DNA from: Ardenticatenia bacterium
Lineage (GTDB): Bacteria > Chloroflexota > Anaerolineae > 4572-78 > NAK82
Direction of reading: 5' to 3'
DNA length: 64,000 bases
Assembly (NCBI GenBank): GCA_003130875.1
Contig: QEXY01000114.1
Span: 29,254 to 93,253, forward strand
The notes below the pieces were generated by a model. It was not told where the DNA came from. It saw only the letters and a list, made by a program, of their open reading frames with translations, and did no database searches. Shown piece after piece: positions 1 to 64,000 of this stretch; position 1 is the stretch's first letter; each line of letters begins with the position of its first letter. Both the position numbers and the translations under genes were made by a program.

Positions 1-60
1 AGATTTTCATAGGAAAATGGGTCAATAAAGCGGGTAACTAAAGAGTTTTTCAACACCCTC
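1..60 (+). repeat. MITE-like repeat copy A (left end cut by window start)
   Basis: AGATTTTCATAGGAAAATGGGTCAATAAAGCGGGTAACTAAAGAGTTTTTCAACACCCTC; matches copies at 5408-5497 (inverted) and 11883-11955. Confidence 0.85.
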
Positions 61-63
61 TTT

Positions 64-92
64 TTGACAGCTTGGAGGATATGAAGTATAAT
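64..92 (+). promoter_or_regulatory. Sigma70-like promoter of the tRNA unit
   Basis: TTGACA (64-69), 17 bp spacer, TATAAT (87-92); both hexamers perfect. Confidence 0.85.
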
Positions 93-112
93 GTAAATAA
101 GATTAAGGGTAA

Positions 113-196
113 GCCGAGGTGGCGGAACAGGCAGACGCGCTGCGTTCAGGGCGCAGTGGGCATTGGCTCGTGTGGGTTCAAATCCCACCCTCGGCA
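113..196 (+). tRNA. tRNA-Leu (CAG)
   Basis: GCCGAGG/CCTCGGC acceptor stem, anticodon loop with CAG, long variable arm, GGGTTCAAATCCC T-arm, discriminator A. Confidence 0.93.
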
Positions 197-204
197 TCCA
201 GCAA

Positions 205-276
205 TGCGGGGTGGAGCAGTGGTAGCTCGCCAGGCTCATAACCTGGAGGTCGCAGGTTCGAATCCTGCCCCCGCTA
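205..276 (+). tRNA. tRNA-Met (CAT), probably initiator
   Basis: GCGGGGTGGAGCAG...CTCATAA...GCAGGTTCGAATCCTGC closely resembles initiator tRNA; first acceptor position is T-T mismatched. Confidence 0.88.
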
Positions 277-309
277 TCCTTACGTAGATAAAACATCGCA
301 GACAAGTAA

Positions 310-340
310 GCCGTCACAGAGGGGGTGTGACGGCTTTTTT
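310..340 (+). terminator. Rho-independent terminator of the tRNA unit
   Basis: GCCGTCAC-loop-GTGACGGC stem followed by TTTTTT. Confidence 0.9.
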
Positions 341-403
341 GCTTCTGCTCCCAGATGTCAAATTGTGTATGTCTTCGATGCTATGCTGGATCGCTGTCAG
401 TTC

Positions 404-1570
404 TCATCGCAGTGTCGGGGTGACGACGGGACTGATGGGCTCTTGGGTTTGAATCACCTGTCCAGGTGTCCGTGCCGGCAGTGCACCCGCCTCGACCCAG
501 CGCACGATGATCTCCAGTTTTTTTGGATCCAGCGGTCGTGTGGGGGGCATCGGTCCACCAGCCTCTATTTCCTCGCGATAAAGCATCCGCACCAGATTGC
601 AGCTGAGATCACCACCTATAACATTAGGGGTATGGTCGCCCGTGGTCATCACGCTGTGGTAATCCGTCATCACATAATTGTTCTGAGCCCTGCCCGGCCG
701 ATGACAGGCCACACAATAGCGCTTGAAGATCGGCTGCACATGGGTTTCGTAGTCCGGGATCTCTCCTGCAGCAAGCTCCGGAACTGGTTCGGGGGGTCGC
801 TCGATCACGATACGATCATCCCAGCTGCGGATAAAGGTCACGATGGCGTCGATTTGGTCTCGACTCAGCTCACCCCCGTGCGCAAGGCCAAAAGGTGGCA
901 TGCCGAGATCGGGTTGCCCATAGTCGATGATGTTGTAGATGGTCTCATCGGTGCGTGTGTAGAGAAAGTCACGGCTGTTAATCGGATCCAGCACCCTCCC
1001 TTCAAGGCCCTCCACCCCTTTCACCTCGCCACCCTCGCCTTCCGGCTGATGGCACTCGGCACATACGGTGGCGTAGAGTTCCTCGCCAATTGTCAAGCGT
1101 TCCTCGTAGGTAGTGCCAGGCGATTCTGGTTGAGGCGGTGTGGTGACTGCCGCACGAATGGTCAAGCCGAGCATAATGAGCACAATGGCAGACATAACCC
1201 CACTGGCCACCGGACGGCGCAGCGGATGCCGCATCGGACGACGGTCGAAGAATGGCAGCAGGAAAAGCGCCAGGATCGCGGCCACGGGGATGACAAAGGT
1301 GCCGAGGAATTCGATCTCACCAGGGAAGAACTTGAGCAATTCAAAAAGGAAAAGAAAATACCATTCCGGACGGGGTACGTAGTTGGTGTCAAAGGGATCA
1401 GCCGGAGGTTCGGCGGACACCCCAACGAAAGTGGCCAGCCCAAGCAACAGGAGAAACAGACCGAACATCACAACAATGTCCTTATAGATGATGTCCGGAA
1501 AGAAGTGGACGCCCCGCTCTTTCTCTTCGCGGTAACGGGCTAAGATGCGCTGCTTGTCTGAACCGTCCAC
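404..1570 (-). CDS. Cytochrome b C-terminal domain (subunit IV-like) fused to two cytochrome c domains
   Basis: PRPEWYFLFLFELLKFFPGEIEFLGTF segment typical of cyt b C-terminal/PetD, then CAECH and CVACH heme motifs. Confidence 0.85.
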   Translation of the reverse strand: MDGSDKQRILARYREEKERGVHFFPDIIYKDIVVMFGLFLLLLGLATFVGVSAEPPADPFDTNYVPRPEWYFLFLFELLKFFPGEIEFLGTFVIPVAAILALFLLPFFDRRPMRHPLRRPVASGVMSAIVLIMLGLTIRAAVTTPPQPESPGTTYEERLTIGEELYATVCAECHQPEGEGGEVKGVEGLEGRVLDPINSRDFLYTRTDETIYNIIDYGQPDLGMPPFGLAHGGELSRDQIDAIVTFIRSWDDRIVIERPPEPVPELAAGEIPDYETHVQPIFKRYCVACHRPGRAQNNYVMTDYHSVMTTGDHTPNVIGGDLSCNLVRMLYREEIEAGGPMPPTRPLDPKKLEIIVRWVEAGALPARTPGQVIQTQEPISPVVTPTLR

Positions 1571-1618
1571 GGTGGGCTGATCCTTCCAGTGATCGACGGA
1601 AAAAGATACAAGATTTTG

Positions 1619-2275
1619 CTACTCATCACGCCGTGGGATATAGCTGATGCCATTGCGAATGACAAGGTATAAATGCACGCCAATGGTGCTAAATAAGATG
1701 GCTGGCAGTATCCAAATATGGGCGCCGAAGAAGCGCGACAGGGTGAGGAACGAGAGCTCGGTCCCGCCCCGCAACACGCGAAGCAGAAACTCTCCCACCA
1801 GCGGAACAGTGCCCACGAGACTGGTGCCTACTGCGGTCGCCCAATAGGCACGCTGGTTCCAGGGAAGCAGATAACCGGTGAATCCCAGGCCGAGTGTCGT
1901 CAGCAGTAATACCACGCCGGTCACCCACGTTACTTCACGCGGATATTTGTAAGCACCGTAATAGAAGACACGCAGCATGTGCAGAAAGACAGTCAACACC
2001 ATCAGCGTAGCGCCCCAGTGGTGAATCCCCCGGATTAACCAACCGAAGGCCACCTCGTTCATGATGTACTGGATGCTGTTGTACGCTTCTTCAGGGGTGG
2101 GCACATAGTACATGGTGAGCAAAATACCTGTCACCGCTTGCATCAGCGCCAGGAACAGGGAAGCGCTGCCCAAAGTGTACCACCAGTTGACCCGAGGCAC
2201 CTTACGTTCGAAGACGACTCGCCAGACGGTCAGAAGGCCGGTGCGTTCGTCAAGCCAGGACACCAAGCCATTCAC
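1619..2275 (-). CDS. Cytochrome b N-terminal domain (cyt b6-like)
   Basis: WWYTLGSASLFLALMQAVTGILLTMYY, RGIHHWGATLMVLTVFLHMLRVFYYGAYK, GFTGYLLPWNQRAYWATAVGTS. Confidence 0.92.
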   Translation of the reverse strand: MNGLVSWLDERTGLLTVWRVVFERKVPRVNWWYTLGSASLFLALMQAVTGILLTMYYVPTPEEAYNSIQYIMNEVAFGWLIRGIHHWGATLMVLTVFLHMLRVFYYGAYKYPREVTWVTGVVLLLTTLGLGFTGYLLPWNQRAYWATAVGTSLVGTVPLVGEFLLRVLRGGTELSFLTLSRFFGAHIWILPAILFSTIGVHLYLVIRNGISYIPRRDE

Positions 2276-2278
2276 ACC

Positions 2279-2767
2279 TCAATCCTCCACATAGATGAAA
2301 AGCTGGCCATTCTCTACCTTGGTATCGAAACGATCGAGAGGACGCGGCGGAGGGCCACTGAGCACAGCGCCCTCACGGTCGAATATCCCGTCGTGACAAG
2401 GGCACACGAAGACACTCCGCTCAGGCGACCAGCGGACTTTGCAACTGAGATGGGTGCAAATATCCGAAAGCACCGTGACATCACCCGAATCCCTCAAGAG
2501 GGCATAGACAGTCCGGGTCATCTGCATGCGCTTCCAGCCTGTCTGTTTGAGGCGAGAGAAAGAACAAGGAGTGGGTATACCTGGCTGTAGCATCGACAAC
2601 GGCACAAGGGAGACCCAGCCTGCAACACCGCTGGCACGTAAGGCCGGCGCTATCAGATAGCCAATGATGGGCAGGCCAACCAGGAGAGTGATCAACGCTC
2701 CCAATATGCCTGCCACGCTTGCCACAAACTCGCGTCGTCCGATGTAATAGTCCGACCGCCAGTCCAT
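2279..2767 (-). CDS. Rieske iron-sulfur protein
   Basis: CTHLSC...CPCHDGIFDREG Rieske motifs and N-terminal TM; start trimmed to MDWRSDYYIGRREF. Confidence 0.9.
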   Translation of the reverse strand: MDWRSDYYIGRREFVASVAGILGALITLLVGLPIIGYLIAPALRASGVAGWVSLVPLSMLQPGIPTPCSFSRLKQTGWKRMQMTRTVYALLRDSGDVTVLSDICTHLSCKVRWSPERSVFVCPCHDGIFDREGAVLSGPPPRPLDRFDTKVENGQLFIYVED

Positions 2768-3112
2768 AGTGAATCGTAGCTTCGTCCCGCAACGAAGGTC
2801 AGCAAAGATGGCGGGATTATAACATATGCGACTTATGTGCATCAAAGCGAGGCGTAACATTTTCGGTCCGCTCGGGTTCTGTCTATTAGGCATTATCATA
2901 ATCTTCATCGGGAGAGCACAGTGAGTAGAAGGGCACCATCCGAGACACGGGCAAGAAAGCATCACAATGACTCACAGCGGGTTTGCGCAAGGACAAGCCA
3001 ATCGGTATCATCCGATGGCAGAACCGTCCTCGACCGCCGCTGACGATGAACAAAAATGCTCGCGGTGTGGACAGGCGATTGGAGCACAATGGTCAGACTG
3101 ATAGGAGGTTTC

Positions 3113-3541
3113 ATGTCTGAGAAAGTCGTCTTACGCCAGAAAAGCAACTTTGACACAGAGCTGTGGGCCACGGATCCGGAGGATGCCCAGGCTCAGGAGC
3201 TCAAACCCGTGGAACATGTTTTTGCCCTAAGCCCTTATGGGATGCTGTTGGCCAGCTTAGCAGGTTGCACGGCAGTTTTGCTCACAACCTATGCGCGCAA
3301 CCACCAGATTGGGCTGGAAGAAGTCGAGTTGCGTCTTCAATTCGACCGCGACTTTGCCAAGGACTGCGAGCACTGTGAGGAGATTGGCGATCTGAAAGAA
3401 ATTATCGCTGAGGAGATCGTTTTCAAAGGCAATCTGACACCAGAACAGCGCAAGAAGCTCCTAGCCATCTCCCGCCACTGTCCCATCCATCGGATGGTGA
3501 GTGAGGGCATCGAAGTGCGGTCACGTGTTGTGGATGCGTAA
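3113..3541 (+). CDS. OsmC family protein
   Basis: SPYGMLLASLAGCTAVLL...CPIHRMVSEGIEV; RBS AGGAGG upstream of ATG. Confidence 0.85.
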   Translation: MSEKVVLRQKSNFDTELWATDPEDAQAQELKPVEHVFALSPYGMLLASLAGCTAVLLTTYARNHQIGLEEVELRLQFDRDFAKDCEHCEEIGDLKEIIAEEIVFKGNLTPEQRKKLLAISRHCPIHRMVSEGIEVRSRVVDA

Positions 3542-3730
3542 TCAACGGTGAATCGAATAGGATCCGCTTCGCTATCTACTGATCATAGCTCGTAGAGCAA
3601 TGTTCTGACGTCTAACTAGGATCCCGGCCGCTCAAGATGCAGTTACCGGGTTTCGGCGGGTTGGGTTATGCCTTTCAAGAGCGACACCGGGATGTCTCTG
3701 GGGAAAGAATAGAGGCCATTCCCCCTCCAT

Positions 3731-4102
3731 TCATTCATGTGCCGGCACGATACAGAGGAATCCCAGCGCTTCGTCGCCCAATGGGGTGAACTGGTGCCAC
3801 TCATTCCCCGGAATGTACACCACATCCCCCGCTTGTACCTCGACTACTTCATCCCCCATACGCACTCGTGCGCATCCATGCAAAATGTACACTCCGTGTT
3901 CATGGGCATGCTGTTCCAAACGCGAGTGGCCACCCGGCGGAATGCAGAAATAGCGCAAACGAAAATTGTTGGAACCTTCATCTGGCCCCAACAATACCCG
4001 CTTGCTGCCACCTTTCATGTCGCCTGTCTCATAATGCTTTACCGGAACGCCTTCCCAGTCATAGGCATCCGGTCGGCCGATAAATCGGTGTACTATGCCC
4101 AT
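3731..4102 (-). CDS. Cupin domain protein
   Basis: IPPGGHSRLEQHAHEHGVYILHGCARVRMGDEVVEVQAGDVVYIPGNEWHQF. Confidence 0.88.
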   Translation of the reverse strand: MGIVHRFIGRPDAYDWEGVPVKHYETGDMKGGSKRVLLGPDEGSNNFRLRYFCIPPGGHSRLEQHAHEHGVYILHGCARVRMGDEVVEVQAGDVVYIPGNEWHQFTPLGDEALGFLCIVPAHE

Positions 4103-4125
4103 CGTGTTTTCTCCTCTGAGCAAGG

Positions 4126-5346
4126 TTATGGAACGTTAACGCTTTCAGTCGCATTCGCACCAAGCCGCATATTTTTTATCTCGGCATACGCAGCTACCAC
4201 AGCTGTAACGACATCTTCCTCTTCCGGACCCAGCTGACAAATCTCGCGCACGGCAACCTCGATCCCGCACTGGACGATGCGCTCCTGGATGGCCACAGCA
4301 CTCGGATCACATGCATTGCGGTACAAAAAGGCAACAGCGGTCGCGCGGACCAGATGGGGTGTCGGAATAGCATGCTTACGTGCCAAGAGAATCGGACCGA
4401 TCAGTCGATCCTCGCGCCGTAATTTGCGCATCGGGTCGGCTGCCTGGCGGCTGACACGATCACCTAGTGTCGGGTTGTTGGTCTGGTACACGACGCCCTC
4501 ATTCCAGCGGGCCATTTCGTCCGCCGAAAAGTGGCACTCTGCCTGGAGTGCCCGACTAGACTCATCCAACGCGCCCAGTGCTTCCTTGCGCACCTGCGCG
4601 TCGGCTAGACAATCCACGATGTGCTCATAACCATATAGGGCGCCCCAATAGGCGAGCGCGGCGTGGAAGGTATTGTAGGAGTAGAGTTTGCGCATTTCTT
4701 CAGCGCGCATATCGTCCACCAATCGCAGCCCGCGAACCGAGGGAATTGTGCCCTTGAAGGCATGCTGATCAACCGGCAACTCAGCGTAGCCGTTCGTCCA
4801 CACTAGCAACGGATCGCGCCTGCGTTCTTCAGCGGGCGGCTCGACCACCATACGGATGACCAAGCTTTCCACAATACCAACTTGCTGCTCAACGTAGGCC
4901 CGCAAGTCTTCCGGTAGCACAGCATGCAGGGCAGCACTGAACTCAAGTGCCGCATGAGCCAGATTCGTGCATAAGATGATATCCAGCGGAGCGGATGGTC
5001 GCAGGGTGCAGCGCCGTTGCAGTCCTGGGATCATCTGGGCAGCCACTGTCGCAAAATCGCGCGGAAACACGGCCAATGCCATCAAATCAGCACCTGCCAG
5101 TGCCTGAGCAACCTCTTCCGTCTGCGCCGTGCTGAACGCCTCGTAGCCGTAGATGACCAGATCGTCCCGTTTCTCCACTCCTTCAGCGCGTACCACCGTA
5201 TAGCGTCCTGCTCGCCTGAGCTGGGCGATCAGCTCCTCGGAGGCATCGACGAAGGTGATGTGATAGCCGGACGTTTGGAACAGATCAGCCAAGAAACCGC
5301 GACCGATGCGACCAGCTCCCCAGATCAGGATGTTTGGATCTCCCAT
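4126..5346 (-). CDS. Mannitol-1-phosphate 5-dehydrogenase-like NAD(P)-dependent dehydrogenase
   Basis: NILIWGAGRIGRGFLADLF, YSYNTFHAALAYWGALYGY. Confidence 0.75.
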   Translation of the reverse strand: MGDPNILIWGAGRIGRGFLADLFQTSGYHITFVDASEELIAQLRRAGRYTVVRAEGVEKRDDLVIYGYEAFSTAQTEEVAQALAGADLMALAVFPRDFATVAAQMIPGLQRRCTLRPSAPLDIILCTNLAHAALEFSAALHAVLPEDLRAYVEQQVGIVESLVIRMVVEPPAEERRRDPLLVWTNGYAELPVDQHAFKGTIPSVRGLRLVDDMRAEEMRKLYSYNTFHAALAYWGALYGYEHIVDCLADAQVRKEALGALDESSRALQAECHFSADEMARWNEGVVYQTNNPTLGDRVSRQAADPMRKLRREDRLIGPILLARKHAIPTPHLVRATAVAFLYRNACDPSAVAIQERIVQCGIEVAVREICQLGPEEEDVVTAVVAAYAEIKNMRLGANATESVNVP

Positions 5347-5407
5347 AGCGTGTATCTCCCGGCACAATCCTAGGCGCACTGTAGGAATCTGTCAATCTCA
5401 TAGGGAT

Positions 5408-5497
5408 GAGAGTGTTGAAAAACTCTTTAGTTACCCGCTTTATTGGCCCATTTTCCTATGAAAATCTGATCGGTCAAGGGACTTTTTCAACACCCTC
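5408..5497 (-). repeat. MITE-like repeat copy B
   Basis: Ends GAGAGTGTTGAAAAACTC and (reverse complement) GAGGGTGTTGAAAAAGTC, 16/18 identical terminal inverted repeats; core matches copies A and C. Confidence 0.88.
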
Positions 5498-5508
5498 AGG
5501 ATTTGTTT

Positions 5509-5537
5509 TTGACCTGCCTTCGGAAGCGCCGTAGAAT
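5509..5537 (+). promoter_or_regulatory. Promoter upstream of the TrkA pair
   Basis: TTGACC, 17 bp, TAGAAT; 12 bp after repeat copy B. Confidence 0.6.
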
Positions 5538-5605
5538 CAACAATGTGGTGCCCACGACGGGGTGAGAAGTGGGCATTTTGTGCTTCATGAGGAGATGAGA
5601 TTTAA

Positions 5606-6256
5606 ATGAACGTTATTGTGATAGGTTGTGGACGGTTTGGCGCCGAACTGGCTTCGCGCCTGTGCCGCAAGGGACATCAAGTATCCGTGATCGATCAGGC
5701 CGCAGCGGCCTTTGAGAACCTCGATCCGGACTTCCGTGGACGTCTTGTCGAGGGAGATGTGTTATCCCAAGATGTGCTCCATCGCGCCGGGATCGAACAT
5801 GCTGATGGTGTGGCAGTGGTCACGAACTCGGATACTTTGAACGCGGTGGTCGGCCATGTGGCGCGCACCGTGTATCATGTGCCCAATGTGGTGGTGCGAA
5901 ATTACGATCCTGCCTGGCGGCCCACCTATGAGGCATTTGGTCTCCAGGTCGTCAGCTCGGTGAGCTGGGGAGCGCAGCGCGTTGAAGATTTGCTTGTCCA
6001 GCCGGATATCCGCACCGTCTTTTCTGCAGGTAACGGTGAGATTGAAATCTACGAGTTTCGTGTGCCGCCGCGTTGGCATGGGCGCAAACTCAACGAGCTG
6101 TTGCCCGATCTCCCATGTGGTGTCGTTGCGCTGACACGTGCCGGACGTGCCTCGTTGCCCACCTGTGACGTCACCTTGGAGACGGACGATGTGGTGTACT
6201 TCAGCACCACTTTAGAGGGGGTGCAGGCATTGCACCGCCTCTTCAAGGAGGGTTGA
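5606..6256 (+). CDS. TrkA-family potassium uptake/NAD-binding protein
   Basis: MNVIVIGCGRFGAELASRLCRKGHQVSVID Rossmann, TrkA-C like tail. Confidence 0.9.
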   Translation: MNVIVIGCGRFGAELASRLCRKGHQVSVIDQAAAAFENLDPDFRGRLVEGDVLSQDVLHRAGIEHADGVAVVTNSDTLNAVVGHVARTVYHVPNVVVRNYDPAWRPTYEAFGLQVVSSVSWGAQRVEDLLVQPDIRTVFSAGNGEIEIYEFRVPPRWHGRKLNELLPDLPCGVVALTRAGRASLPTCDVTLETDDVVYFSTTLEGVQALHRLFKEG

Positions 6257-6258
6257 TC

Positions 6259-6966
6259 ATGTTTGTCGTCATCGCCGGAGGAGGGCGCACCGGCACTTAC
6301 CTGGCCGGATTGTTGGTGGCGCAGAAGCAAGAGGTGCGCCTCATCGAGTATCGCAAGGAGCTGCTGGTGCGCGTGCACCATGAGCTGCCCACCGAGGTGG
6401 TCTACGAAGGGAATCCCGCACGGCCGGATGTCCTGGAAAGGGCCGGCATCCGCCAGGCTGATGTCTTGGTCGCCTGTACTGACAGTGACGCCGACAACTT
6501 GGCCATCTGCTACCTGGGGCGCGCATGCTATAACGTGCCGCGCATCATCGCCCGCATCAACAATCCCCGTGCTGGCTGGTTGTTCGACAAGAAATTCCAC
6601 GTCGATGTGGCGGTCAACCACACAGAGATCCTGGCCAGCCTCATCATGGAGGAAATGTCCCTGGGCGACATGGTGACTCTGCTGAAGCTGCGGCGTGGCA
6701 ACTATTCGCTAGTGGCGGAAAAGATTGCTGAGGGCGCCCAGGCCATCGGCGTGGCCATCAAGGATTTAGGATTGCCGCCGCATTGTGTTATCGCCGCTAT
6801 CATTCGCCGCGGCGAAGTGGTGGTGCCGCGCGGCGTGACCACCTTCGAGGTGGGTGACGAAGTGTTGGCAGTGACCGATCGGGAGGGAGAAGAGCGGTTG
6901 ATGAAACTCTTCACGCCTCCCAACAATTCGAACCACGCCTCGCGCAACGCCGGCATCGCCGCCTGA
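6259..6966 (+). CDS. TrkA-family potassium uptake/NAD-binding protein (second copy)
   Basis: MFVVIAGGGRTGTYLAGLLVAQKQEVRLIE; immediately follows the previous gene. Confidence 0.9.
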   Translation: MFVVIAGGGRTGTYLAGLLVAQKQEVRLIEYRKELLVRVHHELPTEVVYEGNPARPDVLERAGIRQADVLVACTDSDADNLAICYLGRACYNVPRIIARINNPRAGWLFDKKFHVDVAVNHTEILASLIMEEMSLGDMVTLLKLRRGNYSLVAEKIAEGAQAIGVAIKDLGLPPHCVIAAIIRRGEVVVPRGVTTFEVGDEVLAVTDREGEERLMKLFTPPNNSNHASRNAGIAA

Positions 6967-6969
6967 GCC

Positions 6970-8382
6970 TCAGCCGGTCGTCTTCAAAGCCTCGCGCAAA
7001 CCGCGTGCCAGAGCACGGGCGCGTGCTGGCGCATCCCCGATGTGATGAGTGGCATCTAACAAAGTGCGCACGCGCGCGGGGGGCAGATAGACGGTGATCG
7101 TGCTGTCTTCGCTGAGGAGCTGTATCAGGGGATTGGCCTCTCCACGGCGCAGCGCTTCCCAGGCCGCCATGCTGTGCTGGCGGATCACCTCGTGCATATG
7201 CTGCCGGTCCGCTCCCGCTTTGACCAGCTCCATCAACAGCCGCTCGGTGGCAGCAAACGTCCCATAAGTGTGTAACAACCGGGCACTTGCCTCTGGGTCG
7301 ATGTGCAGCTCACGGACCAGGCGCAGCGTGCGCAGTAGCAGCTCGTCCACCGCCAAAAAAGCTTGAGGCAAGACCACTCGCCGGTTCGCCGAGTCGTCCA
7401 GCGTGCGTTCTAGAAGGCTGTGTGCAGCATTATCCCATGCCACGCGCGGCAGGGTGGCCACATAACGTGCCAGACTGTCCATGTTTTCGGCGTTGATGGG
7501 GTTGCGTTTGAAGGGCATGGCACTCGAGCCAATCTGCCGGGCAGCGAACGGTTCCATCCATTCTCCGAGTGCCGGTTGCTGGAGGATACGTAGGTCGAAA
7601 GCAAACTTATACAGCGAGGCGGCTATGCCTGCCAACACGTTGAGCACGCGCCAGTCCTGCTTGCGAGGATAAGTCTGCGTGGTCACCTCGAAGGCGCTCA
7701 ATCCCAATGTCTGCATAACCTGGCGCTCCATAGCACGTGCCGCTTCCGCTGAGCCGAGCAGCTGCACGTAGGAAGCTGCAGTGCCCACCGCCCCGCTCAA
7801 CCCCTTGCCGCGCAGGTGATCCCGCACGTGACATGCCTCTTGATAGTCCAGCCACAAATCCTGGGCATACTGGGCCAGCCGATATCCGATCGTCGTGGGC
7901 TCGGCGGGTTGCAGGTGGGTAAAACCCATACAGACTACATCGGCCCAACGTTCGATTTGGTCGGCCAAAGCCCGCAGCGCTTCTCTCAGGCGTTCCACCG
8001 TCAGATCCAGTGCAGCGCGGATGCGCAATACATCGGCGTTGTCCTCAATGTCCATCGAGGTGGCTCCGAGATGTAGGATGGCGCCGCCTAGGGGACACTG
8101 GGCAGCGAATACGCGCAACTCAGCCATCAGGTCATGCTGAATTTCCGCCTCGATCTGATGGGCGTATGCAAGGTCGACATCCTCGACGTGCGCGCGCAAA
8201 TCTTCCACTTGCGCTTTGGTCACCAACCCAAAAGAACATTGAGCCTCAGCCAGCGCCAACCAGACGCGCCGCCAGAGGCGACGTTTATGAACCTCACTCC
8301 AAATGGCACGCATCTGAGGGCTTCCATAGCGCCAGCTAAACGGCGAGACATACGATTCATGTTCTAGGTTCGGCGTTGCCAT
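6970..8382 (-). CDS. purB: Adenylosuccinate lyase
   Basis: MGFTHLQPAEPTTIGYRLA, GSSAMPFKRNPINAENMDSLAR fumarase/lyase signature. Confidence 0.92.
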   Translation of the reverse strand: MATPNLEHESYVSPFSWRYGSPQMRAIWSEVHKRRLWRRVWLALAEAQCSFGLVTKAQVEDLRAHVEDVDLAYAHQIEAEIQHDLMAELRVFAAQCPLGGAILHLGATSMDIEDNADVLRIRAALDLTVERLREALRALADQIERWADVVCMGFTHLQPAEPTTIGYRLAQYAQDLWLDYQEACHVRDHLRGKGLSGAVGTAASYVQLLGSAEAARAMERQVMQTLGLSAFEVTTQTYPRKQDWRVLNVLAGIAASLYKFAFDLRILQQPALGEWMEPFAARQIGSSAMPFKRNPINAENMDSLARYVATLPRVAWDNAAHSLLERTLDDSANRRVVLPQAFLAVDELLLRTLRLVRELHIDPEASARLLHTYGTFAATERLLMELVKAGADRQHMHEVIRQHSMAAWEALRRGEANPLIQLLSEDSTITVYLPPARVRTLLDATHHIGDAPARARALARGLREALKTTG

Positions 8383-8568
8383 GGCTCGTGACCTCTCCAG
8401 TATTTTCACTCGAGTTTCCACTTGTGTTGCTCTCTACTTGCTGATAAAATGGAATGTGATCGAGAGGTATACGCATAGCACCATATCATGGGGCTGCCGG
8501 GAGGTCAATCCCCGCGTCGTCCTCCGTCCGTCACGGAACGTTTCCAATGAGGAGAAGAGGAGCGGCAA

Positions 8569-9507
8569 GTGTCGAGCCAGCTCAAACGGATAGAGGCAGT
8601 ACAAGAGTTTGACCGACTGCGTGAGCGTGCCATTCTCACTGAACTGGCGAGCTTTATCACGCGCTCCGAAGTGGGATTGCTGCCATTTGACATGGTACGC
8701 GAAAAGCTCCACGTGCGCGAGGTAGGCGAACGTGGCCTGCGCGATATCCCATTGGACAAAATTGTGGGCAGCGTGGGACGTTATAATGACTTCACCCGCC
8801 ATTTCCTCCCACGGACTTCCTCAATCCGACAGCGTTGGGCCCGGGTGCGTTCACTAGCCGAAGAGTTGCAAGGCTGGCCACCCATCGAGGTCTATCAGGT
8901 GGGTGACGTGTACTTCGTCAAGGACGGCAACCATCGCGTCTCAGTCGCTATGGAGATGGGCCTCAAGACCATTCAGGCTTACGTGACCGAGTGTACTGCG
9001 CCGGTACCCCTGGAAAGCACTGACACCATCGCCGACCTGATCCTGAAAGCAGACCGCGCCGACTTTCTGACGCGCACGGAGCTGGACCGTCTACGGCCCG
9101 GGCATGGCATTTCTGTGACCCTCCCTGGTCGCTATCAGGTCCTGCTGGCCGATATTGCGGCGCACCAGTACGCGCTCGAACAGCGCACCGGCGCGCCGGT
9201 ATCCTGGGAGGAAGCAACGCTCAGCTGGTATGACACGATCTATCAGCCAACAGCACAGTTGATTGAACAGAAGGGTCTGTTACGCGAATTTCCCCATCGC
9301 ACACCTGCCGATTTGTATACCTGGATCCTCGAGTACCAATTGGAATTGCGCGAACTATGCGGCAAACCGGATGCGGACGAACAAGTGGTGATCGAGGACT
9401 TTGCCCAGCGTTATAGTGGCCGTCCGTTGGTGGCCCAGATCAAAACCATCCGTCGCTTTCTGGAAAACCTTTTGCGACGGCGACGTGCACCTTGTGAGAG
9501 GCTGTAA
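8569..9507 (+). CDS. ParB-like nuclease-domain protein
   Basis: PPIEVYQVGDVYFVKDGNHRVSVAMEMGLKTIQAYV. Confidence 0.65.
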   Translation: MSSQLKRIEAVQEFDRLRERAILTELASFITRSEVGLLPFDMVREKLHVREVGERGLRDIPLDKIVGSVGRYNDFTRHFLPRTSSIRQRWARVRSLAEELQGWPPIEVYQVGDVYFVKDGNHRVSVAMEMGLKTIQAYVTECTAPVPLESTDTIADLILKADRADFLTRTELDRLRPGHGISVTLPGRYQVLLADIAAHQYALEQRTGAPVSWEEATLSWYDTIYQPTAQLIEQKGLLREFPHRTPADLYTWILEYQLELRELCGKPDADEQVVIEDFAQRYSGRPLVAQIKTIRRFLENLLRRRRAPCERL

Positions 9508-9510
9508 ACG

Positions 9511-9780
9511 ATGCTACGCGCCCATGTGTGGATCTCCGGTCATGTGCAAGGGGTGAACTTTCGTTGGTACACGCGGAATAAGGCGCAAACGTTAGGTGTG
9601 AAAGGTTGGGTGCGCAATCTGTGGGATGGTCGGGTGGAGGCCGTTTTCGAAGGTGAGGATGACGCGGTGCGCCAGATGATTCACTGGTGCCACATAGGCC
9701 CTCCCTCCGCTCAGGTAGAGCAAGTGCAGGTGGAATATGAAGTGCCCACCGGCGAGTTCACCGGTTTCCATATTCGTTAG
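9511..9780 (+). CDS. Acylphosphatase
   Basis: AHVWISGHVQGVNFRWYTRNKAQTLGVKGWVRNLWDGRVEAVFEG. Confidence 0.93.
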   Translation: MLRAHVWISGHVQGVNFRWYTRNKAQTLGVKGWVRNLWDGRVEAVFEGEDDAVRQMIHWCHIGPPSAQVEQVQVEYEVPTGEFTGFHIR

Positions 9781-9872
9781 TCTCGACCTTGGCCCGGCGC
9801 CGTTGGATGCAGGCATGAGCACAAGGCCACAGCAGGCCGCCCGAGTTGCGGATCAGATGAGGCGGAAGTGCG

Positions 9873-11258
9873 ATGAGTAGCACTGACGAACGTAAGCGGA
9901 TTTTGATCTTGACAGCCGATGCTGGCTCAGGGCATCGCAGCGCTGCGTTGGCGCTCGAGGCGGCATTACAGGAACGATATGGCAGCCAGTGCATCCCTAT
10001 CGTGATCAACCCTCTGCGTGCCGCGAGCACCCCGTCGTTCCTGCAAGCGGTCACCGAGGATAATTACGATGAAATGGTGCGGAAGGATCCCGCCCTCTAT
10101 GAGTTGAGCTACTGGCTGAGCGACTCCCTCGCCACCGCAGCAATCATCGACCAGGTGGTCGCGGTGATGCTGCACGACACGTTGCGTGGCATTCTCGACG
10201 AGCACCGACCGGATGTGGTGGTATGCACCCATCCCCTTTACCTGGAACCGCTCAATTTTGTGTTCGACCGCGCCGGTCGTTCGGTGCCGCTTGTCAGCGT
10301 CATCACCGACTTAGTCACAGTGCATACGCTATGGTTCAACCCACGGGTACACCTCTGCCTGGTGCCCACGGAGCAGGCATACCGGAAGGCGATACGTCGA
10401 GGCGTGCCGGTGCACCGGATTCACATCACTGGACTGCCAGTGCACCCGCGCTTTGCCGCTGAGACCAGGCCCCCGCCGGAAATTCGTCGTGAGCTGGGAT
10501 GGTTGCCCGAGCTCCCTACAGTGCTGTTGGTCGGCGGAACGCGGGTGCCGCGCGTGGGTGAAATTGCGCGTTTGATCGATCGCGCTGGCTTGAATATCCA
10601 GCTGGTTGTAGTAACGGGCGGCGATGAAGCGCTCTATCGTGTGTTGACCGCCACGCGCTGGCAGATACCAACTTACGTGTACGGTTTTGCCGAGAACATG
10701 CCAGCCCTTATCCGTGCTAGCGATCTGGTCATCACCAAGGCGGGTGGGCTTATCACCGCTGAGACACTGGCATGTGGGCGTCCGTTGATCTATTGCAGCG
10801 CGATCCGCGGTCAGGAGACGGGCAATGTCAAGTATGTCGTCTCCGGTGGTGCCGGCGATTGGGCACCTCGCCCGCATCAGGTGCTGATGTACCTGATGCG
10901 CTGGCTGGAGAACGATGGCGCGTTGTTGCGCCAGCGTAGTGCCAACGCCGCTCAGCTCGGCAAACCGAATGCTGCCTATCAGGCAGCCGATTTGATCTGG
11001 GAGTTGGTGACCTCTGAACCGGTGCCGGTGCAACCGGCGCCCAACTTGCGCACAGCGGCGATGTTCCCCCTGCGCGCCGGCATCCAGATGTCGCGTATAT
11101 TCGACCGGCTGGAGCAGGACTTGCGCAATCTGACCGACACGGAGATGGCTCGTCTGGCCGTGTGGTGCGTCAACCAAATCGAGACACCGGCGGATCTAGA
11201 ACGTGTTAGCCTAGCGCTGCGGGAACGGCTCAACAAGTTGGCTACGGCCCAACGGTAA
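9873..11258 (+). CDS. MGDG synthase-like / diacylglycerol glycosyltransferase
   Basis: ILILTADAGSGHRSAALALEAAL N-terminus and KAGGLITAETLACGRPLI C-terminal motif. Confidence 0.85.
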   Translation: MSSTDERKRILILTADAGSGHRSAALALEAALQERYGSQCIPIVINPLRAASTPSFLQAVTEDNYDEMVRKDPALYELSYWLSDSLATAAIIDQVVAVMLHDTLRGILDEHRPDVVVCTHPLYLEPLNFVFDRAGRSVPLVSVITDLVTVHTLWFNPRVHLCLVPTEQAYRKAIRRGVPVHRIHITGLPVHPRFAAETRPPPEIRRELGWLPELPTVLLVGGTRVPRVGEIARLIDRAGLNIQLVVVTGGDEALYRVLTATRWQIPTYVYGFAENMPALIRASDLVITKAGGLITAETLACGRPLIYCSAIRGQETGNVKYVVSGGAGDWAPRPHQVLMYLMRWLENDGALLRQRSANAAQLGKPNAAYQAADLIWELVTSEPVPVQPAPNLRTAAMFPLRAGIQMSRIFDRLEQDLRNLTDTEMARLAVWCVNQIETPADLERVSLALRERLNKLATAQR

Positions 11259-11374
11259 AGCAGATGACATGACACCGAATTACATGCAGCGGTTGCAAGC
11301 AACTAGCCAGCTACGGGCTTTGGCCGATGACTCTCCAACTTAGCGACTTTTCTGTTCAAGGAGGTACAGCGGCG

Positions 11375-11860
11375 ATGGAACTGATCACGGTACGCATCGA
11401 AAAACCCGCCAACATTAATTTCATCTTGGGCCAAACCCATTTCATCAAGTCCGTGGAGGATATTCACGAAGCGCTCGTCACCGCGGTGCCGGGGATCAAG
11501 TTTGGCCTGGCTTTTTGCGAAGCATCGGGCGCCTGCCTGGTGCGCTGGTCGGGCACAGACGAGGCGATGATCGAATTGGCTCGTCAGAATGCCCAACTGA
11601 TCGGCGCTGGTCACAGCTTCATCGTGTTTCTGGCTGAAGGGTTTTATCCCATCAATGTCCTGAACTCTATCAAGATGGTGCCGGAGGTGTGTCGCATCTT
11701 TTGCGCGACGGCCAATCCTACCCAGGTGATTATCGCCCAGACAGATCAAGGACGGGCTATCTTAGGTGTGGTGGATGGTGCAAGTCCGCGAGGGGTGGAA
11801 GGGCCAGAGGACATTGCCTGGCGCAAGGACCTTCTGCGCAAGTTTGGCTATAAGTTATGA
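11375..11860 (+). CDS. Adenosine-specific kinase family protein
   Basis: MELITVRIEKPANINFILGQTHFIKSVEDIHEALVTAVPGIKFGLAFCEASG...ILGVVDG. Confidence 0.88.
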   Translation: MELITVRIEKPANINFILGQTHFIKSVEDIHEALVTAVPGIKFGLAFCEASGACLVRWSGTDEAMIELARQNAQLIGAGHSFIVFLAEGFYPINVLNSIKMVPEVCRIFCATANPTQVIIAQTDQGRAILGVVDGASPRGVEGPEDIAWRKDLLRKFGYKL

Positions 11861-11882
11861 TGGGCTTGTTTTTACCTTAATT

Positions 11883-11955
11883 GAGAGTATTGAAAAGATT
11901 TTCATAGGAAAATTGACCAATAAAGTGGGTAACTAAAGAGTTTTTCAACACCCTC
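11883..11955 (+). repeat. MITE-like repeat copy C (shorter variant)
   Basis: GAGAGTATTGAAAAGATTTTCATAGGAAAATTGACCAATAAAGTGGGTAACTAAAGAGTTTTTCAACACCCTC; lacks about 17 bp relative to copy B. Confidence 0.85.
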
Positions 11956-12045
11956 TTTAATTGTGCCTTTTATGATAGGATGGTGGTGGGTATTTCCAGC
12001 CACCACGTGCGTGCCTTGTCGGCACACAGAAGAGGAGCGGGGTGA

Positions 12046-13953
12046 ATGCGCAAGCCGTTTTGGGTTGGCCTGATATGGCTTTTGCTGATGGCAACATTGG
12101 CGTTAGCTGTCGGCATGGTACAAGCTCAGGACAAGAGTCTGCTGTGGAAGCGCTATGATGTCAATCTCACCGTCCAGCTCAATTCCGATATCTTGGTCGA
12201 GGAAATCCAGGAAATCCAGTTTCTGAGCGGCACGTTTCGCTTCGGATTTGCTGCGATACCGCTGGATCGTGTTGAGCAAATCACCGAGGTGAGCGTTGCT
12301 GAAATCATCAATGGGCAGGAACGACGCTATAAGCCGCATTCCTCTGCACCATATGGCTTCGTGACCAGCATCAATGATAACAACTTGGAGATCACCTGGT
12401 ATTTCCCGGAGACGCGAGGCACGACGCATACCTATATCCTACGCTACCGCGTTATTGGGGGGTTGCGCTTCTACCCGGAGGGTGACCAACTGTGGTGGAA
12501 GGCTATCCCTCCCGATCACAACTTCCCTATACGCGCTTCCACGATAACGGTGAGCTTGCCGCGCACTTTCTCCCAGGAGCAGCTCAAAGTGGCCAGCTAT
12601 GGGCCGGCGGCGACGGTACGCATCAACGAGCGCGGCCAGGTGATCTTCGAGGCGAAGGACATCCCAGCCGATCGGGAGCTGGAAGTGCGGGTGCAGTTTC
12701 CCCACGGCGTGGTACAAGGCGATCCTCCCGCCTGGCAGGCCGCCTTCGACCGGCGTCAGACTTTAGGTCCGATCTTTTCCATTATATTTGGCGTTTTGGG
12801 GGCGATCATCTTGATCGGTGGTCCGGCCTCCCTCTATCTTTTGTGGTACACACGTGGGCGTGATCAGCCGGTGGGACTGGTAGCCGAACAGATCAGCGAC
12901 CCGCCCAGTGACCTGCCGGCAGCGGTGGTGGGGACGCTGGTCGATGAGCGGGCCGATCTGAAAGACATCATCGCAGGTATCCTCGACCTTGCCCGTCGTG
13001 GCGCCCTGCGCATGGAGGAACAGAAGATCGAGGGCTTTTTGGGCATCGGTTCCGGACGTGATTTCGTATTTCACCTGCAAGATGCCACGAAAGCCGTCTA
13101 TCCTTACGAACAAACCCTCCTGCGCGCCCTTTTCGGTGGCCGCACTCAGGTCAAGTTATCGGACTTGCGACAGAAGTTCTATAAGTCCATCCCGACGCTC
13201 GAGCGTGAGCTGTATCGGGAAGTGGTGCGCGCAGGGTTCTTCCCAGCTGATCCGCAGTCTATCCGGCGTCGCTGGGTGATATGGGGCGCCTTGGGGCTTG
13301 TGGTCGCCGTCCTGGGCGCCTGTGTCTTGGTGGGATTGTTCGGTGACTACACCGAGTGGGCGTTTTGTCCGGCTGCGTCACTGGGGGTCACAGCACTGGG
13401 AGTGATCATCCTGGGCAATTTTATGCCCCGCCGCACTGCTAAAGGCGCCGAGGAGACAGCCAAGTGGCTTGCTTTCAAGCGCTATCTACAATATCTCGAA
13501 AAACAAAGCGATTTGGATGCAGCCAAGGACCGTTTCGAGGAGTTTCTGCCTTATGCAACAGCCTTCGGTATCGAGCGGCAGCTGATCGACAGGTTCGCCG
13601 CGGTGGAAGCACCGGCACCTTCGTGGTGGGGGCCGGTCTTTGTGCCGACAGGCGGCCCCGTTTACCGGGGCACGCTGGCGACGGGGAGCGCCCAAGCTGC
13701 GGGCTCCTCCGGCGGGCCGCCGGGTACGCTTGCTGGCGAGGGAAGAGGGATTCCCTCCTTGTCGGAGGCGAGTCGCAGCGTGGGTGCTTCCCTTTCCAGC
13801 ATGAGCACCAGCTTGGGAGCCTTGCTGAGCTCGGCCAGCTCCGTGCTCACCAGTACACCTCCCTCCTCCTCTTCCGGCGGTGGCGGTGGCTGGAGCGGAG
13901 GAGGCGGAGGTGGGGGCGGCGGTGGCGGTGGCGGCTCACGCGGTTTCGGATGA
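12046..13953 (+). CDS. DUF2207-like membrane protein with Gly-rich C-terminus
   Basis: Signal peptide, TM segments, terminal SSSSGGGGGWSGGGGGGGGGGGGGSRGFG. Confidence 0.8.
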   Translation: MRKPFWVGLIWLLLMATLALAVGMVQAQDKSLLWKRYDVNLTVQLNSDILVEEIQEIQFLSGTFRFGFAAIPLDRVEQITEVSVAEIINGQERRYKPHSSAPYGFVTSINDNNLEITWYFPETRGTTHTYILRYRVIGGLRFYPEGDQLWWKAIPPDHNFPIRASTITVSLPRTFSQEQLKVASYGPAATVRINERGQVIFEAKDIPADRELEVRVQFPHGVVQGDPPAWQAAFDRRQTLGPIFSIIFGVLGAIILIGGPASLYLLWYTRGRDQPVGLVAEQISDPPSDLPAAVVGTLVDERADLKDIIAGILDLARRGALRMEEQKIEGFLGIGSGRDFVFHLQDATKAVYPYEQTLLRALFGGRTQVKLSDLRQKFYKSIPTLERELYREVVRAGFFPADPQSIRRRWVIWGALGLVVAVLGACVLVGLFGDYTEWAFCPAASLGVTALGVIILGNFMPRRTAKGAEETAKWLAFKRYLQYLEKQSDLDAAKDRFEEFLPYATAFGIERQLIDRFAAVEAPAPSWWGPVFVPTGGPVYRGTLATGSAQAAGSSGGPPGTLAGEGRGIPSLSEASRSVGASLSSMSTSLGALLSSASSVLTSTPPSSSSGGGGGWSGGGGGGGGGGGGGSRGFG

Positions 13954-13997
13954 GCTACATTATAGATGCGCGCGCTTCAACTTGAGGAGAAAGTGAT

Positions 13998-14519
13998 ATG
14001 GCAACGGGACGTGTCATAGGTGTCATCCTGGTGATTGCGGGGATCTTGCTCAGTTCGGTATGCTCGCTCGTGGCTTACACCTCCACCCGCACCGTGGAGG
14101 ATCAGACCGCAGCGACGGGCGGAGCAACGTTGGGCATTGCCATCGCGATCATCCTCGCATTACCCTTGATCGGCGCAGGTGTCTATCTGTACATACGCGG
14201 TGGCGCCGAGGCGCGCGAGATGGTCGAGATCAAACGCCAGCGCAAGATTTTGGACATGGTCAAGACGCGTGGACAGGTGAATATCAGTGATCTCGTGTTC
14301 GAGCTTCGGTCGAACAGTGAGCAAGTGCGTAATGACATCTACAAGCTGGTAGGGATGGGCCTATTCACCGGTTATATTAACTGGGATGATGGGGTGTTAT
14401 ATTCAGTGGAAGCTTCCAAGTTGACCGGCAACAAATGTCCCAGATGTGGCGGTGAACAAGTGTTTGCCGGCAAGGGGGTTATCAAGTGCCAATATTGTGG
14501 CGCAGAAGTCTTTCTATAA
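13998..14519 (+). CDS. Membrane protein with winged-helix and zinc-ribbon domains
   Basis: Two N-terminal TM segments; KILDMVKTRGQVNISDLVFELRSNSEQVRNDIYKLVGMGLF; CPRCGG...CQYCGAE. Confidence 0.75.
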   Translation: MATGRVIGVILVIAGILLSSVCSLVAYTSTRTVEDQTAATGGATLGIAIAIILALPLIGAGVYLYIRGGAEAREMVEIKRQRKILDMVKTRGQVNISDLVFELRSNSEQVRNDIYKLVGMGLFTGYINWDDGVLYSVEASKLTGNKCPRCGGEQVFAGKGVIKCQYCGAEVFL

Positions 14520-14535
14520 ATAAAGGAGCAGGGAT

Positions 14536-15066
14536 ATGGACTTTCAACAGGATGTGCGGGATGCACGGAGCGGCCTGGAACGGTTGGCGGCCAAGATCCC
14601 AGGTTATCATGGGTACAAGGAGAAGGAGACTCGTCGCGAAGCGGACAGGTTGTTACGCCAATATCTTGTCGCACAGCTGGATGAAGAACGCCGCCGTCTG
14701 ATCGATATCCAGCGGCATATGCTCGACAGCGGTGGACTGCGCATGCTGGATGATGTCGACCGTGCACTCATCAAGGTGCAGAAGCTGGGAGATATGATCC
14801 GCACCGCCAGCTACGGCTATGCCGGCCTGTTCGATGCTATCAAGGTCAAAGAAGAGCTGTTGGATGTGCTCTATCAGTTCGACAGCCAGATGTTGGAAAA
14901 GGTGGAAGCGATCAAGCAGGCTGTCAGTGCACTGGTAGCGGCTCAGGAAGCGAATGCGGATCTACGACCGGCAATGGACCAGGTGATCGCGGCAGCGGAA
15001 GAGGCAAACAGACGCTGGCGCGAGCGCGAGGAAGTGATCGTCCAAGTGCCGGGTACAGCGGAATAG
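14536..15066 (+). CDS. Coiled-coil protein of unknown function
   Basis: Heptad-rich helical sequence between SPFH and zinc-ribbon genes; RBS AAAGGAGCA. Confidence 0.7.
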   Translation: MDFQQDVRDARSGLERLAAKIPGYHGYKEKETRREADRLLRQYLVAQLDEERRRLIDIQRHMLDSGGLRMLDDVDRALIKVQKLGDMIRTASYGYAGLFDAIKVKEELLDVLYQFDSQMLEKVEAIKQAVSALVAAQEANADLRPAMDQVIAAAEEANRRWREREEVIVQVPGTAE

Positions 15067-15093
15067 CGAGATCAAGTGAGGAGGTAAGATCAA

Positions 15094-16140
15094 ATGGCCA
15101 GGATTATTGACGTAATCGAAGCGCCCGATCAGCAACGCAATCAGATGGTGGTGCGTGTGCCGGAAGTGGGTGCCGGTGACTTTCGCCTCGGCTCGGCGAT
15201 CATCGTGCGCGAGTCGCAGGCGGCCGTTTTCTATCGCGATGGCAAAGCATTGGATGTCTTTGGGCCGGGCCGACATCAAATCACTACCGCCAACCTACCC
15301 CTGCTCTCCAGTCTGCTGCGGCTGGCCACCGGTGGTAACGATCTGTTCACTGCCGAAGTGTACTTCGTTAACATGATCGAGTTCACCGACTGGAAATGGG
15401 GCACGCAAGAGCCGGTCACATTACGGGATCCAGACTTTGGCGTGGTGCGCGTGCGTGCGTTCGGCAACTACTCGGTGCAGATCTCAGACCCGCAGCTCTT
15501 TGTGACCAAAATCGTGGGCACCGGCGGCGGTTATCAGACCAGCCAGATTCAGGACTTTTTGCGAGGGATCATCGTCGCGCGCTTTGCTGACGTTTTGGGT
15601 GAAAGCAAGGTGCCGGTTCTCGATCTGCCTTCGATGCAAGATGAGATGGCGGCGGCGATGCGGAGCAAGCTGAGTGACGAATTCGACTCATTTGGGCTCG
15701 CGCTCAAGACGTTTTTCTTGCAGAATATCAGCCTGCCAGAGGAAGTACAGAAGGCGATCGACCAGCGCGCGGCGATGGGTGCCATCGGCAATATGCAGCA
15801 GTTTATGCAATACCAGGCCGCGCAGGCAGTCCGCGACGCCGCCCAGCAAGAAGGGGGTGGAGGACTGGCCGGCGCTGGCGTAGGGCTGGGCGCCGGGGCG
15901 GGTTTGGGTGCCGTGTTGGGTCAGACGATGGCCCAGTCGATGCAGCCTCCTCAGCCGGGGCAACAGTCCGGCGCGGCTGCCGTACCTGAGGTGATGACCC
16001 TCTCTGAAGCGGCTGCCTATATGCGTGTGGGAGAGCAGGATGTGCTAGACGCCATCAACTCGGGTCAGCTGAAGGCGAAGAAGATCGGCACCAGCTATCG
16101 CATCAGCAAACAGGCGATTGATGAATTTCTAAAAAGTTGA
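15094..16140 (+). CDS. SPFH-domain protein with C-terminal excisionase-type HTH
   Basis: IIVRESQAAVFYRDGKALDVFGPGRHQI...; C-terminal MTLSEAAAYMRVGEQDVLDAINSGQLKAKKIGTSYRISKQAIDEFLKS. Confidence 0.85.
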   Translation: MARIIDVIEAPDQQRNQMVVRVPEVGAGDFRLGSAIIVRESQAAVFYRDGKALDVFGPGRHQITTANLPLLSSLLRLATGGNDLFTAEVYFVNMIEFTDWKWGTQEPVTLRDPDFGVVRVRAFGNYSVQISDPQLFVTKIVGTGGGYQTSQIQDFLRGIIVARFADVLGESKVPVLDLPSMQDEMAAAMRSKLSDEFDSFGLALKTFFLQNISLPEEVQKAIDQRAAMGAIGNMQQFMQYQAAQAVRDAAQQEGGGGLAGAGVGLGAGAGLGAVLGQTMAQSMQPPQPGQQSGAAAVPEVMTLSEAAAYMRVGEQDVLDAINSGQLKAKKIGTSYRISKQAIDEFLKS

Positions 16141-16155
16141 GAAAGGAATGAGCGC

Positions 16156-16710
16156 TTGGGATTGGCCGTGTTGGACGACGATATCGCCCGCATCCTGATC
16201 AGCGAAGAAGAGCTGCGTCGACGCACCCGTGAATTGGGACAGCAGATCTCGCGTGACTACCAGGGCAAGGACCTGCATCTCATCTGCGTGCTCAAAGGTG
16301 GGGTGACCTTTTTGGTGGACCTGATGCGCGAGATCTGCATCCCTCATAGCATTGATTTCATGGCCACTTCCAGCTACGGGGATGCGACCGAGACCAGCGG
16401 TGTAGTGCGCATCTTGAAGGATCTGGACATCCCCATCGCCGGGCGCAATGTGCTCATCGTAGACGACATTATCGATAGCGGATTGACTATTGCCTATCTG
16501 CGGCGCATCCTGCTGGAGCGTCAGCCAGCCAGCTTGCGCATCTGCACTCTGCTCAACAAAAAAGAACGGCGTGTCGTGGATGTGCCACTGGACTACATCG
16601 GTTTTGACATTCCCAACGAGTTCGTGGTCGGTTATGGCATGGACTTCCGCGAATTGTATCGTAACCTGCGCTTCGTGGGTGTACTCAAGCCGGAGTTGTA
16701 TCGCCCGTGA
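16156..16710 (+). CDS. hpt: Hypoxanthine phosphoribosyltransferase
   Basis: LICVLKGGVTFLVDLMREI, VLIVDDIIDSGLT PRPP motif. Confidence 0.93.
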   Translation: MGLAVLDDDIARILISEEELRRRTRELGQQISRDYQGKDLHLICVLKGGVTFLVDLMREICIPHSIDFMATSSYGDATETSGVVRILKDLDIPIAGRNVLIVDDIIDSGLTIAYLRRILLERQPASLRICTLLNKKERRVVDVPLDYIGFDIPNEFVVGYGMDFRELYRNLRFVGVLKPELYRP

Positions 16711-16748
16711 TCCTTTCGCATAGGACATCGCGATCGAGGTAGACGGCG

Positions 16749-17747
16749 ATGCCTGAATTGCGTCAGAACATGGCTACGAAACAGTGGGTTATCATCGCAG
16801 CGGAGCGTGCCAGGCGTCCCCAACAATTCCTGGAAACCTACCGACCGTCAACAGAAGAACAACCCGAATATGACCCGAGCTGCCCTTTCTGTCCGGGAAA
16901 TGAGGAGCTGGAACGTGAAATCACGCGCGTGCCCCCCGGAGAGGATTGGCAGGTGCGTGTTCTGCTCAACAAATATCCTGCCCTGCAAAGAGAAGGGGAG
17001 CGCATTCGCTCTTTTGATGGTGTACACCGCCGCATTTCCGGCGTTGGCTATCATGAAGTGGTGGTCGAATCGCGGCGCCACAATGTGTGTCCAGCTCTTG
17101 CCGATGCCCAACACCTGTCCATGATATTACAGGCCCTCCAATCGCGCTGCTGTGAGCTGGCCCAAGATCCGCGCATCGAGCACATCATCTGTTTCCAAAA
17201 TCACGGCGAGCGTGCCGGCACTTCCCTGCTTCATCCTCATAGCCAGATCATTGCCCTGCCGGTGGTGCCGTACGAGGTGCGGATGCGCGCTGAGGAAGCC
17301 CGCCGTTATTTCGACGATACTGGCACATGCGTCTTCTGCCAGATGGTGGACGACGAGCTGCACGCAGGCGAACGTATCATCGTCGAGAATGCCTCTTTTG
17401 TTGCTTTTATTTTGTATGCGGCATCGTCGCCATTTCACACGTGGATTGTCCCACGCCGGCACGCGGCATCTTTCCTGCGCGCCAGCGCATCGGAGCTATC
17501 CGATTTGGGTGATATATTGCGCCGCGTATTGCGCAAGCTTTATCGTGGCTTGCACGACCCTGATTACAATTACATCATCCGTACCGCGCCGCTGCGCGAT
17601 CCTGGCCACGAATACCTGCACTGGTATCTTACCGTGGTGCCTCGGGTGACGCGTGCGGCCGGTTTCGAACTGGGCAGCGGCATGTTTATCAACACAATGT
17701 TGCCGGAGGATGCCGCTGCCTTCCTGCGCTCCGTAAGCGACGATTAG
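16749..17747 (+). CDS. galT: Galactose-1-phosphate uridylyltransferase
   Basis: CPFCPGNE, FQNHGERAGTSLLHPHSQI, HWYLTVVPR. Confidence 0.92.
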   Translation: MPELRQNMATKQWVIIAAERARRPQQFLETYRPSTEEQPEYDPSCPFCPGNEELEREITRVPPGEDWQVRVLLNKYPALQREGERIRSFDGVHRRISGVGYHEVVVESRRHNVCPALADAQHLSMILQALQSRCCELAQDPRIEHIICFQNHGERAGTSLLHPHSQIIALPVVPYEVRMRAEEARRYFDDTGTCVFCQMVDDELHAGERIIVENASFVAFILYAASSPFHTWIVPRRHAASFLRASASELSDLGDILRRVLRKLYRGLHDPDYNYIIRTAPLRDPGHEYLHWYLTVVPRVTRAAGFELGSGMFINTMLPEDAAAFLRSVSDD

Positions 17748-17783
17748 AAACGCGCGATCCTTGCCATCCCTACCTCAGCCAGT

Positions 17784-17811
17784 TTGACAGTCTCCATTAG
17801 TATGTTAAGAT
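17784..17811 (+). promoter_or_regulatory. Sigma70-like promoter
   Basis: TTGACA (17784-17789), 16 bp, TAAGAT (17806-17811). Confidence 0.65.
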
Positions 17812-17818
17812 GAATCCT

Positions 17819-19081
17819 ATGGAACGTGATCAGCGTATACGCAGGTTGAGTCGACGACATTTTCTCATCGGTTTGGGCGCTGCCGCCGGCGTCTCGCTCT
17901 TACAAAGTTGCCGCTTGAGCGAATTTATTGCGAGTGTGCGTGAGGGAACGCCTGTGCCCACGTTTGTTTCCACCTCGATACCGCCGTCACCCTCGGCTAC
18001 GCGCACACCATCTGCCACCCCTTCACCGCCCCCGCCGCCATCACCATCTTTATCCCCCACCCCGACAAGCACGCCATCGCCCATCCACACTCCCACTCCG
18101 ACGTCGACACCTACTCCGACGCCGACACCCTATCCGCCTGGTCCGCCGAGCAAACTGGGCATCTTCATAACCCGCTCCGACCCACAAATCACCCGGCTGA
18201 TCGAGGTGGGCAAGCCGGCGCTGTTGAAGACTCTGGATCTGGATCCCAATCTAGGGCGCTTCACCAAGACACACTCTCCCACCACGATCGTGATAGGGCG
18301 CATCATGGCAGAACAAGTGGATCTGACGGCGGATCCGATCCCACTGGCGCGCCAGATGGCGGAACAGCTGTTGCAGCATGCGCTGGAGCCAACGCGCTTT
18401 GAATTTTACGACGCCTGGGAGGGCTATAATGAGCCAGTTGCGGACACCGTGGACAAAATGAAGCGCTTGGCCGACCTGGAAGCCGAGCGCACGCGCCTGC
18501 TAGGCGAACAAGGCGTGCGATCCGTCGTGGGCAACTTCGGCGCAGGCCATCCGCCGTTGGAGTTGTGGGAGCACTTTAAGCCTGCGCTGGAAGCTGTGCG
18601 ACAATACAAGGGTTTCCTGGGTTTGCATGAGTACTCGGCGCCGATCATGCAGTGGGGATTCGGCAAATTGCAGTCCACGCCAGGAAGTGACGAAGGGGAC
18701 GAAGGCTGGCTCACCTTGCGCTATCGCAAGGTTTACCGTTATCATCTGAAACCGATGGGATACGGAGATCTGCCGCTGCTGATCACTGAATGCGGCGTAG
18801 ATGGCACCGTTCGACCGCGTCCAGGCCCGCCTGAGGCAAAGGGCTGGCGCGATTTCGAATTGTACTGGCACTCCAACGGATTGCGAGACGACATGCCCGG
18901 CGTCTATATGGACCAACTGATCTGGTATGACAGCGAGCTGCAAAAGGATGACTACGTCAAAGGTGCCGCGGTCTTTGTCGCCGGAGGCTCTGAGGAGTGG
19001 GAGAGCTATGACATATTGGGGCGCACGATCGAACTGTTGACACAATATCTGAGCGTCCATCCACCCAAGTCCGCTCAGTGA
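17819..19081 (+). CDS. Tat-type/lipoprotein-like secreted protein with Pro/Thr linker and glycoside-hydrolase-like domain
   Basis: RRLSRRHFLIGLGAAAGVSLLQSC then (P/T/S)-rich tract; WEGYNEPVAD resembles a GH acid/base region. Confidence 0.65.
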   Translation: MERDQRIRRLSRRHFLIGLGAAAGVSLLQSCRLSEFIASVREGTPVPTFVSTSIPPSPSATRTPSATPSPPPPPSPSLSPTPTSTPSPIHTPTPTSTPTPTPTPYPPGPPSKLGIFITRSDPQITRLIEVGKPALLKTLDLDPNLGRFTKTHSPTTIVIGRIMAEQVDLTADPIPLARQMAEQLLQHALEPTRFEFYDAWEGYNEPVADTVDKMKRLADLEAERTRLLGEQGVRSVVGNFGAGHPPLELWEHFKPALEAVRQYKGFLGLHEYSAPIMQWGFGKLQSTPGSDEGDEGWLTLRYRKVYRYHLKPMGYGDLPLLITECGVDGTVRPRPGPPEAKGWRDFELYWHSNGLRDDMPGVYMDQLIWYDSELQKDDYVKGAAVFVAGGSEEWESYDILGRTIELLTQYLSVHPPKSAQ

Positions 19082-19093
19082 AAGGAGATCAAC

Positions 19094-20113
19094 ATGCACG
19101 GAAGTGTGATACAGATACGACTCATACTGGTGGCGGCATTGAGCTTGATGGTAGCGTTGGCTGCCTGGGGTGTTCCTCGGGTGCATGCGGCTGCGCCACA
19201 TCAGGGCACCGGCATGGAGGATGCAGCCGTGTTGGCGGCTGCAGGCGTGGGAGGGCATCTCGCCCCCGATGAACAGACGTGGTATCGCTATTATCCGTCA
19301 GGTGCTTCGCTCAACCGCACCGATGCCGTCACGCTGATCTTCAAGCCAGCGGTGCAGCTGGGAGCGGAGGCCATGTATGCCGGATTTCAGATCTTTTCCC
19401 CGCGCCAAGTGACGAGTGGTCAAGATGTCGACACATTGGCACCGATCGGTGTGGGGACGCGTGTGTCGCGTGACGGCGACCCCGACACTGCGGAATACCT
19501 CTGGCAAGGGGTATTGCCCGGCGCCGACCCCTACTATGTTCGGGTGTATAACCACACCTCACTGGGCATCGACTTCTGGCTCTTCCCGGATGATGTGGTG
19601 CACCTGGTGATCCCAGAATCGCCATCCGAGACCGAGCCGGGCGCTGAGGGAACACCTGTTGCCGCAGTATCGGATATCGAAGAAGATTTTCCTTGGGATG
19701 GTGCTGCTATAGGTCATTTGGAGGTCGGCCAGAAAGCATGGTATCGGTGGGGAGCGCCGGGGGAAATTGGCAAACGGCGTGAGTATGCTTTCACTCTGTT
19801 CTTTATGCCGGGAAACACGGTGTTCGCCGACCGCGTGAAGTTCGAGTTATTGACTGAGGCACAACGTCAGGCGCGTCAGAGTGGCAACGTGCTCGCCAAC
19901 ACGGGCGCCGGGGCAATCGTCTCGCGCGATGGGGATCCGGTCACCGGCGAACGTTTCTGGCACGGACACCTGATCGCCGGCGAGGCGTTCCTGCTCCACA
20001 TTGCCAACGACTCGGATGTTCCGATCGATTACTGGCTTTTGCAAGGAGACATCGAGCGACTCGAACTGGAGAAGTACGCCACACCGACGCCTACTCCCAC
20101 TCTTACGCCATGA
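19094..20113 (+). CDS. Secreted protein with internal duplication
   Basis: Signal peptide; repeated VSRDGDPxTxExxWxGxL...IDxWLxxxD; ends PTPTPTLTP. Confidence 0.7.
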   Translation: MHGSVIQIRLILVAALSLMVALAAWGVPRVHAAAPHQGTGMEDAAVLAAAGVGGHLAPDEQTWYRYYPSGASLNRTDAVTLIFKPAVQLGAEAMYAGFQIFSPRQVTSGQDVDTLAPIGVGTRVSRDGDPDTAEYLWQGVLPGADPYYVRVYNHTSLGIDFWLFPDDVVHLVIPESPSETEPGAEGTPVAAVSDIEEDFPWDGAAIGHLEVGQKAWYRWGAPGEIGKRREYAFTLFFMPGNTVFADRVKFELLTEAQRQARQSGNVLANTGAGAIVSRDGDPVTGERFWHGHLIAGEAFLLHIANDSDVPIDYWLLQGDIERLELEKYATPTPTPTLTP

Positions 20114-20185
20114 AACTTCACACCGGATGTCACTTCAGGCATTACTCTCCAGAACAGTTCATCAATTGCCAGAGGAGCTCGCACT

Positions 20186-21064
20186 ATGAGTGAAGAAGTA
20201 GAACACGTGTTGAGCGTCGGTTGTGAGTGCGGGGAAGGCCCCCTGTGGGTACCCGAAGAGCAAGCGTTGTACTGGGTGGACATCCCAGCCTGCAAAGTCT
20301 TTCGTTACCATCCGGAAAGCGGTCGACATACCATCTTCACTTTCGAGGTGCCGGTGTCCGCTTTGGGGTTGCGTGAAGTCGGAGGGTTTGTCGTCGCCAC
20401 GGCGAAGGGTTTCGCCTTCTGGCAGCCACCGGCGACGCAATTGCAGTTTATCGCAGATCCGGAAGCAGACCGGCCGGACAATCGCTTCAACGACGGTGCG
20501 GTAGATCGCCAGGGCCGTTTTTGGGCCGGCACGATGAACAACGTGCAACCTGAGGCACCGGACGGCGCGCTCTATCGTCTCGATGTCGATCTGTCTGTGC
20601 ACAAGATGGCCGAAGGGTTTGCCGTCTATAACGGCGGCGCCTGGAGCCCGGATGGTCGCACGATGTACGTCACCAATACGCTGCGCGGCGAGATCTGGGC
20701 GTATGAATTCGATCCGGCCACCGGCGAGCTGGGAGGTCGCCGTCTTTTCGCGCGCGTGCCGGAGGAAGAGGGTTGGCCGGACGGGCACACGGTGGACAGC
20801 GAGGGATGTCTGTGGAGCGCACACTGGGGCGGATGGCGTGTCACCCGGTACGATCCCGAAGGCAAAATCGAACGTGTCATCCGGATGCCGGTGAGCCAGG
20901 TGAGCTGCTGTCGCTTCGGTGGCGCAAATCTGGATGTGCTGTATATCACCACCGCATGGGAAGGGATGACCCTAGAACAACGCCATGCTGAGCCGATGGC
21001 GGGAGATTTGTTCCGCATCCACGTGGATGTCAAAGGCCTGCCTGAACCACGCTTCAAAGGGTGA
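20186..21064 (+). CDS. SMP-30/gluconolactonase/regucalcin family protein
   Basis: GEGPLWVPEEQALYWVDIPACKVFRY, DNRFNDGAVDRQGRFWAGTM, GAWSPDGRTMYVTNT. Confidence 0.92.
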   Translation: MSEEVEHVLSVGCECGEGPLWVPEEQALYWVDIPACKVFRYHPESGRHTIFTFEVPVSALGLREVGGFVVATAKGFAFWQPPATQLQFIADPEADRPDNRFNDGAVDRQGRFWAGTMNNVQPEAPDGALYRLDVDLSVHKMAEGFAVYNGGAWSPDGRTMYVTNTLRGEIWAYEFDPATGELGGRRLFARVPEEEGWPDGHTVDSEGCLWSAHWGGWRVTRYDPEGKIERVIRMPVSQVSCCRFGGANLDVLYITTAWEGMTLEQRHAEPMAGDLFRIHVDVKGLPEPRFKG

Positions 21065-22849
21065 GTGCTGCTGGGGATGAGCACCATTGGGCGCAGCAGG
21101 TCGCTGACCGCCTTATGGCCTCTTTATGCCCTGGTGGTTGCGCTTGTGATCCTGCTGGTAGCGGAGGCAGGGAACGGTTTCCCGCAGCTCGCCTTCTACC
21201 TGACCGGTGAAGAGGAGTTGCTCCCCCAAGTGACCGGTCTCATCCAGCTGGTTTTCAACCTGACGCGTCCCCCATTGCAGCTGGCTGAGGAAGTGCCGGT
21301 GGCTCATACGGGTCTGAATCCATTTGGCGTCAACACCTTTCTTCAGAATGAGGCAGACCCCCTCAAGCGACGGCGTGCCATCGAGATGATCGCAGCAGCG
21401 GGCTTCCGTTGGATTCGCCAGGAATTCCCTTGGGAGGACATCGAGATCCATGGCCCGGGCGATACCATCGATCGGCGTCACACACCGCCCCGCTCGGCCT
21501 GGGAGAAGTATGATCAGATTGTGGAGTTATGCCAGGCATATAATATTCAAATCATCGCTCGTCTCAGCACGCCACCTGACTGGAGCCGCAGTGCGGGCAA
21601 GCAGAAGGGCGCTTTTGCGCCACCCGATAATCTGGAGGACTTCGGCAACTACGTCGAAGCGGTGGTACGCCGCTATCGTGGGCGCATCCGTTACTATCAG
21701 ATCTGGAATGAACCGAACATCTATCCGGAGTGGGGTGAACAACCGGTGGATGCCCGCCAGTATGTCGCTCTGCTCAAAGAGGCCTATATCCGGGCCAAGG
21801 CGGCAGATCCGGACGCGGTGATCATCACCGGTGCTCTCGCCGCGACCATCGAGTTAGATCGCTATCCGCATGGATTGACGGATGCATTGTTCCTCCAACA
21901 GATGTACGATGCCGGCGCAGCACCCTATTTCGACATACTGGCCATCCAGGGATACGGCCTGTGGTCCGGTCCGTATGATCGCCGGATGCAGCCGCGTGTG
22001 CTCAATTTCTCGCGTCCGCTGTACATCCGCGACATTATGGTGCGTAACGGGGACGCCCATAAGCCGATCTGGCTTTCCGAAATGGCCTGGAACGCGCTGC
22101 CGCCGGATGTGGCATTGCCAGCTGCCTATGGTCGGGTGACGCTTGAGCAGCAGGCGCGTTATGCCGTGCTGGCTTATCAACGTCTCCAAGAAGAATGGCC
22201 GTGGGTGGGTGTCGCGACCTATTGGTTCTTAAAGCAGGCGGATGAGCGAGAGCGGGAGCGCAATCCCCAGTATTACTTTCGCATGCTCGAGCCCGATTTT
22301 ACCCCTTTGCCGGTCTATCATGCCTTGCGGGCTGCAGCGCATATGCCGCCGATCATGTACCGCGGTTATCATCAGGAAGACCATTGGGCAGTCGAGTACG
22401 ATGCAGGTTGGGAAAGTGCGCGCGACCCACGCGCCGTTTTAGGGGGATACCGCCATGCGTTGCGCAATGGGGCACGTGTGCAATTCACCTTCAACGGAAC
22501 CGACCTGTGGCTGGTGGCATTCTCCTCAGGAGGCTGGCTGCGCGTCACGGTCGACTCAGATGCGGAGTTTGGGGTGCGTCTGCCCGCTTGCGCTGAGAGA
22601 AATAGTGTATCCATCCCATTAGCGCGTGGGTTATCACCCGGTCGTCATCAGGTCGTTCTCACTGCGTGGTCGGACGCAGAGGGGAACATGCCATCCATAG
22701 ATGGCTGGATTGTCCAGGACCTATGGTTTGAATGGTGGGCACGGCGCAGCCTGAGCTACCTGGCTTTGGGGGGTGCTATCAGCGGCCTGGCCTGGCTCGT
22801 GCTCCATCAGCGTGCGGTGCTAGGACGCAACGCATCGCCTAGGCAGTGA
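21065..22849 (+). CDS. Membrane-anchored glycoside hydrolase (GH39/GH5-like)
   Basis: RWIRQEFPWEDIEI, YYQIWNEPNIYPEWG, KPIWLSEMAWN; TM at both ends. Confidence 0.75.
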   Translation: MLLGMSTIGRSRSLTALWPLYALVVALVILLVAEAGNGFPQLAFYLTGEEELLPQVTGLIQLVFNLTRPPLQLAEEVPVAHTGLNPFGVNTFLQNEADPLKRRRAIEMIAAAGFRWIRQEFPWEDIEIHGPGDTIDRRHTPPRSAWEKYDQIVELCQAYNIQIIARLSTPPDWSRSAGKQKGAFAPPDNLEDFGNYVEAVVRRYRGRIRYYQIWNEPNIYPEWGEQPVDARQYVALLKEAYIRAKAADPDAVIITGALAATIELDRYPHGLTDALFLQQMYDAGAAPYFDILAIQGYGLWSGPYDRRMQPRVLNFSRPLYIRDIMVRNGDAHKPIWLSEMAWNALPPDVALPAAYGRVTLEQQARYAVLAYQRLQEEWPWVGVATYWFLKQADERERERNPQYYFRMLEPDFTPLPVYHALRAAAHMPPIMYRGYHQEDHWAVEYDAGWESARDPRAVLGGYRHALRNGARVQFTFNGTDLWLVAFSSGGWLRVTVDSDAEFGVRLPACAERNSVSIPLARGLSPGRHQVVLTAWSDAEGNMPSIDGWIVQDLWFEWWARRSLSYLALGGAISGLAWLVLHQRAVLGRNASPRQ

Positions 22850-22887
22850 TAGCCCAACCGACTGGATTCCTGTTCGGATCGCGCCAC

Positions 22888-23922
22888 TCAGTGGGCGCGT
22901 TGTACCAGGGAAAGCGCCAGCTCGCGCAACACTCCAGTCGCTTGAGGCTCGGCGCCTAACGCCTCGATCTCCGCCAGCGTTTCGTGCAAGTAACGGGTGG
23001 CGAGCTGTTCAGCGTATGCACGCGCGCCGCACGCATCCAGGATGCGCACAGCCTCGATTACATCAGCTTCGCTCAACTGCTCCTGAGAATAGAGATGACG
23101 CAAGCGATTCGCCCATATATCCTCAGCTTTGTTCAGGGCGTAAATAACCGGCAGAGTTTTCTTACGGCTGCGCAGATCATCCGCGACCGGTTTGCCGGTC
23201 ACCTCGGGTTCCCCCCAGATACCCAATATGTCGTCCTGGATTTGGAAGGCGAGACCCAACTTTTCTCCGACGCTACGATAGCGCTCGGTGAGTATCATCT
23301 CACCCAAGGCGACCAATGCTCCCAATTGCATAGCACACCCCAAGAGCGCCGCGGTCTTTCCGGTGATCATGGCCATATAAGCATCGGCGTCCACTTCCAG
23401 CGTGCTCTCGAAAGCGAGATCCAGGTGTTGGCCGCGGCACAGTGCCAGACACGCTTCATCCAAGATGCGCAGGGCGGAGACCACGCAATGAGCTGGGATG
23501 CCGTAGCACGATAGGCGCTGCAAAGCCAGGTGAGCCAGCACAAACATGGCGTCGCCGGTGTTAATGGCTTGCGCATCGCCCCACAGTGACCACACCGTGC
23601 GTCGTCCACGCCGCGTGGGACTACGGTCCTCAATGTCGTCGTGCACCAGGGAGAAATTGTGGATGATCTCCACCGCCGCTGCGGCTGGCAGAGCGCTCTG
23701 GGGGGAGCCACCAGCTGCCTGACAAGCCAGGAGTGTCAAGAGGGGGCGCAAGCGTTTGCCGGTACGCGCCGTAGTAGGTCGAAAGTGCTCATCACTCCAT
23801 CCCATGTGGTAGTGCATCATGCCGGCGAAGGCATCATTCCCGCTCTCAGGCGACAGCATACACGCACGCAATTCCTGTTCGATGAGTGGCATAAATGTGT
23901 CCATTGCTTGCTGCAAACTCAT
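22888..23922 (-). CDS. Polyprenyl synthetase (isoprenyl diphosphate synthase)
   Basis: [16 protein letters not shown] first Asp-rich motif; [14 protein letters not shown] second motif. Confidence 0.93.
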
Positions 23923-24971
23923 CTTGCTATCACCTTTTCATGTTCTCCCCATACGATCAGATAGGGGGTATCGCGCAGCTCGGCCAAGTTCTTGGCACCG
24001 ATGCAGAACATGGCGATGCGCAATTCGGTCACCGTCGCTTGGGCCACCTCTATCACAGCTGCGGTGGAGGTCGTCGCCGCTTTCAAGAATGGGCGGCTGA
24101 GACCACCCAGGTGAGCGCCCAACGCGATGGCTTTGGCTACATCCAGGCCATTGCGTAGGCCGCCACTGGCAATGAGCACAACCCCTGGCGCTGCCTCGCG
24201 CACCATCCGGATGGAGTCGACGGTAGGGATGCCCCAGTCACGGAACGTGGCAGCCACCCGTCGTCTCAACGGGTCGGTGGTACGATGCATCTCCACCTGA
24301 CTCCAGCTGGTGCCACCGGCACCGGCCACATCAATCGCCGCCACGCCGGCTGCGACAAGCTGACGCGCCACTTCGCGTGAAATTCCCCACCCCACTTCCT
24401 TGACCACCACAGGTACCTCCATCTGCCGACACACTTGCTCAATGCGTCGCAGCAGCCCAGCGAAGTTAGTGTCTCCGCCAGGTTGCAGCGCCTCCTGCAA
24501 AGCGTTAAGGTGCAGGATGAGGGCATCTGCTTCGGTGATCTCCACGGCGCGGCGACACTCGTCCACCGAATACCCGTAATTCAGCTGCACGGCGCCCAGA
24601 TTGGCCAGCAAGGGGACGTCGGGGGCGACAGTGCGCACCCGAAAAGAGGCAGCCAGGGTAGCGTCTTCCAGGGCGGCACGCAGTGAGCCCAGCCCCATCG
24701 CAATCCCCATTTGTTGCGCCGCCTCAGCCAGACGATAGTTGATCAGACGGGCTTGCTCGGTGCCACCTGTCATGGATGAAATCAGCAGAGGAGCGCGAAT
24801 CGGTTTGTCAAAAAGAGCGGTGCTGGTATCGACTTCGGCTAGATCAATTTCTGGCAACGCCTGGTGGATAAAACGATAGCGTTCCAGCCCGGTGGTGAGA
24901 CGGTCGAATTCGACATCCTCTTCCAGGCTGATGCGAATATGCTCTGCTTTGCGGTGTTCAATGCTGTTCAC
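23919..24971 (-). CDS. fni: Type 2 isopentenyl-diphosphate delta-isomerase
   Basis: [52 protein letters not shown] start proposed. Confidence 0.92.
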
Positions 24972-25068
24972 CCTAGTAACCCGTGTGCTGGGCGATCGAG
25001 CCCGGATAATGTACCCGAACCTGAGTGTAACAATGGGCGCCACGTCTGTCAACCTGGTTCGGTTTGCT

Positions 25069-25097
25069 TTGCCCAAAGATGCCCGACGTGTTACAAT
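25069..25097 (+). promoter_or_regulatory. Candidate promoter of the phosphomannomutase operon
   Basis: TTGCCC, 17 bp, TACAAT. Confidence 0.5.
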
Positions 25098-25180
25098 AAA
25101 GTGGGCGTGATGGTCACCTGGCATAGTTGGTAAAAACAGGGCGGACTGCCGATCTTAGCCCAGGGTGTGTGTGGAGTGTT

Positions 25181-26614
25181 ATGACTAAGGGACCATCACC
25201 AGATTCAATGCCTGATACCGATACGTCTGACAAACCTGTCATTAACCCGCATCTTGTGCGCGGATATAGCATCCGCGGACTGGCAGACCGAGACCTGCCC
25301 GATGAGGTGGTTGCCCGGATCGGTTATGCAGCGGGTATTTATTTTTCCCATTGGCATCAACCGACGGTCGTCGTCGGGCGGGACGCGCGCCTCAGCTCCC
25401 CGCGCATCAGTGCCGCGCTGACCGCTGCATTGCTCCACGCTGGTGTGCATGTGATCGACATAGGTTTGGTGCCGACACCGGTGCACAACTTTGCCACCGA
25501 TCTATGTGACCCCGCCGCTGGTATTATGGTGACGGCGAGTCACAACCCACCGGAATATAACGGTCTCAAGTTGCGTCGGGAGCGCACCCTGGATGCTCAA
25601 GAGTTGCACGAGATCGTTGCGCTGGCAGCTCGTTCATCGCCTCCTTTCACGTCACTGCCCAATGCGGCTGCGCTTCTGACGCGAACGGACGTGGTGCCAA
25701 CCTATCTAGAACAAGTGCGCCGTTATGGGGATGTGCGTCGTCCGCTCAAGGTGGTGCTGGATGGCGGCCATGGCACCAACGGGCCGCTGGTCGCATCACT
25801 CCTGCGCACGTGGGGCTGCCAGGTGGTCGAGCTGCACTGCGTTCCGGATGGGCATTTCCCTCAACGCGATCCCGACCCGACTGCGCCGGGTGCAGTGGAT
25901 GCGTTGGTGACAGCTGTGCGCCGCGAGGCGGCCGAGATCGGTCTGGCATTCGACGGAGATGGCGACCGATTAGTGGTCGTGGATGAACAGGGAACGCGGA
26001 TCTTGGGTGACCAAATCATGATGCTGTTGGCGCGCGAGGTGCTGCGCCAGCAGCCGGGGGCGCGTATTGTGTTCGAGGCGCTGTGCACCCGCGCCCTTTA
26101 CGATGATGTGCTTGCTCATGGTGGTGAGCCAATCGTCACACCCACTGGCTACGCCTATGTCCACGCCGCCGTTCTCGACCACGCGGCTGCGCTGGGTGGC
26201 GAATTGTCCGGTCATCTGTTCTTCAACCTGCCAGGCTTTCGCTTCGACGATGCCATCCTGGGCGCGCTGCGGGTGCTCAGCCTCCTTTCTCGAGACACCC
26301 TATCGCTCTCGGAGATGGTGCGTGCGTTGCCGGCCTACCACTCCTCCCCCCCGCTGCGGATCGCCTGCTCGGACACTGTCAAGCGCGAGGTCGTAGCGAG
26401 GGTGCGTGACCATTTTGCGCGTCTTTGGCCGGTGGATGAACTGGATGGCGTGCGCATTGACTTCGGCGATGGTTGGGGAACCGTGCGCGCCTCGAATACA
26501 CAGCCTGCGCTGGTGCTACGTTTCGAGGCACGCTCAGCAGCACGCCTAGCCGAGATCACGAGCGTGGTCATAAAGCAGGTAGAGCACGCTATGCGGGAGT
26601 GTGAAGTTGGTTGA
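25181..26614 (+). CDS. Phosphomannomutase/phosphoglucomutase
   Basis: MVTASHNPPEYNGLKL, AFDGDGDRLVVVDEQG. Confidence 0.93.
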   Translation: MTKGPSPDSMPDTDTSDKPVINPHLVRGYSIRGLADRDLPDEVVARIGYAAGIYFSHWHQPTVVVGRDARLSSPRISAALTAALLHAGVHVIDIGLVPTPVHNFATDLCDPAAGIMVTASHNPPEYNGLKLRRERTLDAQELHEIVALAARSSPPFTSLPNAAALLTRTDVVPTYLEQVRRYGDVRRPLKVVLDGGHGTNGPLVASLLRTWGCQVVELHCVPDGHFPQRDPDPTAPGAVDALVTAVRREAAEIGLAFDGDGDRLVVVDEQGTRILGDQIMMLLAREVLRQQPGARIVFEALCTRALYDDVLAHGGEPIVTPTGYAYVHAAVLDHAAALGGELSGHLFFNLPGFRFDDAILGALRVLSLLSRDTLSLSEMVRALPAYHSSPPLRIACSDTVKREVVARVRDHFARLWPVDELDGVRIDFGDGWGTVRASNTQPALVLRFEARSAARLAEITSVVIKQVEHAMRECEVG

Positions 26615-27368
26615 GCGAGGGCTAGCAGTGATAATTTTGGCGGCCGGCCAGGGCAAACGGATGCACTCCGACCTGCCCAAGGTATTGCATCCGCTGCTGG
26701 GACGTCCGATGATCGCTTATGTGCTGGATGCGGCGCGCGCACTTCACCCGGAACGTCTGGTGGTCGTGGTGGGACACAAGGGCGATCAGGTGCGCGCGGC
26801 GCTCGGCGATGGAGTCCTCTTTGCCGAGCAAAAGCAGCGCCTGGGTACCGGACATGCCGTGTTCCAGGCGCGTGCAGCGGTGGGCGATTGCAAAACGGTG
26901 TTGGTGTTGTATGGGGACATGCCGCTGCTGCGCGCAGAAACGTTGCGCGCGCTTTACCAACTGTACCGCAGCAACAACGCTCCCATTGCCATGCTTGTGG
27001 TGCGCGACACCGTATCACGCGGGTTTGGACGTATCATCCGGGATGCGTCGGGACGGGTACAGGCGATTGTCGAAGAGGCAGAATGCACGCCCGAGCAGCT
27101 GACCATCACGGAGCTCAATCCGGGCGTTTATTGCTTTGATGCCGATTGGTTGTGGCAGCACCTGCCGAACCTGCCCTTGCATCCTGACAAGGGAGAAGCG
27201 GGCGAGTACTTTCTCACCGATTTGGTAGCGATGGCGGTTGCGGAAGGACATACAGTGCACGATATGCTCACCACCGATTCTCTTGAGGCGTTTGGCGTCA
27301 ACACGCCGGAACATCTGGCTGAGGCTGAAGCAGCGCTCAAACGTCGTCTTCAAACCGAGGAGGTGTAG
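26601..27368 (+). CDS. GlmU-like NTP transferase (pyrophosphorylase domain only)
   Basis: VIILAAGQGKRMHSDLPKVLHPLLGRPM; GTG start overlapping upstream gene. Confidence 0.9.
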   Translation: MKLVERGLAVIILAAGQGKRMHSDLPKVLHPLLGRPMIAYVLDAARALHPERLVVVVGHKGDQVRAALGDGVLFAEQKQRLGTGHAVFQARAAVGDCKTVLVLYGDMPLLRAETLRALYQLYRSNNAPIAMLVVRDTVSRGFGRIIRDASGRVQAIVEEAECTPEQLTITELNPGVYCFDADWLWQHLPNLPLHPDKGEAGEYFLTDLVAMAVAEGHTVHDMLTTDSLEAFGVNTPEHLAEAEAALKRRLQTEEV

Positions 27369-27375
27369 TTCATCT

Positions 27376-28089
27376 ATGCTCAGGTCGGAGGATTTCTTCG
27401 ATTTATCGCGTTATGCCCATCGTGAGTTGTTCTGTGACCGACGTGTTATCTACGTTTGGGATGTGTTGAAGCTGCTCAAGGAATATCTCGAACACATAAT
27501 AAAGCCGGAAATCCAGGGCGAGGTCATGCCGGGTGCCTATATCGTCGGAGACCATATTTTCATCGGCGCCGGTTCGGTTGTGGAGCCGGGCGCGCTTATC
27601 AAAGGGCCGGCGTACATCGGACGCAACACCCAGGTGCGTCACGGAGCGTATGTGCGGGAACGCGTCCTGATCGGTGACTATTGTGTCGTCGGCCATGCTA
27701 CCGAGATCAAGGACACCATTATGCTGGACAATGCCCATGCGGCACACTTCGCCTATCTGGGGGATAGCATTGTGGGCAATCACGTTAACCTGGGCGCTGG
27801 CACGCGCCTGGCTAACTTGAAGCTGGACGGCTCCAACGTGCGGGTACGTTTCGGCGACGAGATACTGGACACCGGTATGCGCAAGCTGGGTGCCATTCTG
27901 GGCGACCGGGTACAGACCGGCTGTAATACGGTGACTAACCCGGGCACCCTGTTGGCGCCCGATTGTCGCGTGTATGCGTTGACATCGCCGCGCGGTTACT
28001 ACCCGCCAGGGAGTATTATCCGACCAAGCAGCGGAGTGGAAACGATTGTGATGCGCCAATCGGGTATGGCGGAAGGGCAGGGTTCATAA
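27376..28089 (+). CDS. Left-handed beta-helix acyltransferase-like protein (GlmU C-terminal-like)
   Basis: Hexapeptide repeats GAYIVGDHIFIGAGSVVEPGALIKGPAYIGRNTQVRHGAYVRERVLIGDYC. Confidence 0.85.
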   Translation: MLRSEDFFDLSRYAHRELFCDRRVIYVWDVLKLLKEYLEHIIKPEIQGEVMPGAYIVGDHIFIGAGSVVEPGALIKGPAYIGRNTQVRHGAYVRERVLIGDYCVVGHATEIKDTIMLDNAHAAHFAYLGDSIVGNHVNLGAGTRLANLKLDGSNVRVRFGDEILDTGMRKLGAILGDRVQTGCNTVTNPGTLLAPDCRVYALTSPRGYYPPGSIIRPSSGVETIVMRQSGMAEGQGS

Positions 28090-28092
28090 AAA

Positions 28093-29499
28093 GTGGGATC
28101 CGATGTGGGTGCGTCGCTGGTGCTCTTTCTTCTGTTGGTTCTGTCTCATGCGTTCTTTGTCGCCGCAGAGGTTGCCATCGTCTCGCTGGACAAGGCGCGT
28201 CTGAGCTTGCTGACAGAGGAGAGGCATGGTGCAGCCCGTTTAATCGAACGTTTTGCACATAACCCTATATATCTATCGGTCACCACGCAGCTGGCCACCA
28301 AATCGTTGATCTTCCTGGCTGTGGTGCTGGCCCTTGTGCACTATAGCCCTCTGCTGACGGCGCAGCTTGCGCAGCTCACCCCGGGATGGTCGACTGTGAC
28401 GCATCAGTCACTCGCGGTCGGTCTGATCGCTCTGGTGCTGATGCTAGTGATGGTTTTCTTGGGTGAGATGGTGCCACGCGTCGTCGCAGCACGCTATCCT
28501 GAGCGGGTGGCGACGCTGACCATTTATCCTGTAACCTTGCTGGGGTTCATTGCTTCACCGATCGCGCGCGCTGGCATGGCGTTGAACGCCTGGTTAACCG
28601 GCACACCTGTTGCGGTCATAGGCGCCAACTTGCCAACCGTCACCGAAGAGCAGATCAAGACCTTGGTAGATGCCGGGGAAGAAGGTGGCATCATCGAAGA
28701 AGAAGAACGCGAGATGATCTATTCCATCTTTGAGCTGGGCGACACGTTGGCACGCGAGGTGATGGTACCACGGATCGATATGGTCGCGTTAGAGGTCAAC
28801 GCGAGCATCGAGGAAGCACTGCGCGTGATCGTGGAAGCCGGACATTCGCGCATTCCAGTCTATGACGAGACGATCGACAACATTGTAGGCATCCTCTACG
28901 CTAAGGACATCCTGAAACACTGGCCGCATCTTGAAACATTGCATCTGCGCGACATTCTGCGTGAACCCTACTTCATTCCGGAGACTAAGCCAGTAGATGA
29001 GCTCCTGCAAGAGTTGCAACGGCGCAAGGTCCATATAGCTATTGTCGTGGACGAGTACGGTGGGGTGGCGGGCCTGGTCACGATCGAGGACATCCTTGAG
29101 GAGATCGTGGGTGAGATTCAGGATGAATACGACTCTGAAGAGCCCTCGCTGGTACTGCTCAGCCCGGATGAAGCAATCTGCGAAGGGCGCACCGACTTGG
29201 ACGACATCAATGAGGCGCTTCACGCTGAGTTGCCCACAGACGTGAGCGACACGGTGGGTGGGTTGATTTACAGCTGCCTGGGTCGTGTCGCTGTGGTAGG
29301 TGATCAGGTGCGTTTCGGCGACCTGGAGCTCACCGTGCTGGCCGTCACAGGACGCCGTATTAAGAAGGTACGCGTGAAACGGCTGCCCATAGATCAAGCG
29401 GCGAGCTCGATGATCTCGTGCGGCGATGGAAATGTTCTCTCTCCTAAAACACCGCCGGCGCCATCATTGCCCTCAGAGAGCCAGAGCATTGTCGGATGA
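28093..29499 (+). CDS. Hemolysin/CorC (CNNM) family protein with CBS domains
   Basis: EEEREMIYSIFELGDTLAREVMVPRIDM; CBS pair; transporter-associated C-terminal domain. Confidence 0.92.
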   Translation: MGSDVGASLVLFLLLVLSHAFFVAAEVAIVSLDKARLSLLTEERHGAARLIERFAHNPIYLSVTTQLATKSLIFLAVVLALVHYSPLLTAQLAQLTPGWSTVTHQSLAVGLIALVLMLVMVFLGEMVPRVVAARYPERVATLTIYPVTLLGFIASPIARAGMALNAWLTGTPVAVIGANLPTVTEEQIKTLVDAGEEGGIIEEEEREMIYSIFELGDTLAREVMVPRIDMVALEVNASIEEALRVIVEAGHSRIPVYDETIDNIVGILYAKDILKHWPHLETLHLRDILREPYFIPETKPVDELLQELQRRKVHIAIVVDEYGGVAGLVTIEDILEEIVGEIQDEYDSEEPSLVLLSPDEAICEGRTDLDDINEALHAELPTDVSDTVGGLIYSCLGRVAVVGDQVRFGDLELTVLAVTGRRIKKVRVKRLPIDQAASSMISCGDGNVLSPKTPPAPSLPSESQSIVG

Positions 29500-29885
29500 A
29501 CTACGCTCGGCTGATCGATCTGGCCCTGCAAGCGCGCGAGCATGCGTATGCTCCGTACTCCCGCTTCAAAGTGGGGGCGGCTCTGTTGACTGCCTCAGGG
29601 CACATCTACACCGGTTGTAACATCGAAAACGTCGCTTTCTCGCCTTCAGTATGTGCCGAGCGCACTGCTATCTTCAAGGCGGTGTCCGAGGGGGAGCGTG
29701 AGTTCGTAGCCATTGCCATTGTCACCCAGAACGGCATCCCACCGTGTGGTGTCTGTCGGCAAGTGATGATGGAATTTGCTCCCAACATCACGCTTGTCAT
29801 CGCCAACCTGAAAGGCGACTACCGCGTCACCACATTGAGCGAACTGTTCCCGAACGCCTTTACGCCGTCGCAGTTACCTCGCTGA
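29496..29885 (+). CDS. cdd: Cytidine deaminase
   Basis: APYSRFKVGAALLTASGHIYTGCNIENVAFSPSVCAERTAIFKAVSEG; PPCGVCRQVMMEF. Confidence 0.95.
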   Translation: MNYARLIDLALQAREHAYAPYSRFKVGAALLTASGHIYTGCNIENVAFSPSVCAERTAIFKAVSEGEREFVAIAIVTQNGIPPCGVCRQVMMEFAPNITLVIANLKGDYRVTTLSELFPNAFTPSQLPR

Positions 29886-29900
29886 GCACGGAAATCGCCA

Positions 29901-30680
29901 ATGCCTTTGATAAATGTTGCAGGTGAGACACTCTTCTATGCTGAGTATAACGGGGATATTACCAGGCGGCACAACCTGGTGTTGGTGCACGGGGCGGGTG
30001 GCAGCCATATTCACTGGCCGGCCGAATTGCGTCGTCTTCCCGGCGCCAACGTGTATGCGTTGGACTTGCCTGCCCATGGGCGCTCCGGTGGATACGCGCG
30101 TGCTACGTTGCAGGAGTATGCAGACACGGTGCATTTCTTCGTGTTGGTCCTCGGACTGTCGCGCGCTGCGGTGTTGGGCCATTCGATGGGCGGCGCGATC
30201 GTGCAACTCCTTGCTTTACGCCGACCGCCATGGCTTGAAAAGGTGGTCATTGCAGGCAGCGCTGCGCGCTTGCGCGTGCAACCCGATATCTTGGAGTTCC
30301 TGAATCCTCAAAGCGGTCAAGATGGCTTCGAGAAAGCGCTTGACTTGATCTGTCAGCGGATATATGGACCACAGGCGAGTCCACAGATGCGCCTGCGCGG
30401 CCGTCAGCTGCTGCGTGCGGTGTCACCTGCGGTGCTATATGCGGATTACCTGGCGTGCGCGCATTTCGACTGTTCCGAGTTGGTAGGTAACATCACGCTG
30501 CCCACGTTGGTCATCTGCGGCAGTGATGACCGCATGATCGCGCCGGAAGAGAGCTGTGGCTTGAGCCAGCGCATTCCCCACGCTCAGCTGGTCACCATCC
30601 AAGGCGCTGGCCATATGATGATGGTTGAGAAGCCCTCCGAGGTGGCGGAAGCGGTCGCCCGCTTTCTCGGCGTGGCGTGA
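29901..30680 (+). CDS. Alpha/beta hydrolase
   Basis: LVLVHGAGGSHIHW, AVLGHSMGGAIV nucleophile elbow. Confidence 0.92.
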   Translation: MPLINVAGETLFYAEYNGDITRRHNLVLVHGAGGSHIHWPAELRRLPGANVYALDLPAHGRSGGYARATLQEYADTVHFFVLVLGLSRAAVLGHSMGGAIVQLLALRRPPWLEKVVIAGSAARLRVQPDILEFLNPQSGQDGFEKALDLICQRIYGPQASPQMRLRGRQLLRAVSPAVLYADYLACAHFDCSELVGNITLPTLVICGSDDRMIAPEESCGLSQRIPHAQLVTIQGAGHMMMVEKPSEVAEAVARFLGVA

Positions 30681-30697
30681 AGACTTTGCCCGCTTCG

Positions 30698-31726
30698 TTA
30701 AAACGCGCGACGTAAGGTGGCGACGACCGGTAAATGATCCGAGCCCGGCCCCTCGGGCACGACGTGGATCTCCTCCGGCAACCAATGCGGATTGACGAGG
30801 ATGTGGTCAATGCGCAGGAACGGGATCAATGGCACTTTGTGGATTGGGAACGGCCAAGGGTCGCGCCAGCGACCTGGAAAGGTGAAGCCAAAGCCCCATC
30901 CCACCGCGCGATGCACGTCCGTGAGATGTTCCGCTAACAGTTGATAGTTCTGTGCCTGGTCGGTGGTGTTCAAGTCACCCAGCACGATGACCGGCCACGA
31001 AGCGTCCTTCACCTCGCGCGCGATCGCGAGAAACGTTTGTCTCTGACGTTCCCATCCGCGCTGACCCACCGACGGCGAAGAGTGCACGTTCCAGATGATG
31101 ACCTCTCCTTCCGGCGTCGTCCAACGTGCTGCTTGCGTGCGCCACGCATCGGGTGGGGTAGGCAGCGCCACGAGCGGATAGCGGCTGACCAGGCCCAAGC
31201 GTGGCCATTCGCTGTGATCCAGCAGCGCATAAGGGTACTCAGGTGCCAGCTTAGAGATCAGCTGGTCAGCAAAGGGCTGAGTGAACTCCTGGAACGCGGC
31301 CAGATCGGGTGCTTCAGCTCGGATCAGACGGGTGACGCCGGCCACATCGTCGTTGGCGTAATGCACGTTGAAGGTCATCACCCGCAGGGAAGCGGTCGAA
31401 GCATCGGCTGTGACACTTTTCCCATCCAAACGGGGGAGCAACATAGGCCAAAAGCGCACCCCGAAGATCAGACCCAAAGCGAGGAACATGCGCCAGAGCC
31501 AGCGCCGGCGGCCCAAGAGAGCGATGACGAGCGCAACGAACACTCCGATCATCAACCACGGCGCGAAATAGTTGCCTACGCGCACCAGCAGCCAGCGATC
31601 GCCGGGGTATATCCGCGCCAGATTCCATAGCACCAGAGTGAGCGCAAAGCTCCACAAGGCCAGGTTGCCCCATGCTGCCAGAAAGCGCGCGAGGCAGGAA
31701 GGGTGGGTGTGTCTGCGCCGCGCCAT
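30698..31726 (-). CDS. Endonuclease/exonuclease/phosphatase family membrane protein
   Basis: RVMTFNVHYAND, VIVLGDLNTTDQAQNY, RIDHILVN, GPGSDHLPVVATL. Confidence 0.9.
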   Translation of the reverse strand: MARRRHTHPSCLARFLAAWGNLALWSFALTLVLWNLARIYPGDRWLLVRVGNYFAPWLMIGVFVALVIALLGRRRWLWRMFLALGLIFGVRFWPMLLPRLDGKSVTADASTASLRVMTFNVHYANDDVAGVTRLIRAEAPDLAAFQEFTQPFADQLISKLAPEYPYALLDHSEWPRLGLVSRYPLVALPTPPDAWRTQAARWTTPEGEVIIWNVHSSPSVGQRGWERQRQTFLAIAREVKDASWPVIVLGDLNTTDQAQNYQLLAEHLTDVHRAVGWGFGFTFPGRWRDPWPFPIHKVPLIPFLRIDHILVNPHWLPEEIHVVPEGPGSDHLPVVATLRRAF

Positions 31727-31727
31727 C

Positions 31728-32546
31728 TCATCCGCCTCGCAACCACGCGACCAATAAGCAGAAAATGCCTAGCAATGCGCAGTAGGCAGCAAAAACGGTC
31801 AAGCGATGGCTTTGCAGATAGCGCAATAGCCAACGGATACAGAGGTAGCCGCTCACCGCAGCCATCGTGAAGCCCACTGTCAGAGGTGGCAGCTCGCTGC
31901 TCAGCGATTCGGATCGGAGCAAGTCCGCTGTCGCGACCAAGCCGGCGCCCAGCAAGGCGGGGATGGAGAGCAGAAAGCTGAAGCGCGCCGCCGCACGGCG
32001 CTCCAAATCGCGCAGCATCGCGCCGCTGATGGTGGCGCCACTGCGGCTGATTCCGGGCAACAGCGCAGCTACCTGCCACAACCCCACGTCCAGCGCATCC
32101 CACCAGCCCATATGCTCCAGATGGCGCTGTTGTTTGCCACGGTATTCTGCTAACGCCAACATCAGAGCTGTGCCCAGCAATAAAGCTGCTGCGACAAGCG
32201 GCTGGCTGTAGGTGATTTCGAACGCCCGCTTGAGCCAGAAGCCGAACACCACCGCCGGGAGCGTGGCGACAATAAGGTACCAGCCCAATCGTGCTTCAAA
32301 GCTGGCGAAGGGTCGCCTCTGAAGCAACCCTTGAACCATAGCGTGCACGACTGCCCACAGATCTTGCCAAAAATAAACGATCACGCCGACCAGTGTGCCC
32401 CATTGCACCAACACATCGAAGGTGAATGGCGGCTCTGCCCAACCCACCAGCCAGGGAAACAACACTAGGTGTGCTGAGCTGGAGACCGGGATGTACTCTG
32501 TGGCACCTTGCAGAAGGCCTAAGATAAAAGCTTGGATCAGCGACAT
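31728..32546 (-). CDS. uppP: Undecaprenyl-diphosphatase
   Basis: LGLLQGATEYIPVSSSAHLVLFPWLVGW; PGISRSGATISGAML. Confidence 0.95.
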   Translation of the reverse strand: MSLIQAFILGLLQGATEYIPVSSSAHLVLFPWLVGWAEPPFTFDVLVQWGTLVGVIVYFWQDLWAVVHAMVQGLLQRRPFASFEARLGWYLIVATLPAVVFGFWLKRAFEITYSQPLVAAALLLGTALMLALAEYRGKQQRHLEHMGWWDALDVGLWQVAALLPGISRSGATISGAMLRDLERRAAARFSFLLSIPALLGAGLVATADLLRSESLSSELPPLTVGFTMAAVSGYLCIRWLLRYLQSHRLTVFAAYCALLGIFCLLVAWLRGG

Positions 32547-33733
32547 GAGGTCACCTCGTCGGGGTAGTGTGCGTCCTCTGGGTGGTGTTCCGGCGGCGTC
32601 CGTGCTGCTTCTTGGGCATTCCCAGCCGTGCGATAGCTTGCCAGGAATGCGTGCCTGAACTCCATAAAGGTGCCGTCCAAGATGGATTGACGGATGCGCC
32701 GCATGAGATCGAGCATAAAATGCAGGTTGTGCAGGGTGGTCAGATATAGACCGGTGATCTCATCGGCCATGATCAGATGGCGTAGGTAGGCGCGGCTGAA
32801 GGTAGTACAGGTGTAGCACAGACAACCTTCCTCGATAGGCATAGGGTCGGCAGCGTATTGCGCATTGCGCAGGTTGAGCCGCCCGCGATGGGTCAACACA
32901 GCACCGTTGCGTGCCATACGTGTCGGCAACACACAGTCAAACTGGTCGATACCGCGCGCCACACATTCGAACAAGTCTTCCGGGCTGCCCACCCCCATCA
33001 GGTAACGCGGTCGGTCGCGCGGCAGCTCGGGGTGTAACCACTCTAACACCTGGTGCATCTCTGCCTTGGTCTCTCCCACGCTGAGGCCACCGATGGCGTA
33101 GCCTGGCAGGTCTAGCGCGCGCAGAAATTGGGCACTCTGGATGCGCAAGTCCTGGAAGACACCCCCTTGTACAATGCCATAAAGCGCCTGGTCGGAGCGC
33201 CGCTTGGCTGCCAGAGAACGTTCTGCCCAGCGGTGGGTGCGCGCCAGAGCTTCTAAATTATAGGCATAGTCGTTTGGAATGGTACATTCATCCAGCGGCA
33301 TAATAATGTCCGCGCCCAGCTGTTCCTGGATGGCGATCACCTTCTCCGGTGTGAAAAGGTGCGTAGAGCCATCGATGTGGGAACGAAAGACCACCCCTTC
33401 GTCGTCCACGCGGCGCAGCGCTTGCAGGCTGAACACTTGATAACCACCGGAGTCAGTCAGGATCGGCCCATCCCACCCCATGAAGCGATGTAAACCGCCC
33501 AGCCGAGCGATCAACTCGGCCCCCGGACGCAGGTAGAGATGGTAGGTGTTGCTCAGAATTAAGGTGGCGCCCAGTGTGCGCAGATCGCGCGGGGTCATAG
33601 TCTTGACCGTCGCCTGGGTGCCCACCGGTGCGAAGACAGGTGTGGGAATATCGCCATGGGGAGTATGGATGATGCCAGCGCGTGCTGCGCACTGCGCATC
33701 TTCTTTCACAAGTTCGAAACTGAATGCTGTCAC
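32537..33733 (-). CDS. tgt: Queuine tRNA-ribosyltransferase
   Basis: HTPHGDIPTPVFAPVGTQATVKTMTPRDL, LTDSGGYQVFSL; Zn site CLCYTCTTFSRAYLRHL. Confidence 0.95.
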   Translation of the reverse strand: MTAFSFELVKEDAQCAARAGIIHTPHGDIPTPVFAPVGTQATVKTMTPRDLRTLGATLILSNTYHLYLRPGAELIARLGGLHRFMGWDGPILTDSGGYQVFSLQALRRVDDEGVVFRSHIDGSTHLFTPEKVIAIQEQLGADIIMPLDECTIPNDYAYNLEALARTHRWAERSLAAKRRSDQALYGIVQGGVFQDLRIQSAQFLRALDLPGYAIGGLSVGETKAEMHQVLEWLHPELPRDRPRYLMGVGSPEDLFECVARGIDQFDCVLPTRMARNGAVLTHRGRLNLRNAQYAADPMPIEEGCLCYTCTTFSRAYLRHLIMADEITGLYLTTLHNLHFMLDLMRRIRQSILDGTFMEFRHAFLASYRTAGNAQEAARTPPEHHPEDAHYPDEVTSCR

Positions 33734-34148
33734 ACTGGCTTGGTGATCCGTCTCACTCGGATGAGATATAGCATTATACCATCAACCGGTGCGATTGTGG
33801 AAAACGGGAGGAAACGGTGACACACTACACGAGACTCGCCCCTGGGGTGTAGGGACGGGGAGCTTCAAAGCGAACATACTCTCGCTCGCGCAACCCCTAG
33901 AGGGGCTAACCCAAACAGTGGCCACCTATTTCGAGGGGATCAGGGCTTCCATAATGTGTGAAACAGCCGAGAGGCCTGGCAATACCACCAGGACGCAGTA
34001 ATACGCACCACCATCTATGCACGACTATGCCATATCGTGCCCAAAACCGATCCTTGAAAGCCACGCCGGATCCCCTTTTGAAGAAAGACGGGCAACAGCC
34101 GCCCGACTAGCGGGCGCCCTAGCATCCGATCAATCTACACGTTATATG

Positions 34149-34280
34149 CTACGAGCCGAACCGGGGTGCCAATGCCAATGCCAGAGCCAACAAACCCACC
34201 GACACACACAGCCGGAGCAAGATACCCTCTAGCGGGTCTATACCGGCTTCGAGGTTGGCGGTCTCTTTGGTCTCGGTCAT
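34149..34280 (-). CDS. Small single-TM protein (43 aa), not in the ORF track
   Basis: MTETKETANLEAGIDPLEGILLRLCVSVGLLALALALAPRFGS; AAAAAGGAGC RBS upstream. Confidence 0.55.
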   Translation of the reverse strand: MTETKETANLEAGIDPLEGILLRLCVSVGLLALALALAPRFGS

Positions 34281-34381
34281 CGATTGTATGCTCCTTTTTG
34301 GCAGGTAAAATTCGCACAAACTGCAGACCTGCTAGGCTCCTCACGCTTTACACTCTATCTACAGCGATTCCCGACAAGGGG

Positions 34382-34744
34382 TCATCCCTGTATCACCACG
34401 CATGCCATCGCGTAGTCCCCAGCGTGTGACAGACTGACGGCGAAGTATTGCCAGTGGCGCTGCGCTGCCAGCTGAGCAGCCTGGCCGTGCAGCTGCAATT
34501 CCGGTTTTCCGTGTTCATCACACAGGACCTCGATTTCGTTGAAGCGGACAGCACCGATTCCAGTGCCGAATGCCTTGGCGGTGGCCTCTTTGGCTGCCCA
34601 GCGTGTTGCCAAAGCAGCGACGCGCCCCTGAGCATAGGCCAGCTCACGCTCGGTGTAGACCCGCCTGAGAAATCGCTCTCCATGACGTTGTAATACTCGC
34701 TCCACCCGACCGATCTCGATCAAATCAACCCCCACTGCCAGCAT
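34382..34744 (-). CDS. acpS: Holo-[acyl-carrier-protein] synthase
   Basis: AVGVDLIEIGRVERVLQRHGERFLRRVYTERE, ATRWAAKEATAKAFGTG. Confidence 0.95.
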   Translation of the reverse strand: MLAVGVDLIEIGRVERVLQRHGERFLRRVYTERELAYAQGRVAALATRWAAKEATAKAFGTGIGAVRFNEIEVLCDEHGKPELQLHGQAAQLAAQRHWQYFAVSLSHAGDYAMACVVIQG

Positions 34745-34761
34745 AAACCATTCACGCACCT

Positions 34762-36324
34762 TTAAGGATTGTTGGGCTGGATAAAGGCGTCCACGCGCAC
34801 CGGCTGAGCGGGATGCGCTTCCGGCAGATGGAAGTCGGCGCCGACGATCACGCGCACGTCAACCTCGCTCTTGAGGTTAGGGCTGCGACGCACATTCTCC
34901 TCGGCCACGTTGAAGAGCTCGATGAGCACCTGGAGGGTATAGGTCTTGCCTGTGTAATCCACAATCACGGTGCGTGGATAATCGTTGCGATCAGCCAGGC
35001 CAAATTGGAGCACGTTAAAACCTTGCTGACGCAAGTATTCGGCGACAGCGAGCTCGAAGCCGATCTGTGGCGTACCGTTCTGCACCACCACTTTAGCGCC
35101 CTCCTGCTGCAAGGCAGCAGCCACTTCTGCCCGGCGCTGTGCCTCACGTGCCGCCTCTTCACGAGCACGCGCCAGCACCGCTGGGTCGGGCGTCGGAGTG
35201 GGTGCCACGGCCGGCCGTGAAGTGCCGAACAGCCGCTCGATGAGTGGACGGATGCGCTCGCGCACCGGCAACAAGACACGGGCACCGGTGTCGGTTCGGT
35301 AATCGACGGTCATCGTATGGTCGATCACCGCAGTCTCGATATGATCGCCCGAGATGCGATCTGCCAGCTTGGCCAGCTCCAGAATGTCGATCAACTGCAT
35401 ATCCGTTTGGACAGTGCCCGCCATGGTCACCCACAGCTCGGGGATCTTGGGAATGACATCGAGCGCCAACACTCGTTCGCGGATGGCCAGCAGCACTTGT
35501 TGCTGACGCCGTGCCCGGTCGAAGTCGGCGCCACGCGTGGCACGTGTACGCGCATATTTGAGCGCCGTATCACCGTCCATATGCTGCAGGCCCGCCTCGA
35601 TGTAAAACGGATCATAGCCATAATTCATGTCAGGATACTTGGGGTCGTCAATTGTCTCGGGAACATTGATGTCAATGCCGCCCAGGGTGTCGATGATGCG
35701 TCGGAACCCGTCGAAATCCACACGCACGTAGAAGTGCACCGGTACGCCCAAGTTATACTGCACAGTGCGCATAGCCAGTGCTGGCCCGCCACCTGGGTAC
35801 TTGTCCTTTTCCCCGAAATAGTAGGACATGTTTACCCGGTTCTCTCCATAGCCCGGGATGCTCACCCACAGGTCGCGCGGGATTGACAGCATGCTCGCCC
35901 GCGCGGCTGCCGGATCCACGCTGAGCAGGATCATAGTATCGGTGCGCGCGATCGACTCGCCGGGACGCTTGTCCACTCCCAACAACAGGATGTTGACTCG
36001 CTCTGACTCCTCCCAGTTGGGCAGCGCTTCTCCGGTCAGACCAGTGCTGGCCTCCGGATTGGTGGCGGCGCGCGGGTTAGGATAGACCTGTGTCACCGGA
36101 TTGAGCACCGGCAAGGTCAGATCCACATAAGGCAGCACTGGCAAATCAGCATATGCCACTGCATCCCGGACGGCAACATAGAAGAAATAACCCAGGTAGG
36201 CGCTGCCGATCAGGAAACCTGCCATCAGCATGATAATAATGAGCAGGAAAGGCGGAGATACGGAGGGAGATTTTCGTGCGGGCAACGACGCACCAGTAGT
36301 TTGTGCTCGTGTGTAAGTCGTCAT
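34762..36324 (-). CDS. LytR-CpsA-Psr family protein with LytR_C-like domain
   Basis: NILLLGVDKRPGESIARTDTMILLSVDPAAARASMLSIPRDLWVSIPGYGENRVN; C-terminal VVVQNGTPQ. Confidence 0.93.
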   Translation of the reverse strand: MTTYTRAQTTGASLPARKSPSVSPPFLLIIIMLMAGFLIGSAYLGYFFYVAVRDAVAYADLPVLPYVDLTLPVLNPVTQVYPNPRAATNPEASTGLTGEALPNWEESERVNILLLGVDKRPGESIARTDTMILLSVDPAAARASMLSIPRDLWVSIPGYGENRVNMSYYFGEKDKYPGGGPALAMRTVQYNLGVPVHFYVRVDFDGFRRIIDTLGGIDINVPETIDDPKYPDMNYGYDPFYIEAGLQHMDGDTALKYARTRATRGADFDRARRQQQVLLAIRERVLALDVIPKIPELWVTMAGTVQTDMQLIDILELAKLADRISGDHIETAVIDHTMTVDYRTDTGARVLLPVRERIRPLIERLFGTSRPAVAPTPTPDPAVLARAREEAAREAQRRAEVAAALQQEGAKVVVQNGTPQIGFELAVAEYLRQQGFNVLQFGLADRNDYPRTVIVDYTGKTYTLQVLIELFNVAEENVRRSPNLKSEVDVRVIVGADFHLPEAHPAQPVRVDAFIQPNNP

Positions 36325-36331
36325 AGCTCTT

Positions 36332-36359
36332 ATTATACCACAACCCCTGAGATGCGCAA
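36332..36359 (-). promoter_or_regulatory. Sigma70-like promoter of the LCP gene
   Basis: Minus strand TTGCGC, 16 bp, TATAAT; -10 ends 7 nt before ATG at 36324. Confidence 0.65.
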
Positions 36360-36477
36360 CATTGCGTAAGCGATTTGGCGGATGTCCCTGGTAAGGTCAA
36401 TTGTCCTCACATGACACAAACCGTGGTATAATCTTGGTATGTGTCAATTCCATTCGCCTAAAGAGGGGTAGGTTGCG

Positions 36478-36846
36478 ATGAATCAAATCACCATCACTGC
36501 GGGAGATGTTTCCTTGCCCGCCGAGCTGAACGATAGCCCGACCGCCCAGCTGATATGGAATGCCTTGCCTATCGAGGGACGTGCCAACCGCTGGGGAGAT
36601 GAAATCTACTTCGAGATTCCCGTCAAGACCGGCCAAGAGCCGGATGCACGGGAGGAGGTGGCCGTGGGTGAGCTGGGATATTGGCCGGTTGGCCATGCCT
36701 TTTGCATCTTCTTCGGCCCTACACCGGTTAGCACTGATGATCGCCCGCGCGCTTACAGCCCGGTCAACATCGTCGGGCATGTGGTCGGCGACGCCACCTT
36801 ATTCCGCAGTGTCAAGAGCGGGACGAAGGTGGTGCTCAGCAAGTAA
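36478..36846 (+). CDS. Cyclophilin-like fold protein (TM1367-like)
   Basis: NSPTAQLIWNALPIEGRANRWGDEIYFEIPV-type sequence; GELGYWPVGHAFCIFFGPTP. Confidence 0.75.
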   Translation: MNQITITAGDVSLPAELNDSPTAQLIWNALPIEGRANRWGDEIYFEIPVKTGQEPDAREEVAVGELGYWPVGHAFCIFFGPTPVSTDDRPRAYSPVNIVGHVVGDATLFRSVKSGTKVVLSK

Positions 36847-36928
36847 CCAAGGCTGGGTAATTGTGCTCTATGCGCATTCGCCCGGTCAAGTAACCCGCTT
36901 TCCCGTTGCTGTGTAAGGAGGTTTTGCC

Positions 36929-37237
36929 ATGCTCATCGTCCATGTCCACGTACGCGTCAAGTCGGAGTACGTCGAGACGTTTAAGGAAGCGACCATCCAG
37001 AACGCACGTCAAAGCGTCCAGGAACCTGGTATTGCTCGCTTCGACGTCGTCCAATCTGTTGAGGATCCCACGCGTTTCATCTTGGTGGAAGTTTACCGCA
37101 CGCCCGAGGATCCGGCGCGCCACAAGGAGACCACTCACTACAAAGTATGGCGTGACACGGTTGCCGAGATGATGGCCGAGCCGCGTACCAGCGTCCAATA
37201 CACCAACGTCTACCCGGATGATTCGGGATGGGGATGA
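36929..37237 (+). CDS. Antibiotic biosynthesis monooxygenase family protein
   Basis: [53 protein letters not shown]. Confidence 0.9.
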
Positions 37238-37244
37238 GAGCGTG

Positions 37245-38399
37245 ATGGCCTTTGAATTTGCCACAGCAGGGCGTATCCTTTTCGGACGGGGCACGTTCCG
37301 CCAGGCAGGTCCCATTGCGGCGGGTATGGGGCGGCATGCACTGGTCGTCACCGGCCTGAGCGAGACGCTCACCCAGCCCTTGGTGGATCTGCTCCGGGAG
37401 CATAAGGTAGCTGCTACCCTCTTCTCCGTGTCACACGAACCCACTACTGAGCTGGTACTTTGGGGAGTGCAGCGCGCTCAAGAAGCCGGTTGCGACTTGG
37501 TGATCGGCATTGGGGGTGGCAGTGCCATTGACGCTAGCAAGGCAATTGCCGGGCTGCTCACCAACCCGGGCGATCTGTTTGACTATCTCGAGGTCATCGG
37601 CAAGGCGCAGGCGATCCGCGAACCGGCGGCACCGTTGATTGCTATTGCCACCACCGCCGGCACAGGTGCGGAGGTGACCCGCAATGCGGTTATCATCTCG
37701 CCGCAACATCGCGTCAAGGTCAGCATGCGCAGTCCATTGCTGCTGCCGCGCGTGGCGATAGTAGATCCCGAGTTGACCTATAGCGTGCCGCCTGCCGTCA
37801 CCGCTAGTACCGGTTTGGATGCGCTGACCCAAGTGCTGGAGCCGTATGTGTCCAGCCGCGCGAATGCTATGATCGATCCACTGGTGCGCGATGGCATGGC
37901 GCGTGCAGCGCGCTCGCTGCGACGTGCCTATGAACACGGAGATGATCCTGATGCGCGCGAGGATATGGCGCTGGTCAGCTTGTTCGGGGGCTTAGCCCTG
38001 GCGAATGCTGGCCTGGGTGCCGTCCACGGCTTTGCCGCGCCATTGGGCGGGATGCTCCAGGCACCCCATGGCGCTATCTGTGCACGTCTGTTACCGTTTG
38101 TGATGGAAGTCAACATCCGCGCGCTGCGCGCCCGCCAGCCGGATCATTACGCCCTGCCACGCTACGACGAGATCGCCCGCATCCTGACTGGTAACCCCCA
38201 GGCGGTTGCTGCCGACGGTATCGCCTGGGTGCACGAATTATGCCAGGTGCTGCGGATCCAACCTCTCTCCGCCTATGGCCTGACGCAGGACGACATTCCC
38301 AAGGTAGTGGAACGCGGCGCCGCCGCGAGCAGTATGAAGGGCAACCCCATTCCCCTCACGCCCGAAGAGATGACGGAGATCCTGACGCGCGCGCTGTGA
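37245..38399 (+). CDS. Iron-containing alcohol dehydrogenase
   Basis: VIGIGGGSAIDASKAIAGLL, TTAGTGAEVTRNAVI, HGFAAPLGGMLQAPHGAICA. Confidence 0.93.
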   Translation: MAFEFATAGRILFGRGTFRQAGPIAAGMGRHALVVTGLSETLTQPLVDLLREHKVAATLFSVSHEPTTELVLWGVQRAQEAGCDLVIGIGGGSAIDASKAIAGLLTNPGDLFDYLEVIGKAQAIREPAAPLIAIATTAGTGAEVTRNAVIISPQHRVKVSMRSPLLLPRVAIVDPELTYSVPPAVTASTGLDALTQVLEPYVSSRANAMIDPLVRDGMARAARSLRRAYEHGDDPDAREDMALVSLFGGLALANAGLGAVHGFAAPLGGMLQAPHGAICARLLPFVMEVNIRALRARQPDHYALPRYDEIARILTGNPQAVAADGIAWVHELCQVLRIQPLSAYGLTQDDIPKVVERGAAASSMKGNPIPLTPEEMTEILTRAL

Positions 38400-38442
38400 C
38401 CTTGCCCTGCGTCAAATGCGTGGGCAAGCGGGAACATCCTTC

Positions 38443-38487
38443 TAAAAAAGTTGGCAGATCAGATGAGACCACCTCATCTGATCTGCC
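38443..38487 (-). terminator. Rho-independent terminator for the minus strand (moeA side)
   Basis: GGCAGATCAGATGAG/CTCATCTGATCTGCC 15-bp perfect stem, 5-nt loop; T-run on the minus strand. Confidence 0.8.
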
Positions 38488-38620
38488 GCTATGTCGTATC
38501 CGGCGACTCCAATCCCCAGGCCAGTGAGCGGTCGCCTGAACTCACTGCACCCTTATAATACCATATTTCATCCAAAAAGGCAATACAGAAATTGGTAACT
38601 TGTGCTCTAAATCACGTAAC

Positions 38621-39892
38621 TTAGAACACTCCTTCGGGCCAGTCGAGCATCCACACCTCGACGGTGCTGCCAGATGGCAGGAAGGTGACATCTTCAGGCA
38701 CCACTGCCAACCCGTTTGCCCACACCAACGATGAGAGGATGCCGGAACCCTGCACCTGCACATCGCTGCCGCGCGTGGTGACGTGATAGCCATCCGCCTC
38801 GCGGCGCACCCGTGCGCGCATAAAATGACGCCGCCCGCTGTTGCGTACGTCTTCATCCAGGATCGCTATGACCGATGGTTTGCGCCAGTCGACACGACCG
38901 CCTAGCTTGAGGATGGCTGGCCGCGCAAACACCTCAAATGCCACCACCGCTGCGACCGGGTTGCCCGGCAGACCCAGCAACGGCACGCCACGCACATGTC
39001 CGAACGCCAGCGGCTTGCCCGGTTTGATGGCCACCTGCCAGAAAATCATCTCACCCTCGGCGGCGAGCACGTGTTTCACCATATCGAAGTCACCCACCGA
39101 GACCCCCGCCGAGGTGAGGAAAAGGTCGGCGCCCTGATCTAGGCCAACGCGGATCTTCGCGGTGAGCGACTCAGGCGTGTCGCGGGCGATGCCTAGTGGC
39201 AATGGAATGCCCCCATAACGGCGCACCAACGCAATGGCAGTGTACTCGTTTGAGTTGCGAATCTTGCCAGGTGTCACCGGTTCGCCCACGTCCACCAGTT
39301 CGTCTCCGGTCGCCAGTATGGCGACGCGCGGACGGCGAAATACGCGCACCGTGGGATATCCCATCGCTGCCAGCACGCCGATATCGGCTGGTCGCAATGC
39401 ATGCCCTGCACGGAGCACCACCTGCCCTTGGCGGATGTCCTCGCCGGCCAGGCGCACGTTGTCGCCGCGCCGAACCGCGGCGTAGATGCGAACCTGCACG
39501 CGTCCCTGGTCGGTGTCCTCAAAGGGCACCACCGCGTCACTCCCTGGCGGCATAGGCGCACCGGTCATAATGCGCATTGCCGTGCCGGCTGTGACCTCAC
39601 TTTGGGGCACGCTGCCCGCTGCTACCTCGCCGATCACATGGAGCATGGCCGGAGCGGCACGACTGGCGCCCGCCACGTCGGTCGCGCGCACAGCATATCC
39701 GTCCATTGCGGCGTTGACGAAAGGAGGGATGTCCAACGGTGAGACGACATCCTCGATGAGCACCCGGTTCAGCGCCTCGGTGATAGGTACCGTCTCACCA
39801 TCAAGTGGGGAGATACAACGCAGGATGTATTCCAACGCCTCATCCACGCTGATGTGCTGGACGGGCAGTCCGTCATCCGAGCATGGATACAT
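38621..39892 (-). CDS. moeA: Molybdopterin molybdotransferase
   Basis: PPFVNAAMDGYAVRATD, SAGVSVGDFDMVKHVL, LLGLPGNPVAAVVAFEVF. Confidence 0.95.
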   Translation of the reverse strand: MYPCSDDGLPVQHISVDEALEYILRCISPLDGETVPITEALNRVLIEDVVSPLDIPPFVNAAMDGYAVRATDVAGASRAAPAMLHVIGEVAAGSVPQSEVTAGTAMRIMTGAPMPPGSDAVVPFEDTDQGRVQVRIYAAVRRGDNVRLAGEDIRQGQVVLRAGHALRPADIGVLAAMGYPTVRVFRRPRVAILATGDELVDVGEPVTPGKIRNSNEYTAIALVRRYGGIPLPLGIARDTPESLTAKIRVGLDQGADLFLTSAGVSVGDFDMVKHVLAAEGEMIFWQVAIKPGKPLAFGHVRGVPLLGLPGNPVAAVVAFEVFARPAILKLGGRVDWRKPSVIAILDEDVRNSGRRHFMRARVRREADGYHVTTRGSDVQVQGSGILSSLVWANGLAVVPEDVTFLPSGSTVEVWMLDWPEGVF

Positions 39893-41123
39893 TGTGAAAC
39901 ACCACTCCGCAAATGGAAACAAAAGAGGTGTTCTGTGCATCCGCTGGGCAGCGCGCATATCCGGTGAGGACGCCGACGCTGCCCTCGGCTAGCATGCGCA
40001 GGGTCATGTAGATGGGAGGCAAACCACAAATGTTGCGCTGATTGCCCTCGTGTGCGACCATCTGATAAAATGCCTCAGCATCCACGCGTAGGACGGTCTG
40101 GAGGAGCATTTCATCTGCCGCTTGTAGGCGTAGGTAGCGCACATAGTCCACCGGAAAAGGATCTCCGAAAGCTGGCCCGACGTGCGCCAGATCCGCCGCT
40201 GCGACGACCAGCGTGCGTCGCCCAGCGGTCGCAGTGCGCAAGGTTTCCAGAGCAGCGTTGAGGGTGGAATCTTCCGCGGGTGAACGTCTGTCCTCGATGA
40301 ATTGGTGAAACGAGCCACACAGGATGGGCACCAGGGCGCACGGTTCACCACCACGCATATGATGCAGCCAGACCGCCGCCAGCTCGATGGAGTGCTCGCC
40401 CCGATGGTTGATTTCCTCGCAAAAGGCAGCTTCCTCTCCAATTGCTGTTGCCACCGCATCGACCACTTCGCGCGCCGTCGGCAGTATGCCGTAGGGTGTG
40501 GCGTAGTTCTGCCGTGTGGGCGTGATCAAGCTGCGATGGCCGTTATGATCGGTGCCGAAAATGATCACCAGCTCAGCCGCACGGACCGCTGCCGCAGCGG
40601 CCTGCCACACCTGTGCATACGTCGGCCCGCCACGCTGATAATCGATGTGAGGGCTGATCAGACCGACGACGGTGCCGCCTGTGACTGTGGACGTGCCGTC
40701 CTGACCAGCCGCTGCCAGATAGCCGTCCAGCAGGCGGCGCAGCGCATCGGGTTCGGCGGGGTAGCCATCTCCAGCCAGGGCCATGTCACGCGCCGGCGCA
40801 GTGCGGTAGCGTTGCACAGCCTGCTGATACGAATGTGCATAACGCTCGTTGTCTAACAGAAGCGCGTTATCGAGATGCTCAAGCAGTTGGTGGATGATCT
40901 CACGCGGCACATCCAGGCCAGTGCGCACAAGCAGGGCAGCGTGCAGTTCGTCCACCTCGCGTGAACCATCCAGCATGGCAAGCAGGGGCGCCAACGCTTG
41001 TGGCATCACAACCGTGAGGTCGCTCAGCCGCAGCGGGTCACGCAGCAACAACAAGGGACGCCCTCCATCGTGAAAAGGGCGCACATCTACAACGCGCAAC
41101 TTTGGCTTCATCGTGTTGGTCAT
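39873..41123 (-). CDS. MEMO1 family protein (AmmeMemoRadiSam system protein B) with N-terminal extension
   Basis: GLISPHIDYQRGGPTYAQVW, GTDHNGH, HRGEHSIELAAVWLHH, AADLAHVGPAFGD. Confidence 0.9.
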   Translation of the reverse strand: MTNTMKPKLRVVDVRPFHDGGRPLLLLRDPLRLSDLTVVMPQALAPLLAMLDGSREVDELHAALLVRTGLDVPREIIHQLLEHLDNALLLDNERYAHSYQQAVQRYRTAPARDMALAGDGYPAEPDALRRLLDGYLAAAGQDGTSTVTGGTVVGLISPHIDYQRGGPTYAQVWQAAAAAVRAAELVIIFGTDHNGHRSLITPTRQNYATPYGILPTAREVVDAVATAIGEEAAFCEEINHRGEHSIELAAVWLHHMRGGEPCALVPILCGSFHQFIEDRRSPAEDSTLNAALETLRTATAGRRTLVVAAADLAHVGPAFGDPFPVDYVRYLRLQAADEMLLQTVLRVDAEAFYQMVAHEGNQRNICGLPPIYMTLRMLAEGSVGVLTGYARCPADAQNTSFVSICGVVFHNVSMLG

Positions 41124-41151
41124 GGTTGCTTCCACACCACTATGTGAGGGG

Positions 41152-42399
41152 TCAGATCGTCCGACCCGACTCGACCGTCAACGTAGGGAAGTCCGACTCG
41201 CGCCGGAAGGGTTGCACTACCACATTGCGCCCCAGGCGGATGCCGGACGGCAAATGGACACCCTTGCCGATGACGGTCAGACCTGTGTTTAACACGTGGG
41301 GCAACGCTTGATTGGGTGTGTTATCGTCGCTGTCCCCAATGACCACACCTTCAGGAATGTACACCTCTTTGTCGATAATAGCGCGGTCGATGACAACATT
41401 TGGCCCCACCCAGGTGTCGTTCATGATGATCGAGTCGCGCACGATGGCGCCTTCGGAAATATACACCCCGGGCGAGATGACAGAGCGCTCCACAACGCCC
41501 TCCACGATACACCCGTTGGAAAGCAAGTTGCCGCCCACCTGAGCGCGTGGCCCGATCTTGGCGGGTGGACGCTCCTCGCTGCGCGTGTGGATTACCCAAT
41601 CTGGGTCGTAGAGATCGAGTGCAGGGCTTTCGCCCAACAGGGCCATATTTGCCTCCCAGTAGGCTTGCAGCGTGCCGATGTCGGCCCAGTAACCTTCGAA
41701 GGGATAGGCAAACACACGATGCGTCTTGATGAGAGCCGGCAGGACATCCCGTCCGAAGTCCAGCCGCGCGTTGCCCTCATCTCCGGTCAGGCAGTCCACC
41801 AAGACCGGGTAACGGAAGACATAGATCCCCATCGAGGCGAGGTTGGAAATGGGACGGCGCGGTTTCTCCTCGAAATAGACCACGCGGTTCTCGGCGTCCA
41901 GCGTGACGATGCCGAAACGATACGCTTCGAACGGGCTGACGCGCCGCACCGCGATGGTCACATCTGCCTTGTTTTCCTCGTGGAAGCGCAGCATCGGACG
42001 ATAGTCCATCTTATACACGTGGTCGCCTGCCAAGATGAGCACAGTGTTGACGCGTTGCTCTTCAACGAAGTCGAGGTGATAGCGCACGGCATCGGCGGTG
42101 CCGCGTTGCCAGCTCGCCTGACCGCCGCGCGATACGTAGGGCTGTAGCAGGCGCACCCCTCCTTGGGAACGGTCGAGATCCCATGGCTTGCCCACACCCA
42201 CATGCTCGTTGAGCGAACGGGGCATATACTGGGTGAGCAGGGCGACGTTGAAGATGTCCGAATTCACACAATTAGACAGCGTGAAGTCAATGATGCGATA
42301 TTTGCCACCGAATGGAATAGCGGGTTCGGAGCGCGTCGCCGTCAGTACGCTCAACGCCTCGCTGGCACCGCCCGCCATGATCATTGCCAAGACCTTCAT
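41152..42399 (-). CDS. glgC: Glucose-1-phosphate adenylyltransferase
   Basis: [55 protein letters not shown]. Confidence 0.93.
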
Positions 42400-42593
42400 C
42401 CCCTCCTCCTCACGCATCCGTCGTGGACGGCTGCTCTATGTCCTGAGTATAGCACACCCCGCAACCGAGCGGCAACTGGGGCATACTTGTGCCAGGAGAT
42501 CGTTACCGGGTGGTTGAGGCGATTTTGACAAAGGGCGGCGCTCCTCGCATCCACGGGTTGTGGAAACAACTCCAACAGGAGGAGCACCGTCTA

Positions 42594-42910
42594 TGACCGA
42601 ACGGACTCATCGGGAAGGATACGCGGTGCACTTGGTGAAGGCGAGGGAGCAGTTGGTACATGCATATCACAAGTTGAGCAGCATCCGCGCCACGGCGCGA
42701 ATGTGGCGCACCGCGCGTCCGGTGGCGCGCGATCAGGCTGAGGGAACGGCAGGGCTGCAGGACCGCTCGCGCCGCCCGCACACTGCACCACGCCGCACGT
42801 CGGCGGAGTGGGAACAGCTGGTGGTGCCGGCCCATCAAACGACGGGTCTGGGGCGACGTCTGGCGTTGTACGTGCCATCGCGCCGTGGGAGAGCAGTTCA
42901 GGCCGCTTAT
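42594..42910 (+). pseudogene. Truncated transposase N-terminal remnant (IS481-like helix-turn-helix region)
   Basis: AEGTAGLQDRSRRPHTAPRRTSAEWEQLV resembles transposase HTH linker; no DDE domain follows. Confidence 0.6.
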
Positions 42911-43087
42911 TCATGCGCGCGGCTCGGTTTACACATTTCGTTTCTCTTCTTTGCTCATCGGGTTCCCTTATGGCATCCCCTCACGGAAAAAATGAAAATC
43001 CTTGCGTTAAAATATAGCAGATTGACTTGTCCTTTGGCCATGAGGATGGCATTCTCTGGTGAGTAAATGGGAGGTCCGGATGAAACG

Positions 43088-43123
43088 AACCTGGTGAGCT
43101 TCCTGCGGGAAGCTCACCAGGTT
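43088..43123. terminator. Strong hairpin, likely bidirectional end of the ABC operon
   Basis: AACCTGGTGAGCTTCC-TGCG-GGAAGCTCACCAGGTT, 16-bp perfect stem; no long T-run. Confidence 0.55.
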
Positions 43124-43169
43124 GCTGAGAGCCCGAGCTGGGCATATTCACCCGATAGCTAATCCGAGC

Positions 43170-44126
43170 TTAGAACACGCTATCCGGGTTATAAAATTTG
43201 ATGACGTTGTCCTTGGTGATGAGCGGGGAGGGCAGGATAGTGTCCTTGGGCGGCTCTGCACCTGCCAAGATCGCCATCAGACGATGGAACGCCGCACGCC
43301 CAATCTGATCCGAGTTGTTCAGACCAGTGCAGGCATAGTTGGAGCCTTCGGTCATAATGGCGACCAAAGCTGCCTTCTCACCGTCCACGCCGCACAGGAA
43401 CATCTCGTCGCTGCGGCCAGCATCAGCAATGGCCTTCTGAGCACCCAGACACATCGAGTCGTTTTCGCAGAAGACCGCATCGATCTTGTCGAATTTGGCC
43501 AGCATGTTTTCCATCAGCTTATAGCCGCCATCGGAGCTCCAGCCACCCCAATCAGGAGCCATCTCTACCCGGATCTCTGTCTTTTGTACCACGGAGAGCA
43601 TTCCGTTCGTGCGATCGAGGCCGATGCTGTTGTCTGCTGGTCCGCCGCGTAGCACGACGAGGAGACCCTTGCCGCCTAGGCGCTCCGCTATGTACTGTCC
43701 ATCCTGCACACCTATGCCATAGTTGTCGGGACCGACCCAGCTGGTATAGTTACCACCTTTCAGCTTGCGGTCCACCAAAACCACCGGGATACCCGCTTTC
43801 TCGATAGCCTCCAGGGCAGCCGGGGCAGCCTCCAGCCACGCACCGCTGAGGATAATACCGTCTACGCCCTTGGCAATCACGTCTTCAACGTCTGAGGTCA
43901 ACTTCTCGGCATCACCATTGGCGTCGGTGCTGATCACCTCAATGTTGCGATAGACGGCCGCCTCTTCCTTGACTGCCTTGTCCATACCAATGAAGTAGGG
44001 GCAGCACTGTGAGAAATTCACCATAGCAATGCGGATAACTTTTCCCTGGGCCATGGCCATTGGCGCCGCACCTGCGACAACCAAGGCAATCGCTACGAGG
44101 ATGCCGAAAACCACCGTTCGCTTCAT
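43170..44126 (-). CDS. Sugar ABC transporter substrate-binding protein (periplasmic-binding 1/RbsB-like)
   Basis: Signal peptide; VKEEAAVYRNIEVISTDANGDAEKLTSDVEDVIAKGVDGIILSG. Confidence 0.9.
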   Translation of the reverse strand: MKRTVVFGILVAIALVVAGAAPMAMAQGKVIRIAMVNFSQCCPYFIGMDKAVKEEAAVYRNIEVISTDANGDAEKLTSDVEDVIAKGVDGIILSGAWLEAAPAALEAIEKAGIPVVLVDRKLKGGNYTSWVGPDNYGIGVQDGQYIAERLGGKGLLVVLRGGPADNSIGLDRTNGMLSVVQKTEIRVEMAPDWGGWSSDGGYKLMENMLAKFDKIDAVFCENDSMCLGAQKAIADAGRSDEMFLCGVDGEKAALVAIMTEGSNYACTGLNNSDQIGRAAFHRLMAILAGAEPPKDTILPSPLITKDNVIKFYNPDSVF

Positions 44127-44128
44127 AG

Positions 44129-44149
44129 TTTGATCCCTCCTTGATCAAA
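44129..44149 (-). promoter_or_regulatory. Hairpin with Shine-Dalgarno in the loop, upstream of the substrate-binding protein
   Basis: Minus strand TTTGATC-AAGGAGG-GATCAAA, 2 nt before ATG. Confidence 0.6.
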
Positions 44150-44295
44150 GTTAAAAAATCTCGCTATTGAGCTATATGGATATGGAATTACATGTGTTGT
44201 ATATCTGGTCTGCCCGCTCTTGATCACCCCCCCTTTTTCATTGTATCGTCCGCCTCCTCCCCGTTGGAAGGGAGGATACAGACCTGTACCGCCTA

Positions 44296-45297
44296 TTACT
44301 CCTTGCGCCGAGCTAACACGGCGAACAGAATGATGAGCCCCTTGAGAATCTGCTGGTAGTAGGTCTGCACATTGAACATGTTCAACAAGTTGTCGATCAA
44401 CCCCAAGGTGAACACACCGCCAAATGTGCCGATTGCACCACCTCCACCACCACCCAGAACTGCACCACCGATGACGCATGCGGCGATGGCATCCAATTCG
44501 TAGCCCGATCCCACGCTGGGCTGAGCGATGCCCAGGCGCGCTGCAAGTAAGACGCCGGCAATAGCAGAGAAGAGGCCGGAGATAACATACGCCAATATGA
44601 TGTGCTGGTTCACATTGATACCGGCGAGCCGCACTGCCTCCTGATTGCCGCCGATCGCCACGATGGCCCGCCCGGCAGCCATCCGGTTGAGAAACGACCA
44701 GACGAGTGGAAAACAGATCAGCATAATGACAGCTGCCACTGGCACAGGACCAACGAATCCACCCAGGAGAGTCCGGAAGGTAGGATCTGATGGCGTTTGT
44801 GGTGTTTCTGAGTAGACATAGACAACCCCGCGAACCGCTCCCATTGTCGCCAGCGTCACGATGAAGGGTGCTAGTTTGAAATGGGCAACCAGAACACCAT
44901 TGATAATACCGACTAGCCCCCCAGCCGCAACGGCAGCGAGGATAGCTAACGGGACCGGCACCTGTTGCTGCAATCCGCTGACCAGGATCGCGCTCAGAGC
45001 TACAATCGAGCCGACCGAGAGATCGATGCCGCCCGTGAGGATCACTGTCAGCATGCCAAGGCTGATTAGGCCGTTGGTCACGATCTGTCGGAACAAGTTG
45101 CTGATATTACGCTGCGTGAAAAATACGTCCGAGAATGAGGCAGCGATCAAGATCAAGATGACGAACGCCACTATAAACCCATAATCTGCCCAGCGACGGC
45201 GCAGCCGGGTGAAAAGCCGCTGCCTGATCTGAACCGATAACGAAGCGTTCACTTCTTTCTCCCCTCTGTCATATGCATCGCCGAATAAGGTTCGCAA
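44296..45297 (-). CDS. Sugar ABC transporter permease (RbsC-like)
   Basis: TNGLISLGMLTVILTGGIDLSVGSIVALSAI; AIGGNQEAVRLAGINV. Confidence 0.93.
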   Translation of the reverse strand: MRTLFGDAYDRGEKEVNASLSVQIRQRLFTRLRRRWADYGFIVAFVILILIAASFSDVFFTQRNISNLFRQIVTNGLISLGMLTVILTGGIDLSVGSIVALSAILVSGLQQQVPVPLAILAAVAAGGLVGIINGVLVAHFKLAPFIVTLATMGAVRGVVYVYSETPQTPSDPTFRTLLGGFVGPVPVAAVIMLICFPLVWSFLNRMAAGRAIVAIGGNQEAVRLAGINVNQHIILAYVISGLFSAIAGVLLAARLGIAQPSVGSGYELDAIAACVIGGAVLGGGGGGAIGTFGGVFTLGLIDNLLNMFNVQTYYQQILKGLIILFAVLARRKE

Positions 45298-45312
45298 TAG
45301 CCTTACATCACA

Positions 45313-46815
45313 TCATTGCAGCAGCCCTGCTGCACATGCCAACAATTTTTCTTCACTCGCCTGTGCCCGAGTGAACTCGCCGACAAGTCGCCCCTCACGC
45401 ATCACCAGCACCCGATCACTCATACCCAAGATCTCTGGCAGTTCAGATGAGATGAGCAAAATGCCCACTCCTTGGTCAGCCAAGTCGCTCATGATGTGAT
45501 AAATGTCAACTTTGGTTGCTATGTCCACACCGCGGGTCGGCTCGTCCAGTATGAGAACCTTTGCGTGAGTCAAGAGCCATTTGGCAAGCACTACCTTCTG
45601 TTGATTGCCGCCACTGAGCTGGCGGACAAGACGCTGTATCTGAGGCGGTCGGATGGTCAGTTCTTGTACTTGACGCTGTACCCGGGCATCCACTTGGTGC
45701 ATGTTCAAAAACCCCCAGCGAGTCACCTCGGGCAGCGTGGCCAAGCTGATATTGTCACGAATAGAACAGCTCAGGACCAGACCATCCCGCTTGCGGTCCT
45801 CAGTTAGCAGCGCGATACCCAGCTGCAATGCATCGCGCGGAGACCTTATCTTGATTGTCTTGCCTTCCAAACGAATTTCTCCCGCGTCGGGTGGTTCGGC
45901 GCCATAAATGCTGCGCGCCACCTGCGTGCGGCCGCTGCCGACCAACCCAAACATCCCTAGGATCTCCCCACGTGCCAGTGAAAATGAGACATCTGCGAAT
46001 GCACCCTCTCGACTCAGGCCCTGCACTGCCAGAACTTCACCACCCACCTTGGCCTCTCGCTTTGGATAAAACTCTCCAAGCGTTCGTCCCACCATCATTT
46101 TGATCAACCGGCCTTCATCAGTATCTTGTGGACGCACGGTGCCCACAATCTCACCATCTTTGAGCACTGTGATACGATCTGCTATTTCGAACACCTCGTT
46201 CAGCCGGTGGGAAATGTAGAGAATAAGTGTGGATGCTGACTTGAGCTGCTGTACGAGAGCGAAGAGGCGCTTCAACTCCTCCTGTGAGAGAACCGCCGAA
46301 GGCTCATCCAAAATCAGGATACGTGGTCGCTCTGCCACCGCCTTGGCAATTTCCACCATTTGCTGGTGGGAGACACTCAACTGCGAGACTGGCGTTCGAA
46401 CATCAATTCCGGTGAAGCCAAGCCCATCCAGGATATCCTGAGCCCGGCGATGCGCTGCAGTCCAATCTACCCACCCACGAAGCTTGCCATGTGGCATTCT
46501 GCCCAACAGGATGTTTTCGGTGACGGTCAGATGCGGTATCAGGCTGAACTCCTGGTATACTGCCCGGATACCTGCTTGGTGTGCGTGGAGCGGCGAATCG
46601 AGCGAAACAGGTTTACCATCGATCAAAATCTGGCCCGCATCATATCGGACGGCACCGGAAAGTATCTTGATCAGAGTGGACTTCCCTGCCCCGTTTTCGC
46701 CAACGATGGCATGCACCTCGCCCAGATCAGCAGAGAACGTCACCCCGCGTAAAGCCTGGGTTCCATCGTAGCTCTTACTGATGTCCTGCATCAACAGGTA
46801 CTCGTGCTTACGCAT
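45313..46815 (-). CDS. Sugar ABC transporter ATP-binding protein (RbsA/MglA-like, two ATPase domains)
   Basis: VGENGAGKSTLIKILSGAV; VRQLSGGNQQKVVLAKWLLTHAKVLILDEPTRGVD. Confidence 0.95.
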   Translation of the reverse strand: MRKHEYLLMQDISKSYDGTQALRGVTFSADLGEVHAIVGENGAGKSTLIKILSGAVRYDAGQILIDGKPVSLDSPLHAHQAGIRAVYQEFSLIPHLTVTENILLGRMPHGKLRGWVDWTAAHRRAQDILDGLGFTGIDVRTPVSQLSVSHQQMVEIAKAVAERPRILILDEPSAVLSQEELKRLFALVQQLKSASTLILYISHRLNEVFEIADRITVLKDGEIVGTVRPQDTDEGRLIKMMVGRTLGEFYPKREAKVGGEVLAVQGLSREGAFADVSFSLARGEILGMFGLVGSGRTQVARSIYGAEPPDAGEIRLEGKTIKIRSPRDALQLGIALLTEDRKRDGLVLSCSIRDNISLATLPEVTRWGFLNMHQVDARVQRQVQELTIRPPQIQRLVRQLSGGNQQKVVLAKWLLTHAKVLILDEPTRGVDIATKVDIYHIMSDLADQGVGILLISSELPEILGMSDRVLVMREGRLVGEFTRAQASEEKLLACAAGLLQ

Positions 46816-46823
46816 CGTTCTGC

Positions 46824-48278
46824 CTACACCTGTCCAAACACGCTAAGGGCATTGTGTATCAGGATCACCTTCTGATCTGTCATCTCGTTGAGAGTATCGT
46901 GCAGTCCCTCGCGCCCGTGGCCGCTCATTTTGATTCCGCCGAAGGGTAAGCTTTCCACGCGTAGTGCCGAAGACCAGTTCACAATCACTCCACCTGCCTC
47001 CAGCTTATAGGCAATATCCAGAGCGCGGGAGATATCCTTTGTGAATACAGCTGCTTGCAGGCCATAGGGGCTGTCGTTGGCCATCCGCACTGCTTCATCT
47101 ATCGTCCGGAAGGCCACTAGTGGAGCCACTGGCCCGAATGTCTCCTGGCAGAACAGTTCTACCTGAGGGGGCACGTGCGTCAATACGGTTGGCTCGATGA
47201 ATGCTCCACGCCGCTTACCACCAGTGGTCACCCGCGCGCCAGCTTTGACAGCATCGTTAATGGCTGCCTCCACCTTTTTTGCGGCCTGCTCATTGATCAA
47301 TGGCCCCACATCAGTGTCCTCCTCAAACTGGTTGCCAACTTTCAGCGCTTTGGCTTTTGCCGTTAATATCTCGGCCATCTGATCATAGACTGGCGCTTCT
47401 ACGAAAATACGCTTGACAGCACAACAAATCTGGCCGTTACCACGTGCCAAGCGGCCCAGTACGACCGCATCAGCCGCCTTCTCCAGATCAGCGTCGGCGC
47501 AGACGATTGTTGCGTCGTTGCCGCCCAGTTCCATATGCACTTTCTTAAGATGTTCGGCTGCCAATCGCGATATCTTGATACCCACCTCGGTGCTGCCCGT
47601 CACAGTGACCATCTGGATGCCCGGGCTGCGCGCCAGGAATTCGCCGATCAATGCACCCGGTCCAGTGATCATCTGATGCGCAGCGCGGGGTAATCCGGCT
47701 TCTTCCATTAGAGCAGCGATCTTGAGCAATGTTAGGGGGCAATCACTGGGTGGTTTAGCGATGACAGCGTTACCAGCCGCCAATGCCGCAGCAGCCTTAT
47801 GGGCGTACAATTCGACCGGATAGTTAAAAGGCACGATTGCCGCCACTACACCCAGAGGCTGGCGAACAACCAGTGCCAGATGGCGCTCCTGACCGGGCAC
47901 CGCATCCATGGGCACCACCCGACCGAAGATGCGCTTGGCCTCCTCGGCAAAACCGCGGAAGATGCGGATCGCAGCATCTAGCTCCTCACGCGTCTGGCGG
48001 ATCGGTTTGCCGTTTTCAGCTGCCAGCAATTCGCTCAATGCTGACTTTTCGGCCTCTATGGCTGCCGCGCACCGGAATAGGATCTCTGCGCGCGCATAAG
48101 CTGGCAGCCGTGCCATTGCCTCTTTGCCGCGTTGTGCTGCGTGCAATGCCCGCTCGGCATCCTCTAGCGTCGCCAACGGTACCGTATCAATGACCTCACC
48201 GGTGCCCGGATTCCGGACCTCCTGTGTCCTACCATCTGAGGCAACAGACCATTGACTGTCAATCAACATTTTGGCCAT
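46824..48278 (-). CDS. Aldehyde dehydrogenase family protein
   Basis: VTVTGSTEVG, MELGGNDATIV, RGNGQICCAVKRIFV. Confidence 0.93.
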   Translation of the reverse strand: MAKMLIDSQWSVASDGRTQEVRNPGTGEVIDTVPLATLEDAERALHAAQRGKEAMARLPAYARAEILFRCAAAIEAEKSALSELLAAENGKPIRQTREELDAAIRIFRGFAEEAKRIFGRVVPMDAVPGQERHLALVVRQPLGVVAAIVPFNYPVELYAHKAAAALAAGNAVIAKPPSDCPLTLLKIAALMEEAGLPRAAHQMITGPGALIGEFLARSPGIQMVTVTGSTEVGIKISRLAAEHLKKVHMELGGNDATIVCADADLEKAADAVVLGRLARGNGQICCAVKRIFVEAPVYDQMAEILTAKAKALKVGNQFEEDTDVGPLINEQAAKKVEAAINDAVKAGARVTTGGKRRGAFIEPTVLTHVPPQVELFCQETFGPVAPLVAFRTIDEAVRMANDSPYGLQAAVFTKDISRALDIAYKLEAGGVIVNWSSALRVESLPFGGIKMSGHGREGLHDTLNEMTDQKVILIHNALSVFGQV

Positions 48279-48324
48279 ATCTCGATCTCCATTATCTCAC
48301 AAGAGCAGAAGTGTTTGAGACTAT

Positions 48325-49113
48325 CTAGCGAGAGCAACCCATTCTCTTGGATATCATCTGTGCAGTATCTCTCACCCATGGAGCCAGATCGAGACTTCGC
48401 TCCAACGTCATCCGATTGGCTGGCCCGGACACACTGATCGCCCCTATCACTTTTCCTGTGTAATCGAAGATCGGCGCACCGACACAGCGCACACCTAGCT
48501 CGTTCTCCTGATCGTCAATGGCATAACCTTGGGCACGTACACGTTCCAATTCGGCGCGCAAACCCGCCGGAGAAGTGATCGTATGGGGAGTCCGCGCCGG
48601 CAAACCGGCACGAATGATCTCCTCCACACGCTCAACGGGATAGTGAGCCATAATCGACTTACCCAATGCAGTGCAATACATCGGTACACGGGCACCGATG
48701 CGTGAGGTCATTCCTACTGTATGCGAGCTCTCGATTTTGGCGATGTAGACAACCTCATCGCCAGAGGGTGTCGCCAGGTGAACTGTCTCCTGAGTGCGAG
48801 TCGCCAATTCTCGAAGAAACGGCTCACTAACCTTATGCAGGCTGCGATCACTGAGGACAACTCCAGCTAGCTCGATAAGTTTAACGCCGAGGCGGAAATG
48901 ATCTTTTGCATCTCGTTCAACCACTGCCAGCTCCTCGAGCGTAGTCATATATCGATGTGCAGTGCTCTTGGAGATACCGAGATGACAAGAAATTGCTGCA
49001 AGCGAGGATCCACTTTCGCCATTAGATGCTAAGAAGTTTAGAATTGCGAAAGCCCTCGTTACAGTGATTGAGGTCTTGAGACGAGTGGCTGACGCCTTTG
49101 ACCTCCTTGTCAT
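48325..49113 (-). CDS. IclR family transcriptional regulator
   Basis: N-terminal HTH LAAISCHLGISKSTAHRYMTTLEELAVVERD; C-terminal GAISVSGPANRMT. Confidence 0.94.
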   Translation of the reverse strand: MTRRSKASATRLKTSITVTRAFAILNFLASNGESGSSLAAISCHLGISKSTAHRYMTTLEELAVVERDAKDHFRLGVKLIELAGVVLSDRSLHKVSEPFLRELATRTQETVHLATPSGDEVVYIAKIESSHTVGMTSRIGARVPMYCTALGKSIMAHYPVERVEEIIRAGLPARTPHTITSPAGLRAELERVRAQGYAIDDQENELGVRCVGAPIFDYTGKVIGAISVSGPANRMTLERSLDLAPWVRDTAQMISKRMGCSR

Positions 49114-49162
49114 ACTGAAGGACCCCCGTATTCCTCTATCAGGTCACGTCAAATCAAGGGGA

Positions 49163-49179
49163 GTTCTAAAATTTTGAAC
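49163..49179. promoter_or_regulatory. Candidate IclR-type operator
   Basis: GTTCTAAAATTTTGAAC near-palindrome just downstream of the IclR promoter. Confidence 0.5.
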
Positions 49180-49189
49180 TTCATTTTAA

Positions 49190-49218
49190 ATTATAATACG
49201 CATTCAGCGAGTTGTCAA
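49190..49218 (-). promoter_or_regulatory. Consensus promoter of the IclR gene
   Basis: Minus strand TTGACA, 17 bp, TATAAT; both hexamers perfect. Confidence 0.8.
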
Positions 49219-49878
49219 GCTTCGCACGTGCGCCATCACAGTGGTAGCGGGTGCCGTGCTCCAGCTGGCTGTGGGCCTTAGTGCGGCGCTATTGGTGAAT
49301 CGGGAGTTCCGGGCCGGAGCGCAGTTGTATCCCTGTTGTTGATTCCGACCACCATTGCCCCGGTGGTGGTAGGTTTTGTATTCCGTATGATTTTGAATGA
49401 CCGCTTTGGTCCTCTCAACTACTTCCTCAAAACTGGTCGGGTTACCTGCGGTGCCGTGGCTCTCGAATCCGACAGCCGCTGTGGCCGGGATCGTCCTTGC
49501 CAATGGCTGGGAGTGGTTCCCGTTCGTGATGTTGGTTGCGCTAGCTGGCTTGCAATCTATCCCTCAGGAGCTGACGGATGCGGCTATGGTGGACGGCGCA
49601 TCCAGCTGGCAACTTTTCTGGCGTGTGACGCTGCCGCTCCTAATGCCAATCGTGATCGTGGTGGTTCTGATCCGAGCGATTGAGGACCTCAAGCTGTTTG
49701 ACATCATCATGTCACAACCGGAGGAGGACCTGGGATCGCGACGCAGACGATGAACATGTACGCCTACCAGCGTGGATTCAACTTCTTCAGTATTGGTTAT
49801 GCCTCAGCACCCTCATATGTGCAATTGATTATCACGTTGCTCATGGTGCGGGCACTGTTTGGCAGGCTTTCCCGCTGA
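49205..49878 (+). pseudogene. Decayed sugar ABC transporter permease (MalF-like)
   Basis: Fragments in different frames: VVAGAVLQLAVGLSAALLVNREF; LLIPTTIAPVVVGFVFRMILND; GLQSIPQELTDAAMVDGASSWQLFWRVTLPLLMP; MNMYAYQRGFNFFSIGYA. Confidence 0.85.
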
Positions 49879-49893
49879 AATTGAGGAGAGAGC

Positions 49894-50709
49894 ATGAAAC
49901 GCAGAGCATCTGCAATCCGATTCTTGTTGATCGGGATACTGCTTATCATAACGTTGTTCCCTCTATACTGGATGGTGATCAACTCTTTCAAGCGCACGGG
50001 TGAGTTCTTCACCGATCCTCCGCAGTTCATTCCGCCACGGGTGGATCTGAAAGCTTATCAGGATTCGCTGCAAACCACCGGGGGTAAGGGGCTCCAGGAC
50101 AGCTTGATCATCGCCACTTCCACGATGATCCTTTCGGTTGGTCTGGGTTGTATGGGGGCTTATGCCGTTGCACGCTATCGGTGGGGAGGCAAGAACTTCA
50201 TTTTGCTGTTGCTCGTGATCCAGATGCTCCCTCCTGTGTCTATCGCTTTGCCGTTGTTCATCCTTTTTGATAAGCTGAAGCTGCTTGATACATATTATGG
50301 CCTTATCACTGCGGACACGGTGTTCAATCTACCCTATGCTATCTGGCTTTTGCAAGGTTTCTTTCAGGAGATACCGGTTGAGATCGAAGAAGCTGCTCTT
50401 GTGGACGGTAGCTCTCGCTGGCAGGTCTTCACTCGAATTGTGTTGCCGCTCAGTCTGCCGGGTTTGGTAGCGGTGTCCTTCTTCACATTTATTTTCGCCT
50501 GGAACGAATTCATCTTGGCCTTTATTTTCTCCCGTTCTCGGGTCACTCCGCTCACTGTCGTGATCCCAGCTATGGTGGGTGCGGACACCATTCTGTGGGA
50601 GCGAGTATATGCGACAAGTCTTATTGCAATTGTGCCAGTGATTATCCTGGCATTATTGCTCCAGCGTTACCTGGTACGAGGATTGACGTTTGGTGCCGTG
50701 AAAGGTTGA
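49894..50709 (+). CDS. Carbohydrate ABC transporter permease (MalG-like)
   Basis: LFPLYWMVINSFKRTGEFF; GFFQEIPVEIEEAALVDGSSRWQVFTRIVLPLSLPGL EAA motif. Confidence 0.93.
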   Translation: MKRRASAIRFLLIGILLIITLFPLYWMVINSFKRTGEFFTDPPQFIPPRVDLKAYQDSLQTTGGKGLQDSLIIATSTMILSVGLGCMGAYAVARYRWGGKNFILLLLVIQMLPPVSIALPLFILFDKLKLLDTYYGLITADTVFNLPYAIWLLQGFFQEIPVEIEEAALVDGSSRWQVFTRIVLPLSLPGLVAVSFFTFIFAWNEFILAFIFSRSRVTPLTVVIPAMVGADTILWERVYATSLIAIVPVIILALLLQRYLVRGLTFGAVKG

Positions 50710-50802
50710 CAGTGCTATACCGGGTGTGATATCACAAAGATATAAGTGGTATCTAAATCAGCGGGGGAGAAATACCATCCTACATTCTAAGGAGCGAGCA
50801 CT

Positions 50803-51963
50803 ATGATCACCGAAATTCCCAAGTCAGAGTTTCAAGAACGGGTCCAACGTATTCAACAGGAGCTCGCCAAGCGCGGACTGGATGCCCTGTTCGCCTTTGG
50901 CAGCGAGGCGGAACCGCAGAATGTGCGGTACCTCTCCGATTATTGGCCCGCATTTGAGACAGCTGGGGTGTTGGTGCCGGTGGAGGGCGATCCTGTCCTG
51001 ATCATTGGGCCAGAGAGCTTAACCTATGCGCAAAGCCGCAGCAAGATTGAAAAGATTCGCCAGATTCTGGAGTTTCGTGAGTCGGCCGAACCAGAATATC
51101 CCGGCAAGCAGCTCGACACCTTTGCCAGTGTGTTTGATGAGATCTCCCGCGGCAAGGGTGTGAAACGCCTGGGATGGGTGGGCTACCCGATCATTGTGGC
51201 GCCGGTCTACGAGGCATTGCGACGTGCGATGGCCGGCGGTGAGCTGGTGCGTGCCGATGATATCCTCATCGAGATGCGCAAGGTAAAGAGCGAGAATGAG
51301 CTCGCTCTGATGCGACGTGCCTTCCAGATATCCGAACAGGCGATGGAAGCGGTGCTGAATCATATCAAGCCTGGAATGAGCGAGACCCAGGTGGTGGGCA
51401 TTGCCCAGGCGAAAATGTACGAGCTGGGTGCGGAGTATGAGGGCCATCCGCTCTACGTGCTTTCTGGCCGCAACAGCGCCAATGCCATCGGCCGGCCCAC
51501 TGCCAAAAAGTTGGTGGAGGGCGAGATTATCCAGCTCAACATTGGTGCGCGCGTAGGAGGCTACTCGTCCAGCGTGGGACGACCGATCGTGCTGGGGCGC
51601 ATCTCGGATGACATTCGCAAGTTTCTCCAGGTGGGATTGGACGCATCGGCAAAGACAATGGAGGTCATGCGTGCCGGCGTGCCCGCGCGGGATGTCGCGT
51701 TAGCGGTGCAGGATTTTATCACGCAGCGAGGATACGGCGACTGCATCCTCTACGGACCATGCCATGGCATCGGTCTGATGGAGTGCGAGCATCCCTGGAT
51801 CGAAACCAACTCGGATTACGTGTTGCAAGAGAATTACACCTTCCAGGTGGATTGTTTCCTGTACACTCCACACTATGGCGCACGTTGGGAAGATGGGGTG
51901 CGGGTCACCAAGGAAGGCGTGGAGCCATTCTCCTCGTATCGACGCGAGATTATTGTCATCTAG
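50803..51963 (+). CDS. M24 (Xaa-Pro aminopeptidase/creatinase) family protein
   Basis: Pita-bread fold motifs EMRKVKSENELALMRRAFQIS, GHPLYVLSGRNSA, GPCHGIGLMECEHP. Confidence 0.88.
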   Translation: MITEIPKSEFQERVQRIQQELAKRGLDALFAFGSEAEPQNVRYLSDYWPAFETAGVLVPVEGDPVLIIGPESLTYAQSRSKIEKIRQILEFRESAEPEYPGKQLDTFASVFDEISRGKGVKRLGWVGYPIIVAPVYEALRRAMAGGELVRADDILIEMRKVKSENELALMRRAFQISEQAMEAVLNHIKPGMSETQVVGIAQAKMYELGAEYEGHPLYVLSGRNSANAIGRPTAKKLVEGEIIQLNIGARVGGYSSSVGRPIVLGRISDDIRKFLQVGLDASAKTMEVMRAGVPARDVALAVQDFITQRGYGDCILYGPCHGIGLMECEHPWIETNSDYVLQENYTFQVDCFLYTPHYGARWEDGVRVTKEGVEPFSSYRREIIVI

Positions 51964-52009
51964 CTATGTGTTGAAGCTTTGGACCGTGCTCTGGTGCTGA
52001 ATGAGGTGA

Positions 52010-52061
52010 CCGGTTGCGCCCCGCCCGATGGGTAAAGGCGCAACCGGGTTGTCATTTTTTT
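52010..52061 (+). terminator. Rho-independent terminator
   Basis: CCGGTTGCGCC/GGCGCAACCGG 11-bp stem followed by TTTTTTT. Confidence 0.85.
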
Positions 52062-52166
52062 GGAGGTGCGAGATTGCTTCGGCGGATCGTCCGTGATTGA
52101 ATCTCCGTAAGTGCAGTTTCGGCAAGTCTTTAGGTTTATCCCGGTTATTGGACAAGGGAGTTGGAA

Positions 52167-52815
52167 TAACCCGAGTTGCTACCAAAGGAAGTTGAGACTA
52201 CAAGCCAGCACGCAAAGTGGCACTTTGAGTTCAAGCCCACGGGCGGTCACCGTATGGATCGATTTAGGCAACCAACGTTCGAGCAAACTACCGGTCGTCT
52301 CGACCACCCTGCGCCAAACCGATGGCCAATAGCGCAGCCAAGGCGGCAGGGGACGCCGCGTGTGCTGCTTACGATACGGCGGCAGATCAATCTGAGCCTC
52401 CTGCAATGTCCTCCACCGTGTCATCGTTGTATGCCTTGTCGCCGACGACCCACGCCCCCTCCGACACGAGGTGGCAACTTGAGTTAGAATAGTCTGAATC
52501 GGTCGAAAGTCCTTCGGGGCATTACGATGCGGTGGGGGCAGATTTCGAACCTGCCCTTGCCTGTTTGATAAGGGCACGTCCGATCGCCGCGAACCTTGTC
52601 GTGTGTGGGCAAGCGGCTGGTACCGCTCCCTCATGGTCGCGGCTCGGATGGCGTGAACCGAGTCGCGTGCGTGAGCAAGCGGCGATAATGCCCCGCCCCA
52701 GGCCAATCCGAGCCGCGCACGTCAGGGCAGTGCGGCCGGCTGCCCCTGCTATAGGCCACCGTTCCGATTCGTCCCCGAATTTGCAATCTGCCCAAGCGCT
52801 CCAAACGTGTTGCAA
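52167..52815 (-). pseudogene. Degraded DDE transposase remnant
   Basis: Minus-strand frames contain EGAWVVGDKAYNDDTVEDIAGGSD and VWRRVVETTGSLLERWLPKSIHTVTARGLELKVPLCVLACSLNFLW, split by frameshift; inverted repeats at 52167-52183 and 52470-52486. Confidence 0.6.
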
Positions 52816-52838
52816 TTTGTCAAGAAGTATGCTATACT
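52810..52838 (+). promoter_or_regulatory. Promoter upstream of the HEAT-repeat gene
   Basis: TTGCAA, 17 bp, TATACT. Confidence 0.55.
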
Positions 52839-52853
52839 TACATTACGTAAACT

Positions 52854-53687
52854 ATGAGGCGTTCGGACGTGGCGAATTGCATCCAGTCTCTGGCAGCGCC
52901 GCAGCCGGCTGTACGCTGGCAGGCCGTCGCGCGCCTTGCCGAAGGGGCACCGCGATCGCGCGAGGCGTTGACCGCTCTCGAGGCAGCGCTCCGAGATGAG
53001 CATCCCTTCATGCGCTGGCACGCGGCGCGCGCATTGGTGCGCGCCCGCACGCGCGAAGCGCAGGCAATCTTGTACAATGCCCTGAGCGCAGGCTCTCCGC
53101 CCGTCCAGGCCGCCGCCCTGGATGCCCTGAGCCAGCTGCGCGGCGCGGATGTGGCACAGCTGCTGCACGCGCTGGAAAGTCCCGACGCACTGGTGCGCCA
53201 GAGCGCCCTCGAGGCACTCACCCGTCAGCGCGCCCATGCGGTGGCGCCACGTCTGATCGCGTTGCTGCGCGATCCCGCTCCAGGCGTGCGCAGAGCTGCT
53301 GCCAGTGCCCTGGCACATATGGGGGACGAACACGCCATCTCACCGTTGATCGAGCGGCTCGGCGACGAGTCTCCGCTGGTACGACGCAGCGCCGCCTATG
53401 CCCTGGGCGCGCGCCGTGCACGCACGGCATTGTCCGCGCTGATCCATGCGCTGGATGACCCGCAGCCCGAAGTGCGCTACACCGCCGCCTGGGCACTCGG
53501 CCGAATCGGGGCACCCGCTGCTATGCCGCACCTGGAGAAACGGCTCCGTGACACCGCTCTGGACGGTATGGTGGCCGCCGAAGCAGCACGCGCCATCGCG
53601 ACAATCACGTGCCGGGGATGGCGCAAACTGGGATGTCTGTTCAAACGCAGCGAGAGATCGCAACCGATTGTCGAGGGCGTGCGATGA
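52854..53687 (+). CDS. HEAT-repeat protein
   Basis: Repeated ~31-aa units, e.g. ISPLIERLGDESPLVRRSAAYALGARRARTALSALIHALDDPQPEVRYTAAWALGRIG. Confidence 0.93.
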   Translation: MRRSDVANCIQSLAAPQPAVRWQAVARLAEGAPRSREALTALEAALRDEHPFMRWHAARALVRARTREAQAILYNALSAGSPPVQAAALDALSQLRGADVAQLLHALESPDALVRQSALEALTRQRAHAVAPRLIALLRDPAPGVRRAAASALAHMGDEHAISPLIERLGDESPLVRRSAAYALGARRARTALSALIHALDDPQPEVRYTAAWALGRIGAPAAMPHLEKRLRDTALDGMVAAEAARAIATITCRGWRKLGCLFKRSERSQPIVEGVR

Positions 53688-53977
53688 ACGTGCCGGGCAC
53701 GAGCTTGTCGGATTGGATCGCACACCAATTGGTTCGTCGACGGCTGGTAGTCCCTGCCATCGCGTTCGGGTATGCGCACAAGCCGCTCGGTTTTGTGGGC
53801 GCCCAGCTGCTGCTGCTCCTGCAACCGCTTCTGGACATCTTGTTTCCGCGCCGCTGGATCGAAGAGGGGATAGCGCTCCTGGCCGATCGCGACGGATGGG
53901 ATGCTCTGCTCCGGCGGCTGGAAGCTTGCCAGGCCGAATCGCCTGCGGCGGGTCGGCATCATGGGCATCGGCGGTGA
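53684..53977 (+). CDS. Hypothetical protein
   Basis: ATG overlaps the HEAT gene stop; collinear with downstream genes. Confidence 0.6.
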   Translation: MNVPGTSLSDWIAHQLVRRRLVVPAIAFGYAHKPLGFVGAQLLLLLQPLLDILFPRRWIEEGIALLADRDGWDALLRRLEACQAESPAAGRHHGHRR

Positions 53978-53980
53978 CGG

Positions 53981-54724
53981 GTGAACGAAACGCAACGCGT
54001 CCTGCTGGGTTTGTTGCTCGTTTTTATCGCGGCATGGGTGGTCGGCCGGCGGCGTGCCGGCAGATGGCTGCCCGACGAGTGGCGGGCGATCCCGGCCTTC
54101 GAGCGGCTGCCCAGCGCCATCCAGCGCGTCGTTGAACAGGGACGGGCGCTTCACATCACGTTGGGCCGGGGCAGCCTATGGAGCGGGGTGGCGATGGACA
54201 GCTTGGCCGGTATAGAGGTATTGAAGTTCATAGCCCGGCGTTTGCGTTTGACCGGCCAGATGCCGCTTGTGACCACCGGAGACGCCACGCTGCATCTCCT
54301 GGCGGAGGACCAGGTCCATCGCCTGGGATGCGGCCAGGCCAGCGGTTTGTCCCAGGCGAAGCCGGATGTCCGCTGGTTGACCGCGACGCCGCCAGCTTAT
54401 GCCACCGGTGTTATGGGGATACTGGCGCACGAGCCCGTCGAGGTCAATGTGATGACCGGGTTCTTCGGCGCCGAATATCTGTTGATGGGCGAAGCGGGCG
54501 CGCAACGCGTGGCCGTGCCGCTGGGGGGCGCCAGCGAACCCGGCGTGCTGCCCTTCGTGTTCGCCACCTCGCGCGCGGCCCTTCTGGGTGAAGAGCTGTA
54601 CGCGGCGGGCGCGTACCTCGCCCATCAGCCGTGGCACCTGGGCAGTTTGTGGGCGCAAGATGTCGTGCGTTGGCTCATCGTGTTGGCCCTCATCGTCGCC
54701 GTGCTCGTGAACACCTGGCTATAG
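53981..54724 (+). CDS. DUF6754-like membrane protein
   Basis: N- and C-terminal TM; FERLPSAIQRVVEQGRALHITLGRGSLWSGVAMDSLAGIEVL. Confidence 0.7.
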   Translation: MNETQRVLLGLLLVFIAAWVVGRRRAGRWLPDEWRAIPAFERLPSAIQRVVEQGRALHITLGRGSLWSGVAMDSLAGIEVLKFIARRLRLTGQMPLVTTGDATLHLLAEDQVHRLGCGQASGLSQAKPDVRWLTATPPAYATGVMGILAHEPVEVNVMTGFFGAEYLLMGEAGAQRVAVPLGGASEPGVLPFVFATSRAALLGEELYAAGAYLAHQPWHLGSLWAQDVVRWLIVLALIVAVLVNTWL

Positions 54725-54780
54725 GAGTGCGCTGGACCGTCTTCACGGGGTTGCCTGTGCCCTGATGGAGGAGATGCCTC

Positions 54781-55431
54781 TTGGCAAGTCGCCTGGTCTC
54801 GGTATCGGTTGCAATGGGAGTGGGGTTGCTGGTGCTGGCCCGCTACTTCATCGCGGACGCGCAGCTGGACGCTGTGGTCAACCAATTGCTCTCCATCGCT
54901 TCGGTGGTGGCCGCTTTCGCGTTGTTCTTGGGGCTGGCCAACCTGGCGCGCTTTCACCTGGATCGGGTGCGTGCCCACTCCTCGCAGCGTCTGTATAGCG
55001 CTATCTTGCTGGCGGCACTGGCTGCCACGGTCACGTTGGGCTTGATCGGCGGTGGACCTAACGCGCCATGGATGCAACTTGTGTTCAACAGTGTGTTGTT
55101 CCCTCTGCAGGCTGCGCTCTATGCGCTGCTGGCATTCTTTATCCTCACCGCCACCTACCGCGCCTTCCGAGTCCGCAATGTCGAGAGCGCCCTGTTCGTG
55201 ATTTTCGCCCTCGTGGTGTTGCTCGGGCAGACCCCGGCGGGCGCGCTGTTATGGGAAGAACTGCCCGCGATCAAGGATTGGGTTTTTGATGTGCCTGTCC
55301 TGGCCGGCACCCGTGGTATCCTCATCGGCGTGAGCCTGGGCACCCTGGCCACCGGGATACGGGTGTTGTTCGGTGTGGACCGGCCGTATGTTGAGGAGAC
55401 AGGGAGAGATACCCATGGCCATCTGTCCTAA
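54781..55431 (+). CDS. Multi-TM membrane protein of unknown function
   Basis: Several hydrophobic helices; TTG start; overlaps next gene by 17 nt. Confidence 0.7.
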   Translation: MASRLVSVSVAMGVGLLVLARYFIADAQLDAVVNQLLSIASVVAAFALFLGLANLARFHLDRVRAHSSQRLYSAILLAALAATVTLGLIGGGPNAPWMQLVFNSVLFPLQAALYALLAFFILTATYRAFRVRNVESALFVIFALVVLLGQTPAGALLWEELPAIKDWVFDVPVLAGTRGILIGVSLGTLATGIRVLFGVDRPYVEETGRDTHGHLS

Positions 55432-57922
55432 CTGTGGCACCTCCAACCCGGCAGGCAGCACGCGCTGCACCCAATGCGGCCAGCCCTTGGAGGTGATTCC
55501 GAATTGGTTGGAGCTTCTCCTGGCACGGTATGGGGAGGCGATGCCCGCCTTTGAGGGTATTTCGGCCGAACGCGCATCGGCAGTTGCCCCGACCAAACCG
55601 TTCGTCGCACAACGCCCTGCGCCGGAGCAGCCCCAGCCGTCGCGGGAGGTGGCGCCGGAGGATGTCGAGCTGCTGGAGGAACTCGAGCGGCTCAAACAGT
55701 TATCCGGGTCAGAACAGCCCGCCTCGGCGGAGACACCACCCTCCGCGGAGACGAGCGCAGCGGCTGCGCCGTCCACCGCTCCAAAAGAAGTGGACGACTG
55801 GCTGGCCGAGCTGCGCGCTTTGCAGGAGAAAGCCGCTCTGGATGCGGCGCCGGCGATGCCATCCGAAGAACGTCCGCCGGAAACGGCGCCCCAGGTGTCG
55901 CGTGAACCCCATCCAGAACGCGAAACGTCCCCGTCGCTCGAATCCTTGGTCGAAGCTGCTCCGACGCCGCCGGCGGAGACTCCGCTCCCCTCGCTCGAGG
56001 AGAGGCTGAGTGCGCTGACGTCCCCTGCGGAAACAGCGGAGACGGAGGAAGGTACCCCCGCGCAGTCCGTGCCAGAATGGCTGCAGGAGCTCGGTCTGGT
56101 ACAAGCGGAACAGGCCCCTGCCCCTCCGAGTGGCGAGTCGGGCGAGTTAGGTGAGACGCTAGGCCCTCTGCCCGTGGTAGAAGCGGAGCGACCCGGCGAG
56201 GCGGGTGAGGTCTCCGCCGACGAGGACATCCCGGACTGGCTGCGACGCCTTATCGCCATTTCCTCCCAGACACCCGAGGCACCCCCCGCCGGCGAAGAGG
56301 CCGAGCCGACACAAGCTCTTGTGCGAAGCGAGCCAGAAGCGCCGCCGGCCGCCGAGCTGACGGCGGAAGAGGAGCTGCCCGATTGGTTGCGCGAATTGGA
56401 GGCGGCGCAGACGGCCCGGCTCAGCACCCCCACAGCGCCCGCAGCAAGCGAGGTCATCCCACCACGCGTTGATGAGGCGGCCAAGGCAGCCACAGGGGTG
56501 CCGGAAACGGTCGTTCCACCCCTGCCGCAAGCTGCGGAAGCTGGCGTCCCCGCTGTCCAACAGGAGGAGGGGTCTCCCGCCGGCGCGGAGGAACAGACGG
56601 CTGACTGGCTCGCCGAATTAGAGGCGCTGGTCGAACGTCCGCCTGTTGCCCCGCCGCCACCCCCTCCGGCCGAGGAAGAGGAAGTGCCAGACTGGTTGCG
56701 CGAGCTGACCGCGGAGAAACCGGCAGCCGAACGCGCAGTGCAAGCGCCTGCGGTGCCGGAAGTTCCTCAGCCAGAAGCAGCCCCATTGCCGGAATGGGTC
56801 AGCCGGCTGCGACCCACCGAGCTCACCGCGGAAGCCCCCTCGGTGGAGGCGGCCGCTGTGCCTCCCGAAGCGAGCGCCGCGCCGAGCGGAGAGGATGTGA
56901 TCGAAACATTGCGTGCCCGCCTGGGCGTTCCGCAGGTGCCCGACGTAGAGGGCGCGGAAATGTTTCGCGAGATCGTCGGTGAACCGGCCGAGATGGCCTC
57001 CACACCCGTTCCAGAGGAAGTGGAGATGGCGCCGCGGCGCAGCTTGGCCAGCGTCATCATCTGGGCGCTGATCTTTGCAGCTCTCCTGTTGGGAATCGCC
57101 ATCCTGTCGCTCGCCGTGCTGACGCGCATTCAAGAGCTGTTGGGAGCGACCGCCTTCCAGCGCTTCTTGAACACCCCGGCAGCAGCGGGATTGCTCGCTT
57201 CATTGGAAGGATTTCGAAAGCCCGTCACCGCGATCCATCCAGGCGAGGTGGTGTTGCTCAGCATCGACTACACCCCTGCCACCGCCGCGGAAATGCAGCC
57301 GCTGGCCTCGGTCGTGCTGCGCGACCTGCTTGCGCAGCGGGCACGGGTGCTGACGGTGAGCTTACAGCCTGAGGGAGCCCCCCTGGCACAACAGCTCCTG
57401 GAAGGGGTGGCCGGCACGTATCCGTATGGAGAAGCCACCTTGAATCTGGGTTATCTGCCCGGCGAGGCGATCGGCGTGCGCAGCTTAGCCCATCTGCGCA
57501 CGCGGCCAGTCTATGGCTGGCCGCACGCCCCATGCCGGTCTTTGGGCGAATGCCCTGGTTGGAAGGACGTCCAGCGCATAGAGGACATCGCGCTTTTCAT
57601 CACCGTGGCCGACTCGGCCGAGTCGGCGCGTTGGTGGATCGAACAACTCCCCAGGATGTCCTCTGGCGCGCTGCCGATGCTGGCGGCCGTGAGTGCCGCC
57701 GCGCTGCCCACCATGCGCCCCTACCTGATCTCCGCTGCGGCAGCGCCATCGCGGCTGACCGGGCTCATCGGCGGGATGATGATGGCCGCCACTTACGAGG
57801 TATATACGGGCAGCCCAGGCCGTGCCCTGGACATGGTGGCAGCCCAGTCGGCTGCCCATTTGGGATTGGTCGCGGTCGCATTAGCCGGCATCTTTGCGGG
57901 AATCCGAGCACGGACACCGTGA
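55415..57922 (+). CDS. Zinc-ribbon protein with Pro/Glu-rich linker carrying repeated P[DE]WLxxL motifs and C-terminal TM region
   Basis: MAICPNCGTSNPAGSTRCTQCGQPL; eight WL motifs; TM LASVIIWALIFAALLLGIAILSLAVL. Confidence 0.85.
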   Translation: MAICPNCGTSNPAGSTRCTQCGQPLEVIPNWLELLLARYGEAMPAFEGISAERASAVAPTKPFVAQRPAPEQPQPSREVAPEDVELLEELERLKQLSGSEQPASAETPPSAETSAAAAPSTAPKEVDDWLAELRALQEKAALDAAPAMPSEERPPETAPQVSREPHPERETSPSLESLVEAAPTPPAETPLPSLEERLSALTSPAETAETEEGTPAQSVPEWLQELGLVQAEQAPAPPSGESGELGETLGPLPVVEAERPGEAGEVSADEDIPDWLRRLIAISSQTPEAPPAGEEAEPTQALVRSEPEAPPAAELTAEEELPDWLRELEAAQTARLSTPTAPAASEVIPPRVDEAAKAATGVPETVVPPLPQAAEAGVPAVQQEEGSPAGAEEQTADWLAELEALVERPPVAPPPPPPAEEEEVPDWLRELTAEKPAAERAVQAPAVPEVPQPEAAPLPEWVSRLRPTELTAEAPSVEAAAVPPEASAAPSGEDVIETLRARLGVPQVPDVEGAEMFREIVGEPAEMASTPVPEEVEMAPRRSLASVIIWALIFAALLLGIAILSLAVLTRIQELLGATAFQRFLNTPAAAGLLASLEGFRKPVTAIHPGEVVLLSIDYTPATAAEMQPLASVVLRDLLAQRARVLTVSLQPEGAPLAQQLLEGVAGTYPYGEATLNLGYLPGEAIGVRSLAHLRTRPVYGWPHAPCRSLGECPGWKDVQRIEDIALFITVADSAESARWWIEQLPRMSSGALPMLAAVSAAALPTMRPYLISAAAAPSRLTGLIGGMMMAATYEVYTGSPGRALDMVAAQSAAHLGLVAVALAGIFAGIRARTP

Positions 57923-58578
57923 GCGCGGAAACGATCCTGGCTGCCGTCTTGACATTTATGATATGGTCGTACATCTTGGGCGACAACCCTGCCTTCCGCA
58001 TCGCCGAGCACATACTGGTCGGCACTGCAGCCGGCTATGTGGCCGTCCTCGCGTGGGGGCATATCATCTGGCCCGCCTTGCACGCGATGTGGTCACAACC
58101 CAGTCCAGCGACCGTGTTGCCGTTCCTCCTGTGCGCCTTGCTCGCGGCGCGCCCATGGCCGTTGCTGCGACCATGGGCGGCTGTCTCACTGGCATTCCTG
58201 ATCGGTGTGGGCAGCGCGCTGGCTGTCGGCGGCGCTCTGTTCGGCACTTTGTGGTCGCAGGTGTTGGCGACGGCCAGTTTGTCGCTGAATCCGGCAGACT
58301 GGGATGAAGCCCAAATGTTTCTGACCAGCAACGCGTTCTGGCAAAACCTGGCGATCGTGATCGGCACGATCGGTACGTTCTGTTACTTCACGTTTCGCAT
58401 CCGTCCAGGCGGCCCATTGCGGGATCTGCGCGCCGCCTTCATCCGCTTCTGGAGCGGGGTGGGGCTCTGGATGATGATGATAACGCTGGGCGCGCTCTTC
58501 GCCAGCGCCGCGATGTCGCGGTTCACGCTGCTGATCGACCGCGTGCAATGGCTTTTGGGGATATTCGAACTGAGGTGA
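57919..58578 (+). CDS. Multi-TM membrane protein of unknown function
   Basis: VSAETILAAVLTFMIWSYILGDNPAFRIAEHILVGTAAGYVAVLAWGHIIWPAL; GTG start overlaps upstream stop. Confidence 0.75.
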   Translation: MSAETILAAVLTFMIWSYILGDNPAFRIAEHILVGTAAGYVAVLAWGHIIWPALHAMWSQPSPATVLPFLLCALLAARPWPLLRPWAAVSLAFLIGVGSALAVGGALFGTLWSQVLATASLSLNPADWDEAQMFLTSNAFWQNLAIVIGTIGTFCYFTFRIRPGGPLRDLRAAFIRFWSGVGLWMMMITLGALFASAAMSRFTLLIDRVQWLLGIFELR

Positions 58579-58582
58579 GCGT

Positions 58583-60400
58583 TTGAAGCAGCCGGGTCAC
58601 AACCTTTTGGTCGCCGATATCGGGAGCACGATGACCACCGTGGCGCTCATCGAGCGCGTCAACGGCCGCTACCGCTTCGTGGCACGCGGGGAATCCCTCA
58701 CCACCCACGGATGGCCGTGGTCGGATGTGACGGTGGGCCTGCGTGCCGCCGCGCGGCAGATCGAGCAGCTGATGGGGCGCGCGCTCTTCCGTCGCGACGG
58801 AACGCTCATCCGACCGCGCACCGTCCACGGCGACGGCGTGGATCTCTGCATAGCCGTGAGTAGCGCAGCCGCGCCGATGCGCGCCGTCCTGATCGGTTTG
58901 ACGGGCATGAGCGTTCGCAGTGGGCAGCGCGCGCTCGCCTCCGCGGCTGGCGTCCAGCTGGTGGACTGCCTGTCCCTTGACGATGGACCGGAGTGGCGCG
59001 ATCCCAATACCTGGATGGCTGCCCTGCGTCGTGCACGGCCTGAGATCGTGATCCTCGTGGGCGGATGTGATGGCAGTGTCAGCCAGCCGATGCGCGACCT
59101 GATCCACCTCGTCGCTTTGTACAACCGGCTGTTGCCGTCCGCCGAACGTCCGCTGGTGTGCTATGCCGGCGACGCCCGGCTGGCTGAAGTGGCCGCTCAA
59201 GCGTTCGCCGGCGCAGGCGAGCTCCGCGTTTTGACCAACGTGCGCCCGTCTCCGGAAACCGAGAACGTCCTCCGCACGGCGGGGGAGATCGAAGCGCTCT
59301 ACTGCGAACGGCGGTTGATGCACACGCCCGGAATGGACGCTGTGGCGGAGTGGACTGAAGGCGGGGTGCCCCCTACGGCACGCTCCTTCGCGCAGCTGAT
59401 CCATTACGTGGGCGCACGCTATGGGCTGAATGTCATCGGCTTCGACATAGGCGGCGGTCAGATCACGCTGGCGTCCTATGAAGGCAGAGCGCTCGACGGC
59501 ACGCCCGCATTGCCGGGGGATGTGGATAACGTGAATCGCACTGTCCGCGCCGACCTGGGAGTCGGGTGGAACATCCCATCTGCGTTGCGGCAGATCACCC
59601 TCGAACAGATCGCACGTTGGCTGCCGGACGAGGTGGACGCCGAGCAGATGCAGGAGATCTTGCTCCATAAGAGCCTGTATCCTCACAGCGTGCCGGCCGA
59701 GACGACCGAATGGCTCGTGGAATATGCTCTCGCACGCGAGGTGATGCGCAGCGCGTGGGCAGCGCACCGCGAGCTCCTCGCAGCCAAAGGGTGGGATCTG
59801 ATCCTGGGCAGCGGCCGCATCCTGACGCGTTCCCTCGCCGCGCCCGGTCACACCGCCCTGTTGTTTTTGGATGTGTTGCAACCGGTCGGGGTCACGCAGC
59901 TGGCTCTGGACGTGGGCAACATCGCCACCACGTTGGGTGCAATGGCAAAGCACAACCCGCTCGCCGCTGCCGATCTGGTGGAATATGACGCCTTCTTGAC
60001 GTTGGGCACTTTGGTGGCGGTCGCGGGCTGCCCGGTTCGCGGAGATATCGCCGTGCGCCTGAAGATGAGATGCCACGACGGAAACACCTGCGAGGAAGCG
60101 GTGCCCTGGGGAACGTTGCGGGTTGTGCCATTGCCCCCATATTGCTCGGGAACATTGGCTTTGTATCCGGCGCGGAAGGTCGATGTAGGGATAGGCCGGC
60201 CCGGCACCGCTGCCGCAGTCGAAGTCGAGGGGGGCACGTTGGGCATTCTGGTGGACGCGCGCGGACGCCCCCTGTCCTTCCTGCCCGAAGCCCATGCGCG
60301 CCGCCAGGTGGTGCGCAGCTGGTTAGAGGACGTGCAATCCAGGCAGTTCCGCCTTGCGGCGGCACAGGCGCCTGCGGAGCGCCTGCGGCCGGCGGCATAG
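58583..60400 (+). CDS. MutL/GlmL-like ASKHA-fold protein
   Basis: NLLVADIGSTMTTVALIE, VIGFDIGGGQITLASYEG, LDVGNIATTLGAMA. Confidence 0.85.
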   Translation: MKQPGHNLLVADIGSTMTTVALIERVNGRYRFVARGESLTTHGWPWSDVTVGLRAAARQIEQLMGRALFRRDGTLIRPRTVHGDGVDLCIAVSSAAAPMRAVLIGLTGMSVRSGQRALASAAGVQLVDCLSLDDGPEWRDPNTWMAALRRARPEIVILVGGCDGSVSQPMRDLIHLVALYNRLLPSAERPLVCYAGDARLAEVAAQAFAGAGELRVLTNVRPSPETENVLRTAGEIEALYCERRLMHTPGMDAVAEWTEGGVPPTARSFAQLIHYVGARYGLNVIGFDIGGGQITLASYEGRALDGTPALPGDVDNVNRTVRADLGVGWNIPSALRQITLEQIARWLPDEVDAEQMQEILLHKSLYPHSVPAETTEWLVEYALAREVMRSAWAAHRELLAAKGWDLILGSGRILTRSLAAPGHTALLFLDVLQPVGVTQLALDVGNIATTLGAMAKHNPLAAADLVEYDAFLTLGTLVAVAGCPVRGDIAVRLKMRCHDGNTCEEAVPWGTLRVVPLPPYCSGTLALYPARKVDVGIGRPGTAAAVEVEGGTLGILVDARGRPLSFLPEAHARRQVVRSWLEDVQSRQFRLAAAQAPAERLRPAA

Positions 60401-60402
60401 GG

Positions 60403-61569
60403 GTGTCCGCGGTGGAGCGATCCGGAATGGCTGCCGGCAAGGTGGACGAATCCGCGCAAGGGTCACCTCTGGTGCCCGTCGTCCGATGTGAAGCGTGGGC
60501 GCGGGTGCGGGTCGAACGCGGCCTGCCCGCGACGGCGGAAGTGCTCGTCCGAGAGGGAGAGCCCGTGCGGGCGACTCAGGTGATCGCACGCGCCCCAAAT
60601 GGCAGATCGCACCGCGTGCACATTGTGGACGTGGCGGGTACGTTGGATCTGCCGGGGCGCGAGGTGTCGTCGGCCATGGTGAAGCAACGGGGTGAGCGCG
60701 TACACGTCGGCGAACTGCTCGCCGCGCGGCGCAGTGTGCTGCCATTCGCCTATCGCGCGTGCCGTTCGCCGGTCGACGGCCAGCTGAGGATGGTCTGGTA
60801 CGGCTGGGCGGTAATCGAAATGGACGCGGATGAAGGAGATGTCCTGGAGATCACTGCTCAGGTGGATGGATCGGTTGTTGCGGTGGTGCCTGGCAGCTAT
60901 GTGACCATCGAGACTGAGGCGGCATGGATCGAGGGCGTCTGTGGTACGGCAGGGGAAGCGTACGGCATGTTGCAGGTCGTGCGCCAACCCTCCGCAACGC
61001 CGTGGATGCCGGAAGAGCTGCCCGAGGACGTCGCGGGAGCGATTTGGGTGGTGGATGGTTCCGTCTCGCGACCCGCTTTGGAGCAGGCGGCGGCGATGGG
61101 TGTGAAAGGGCTGATCGCCGCCGGCATTTCGGTCACTGCTTCGGAGGTCGCCACGTTGCCCGTGATGGCGACGGAGGGGTACGGGGTGCAACGCATGGCG
61201 CCGGAACGGCTGCGACTGTTTCAGGAGCTGGAGGGTTGTTATGCGACCCTGATCGTGCCTTCGGAACACACGCCCCCGTGGTCACGCCGCCGGCCGGTCG
61301 TCATCGTGCCGCGCGCGTCGCCGAGCCATCCCGAGGACGACCCGCAGAGCGCGCTGCGGCTGCGGCGTCCGCTATGCCCGGGCGACCGCGTCCGCGTCGT
61401 GCGTGCTCCGCGGGCAGGTCAGTGGGGGGTCGTCGCGGCCGAGATGGGAGACAGGCAGATTGCCACTCCCTCTGGGGCGATCGCGGCCGGTGTGGAAGTG
61501 CGCTTCTCCGCCCATGACGTCGCCTGGCTGCCGTATCTCAATTTGGAGCGCATCGTGTGCACCGCATAG
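60403..61569 (+). CDS. Hypothetical protein with lipoyl/barrel-sandwich-like segments
   Basis: REGEPVRATQVIARA, VKQRGERVHVGELLAARRSVLPFAYRACRSPVDGQL; GTG start. Confidence 0.6.
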   Translation: MSAVERSGMAAGKVDESAQGSPLVPVVRCEAWARVRVERGLPATAEVLVREGEPVRATQVIARAPNGRSHRVHIVDVAGTLDLPGREVSSAMVKQRGERVHVGELLAARRSVLPFAYRACRSPVDGQLRMVWYGWAVIEMDADEGDVLEITAQVDGSVVAVVPGSYVTIETEAAWIEGVCGTAGEAYGMLQVVRQPSATPWMPEELPEDVAGAIWVVDGSVSRPALEQAAAMGVKGLIAAGISVTASEVATLPVMATEGYGVQRMAPERLRLFQELEGCYATLIVPSEHTPPWSRRRPVVIVPRASPSHPEDDPQSALRLRRPLCPGDRVRVVRAPRAGQWGVVAAEMGDRQIATPSGAIAAGVEVRFSAHDVAWLPYLNLERIVCTA

Positions 61570-61604
61570 GGTGCATTTAGAGAGAACAGAGAGGAGCAAC
61601 GGTC

Positions 61605-62075
61605 ATGGCAAACAACAACAAGTTGTTCGTGATCATCGCCATCTTCCTGGTGGGCATGTTGGTTCTGGGGTTGTTCGCGATCGGCGGGGTGGTCATTTTC
61701 GGCACGATCAACCGACAATCGGCCCGTCCCACCCCGACCGCGACCCTGGCGGTGGCCAAATTGCCCCCTGCGCCGACGATAACCTCCACCCCCACTGCCA
61801 CGCCATCGCCCACCCACACGCCATTGCCCACGCCGACCAACACCCCGGTGGTGCAGGCGACGGCGACCCCGAGCGTCATCGAAAGCGCTCCAGAGGTGAG
61901 CGGGCAGGCGGAAGCACCCATCCCAGCGCCCACCTGGACGCCGGCACTTGAAGCTTCCGTGGCGGCGGAGGAGAGCACCCCCGAGACGGGCATCGGCGGC
62001 TTGGAGATGGTGTTGATCGCCGTGGGATTGGTGGGTGTGTTGTTCATCGCCCGGCGCTTGCGCACCAGTGGTTGA
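61605..62075 (+). CDS. Small membrane protein with Thr/Pro stalk
   Basis: TM, TPTATLAVAKLPPAPTITSTPTATPSPTHTPLPTPTNTP, C-terminal TM. Confidence 0.75.
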   Translation: MANNNKLFVIIAIFLVGMLVLGLFAIGGVVIFGTINRQSARPTPTATLAVAKLPPAPTITSTPTATPSPTHTPLPTPTNTPVVQATATPSVIESAPEVSGQAEAPIPAPTWTPALEASVAAEESTPETGIGGLEMVLIAVGLVGVLFIARRLRTSG

Positions 62076-62082
62076 GGCGCGC

Positions 62083-62370
62083 CACGGGATCAAACCCACG
62101 GCCGGCAACCCCATCAGGGGGCACGGCATGCCGCGCCTCTGCCCCGGGCTGGCAGCAGATCGAGAGCCCGTCAGAGATTGAGCGCCAGCCGTGGGCTTCA
62201 GCCCGCGGGCAGCCACATCATCCGTGGAGGTGTGCGGCAACACCACGCCGCAGCTCAAACGCGCTCCTAAAAGATCCCACCTCTATGGAGACGGGGTTGG
62301 AGGAGCAACCCGGGCGGTTGGCACACGAGCTGCCCTACGGGCAGGCACGCGGTTTGCCCCTACAGGATGT
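62083..62370. repeat. Intergenic palindromic (REP-like) sequence cluster
   Basis: AAACCCACGGCCGGCA and GCCAGCCGTGGGCTTCAGCCCGCGGGC in inverted orientation; CTGCCC-TAC-GGGCAG hairpin. Confidence 0.5.
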
Positions 62371-62421
62371 TGGGATACGGTTGAGCATTGTGGAACGACG
62401 GAATCAGGAGGATTATGTGAG

Positions 62422-62811
62422 GTGAGACGACAGCGTACCAGCTTTTGGGAGACATTGCGCTATCGAGGTGGCATCGGAGCAGCGGTGTGGGTCTTGCACC
62501 GCGTCACTGGGCTGGGCATCCTCTTGTTGGTGAGCGTACACGTCATGGCAGCCTTCTTGATGAATGCTCTCGATGATCCGATCTCCACGGCCGTCACCCG
62601 CTGGTACGAATCGCGCCCCGTCCAGGTCTTCGTCTACTTCTGCGTGCTGTACCACGCTCTGAACGGGCTGCGCGTCTTGTTGGAGGATCTGTGTCCTCCA
62701 TTGTTGCGGCATCATCGGGAGCTGATCTGGCTGCAGTGGGCGATTTTCATCCCGGTGTTCGGGTTGCCCGCCTTTTTCATCGCGCAGGGCATCGTGATCG
62801 GGAATCCATGA
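62422..62811 (+). CDS. sdhC: Succinate dehydrogenase cytochrome b subunit
   Basis: WVLHRVTGLGILLLVSVHVMAAFLMN; FCVLYHALNGLRVLLEDL. Confidence 0.88.
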   Translation: MRRQRTSFWETLRYRGGIGAAVWVLHRVTGLGILLLVSVHVMAAFLMNALDDPISTAVTRWYESRPVQVFVYFCVLYHALNGLRVLLEDLCPPLLRHHRELIWLQWAIFIPVFGLPAFFIAQGIVIGNP

Positions 62812-62831
62812 GGAAGGGGGCAGGGACGGGT

Positions 62832-63245
62832 ATGCGGAGATTGGACGAGCGCAACGGCCTGGAATATTATCTATGGCTCTTCACACGGCTGAGTGCCATC
62901 CTGATGCTATGTGCCGGCGCTGCCGGCATCGTGTACGCCAACCTATGGGGACGGACGCTGATGGACGCGCCGGCACAATACCGCTGGGCTTTCTTCCCCA
63001 TCTACTGGCACGTCCAGAACACCGATGTGCCGGATGTCTTCCCAGTGTGGTCGAATGCTTTCTGGCGCGTCTGGTGTACCATTTTGCTCTTCCTCGCCTC
63101 CTGGCATGGTTTCAACGGCCTGCGCGTCGTGGTCGAGGACTACCTGCATCCCCCGGTGCTCCTGATCCTGGTCAAGGGATTCATCGGATTGCTGTTCATG
63201 TTCGTGTTCGGCGCTGGAACGGTGATCATCTTCGAGTGGTTCTGA
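62832..63245 (+). CDS. sdhD: Succinate dehydrogenase membrane anchor subunit
   Basis: LEYYLWLFTRLSAILMLCAG; LASWHGFNGLRVVVEDYLH. Confidence 0.85.
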   Translation: MRRLDERNGLEYYLWLFTRLSAILMLCAGAAGIVYANLWGRTLMDAPAQYRWAFFPIYWHVQNTDVPDVFPVWSNAFWRVWCTILLFLASWHGFNGLRVVVEDYLHPPVLLILVKGFIGLLFMFVFGAGTVIIFEWF

Positions 63246-63266
63246 GAAGGGCGATCAACACGTGCT

Positions 63267-64000
63267 ATGCAAGATATGACTCCGTTGCACAAGTATGACA
63301 TCGTGATTGTCGGCGCCGGCGGGGCTGGGCTGGCAGCCGCCTTGTATGCCGCGCGCAGCGGTGACGTGCGGGTAGCGGTGCTCTCGAAGATGTTGCCGGT
63401 GCGCTCACACACTGGCACAGCCCAAGGAGGCATCGGCGCGGCGTTGGGCAACCACGAGGAAGATCACCCGGAATGGCACGTGTTCGACACGATCAAGGGG
63501 AGCGATTATCTGGCCGATCAGGACGCCGTGCGCGTCCTGTGTTATGAGGCGGTGGAACTGGTCTACGAGCTGGAGCATATGGGCCTGCCGTTTGACCGCA
63601 CCCCCTCTGGCCGCATCGCGCAGCGCCCCTTTGGCGGCCACACCAACAACGTGACCAAACAACCCGTGCGTCGCGCCTGCCATGCCGCGGACCGCACCGG
63701 ACATATGATCCTCCAAACCCTTTACCAGCAATGTATGCGCCACCGGGTCGTCTTTTTTGATGAATTCCAGGTCCTGGATGTGCTCCTGAACGAGGGGGTG
63801 GCGACGGGGGTGGTGGCGCTTGAGATGGCCACCGGCCAGTTGCACGTCTTCCATGCGCGGGCGGTGATCTTCGCCACCGGGGGATGGGGCAGGGTGTGGC
63901 AGATCACCAGCAACGCGCACAGCTTCACCGGCGATGGAGCGGCGATCGTCCTGCGCCGCGGCATCCCCCTCGAAGATATGGAATTCTTCCAGTTCCACCC
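63267..64000 (+). CDS. sdhA: Succinate dehydrogenase flavoprotein subunit (truncated by window end)
   Basis: [48 protein letters not shown]; open at 64000, not in ORF track. Confidence 0.95.

Follow-up and report, generated by a model that had tools for sequence, protein, structure and literature searches.

A conserved Chloroflexota cassette linking a four-gene membrane module to a MutL-like actin-fold protein and a tandem peptide motif

Gene content and conservation of the cassette

Nine open reading frames, g1 to g9, occupy positions 52854-62075 of the window, that is, of the whole 64,000-nucleotide stretch of Ardenticatenia bacterium DNA that was analysed, and all of them lie on the forward strand:

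52854..53687, + strand: g1, HEAT-repeat protein (Pfam HEAT_2, 1e-47)
53684..53977, + strand: g2, 97 aa with one hydrophobic stretch (no Pfam match)
53981..54724, + strand: g3, DUF6754 protein, TM helix, Rossmann-like alpha/beta domain, TM helix (Pfam DUF6754, 1e-31)
54781..55431, + strand: g4, membrane protein of about six TM helices, from hydropathy
55415..57922, + strand: g5, zinc ribbon (Zn_Ribbon_1, 2e-6), disordered WL-repeat region, TM helix, Rossmann-like domain predicted outside, TM helix
55502..56800, + strand: WL-repeat region of g5, with six PxW[LV] motifs at aa 29, 220, 273, 322, 425 and 459
57035..57919, + strand: C-terminal half of g5, TM anchor, Rossmann-like domain and C-terminal TM helix (AlphaFold pLDDT 87.8)
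57919..58578, + strand: g6, multi-TM protein with a conserved GDNxxFRxA...GY motif
58583..60400, + strand: g7, MutL/GlmL-like ASKHA (actin-fold) protein, 605 aa (Pfam MutL over aa 9-467)
59984..60397, + strand: g7-specific C-terminal extension outside the MutL profile, with a D-x-R-G-R-P signature (DARGRPL in the window)
60403..61569, + strand: g8, soluble protein with a barrel-sandwich-hybrid-like N-terminal part and a C-terminal KOW/SH3 domain
61605..62075, + strand: g9, exported TP-rich protein with an LPxTG-like C-terminal sorting signal (TPETG...TM...RR)

The tight packing with overlapping start and stop codons described in the initial annotation is borne out at g1/g2 (ATGA) and g5/g6 (GTGA), and the start of g5 likewise overlaps the end of g4 (55415 vs 55431). 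Its HEAT, DUF6754, zinc-ribbon and MutL labels agree with Pfam (the last at 5e-56), while the Pfam search of g2, g4, g6, g8 and g9 returned no family above threshold.

The order g3-g4-g5-g6-g7 was collinear in 22/22 Chloroflexota loci sampled from 11 families, all 22 of which conserve g4 and 20 of which carry a g2 orthologue at the equivalent position. The order was constant in 80 additional loci except at contig ends, with g7 immediately behind g6 in 66 of the 70 having room. A neighbourhood kept in one order throughout these loci is not due to chance, which disposes of the earlier proviso that related genomes might lack it; g2 to g9 constitute a cassette of eight genes whose order is kept across Chloroflexota. 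The profile scan of genome contigs for g6 used a six-row alignment. In three related Anaerolineae loci, g2-g6 or g5-g6 are retained but g6 is not followed by g7; two of these three contain 8-11 WL motifs. The culturable species Bellilinea caldifistulae is among the carriers of the cassette.

The HEAT gene g1 precedes g2 in all six genomes examined from the window's family and in a single further genome of its order, and heads the cassette in no other examined genome, so that it was rejected as a core member; the scaffold role once proposed for it gives way to that of a local, family-level addition. Succinate dehydrogenase (sdh) genes were rejected as core members because their downstream position is limited to the window's genus. 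At the other end, g9 is indeed TP-rich, but more than the stalk it had been called because of its LPxTG-like sorting signal. It combines an N-terminal hydrophobic signal with an LPxTG-type motif, TM helix and basic tail, many of its 57 orthologues read LPxTGF-TM-RRLR, and sortases occur in 21/21 related genomes, as expected of a sortase substrate.

Literature searches found no description of this system and no paper mentioning DUF6754. Together these results support the initial idea of a conserved, undescribed system that lies for the most part in the membrane, includes both an ASKHA and a zinc-ribbon/WL protein, and whose members may form one physical complex.

Two separable modules meeting in g5

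Module A comprises g3, g4, the C-terminal half of g5 and g6, which together make up a membrane quartet. At 110.5 bits (cut-off 27) g3 belongs to the DUF6754 family (PF20539), and its AlphaFold model (pLDDT 88.7) has no close fold in the PDB (best E 5e-3, TM 0.38); nor was any convincing relative of solved structure found for g3 or the g5 C-terminal half. Both are modelled as a Rossmann-like domain between TM helices, although profile comparison detected no homology between them. Judged by charge, the g3 domain is probably cytosolic, and the two domains probably lie on opposite membrane faces.

The quartet also occurs in Fermentibacterota without the remaining cassette genes. Homologues of g3, g4, the g5 C-terminal half and g6 stand there in the same order where all four are recognised, but they are multi-copy, are accompanied by neither g7 nor g8, and the g5 C-terminal half is encoded on its own, lacking both the zinc ribbon and the WL repeats. 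Some copies adjoin kinases or phosphatases, raising the thought that the quartet senses or signals at the membrane and can be coupled to different outputs, of which the g7/g8 module would be the Chloroflexota one. Three Fermentibacterota genomes have 4-7 DUF6754 copies each, with quartets next to a HAMP histidine kinase, a HAMP-SpoIIE phosphatase or a Ser/Thr protein kinase; an SH3b-TM gene precedes one quartet type. However, these are three genomes only, some Fermentibacterota quartets have other neighbours, and a Pfam search of the Chloroflexota cassette yields no signalling domain; we consider a sensor improbable.

Module B consists of the zinc-ribbon/WL protein with its membrane anchor, g7 and g8. 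In Chloroflexota lacking the quartet, nothing but these three genes is conserved, g8 still adjoins g7, and the WL protein ends in a short basic tail, an amphipathic stretch or a TM helix. The conserved membrane system pictured initially thus stands, but not as one block, since two separable modules meet in g5. Given that g5 fuses both modules, the WL segment is tied to g7 by a Rosetta-stone argument.

The WL motifs noted earlier can now be defined as a repeat with the consensus [DE][ILV]PxWL[RQ] over 102 g5 orthologues, for example EDIPDWLRRLIA and DEDIPDWLRRLIAIS. PxW[LIVMA] motifs number 904 in these 102 proteins vs 61 in shuffles, up to 48 repeats occur in one protein, and the window's g5 additionally has DWL at aa 128 and 397. 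The WL repeats are also borne by another protein of these genomes, which contains TPRs and is encoded away from the cassette; it was present in 10/37 genomes with g7 vs 0/16 without (p = 0.02, a value that ignores phylogeny), so that its phylogenetic profile ties WL to g7 with only weak significance. Beyond g5 and the TPR protein, WL motifs were isolated matches at about the rate of a reversed control pattern.

The MutL-like protein g7 and its possible peptide partner

With 191 bits against PF13941 (cut-off 27, 5e-56), g7 is a member of the ASKHA superfamily. Its ATP site is well kept among 34 g7 proteins, with the phosphate-1 D/E and G and the adenosine G in 34/34; the phosphate-2 motif varies in a few members (D in 29/34, G in 33/34). 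The D and R of the D-x-R-G-R-P signature are kept in all 34.

The Pfam score would lead annotation pipelines to name g7 MutL, and it might be taken for an ordinary mutase accessory (GlmL) lying by unrelated membrane genes. Nevertheless, g7 scores far below the curated GlmL/OR-4 equivalog cut-offs (67.7 vs 475 and 84.3 vs 600 bits), falls outside the clade formed by canonical GlmL (support 100/98), and differs in its extra C-terminal DxRGRP region and its linkage to membrane proteins. A search of the window's own genome for glutamate mutase E (PF06368) gave no match, and among genomes with g7 only one (G176) has a glutamate mutase, beside which stands a separate canonical GlmL. The initial annotation had allowed that a nearby mutase could make g7 its normal accessory; no mutase was found, and a role as glutamate mutase accessory was rejected on these grounds, leaving the ordinary-accessory reading hardly credible. 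What g7 shares with GlmL/MutL and OR-4 is the PF13941 family and the ATP-site motifs.

The GlmL/OR-4 accessory proteins are still the closest named relatives of g7, and it could instead be a reactivase or chaperone-type ASKHA protein, the role assumed for GlmL towards mutases. It would then use ATP to remodel g8 or the quartet's Rossmann-like domains, with the WL repeats serving, for example, bulk clustering or condensation. The partner g8, initially described as lipoyl-like, has weak profile-level matches to barrel-sandwich hybrids (RnfC_N/RNAP hybrid), and its C-terminus matches the Spt5/NusG KOW/SH3 profile (E 7e-7). The g7-g8 pair is retained where WL repeats are missing (families f17 and f25), as a reactivase would allow. 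However, the cassette is associated with no enzyme or cofactor protein, and the quartet-less genomes share only the WL protein, g7 and g8, so that we hold this reading to be unlikely.

The neighbourhood of g7 recalls two systems in which an actin-fold protein reads a short peptide. I374 and L378 of the FtsZ tail DYLDIPAFLRKQAD are critical for FtsA and ZipA binding (PMC4117426), and the WL motif agrees with this tail at both residues. The FtsZ tails encoded in the same genomes follow the pattern D[DLM]x[IV]P[ATP]FLR[RKN], approximately a WL motif in which F replaces W. Like FtsA and FtsZ, g7 is encoded beside a disordered tether with [DE][ILV]Px(W/F)LR peptides, the FtsZ tail being DIPAFLR, and membrane tethering is common to both. 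By this analogy, g7 could bind a DIPxFLR-type peptide, such peptide-like repeats being encoded adjacent to it. In contrast, g7 is of MutL type, canonical FtsA and FtsZ exist separately, and the g5 peptides are in tandem (up to 48) on a membrane protein rather than on FtsZ. No match of g7 to the FtsA model TIGR01174 was obtained, the Pfam FtsA domain appeared at E 0.05 only, and canonical FtsA adjoins FtsZ on another contig of the window's genome; since FtsA is found throughout the phylum sample, g7 as a substitute for a missing FtsA was rejected.

The same resemblance could mean that the WL repeats mimic the FtsZ tail for recognition by FtsA, SepF or other FtsZ-tail binders of the cell; g5 would then connect the membrane complex with the division machinery or compete with FtsZ, and g7 would have a separate role. 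Such mimicry would suit the near-identity of motif and tail and the presence of canonical FtsA throughout the phylum sample. Nevertheless, W is preferred to F in 902/939 aromatic cases, the genetic linkage of the WL protein is with g7 and g8 rather than with ftsA, and family f17 has the FtsZ tail and no WL repeats. Conversely, in family f44, whose FtsA is divergent, WL repeats persist although FtsZ lacks the DIPxFLR tail, which indicates that the WL reader is not simply FtsA. Mimicry of FtsZ thus appears decidedly unlikely.

The second comparison is with type IV pili, in which a short peptide on the cytoplasmic side is bound by the ASKHA protein PilM (PMC7613929, PMC4471445). As with PilM-PilN, an ASKHA gene shares an operon with a membrane protein that has a peptide in the cytoplasm and an alpha/beta domain outside, and with further membrane partners. 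However, the cassette contains no pilin or traffic ATPase, has repeats instead of a single tail, and shows no Pfam or NCBIfam match to PilM, PilN or PilO.

Proposed mechanism and significance

Our preferred reading, which we regard as quite possible though short of probable, is that the cassette encodes a two-module membrane complex whose WL tether multivalently recruits the actin-fold protein g7. Module A would be formed by g3 and the C-terminal half of g5 with the multi-TM proteins g4 and g6, and module B by the zinc-ribbon/WL tether, the ATP-binding g7 and its partner g8. In the manner of FtsA on the FtsZ tail or PilM on the PilN tail, g7, perhaps with g8, would bind WL peptides, and the tether could collect many g7 molecules, together with clients that bear WL repeats, for example the TPR-WL protein, beneath the quartet. 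Driven by ATP, g7 might then change conformation or polymerise and so act on the quartet, which would pass this action to the envelope, the site of g9 anchoring. Against such recruitment, g7 and g8 persist where WL repeats are absent (f17) or nearly so (f25 and parts of f5), and so short a motif could be an amphipathic helix with a different partner.

A bolder extension, which we consider rather doubtful, is a machine of the cytoskeleton or envelope that occurs throughout the phylum. In it, an actin-fold ATPase of the MutL type would polymerise or cluster on a tandem, FtsZ-tail-like membrane tether, follow a general WL peptide code also present on soluble clients with TPRs, and power a novel membrane complex of four proteins. 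It would be a new ASKHA-peptide system alongside FtsA-FtsZ and PilM-PilN.

DUF6754 gains a context as part of a four-gene membrane module common to Chloroflexota and Fermentibacterota. If WL repeats do bind the MutL-type actin-fold protein, this would be a third ASKHA-peptide recognition system, and the role of GlmL-like proteins in organisms without a mutase would be explained. A single testable assignment, to a conserved membrane system built around a tandem peptide motif, would cover hundreds of uncharacterised Chloroflexota proteins, including some that now carry the labels 'glutamate mutase MutL' or 'zinc ribbon', and this poorly studied phylum gains a candidate cytoskeletal or envelope machine.

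Layout and distribution of the cassette

The plus-strand genes at 52854-62075, whose neighbouring ends overlap or almost touch from g1 through g9, encode the nine proteins listed below, among which profile matching against Pfam and NCBIfam named only g1, g3, g7 and the zinc ribbon of g5.

Genes of the cassette at 52854-62075
g1, plus strand: HEAT-repeat protein, first of the nine genes
g2, plus strand: protein of 97 aa
g3, plus strand: DUF6754 protein
g4, plus strand: protein with about six TM segments
g5, plus strand: zinc ribbon, WL repeats and two TM segments
g6, plus strand: multi-TM protein
g7, plus strand: MutL-like protein
g8, plus strand: soluble protein
g9, plus strand: exported, TP-rich protein, last of the nine genes

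The order and strand of g3-g4-g5-g6-g7 were the same in all 22 loci examined, from 11 families; g2 lay upstream in 20 of the 22, and g8 followed g7 in most, being missing from families f21 and f31. The closest named relatives of g6, 'Anaerolineae bacterium SKYB15' and 'uncultured Ardenticatenia bacterium', place the window in a Chloroflexota genome of Anaerolineae type. A collection scan with g6 yielded 80 further loci; apart from a single Fermentibacteria MAG and a single unplaced bacterium, their sources all bear Chloroflexota names. Here the order g2 to g9 held wherever contigs were long enough (39 complete loci), and g7 adjoined g6 in 66 of the 70 loci having room. The HEAT gene headed the cassette in each of the six genomes checked from the window's family and in a single further genome of its taxonomic order, and succinate dehydrogenase genes occurred downstream in the genus only. 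The nine-gene block of the initial annotation therefore holds locally, with g2-g9 as the conserved core. Of 201 Chloroflexota genomes, 44 carried DUF6754 and 83 had a match to MutL (PF13941) above its cut-off.

Three related Anaerolineae loci (L178, L191 and L171) contained g2-g6 or g5-g6 with no g7 behind g6; the genes after g6 were unrelated, encoding a YbeY-like and a diacylglycerol-kinase-like protein. Within the window, sdhC/D-like and sdhA genes follow the cassette (62191-64000), a position kept only in a sister species (G201), and a sugar ABC permease ORF at 49336-50003 is apparently broken across two or three frames, which looks like a frameshift, decay or an assembly error.

The MutL-like protein g7

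The g7 protein matched Pfam MutL across residues 9-467, and in equivalog models it scored 67.7 bits against the GlmL cut-off of 475 and 84.3 bits against the OR-4 cut-off of 600. Its nucleotide-site motifs are largely retained, and its C-terminal extension bears a DxRGRP signature, the D and R of which were found in 34/34 g7 proteins. The initial annotation saw no mutase genes, and held that one lying just outside would make g7 an ordinary accessory; glutamate mutase E was absent from the window's own genome and, among the genomes that carry g7, occurred only in G176, which has a distinct canonical GlmL next to its mutase. Maximum-likelihood phylogeny placed the four canonical GlmL-type proteins in a single clade (support 100/98), with every g7 outside it. 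A mutase helper role was rejected on the sub-cut-off scores, the absence of mutase outside G176 and the clade excluding g7. Canonical FtsA was present throughout the 201-genome sample, and therefore g7 was also rejected as a replacement for FtsA.

The WL repeat and its possible readers

The 102 g5 proteins contained 904 PxW[LIVMA] motifs versus 61 in shuffled sequences of the same composition, with 0 to 48 WL motifs per protein and the consensus [ED][LVI]P[DA]WL[RQ][ED]; the repeats were missing, or all but missing, from f17, f25 and part of f5. FtsZ in the same genomes ends in tails such as DDLDIPAFLRR (EMDIPAFLRRHR in the window's own genome). The E. coli FtsZ tail, DYLDIPAFLRKQAD, binds FtsA, ZipA and other proteins, I374 and L378 being critical (PMC4117426), and these two residues line up with hydrophobic positions conserved in the WL motif. 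The ASKHA protein PilM binds PilN through the latter's cytoplasmic tail (PMC7613929, PMC4471445). Given the FtsZ tail-FtsA and PilM-PilN precedents, we infer that the WL motif may be read by g7. The cell's own FtsA could be imagined as the reader instead, but f44 genomes retain WL repeats, yet have FtsZ without such a tail, and f17 genomes retain the tail, yet are without WL repeats. At three f44 loci (L234, L242 and L247), FtsZ has basic or aromatic ends with no DIPxFLR tail, and the FtsA matches are divergent.

A whole-genome motif search revealed a second WL cluster in the own genome and relatives, on a protein in which 9-12 WL motifs lie between TPRs at the N-terminus and TPRs at the C-terminus, whose gene is distant from the cassette and which is likely a client or partner of it.

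TPR-WL proteins
L292, 4678-7095 (own genome, G000:C2 about 26677-29094): TPR-WL protein
L293, 4254-6773: TPR-WL protein
L294, 5043-7946: TPR-WL protein

The TPR domain of this protein occurred in 84/201 genomes. Counting two or more motifs as WL-bearing, repeats were found on 10 of 37 TPR proteins from g7 genomes versus 0 of 16 without g7 (Fisher p = 0.02, kinship ignored). These counts weakly support WL as a shared interaction motif tied to the g7 system and used in trans. In G088, a genome without g7, the orthologous TPR protein (L327) has tandem DWRA[DE]LRE replacing the WL repeats.

Two separable modules and a possible membrane complex

Three Fermentibacterota genomes (L206-L222) had four to seven DUF6754 copies each, within quartets of g3, g4, the g5 C-half and g6 without zinc ribbon, WL repeats, g7 or g8; some quartets adjoin a HAMP histidine kinase, HAMP-SpoIIE phosphatase, Ser/Thr kinase or SH3b-TM protein. 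DUF6754 was absent from Chloroflexota families f18, f26, f42 and f44 in the 201-genome sample; these families contained a zinc-ribbon protein with WL repeats, then g7 and usually g8, the only genes common to quartet-less loci. This WL protein has the longer consensus S-L-[IV]-D-x-x-A-L-P-x-W-L-R, and instead of the quartet domain its C-terminus has a short tail that is basic, a short amphipathic stretch or, in f28, a TM segment. The g5 of the window is a fusion of zinc ribbon and WL tether with the quartet's C-terminal domain.

As modelled by AlphaFold, the C-half of g5 (pLDDT 87.8) and g3 (pLDDT 88.7) each have a Rossmann-like domain flanked by two TM helices, with no significant PDB match for either model and no match between the two in profile comparison; the charge distribution suggests that the g3 domain would be cytosolic and the g5 one outside. 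Barrel-sandwich-like segments and a KOW/SH3 domain were found in g8, and an LPxTG-like sorting signal in g9, with sortases in 21/21 genomes checked.

The quartet could form a platform in the membrane, from which a disordered, multivalent WL tether of g5 would reach into the cytoplasm, its WL peptides being bound by g7, possibly jointly with g8. On this tether g7 would be concentrated or polymerised, its ATP-dependent changes could act on the platform, and the same hub might recruit the WL-bearing TPR proteins. Binding of WL by g7 within such a membrane complex is put forward tentatively, as a reading with slightly less than an even chance, and envelope assembly, cytoskeleton and signalling are all candidates for the cellular role that it may serve.
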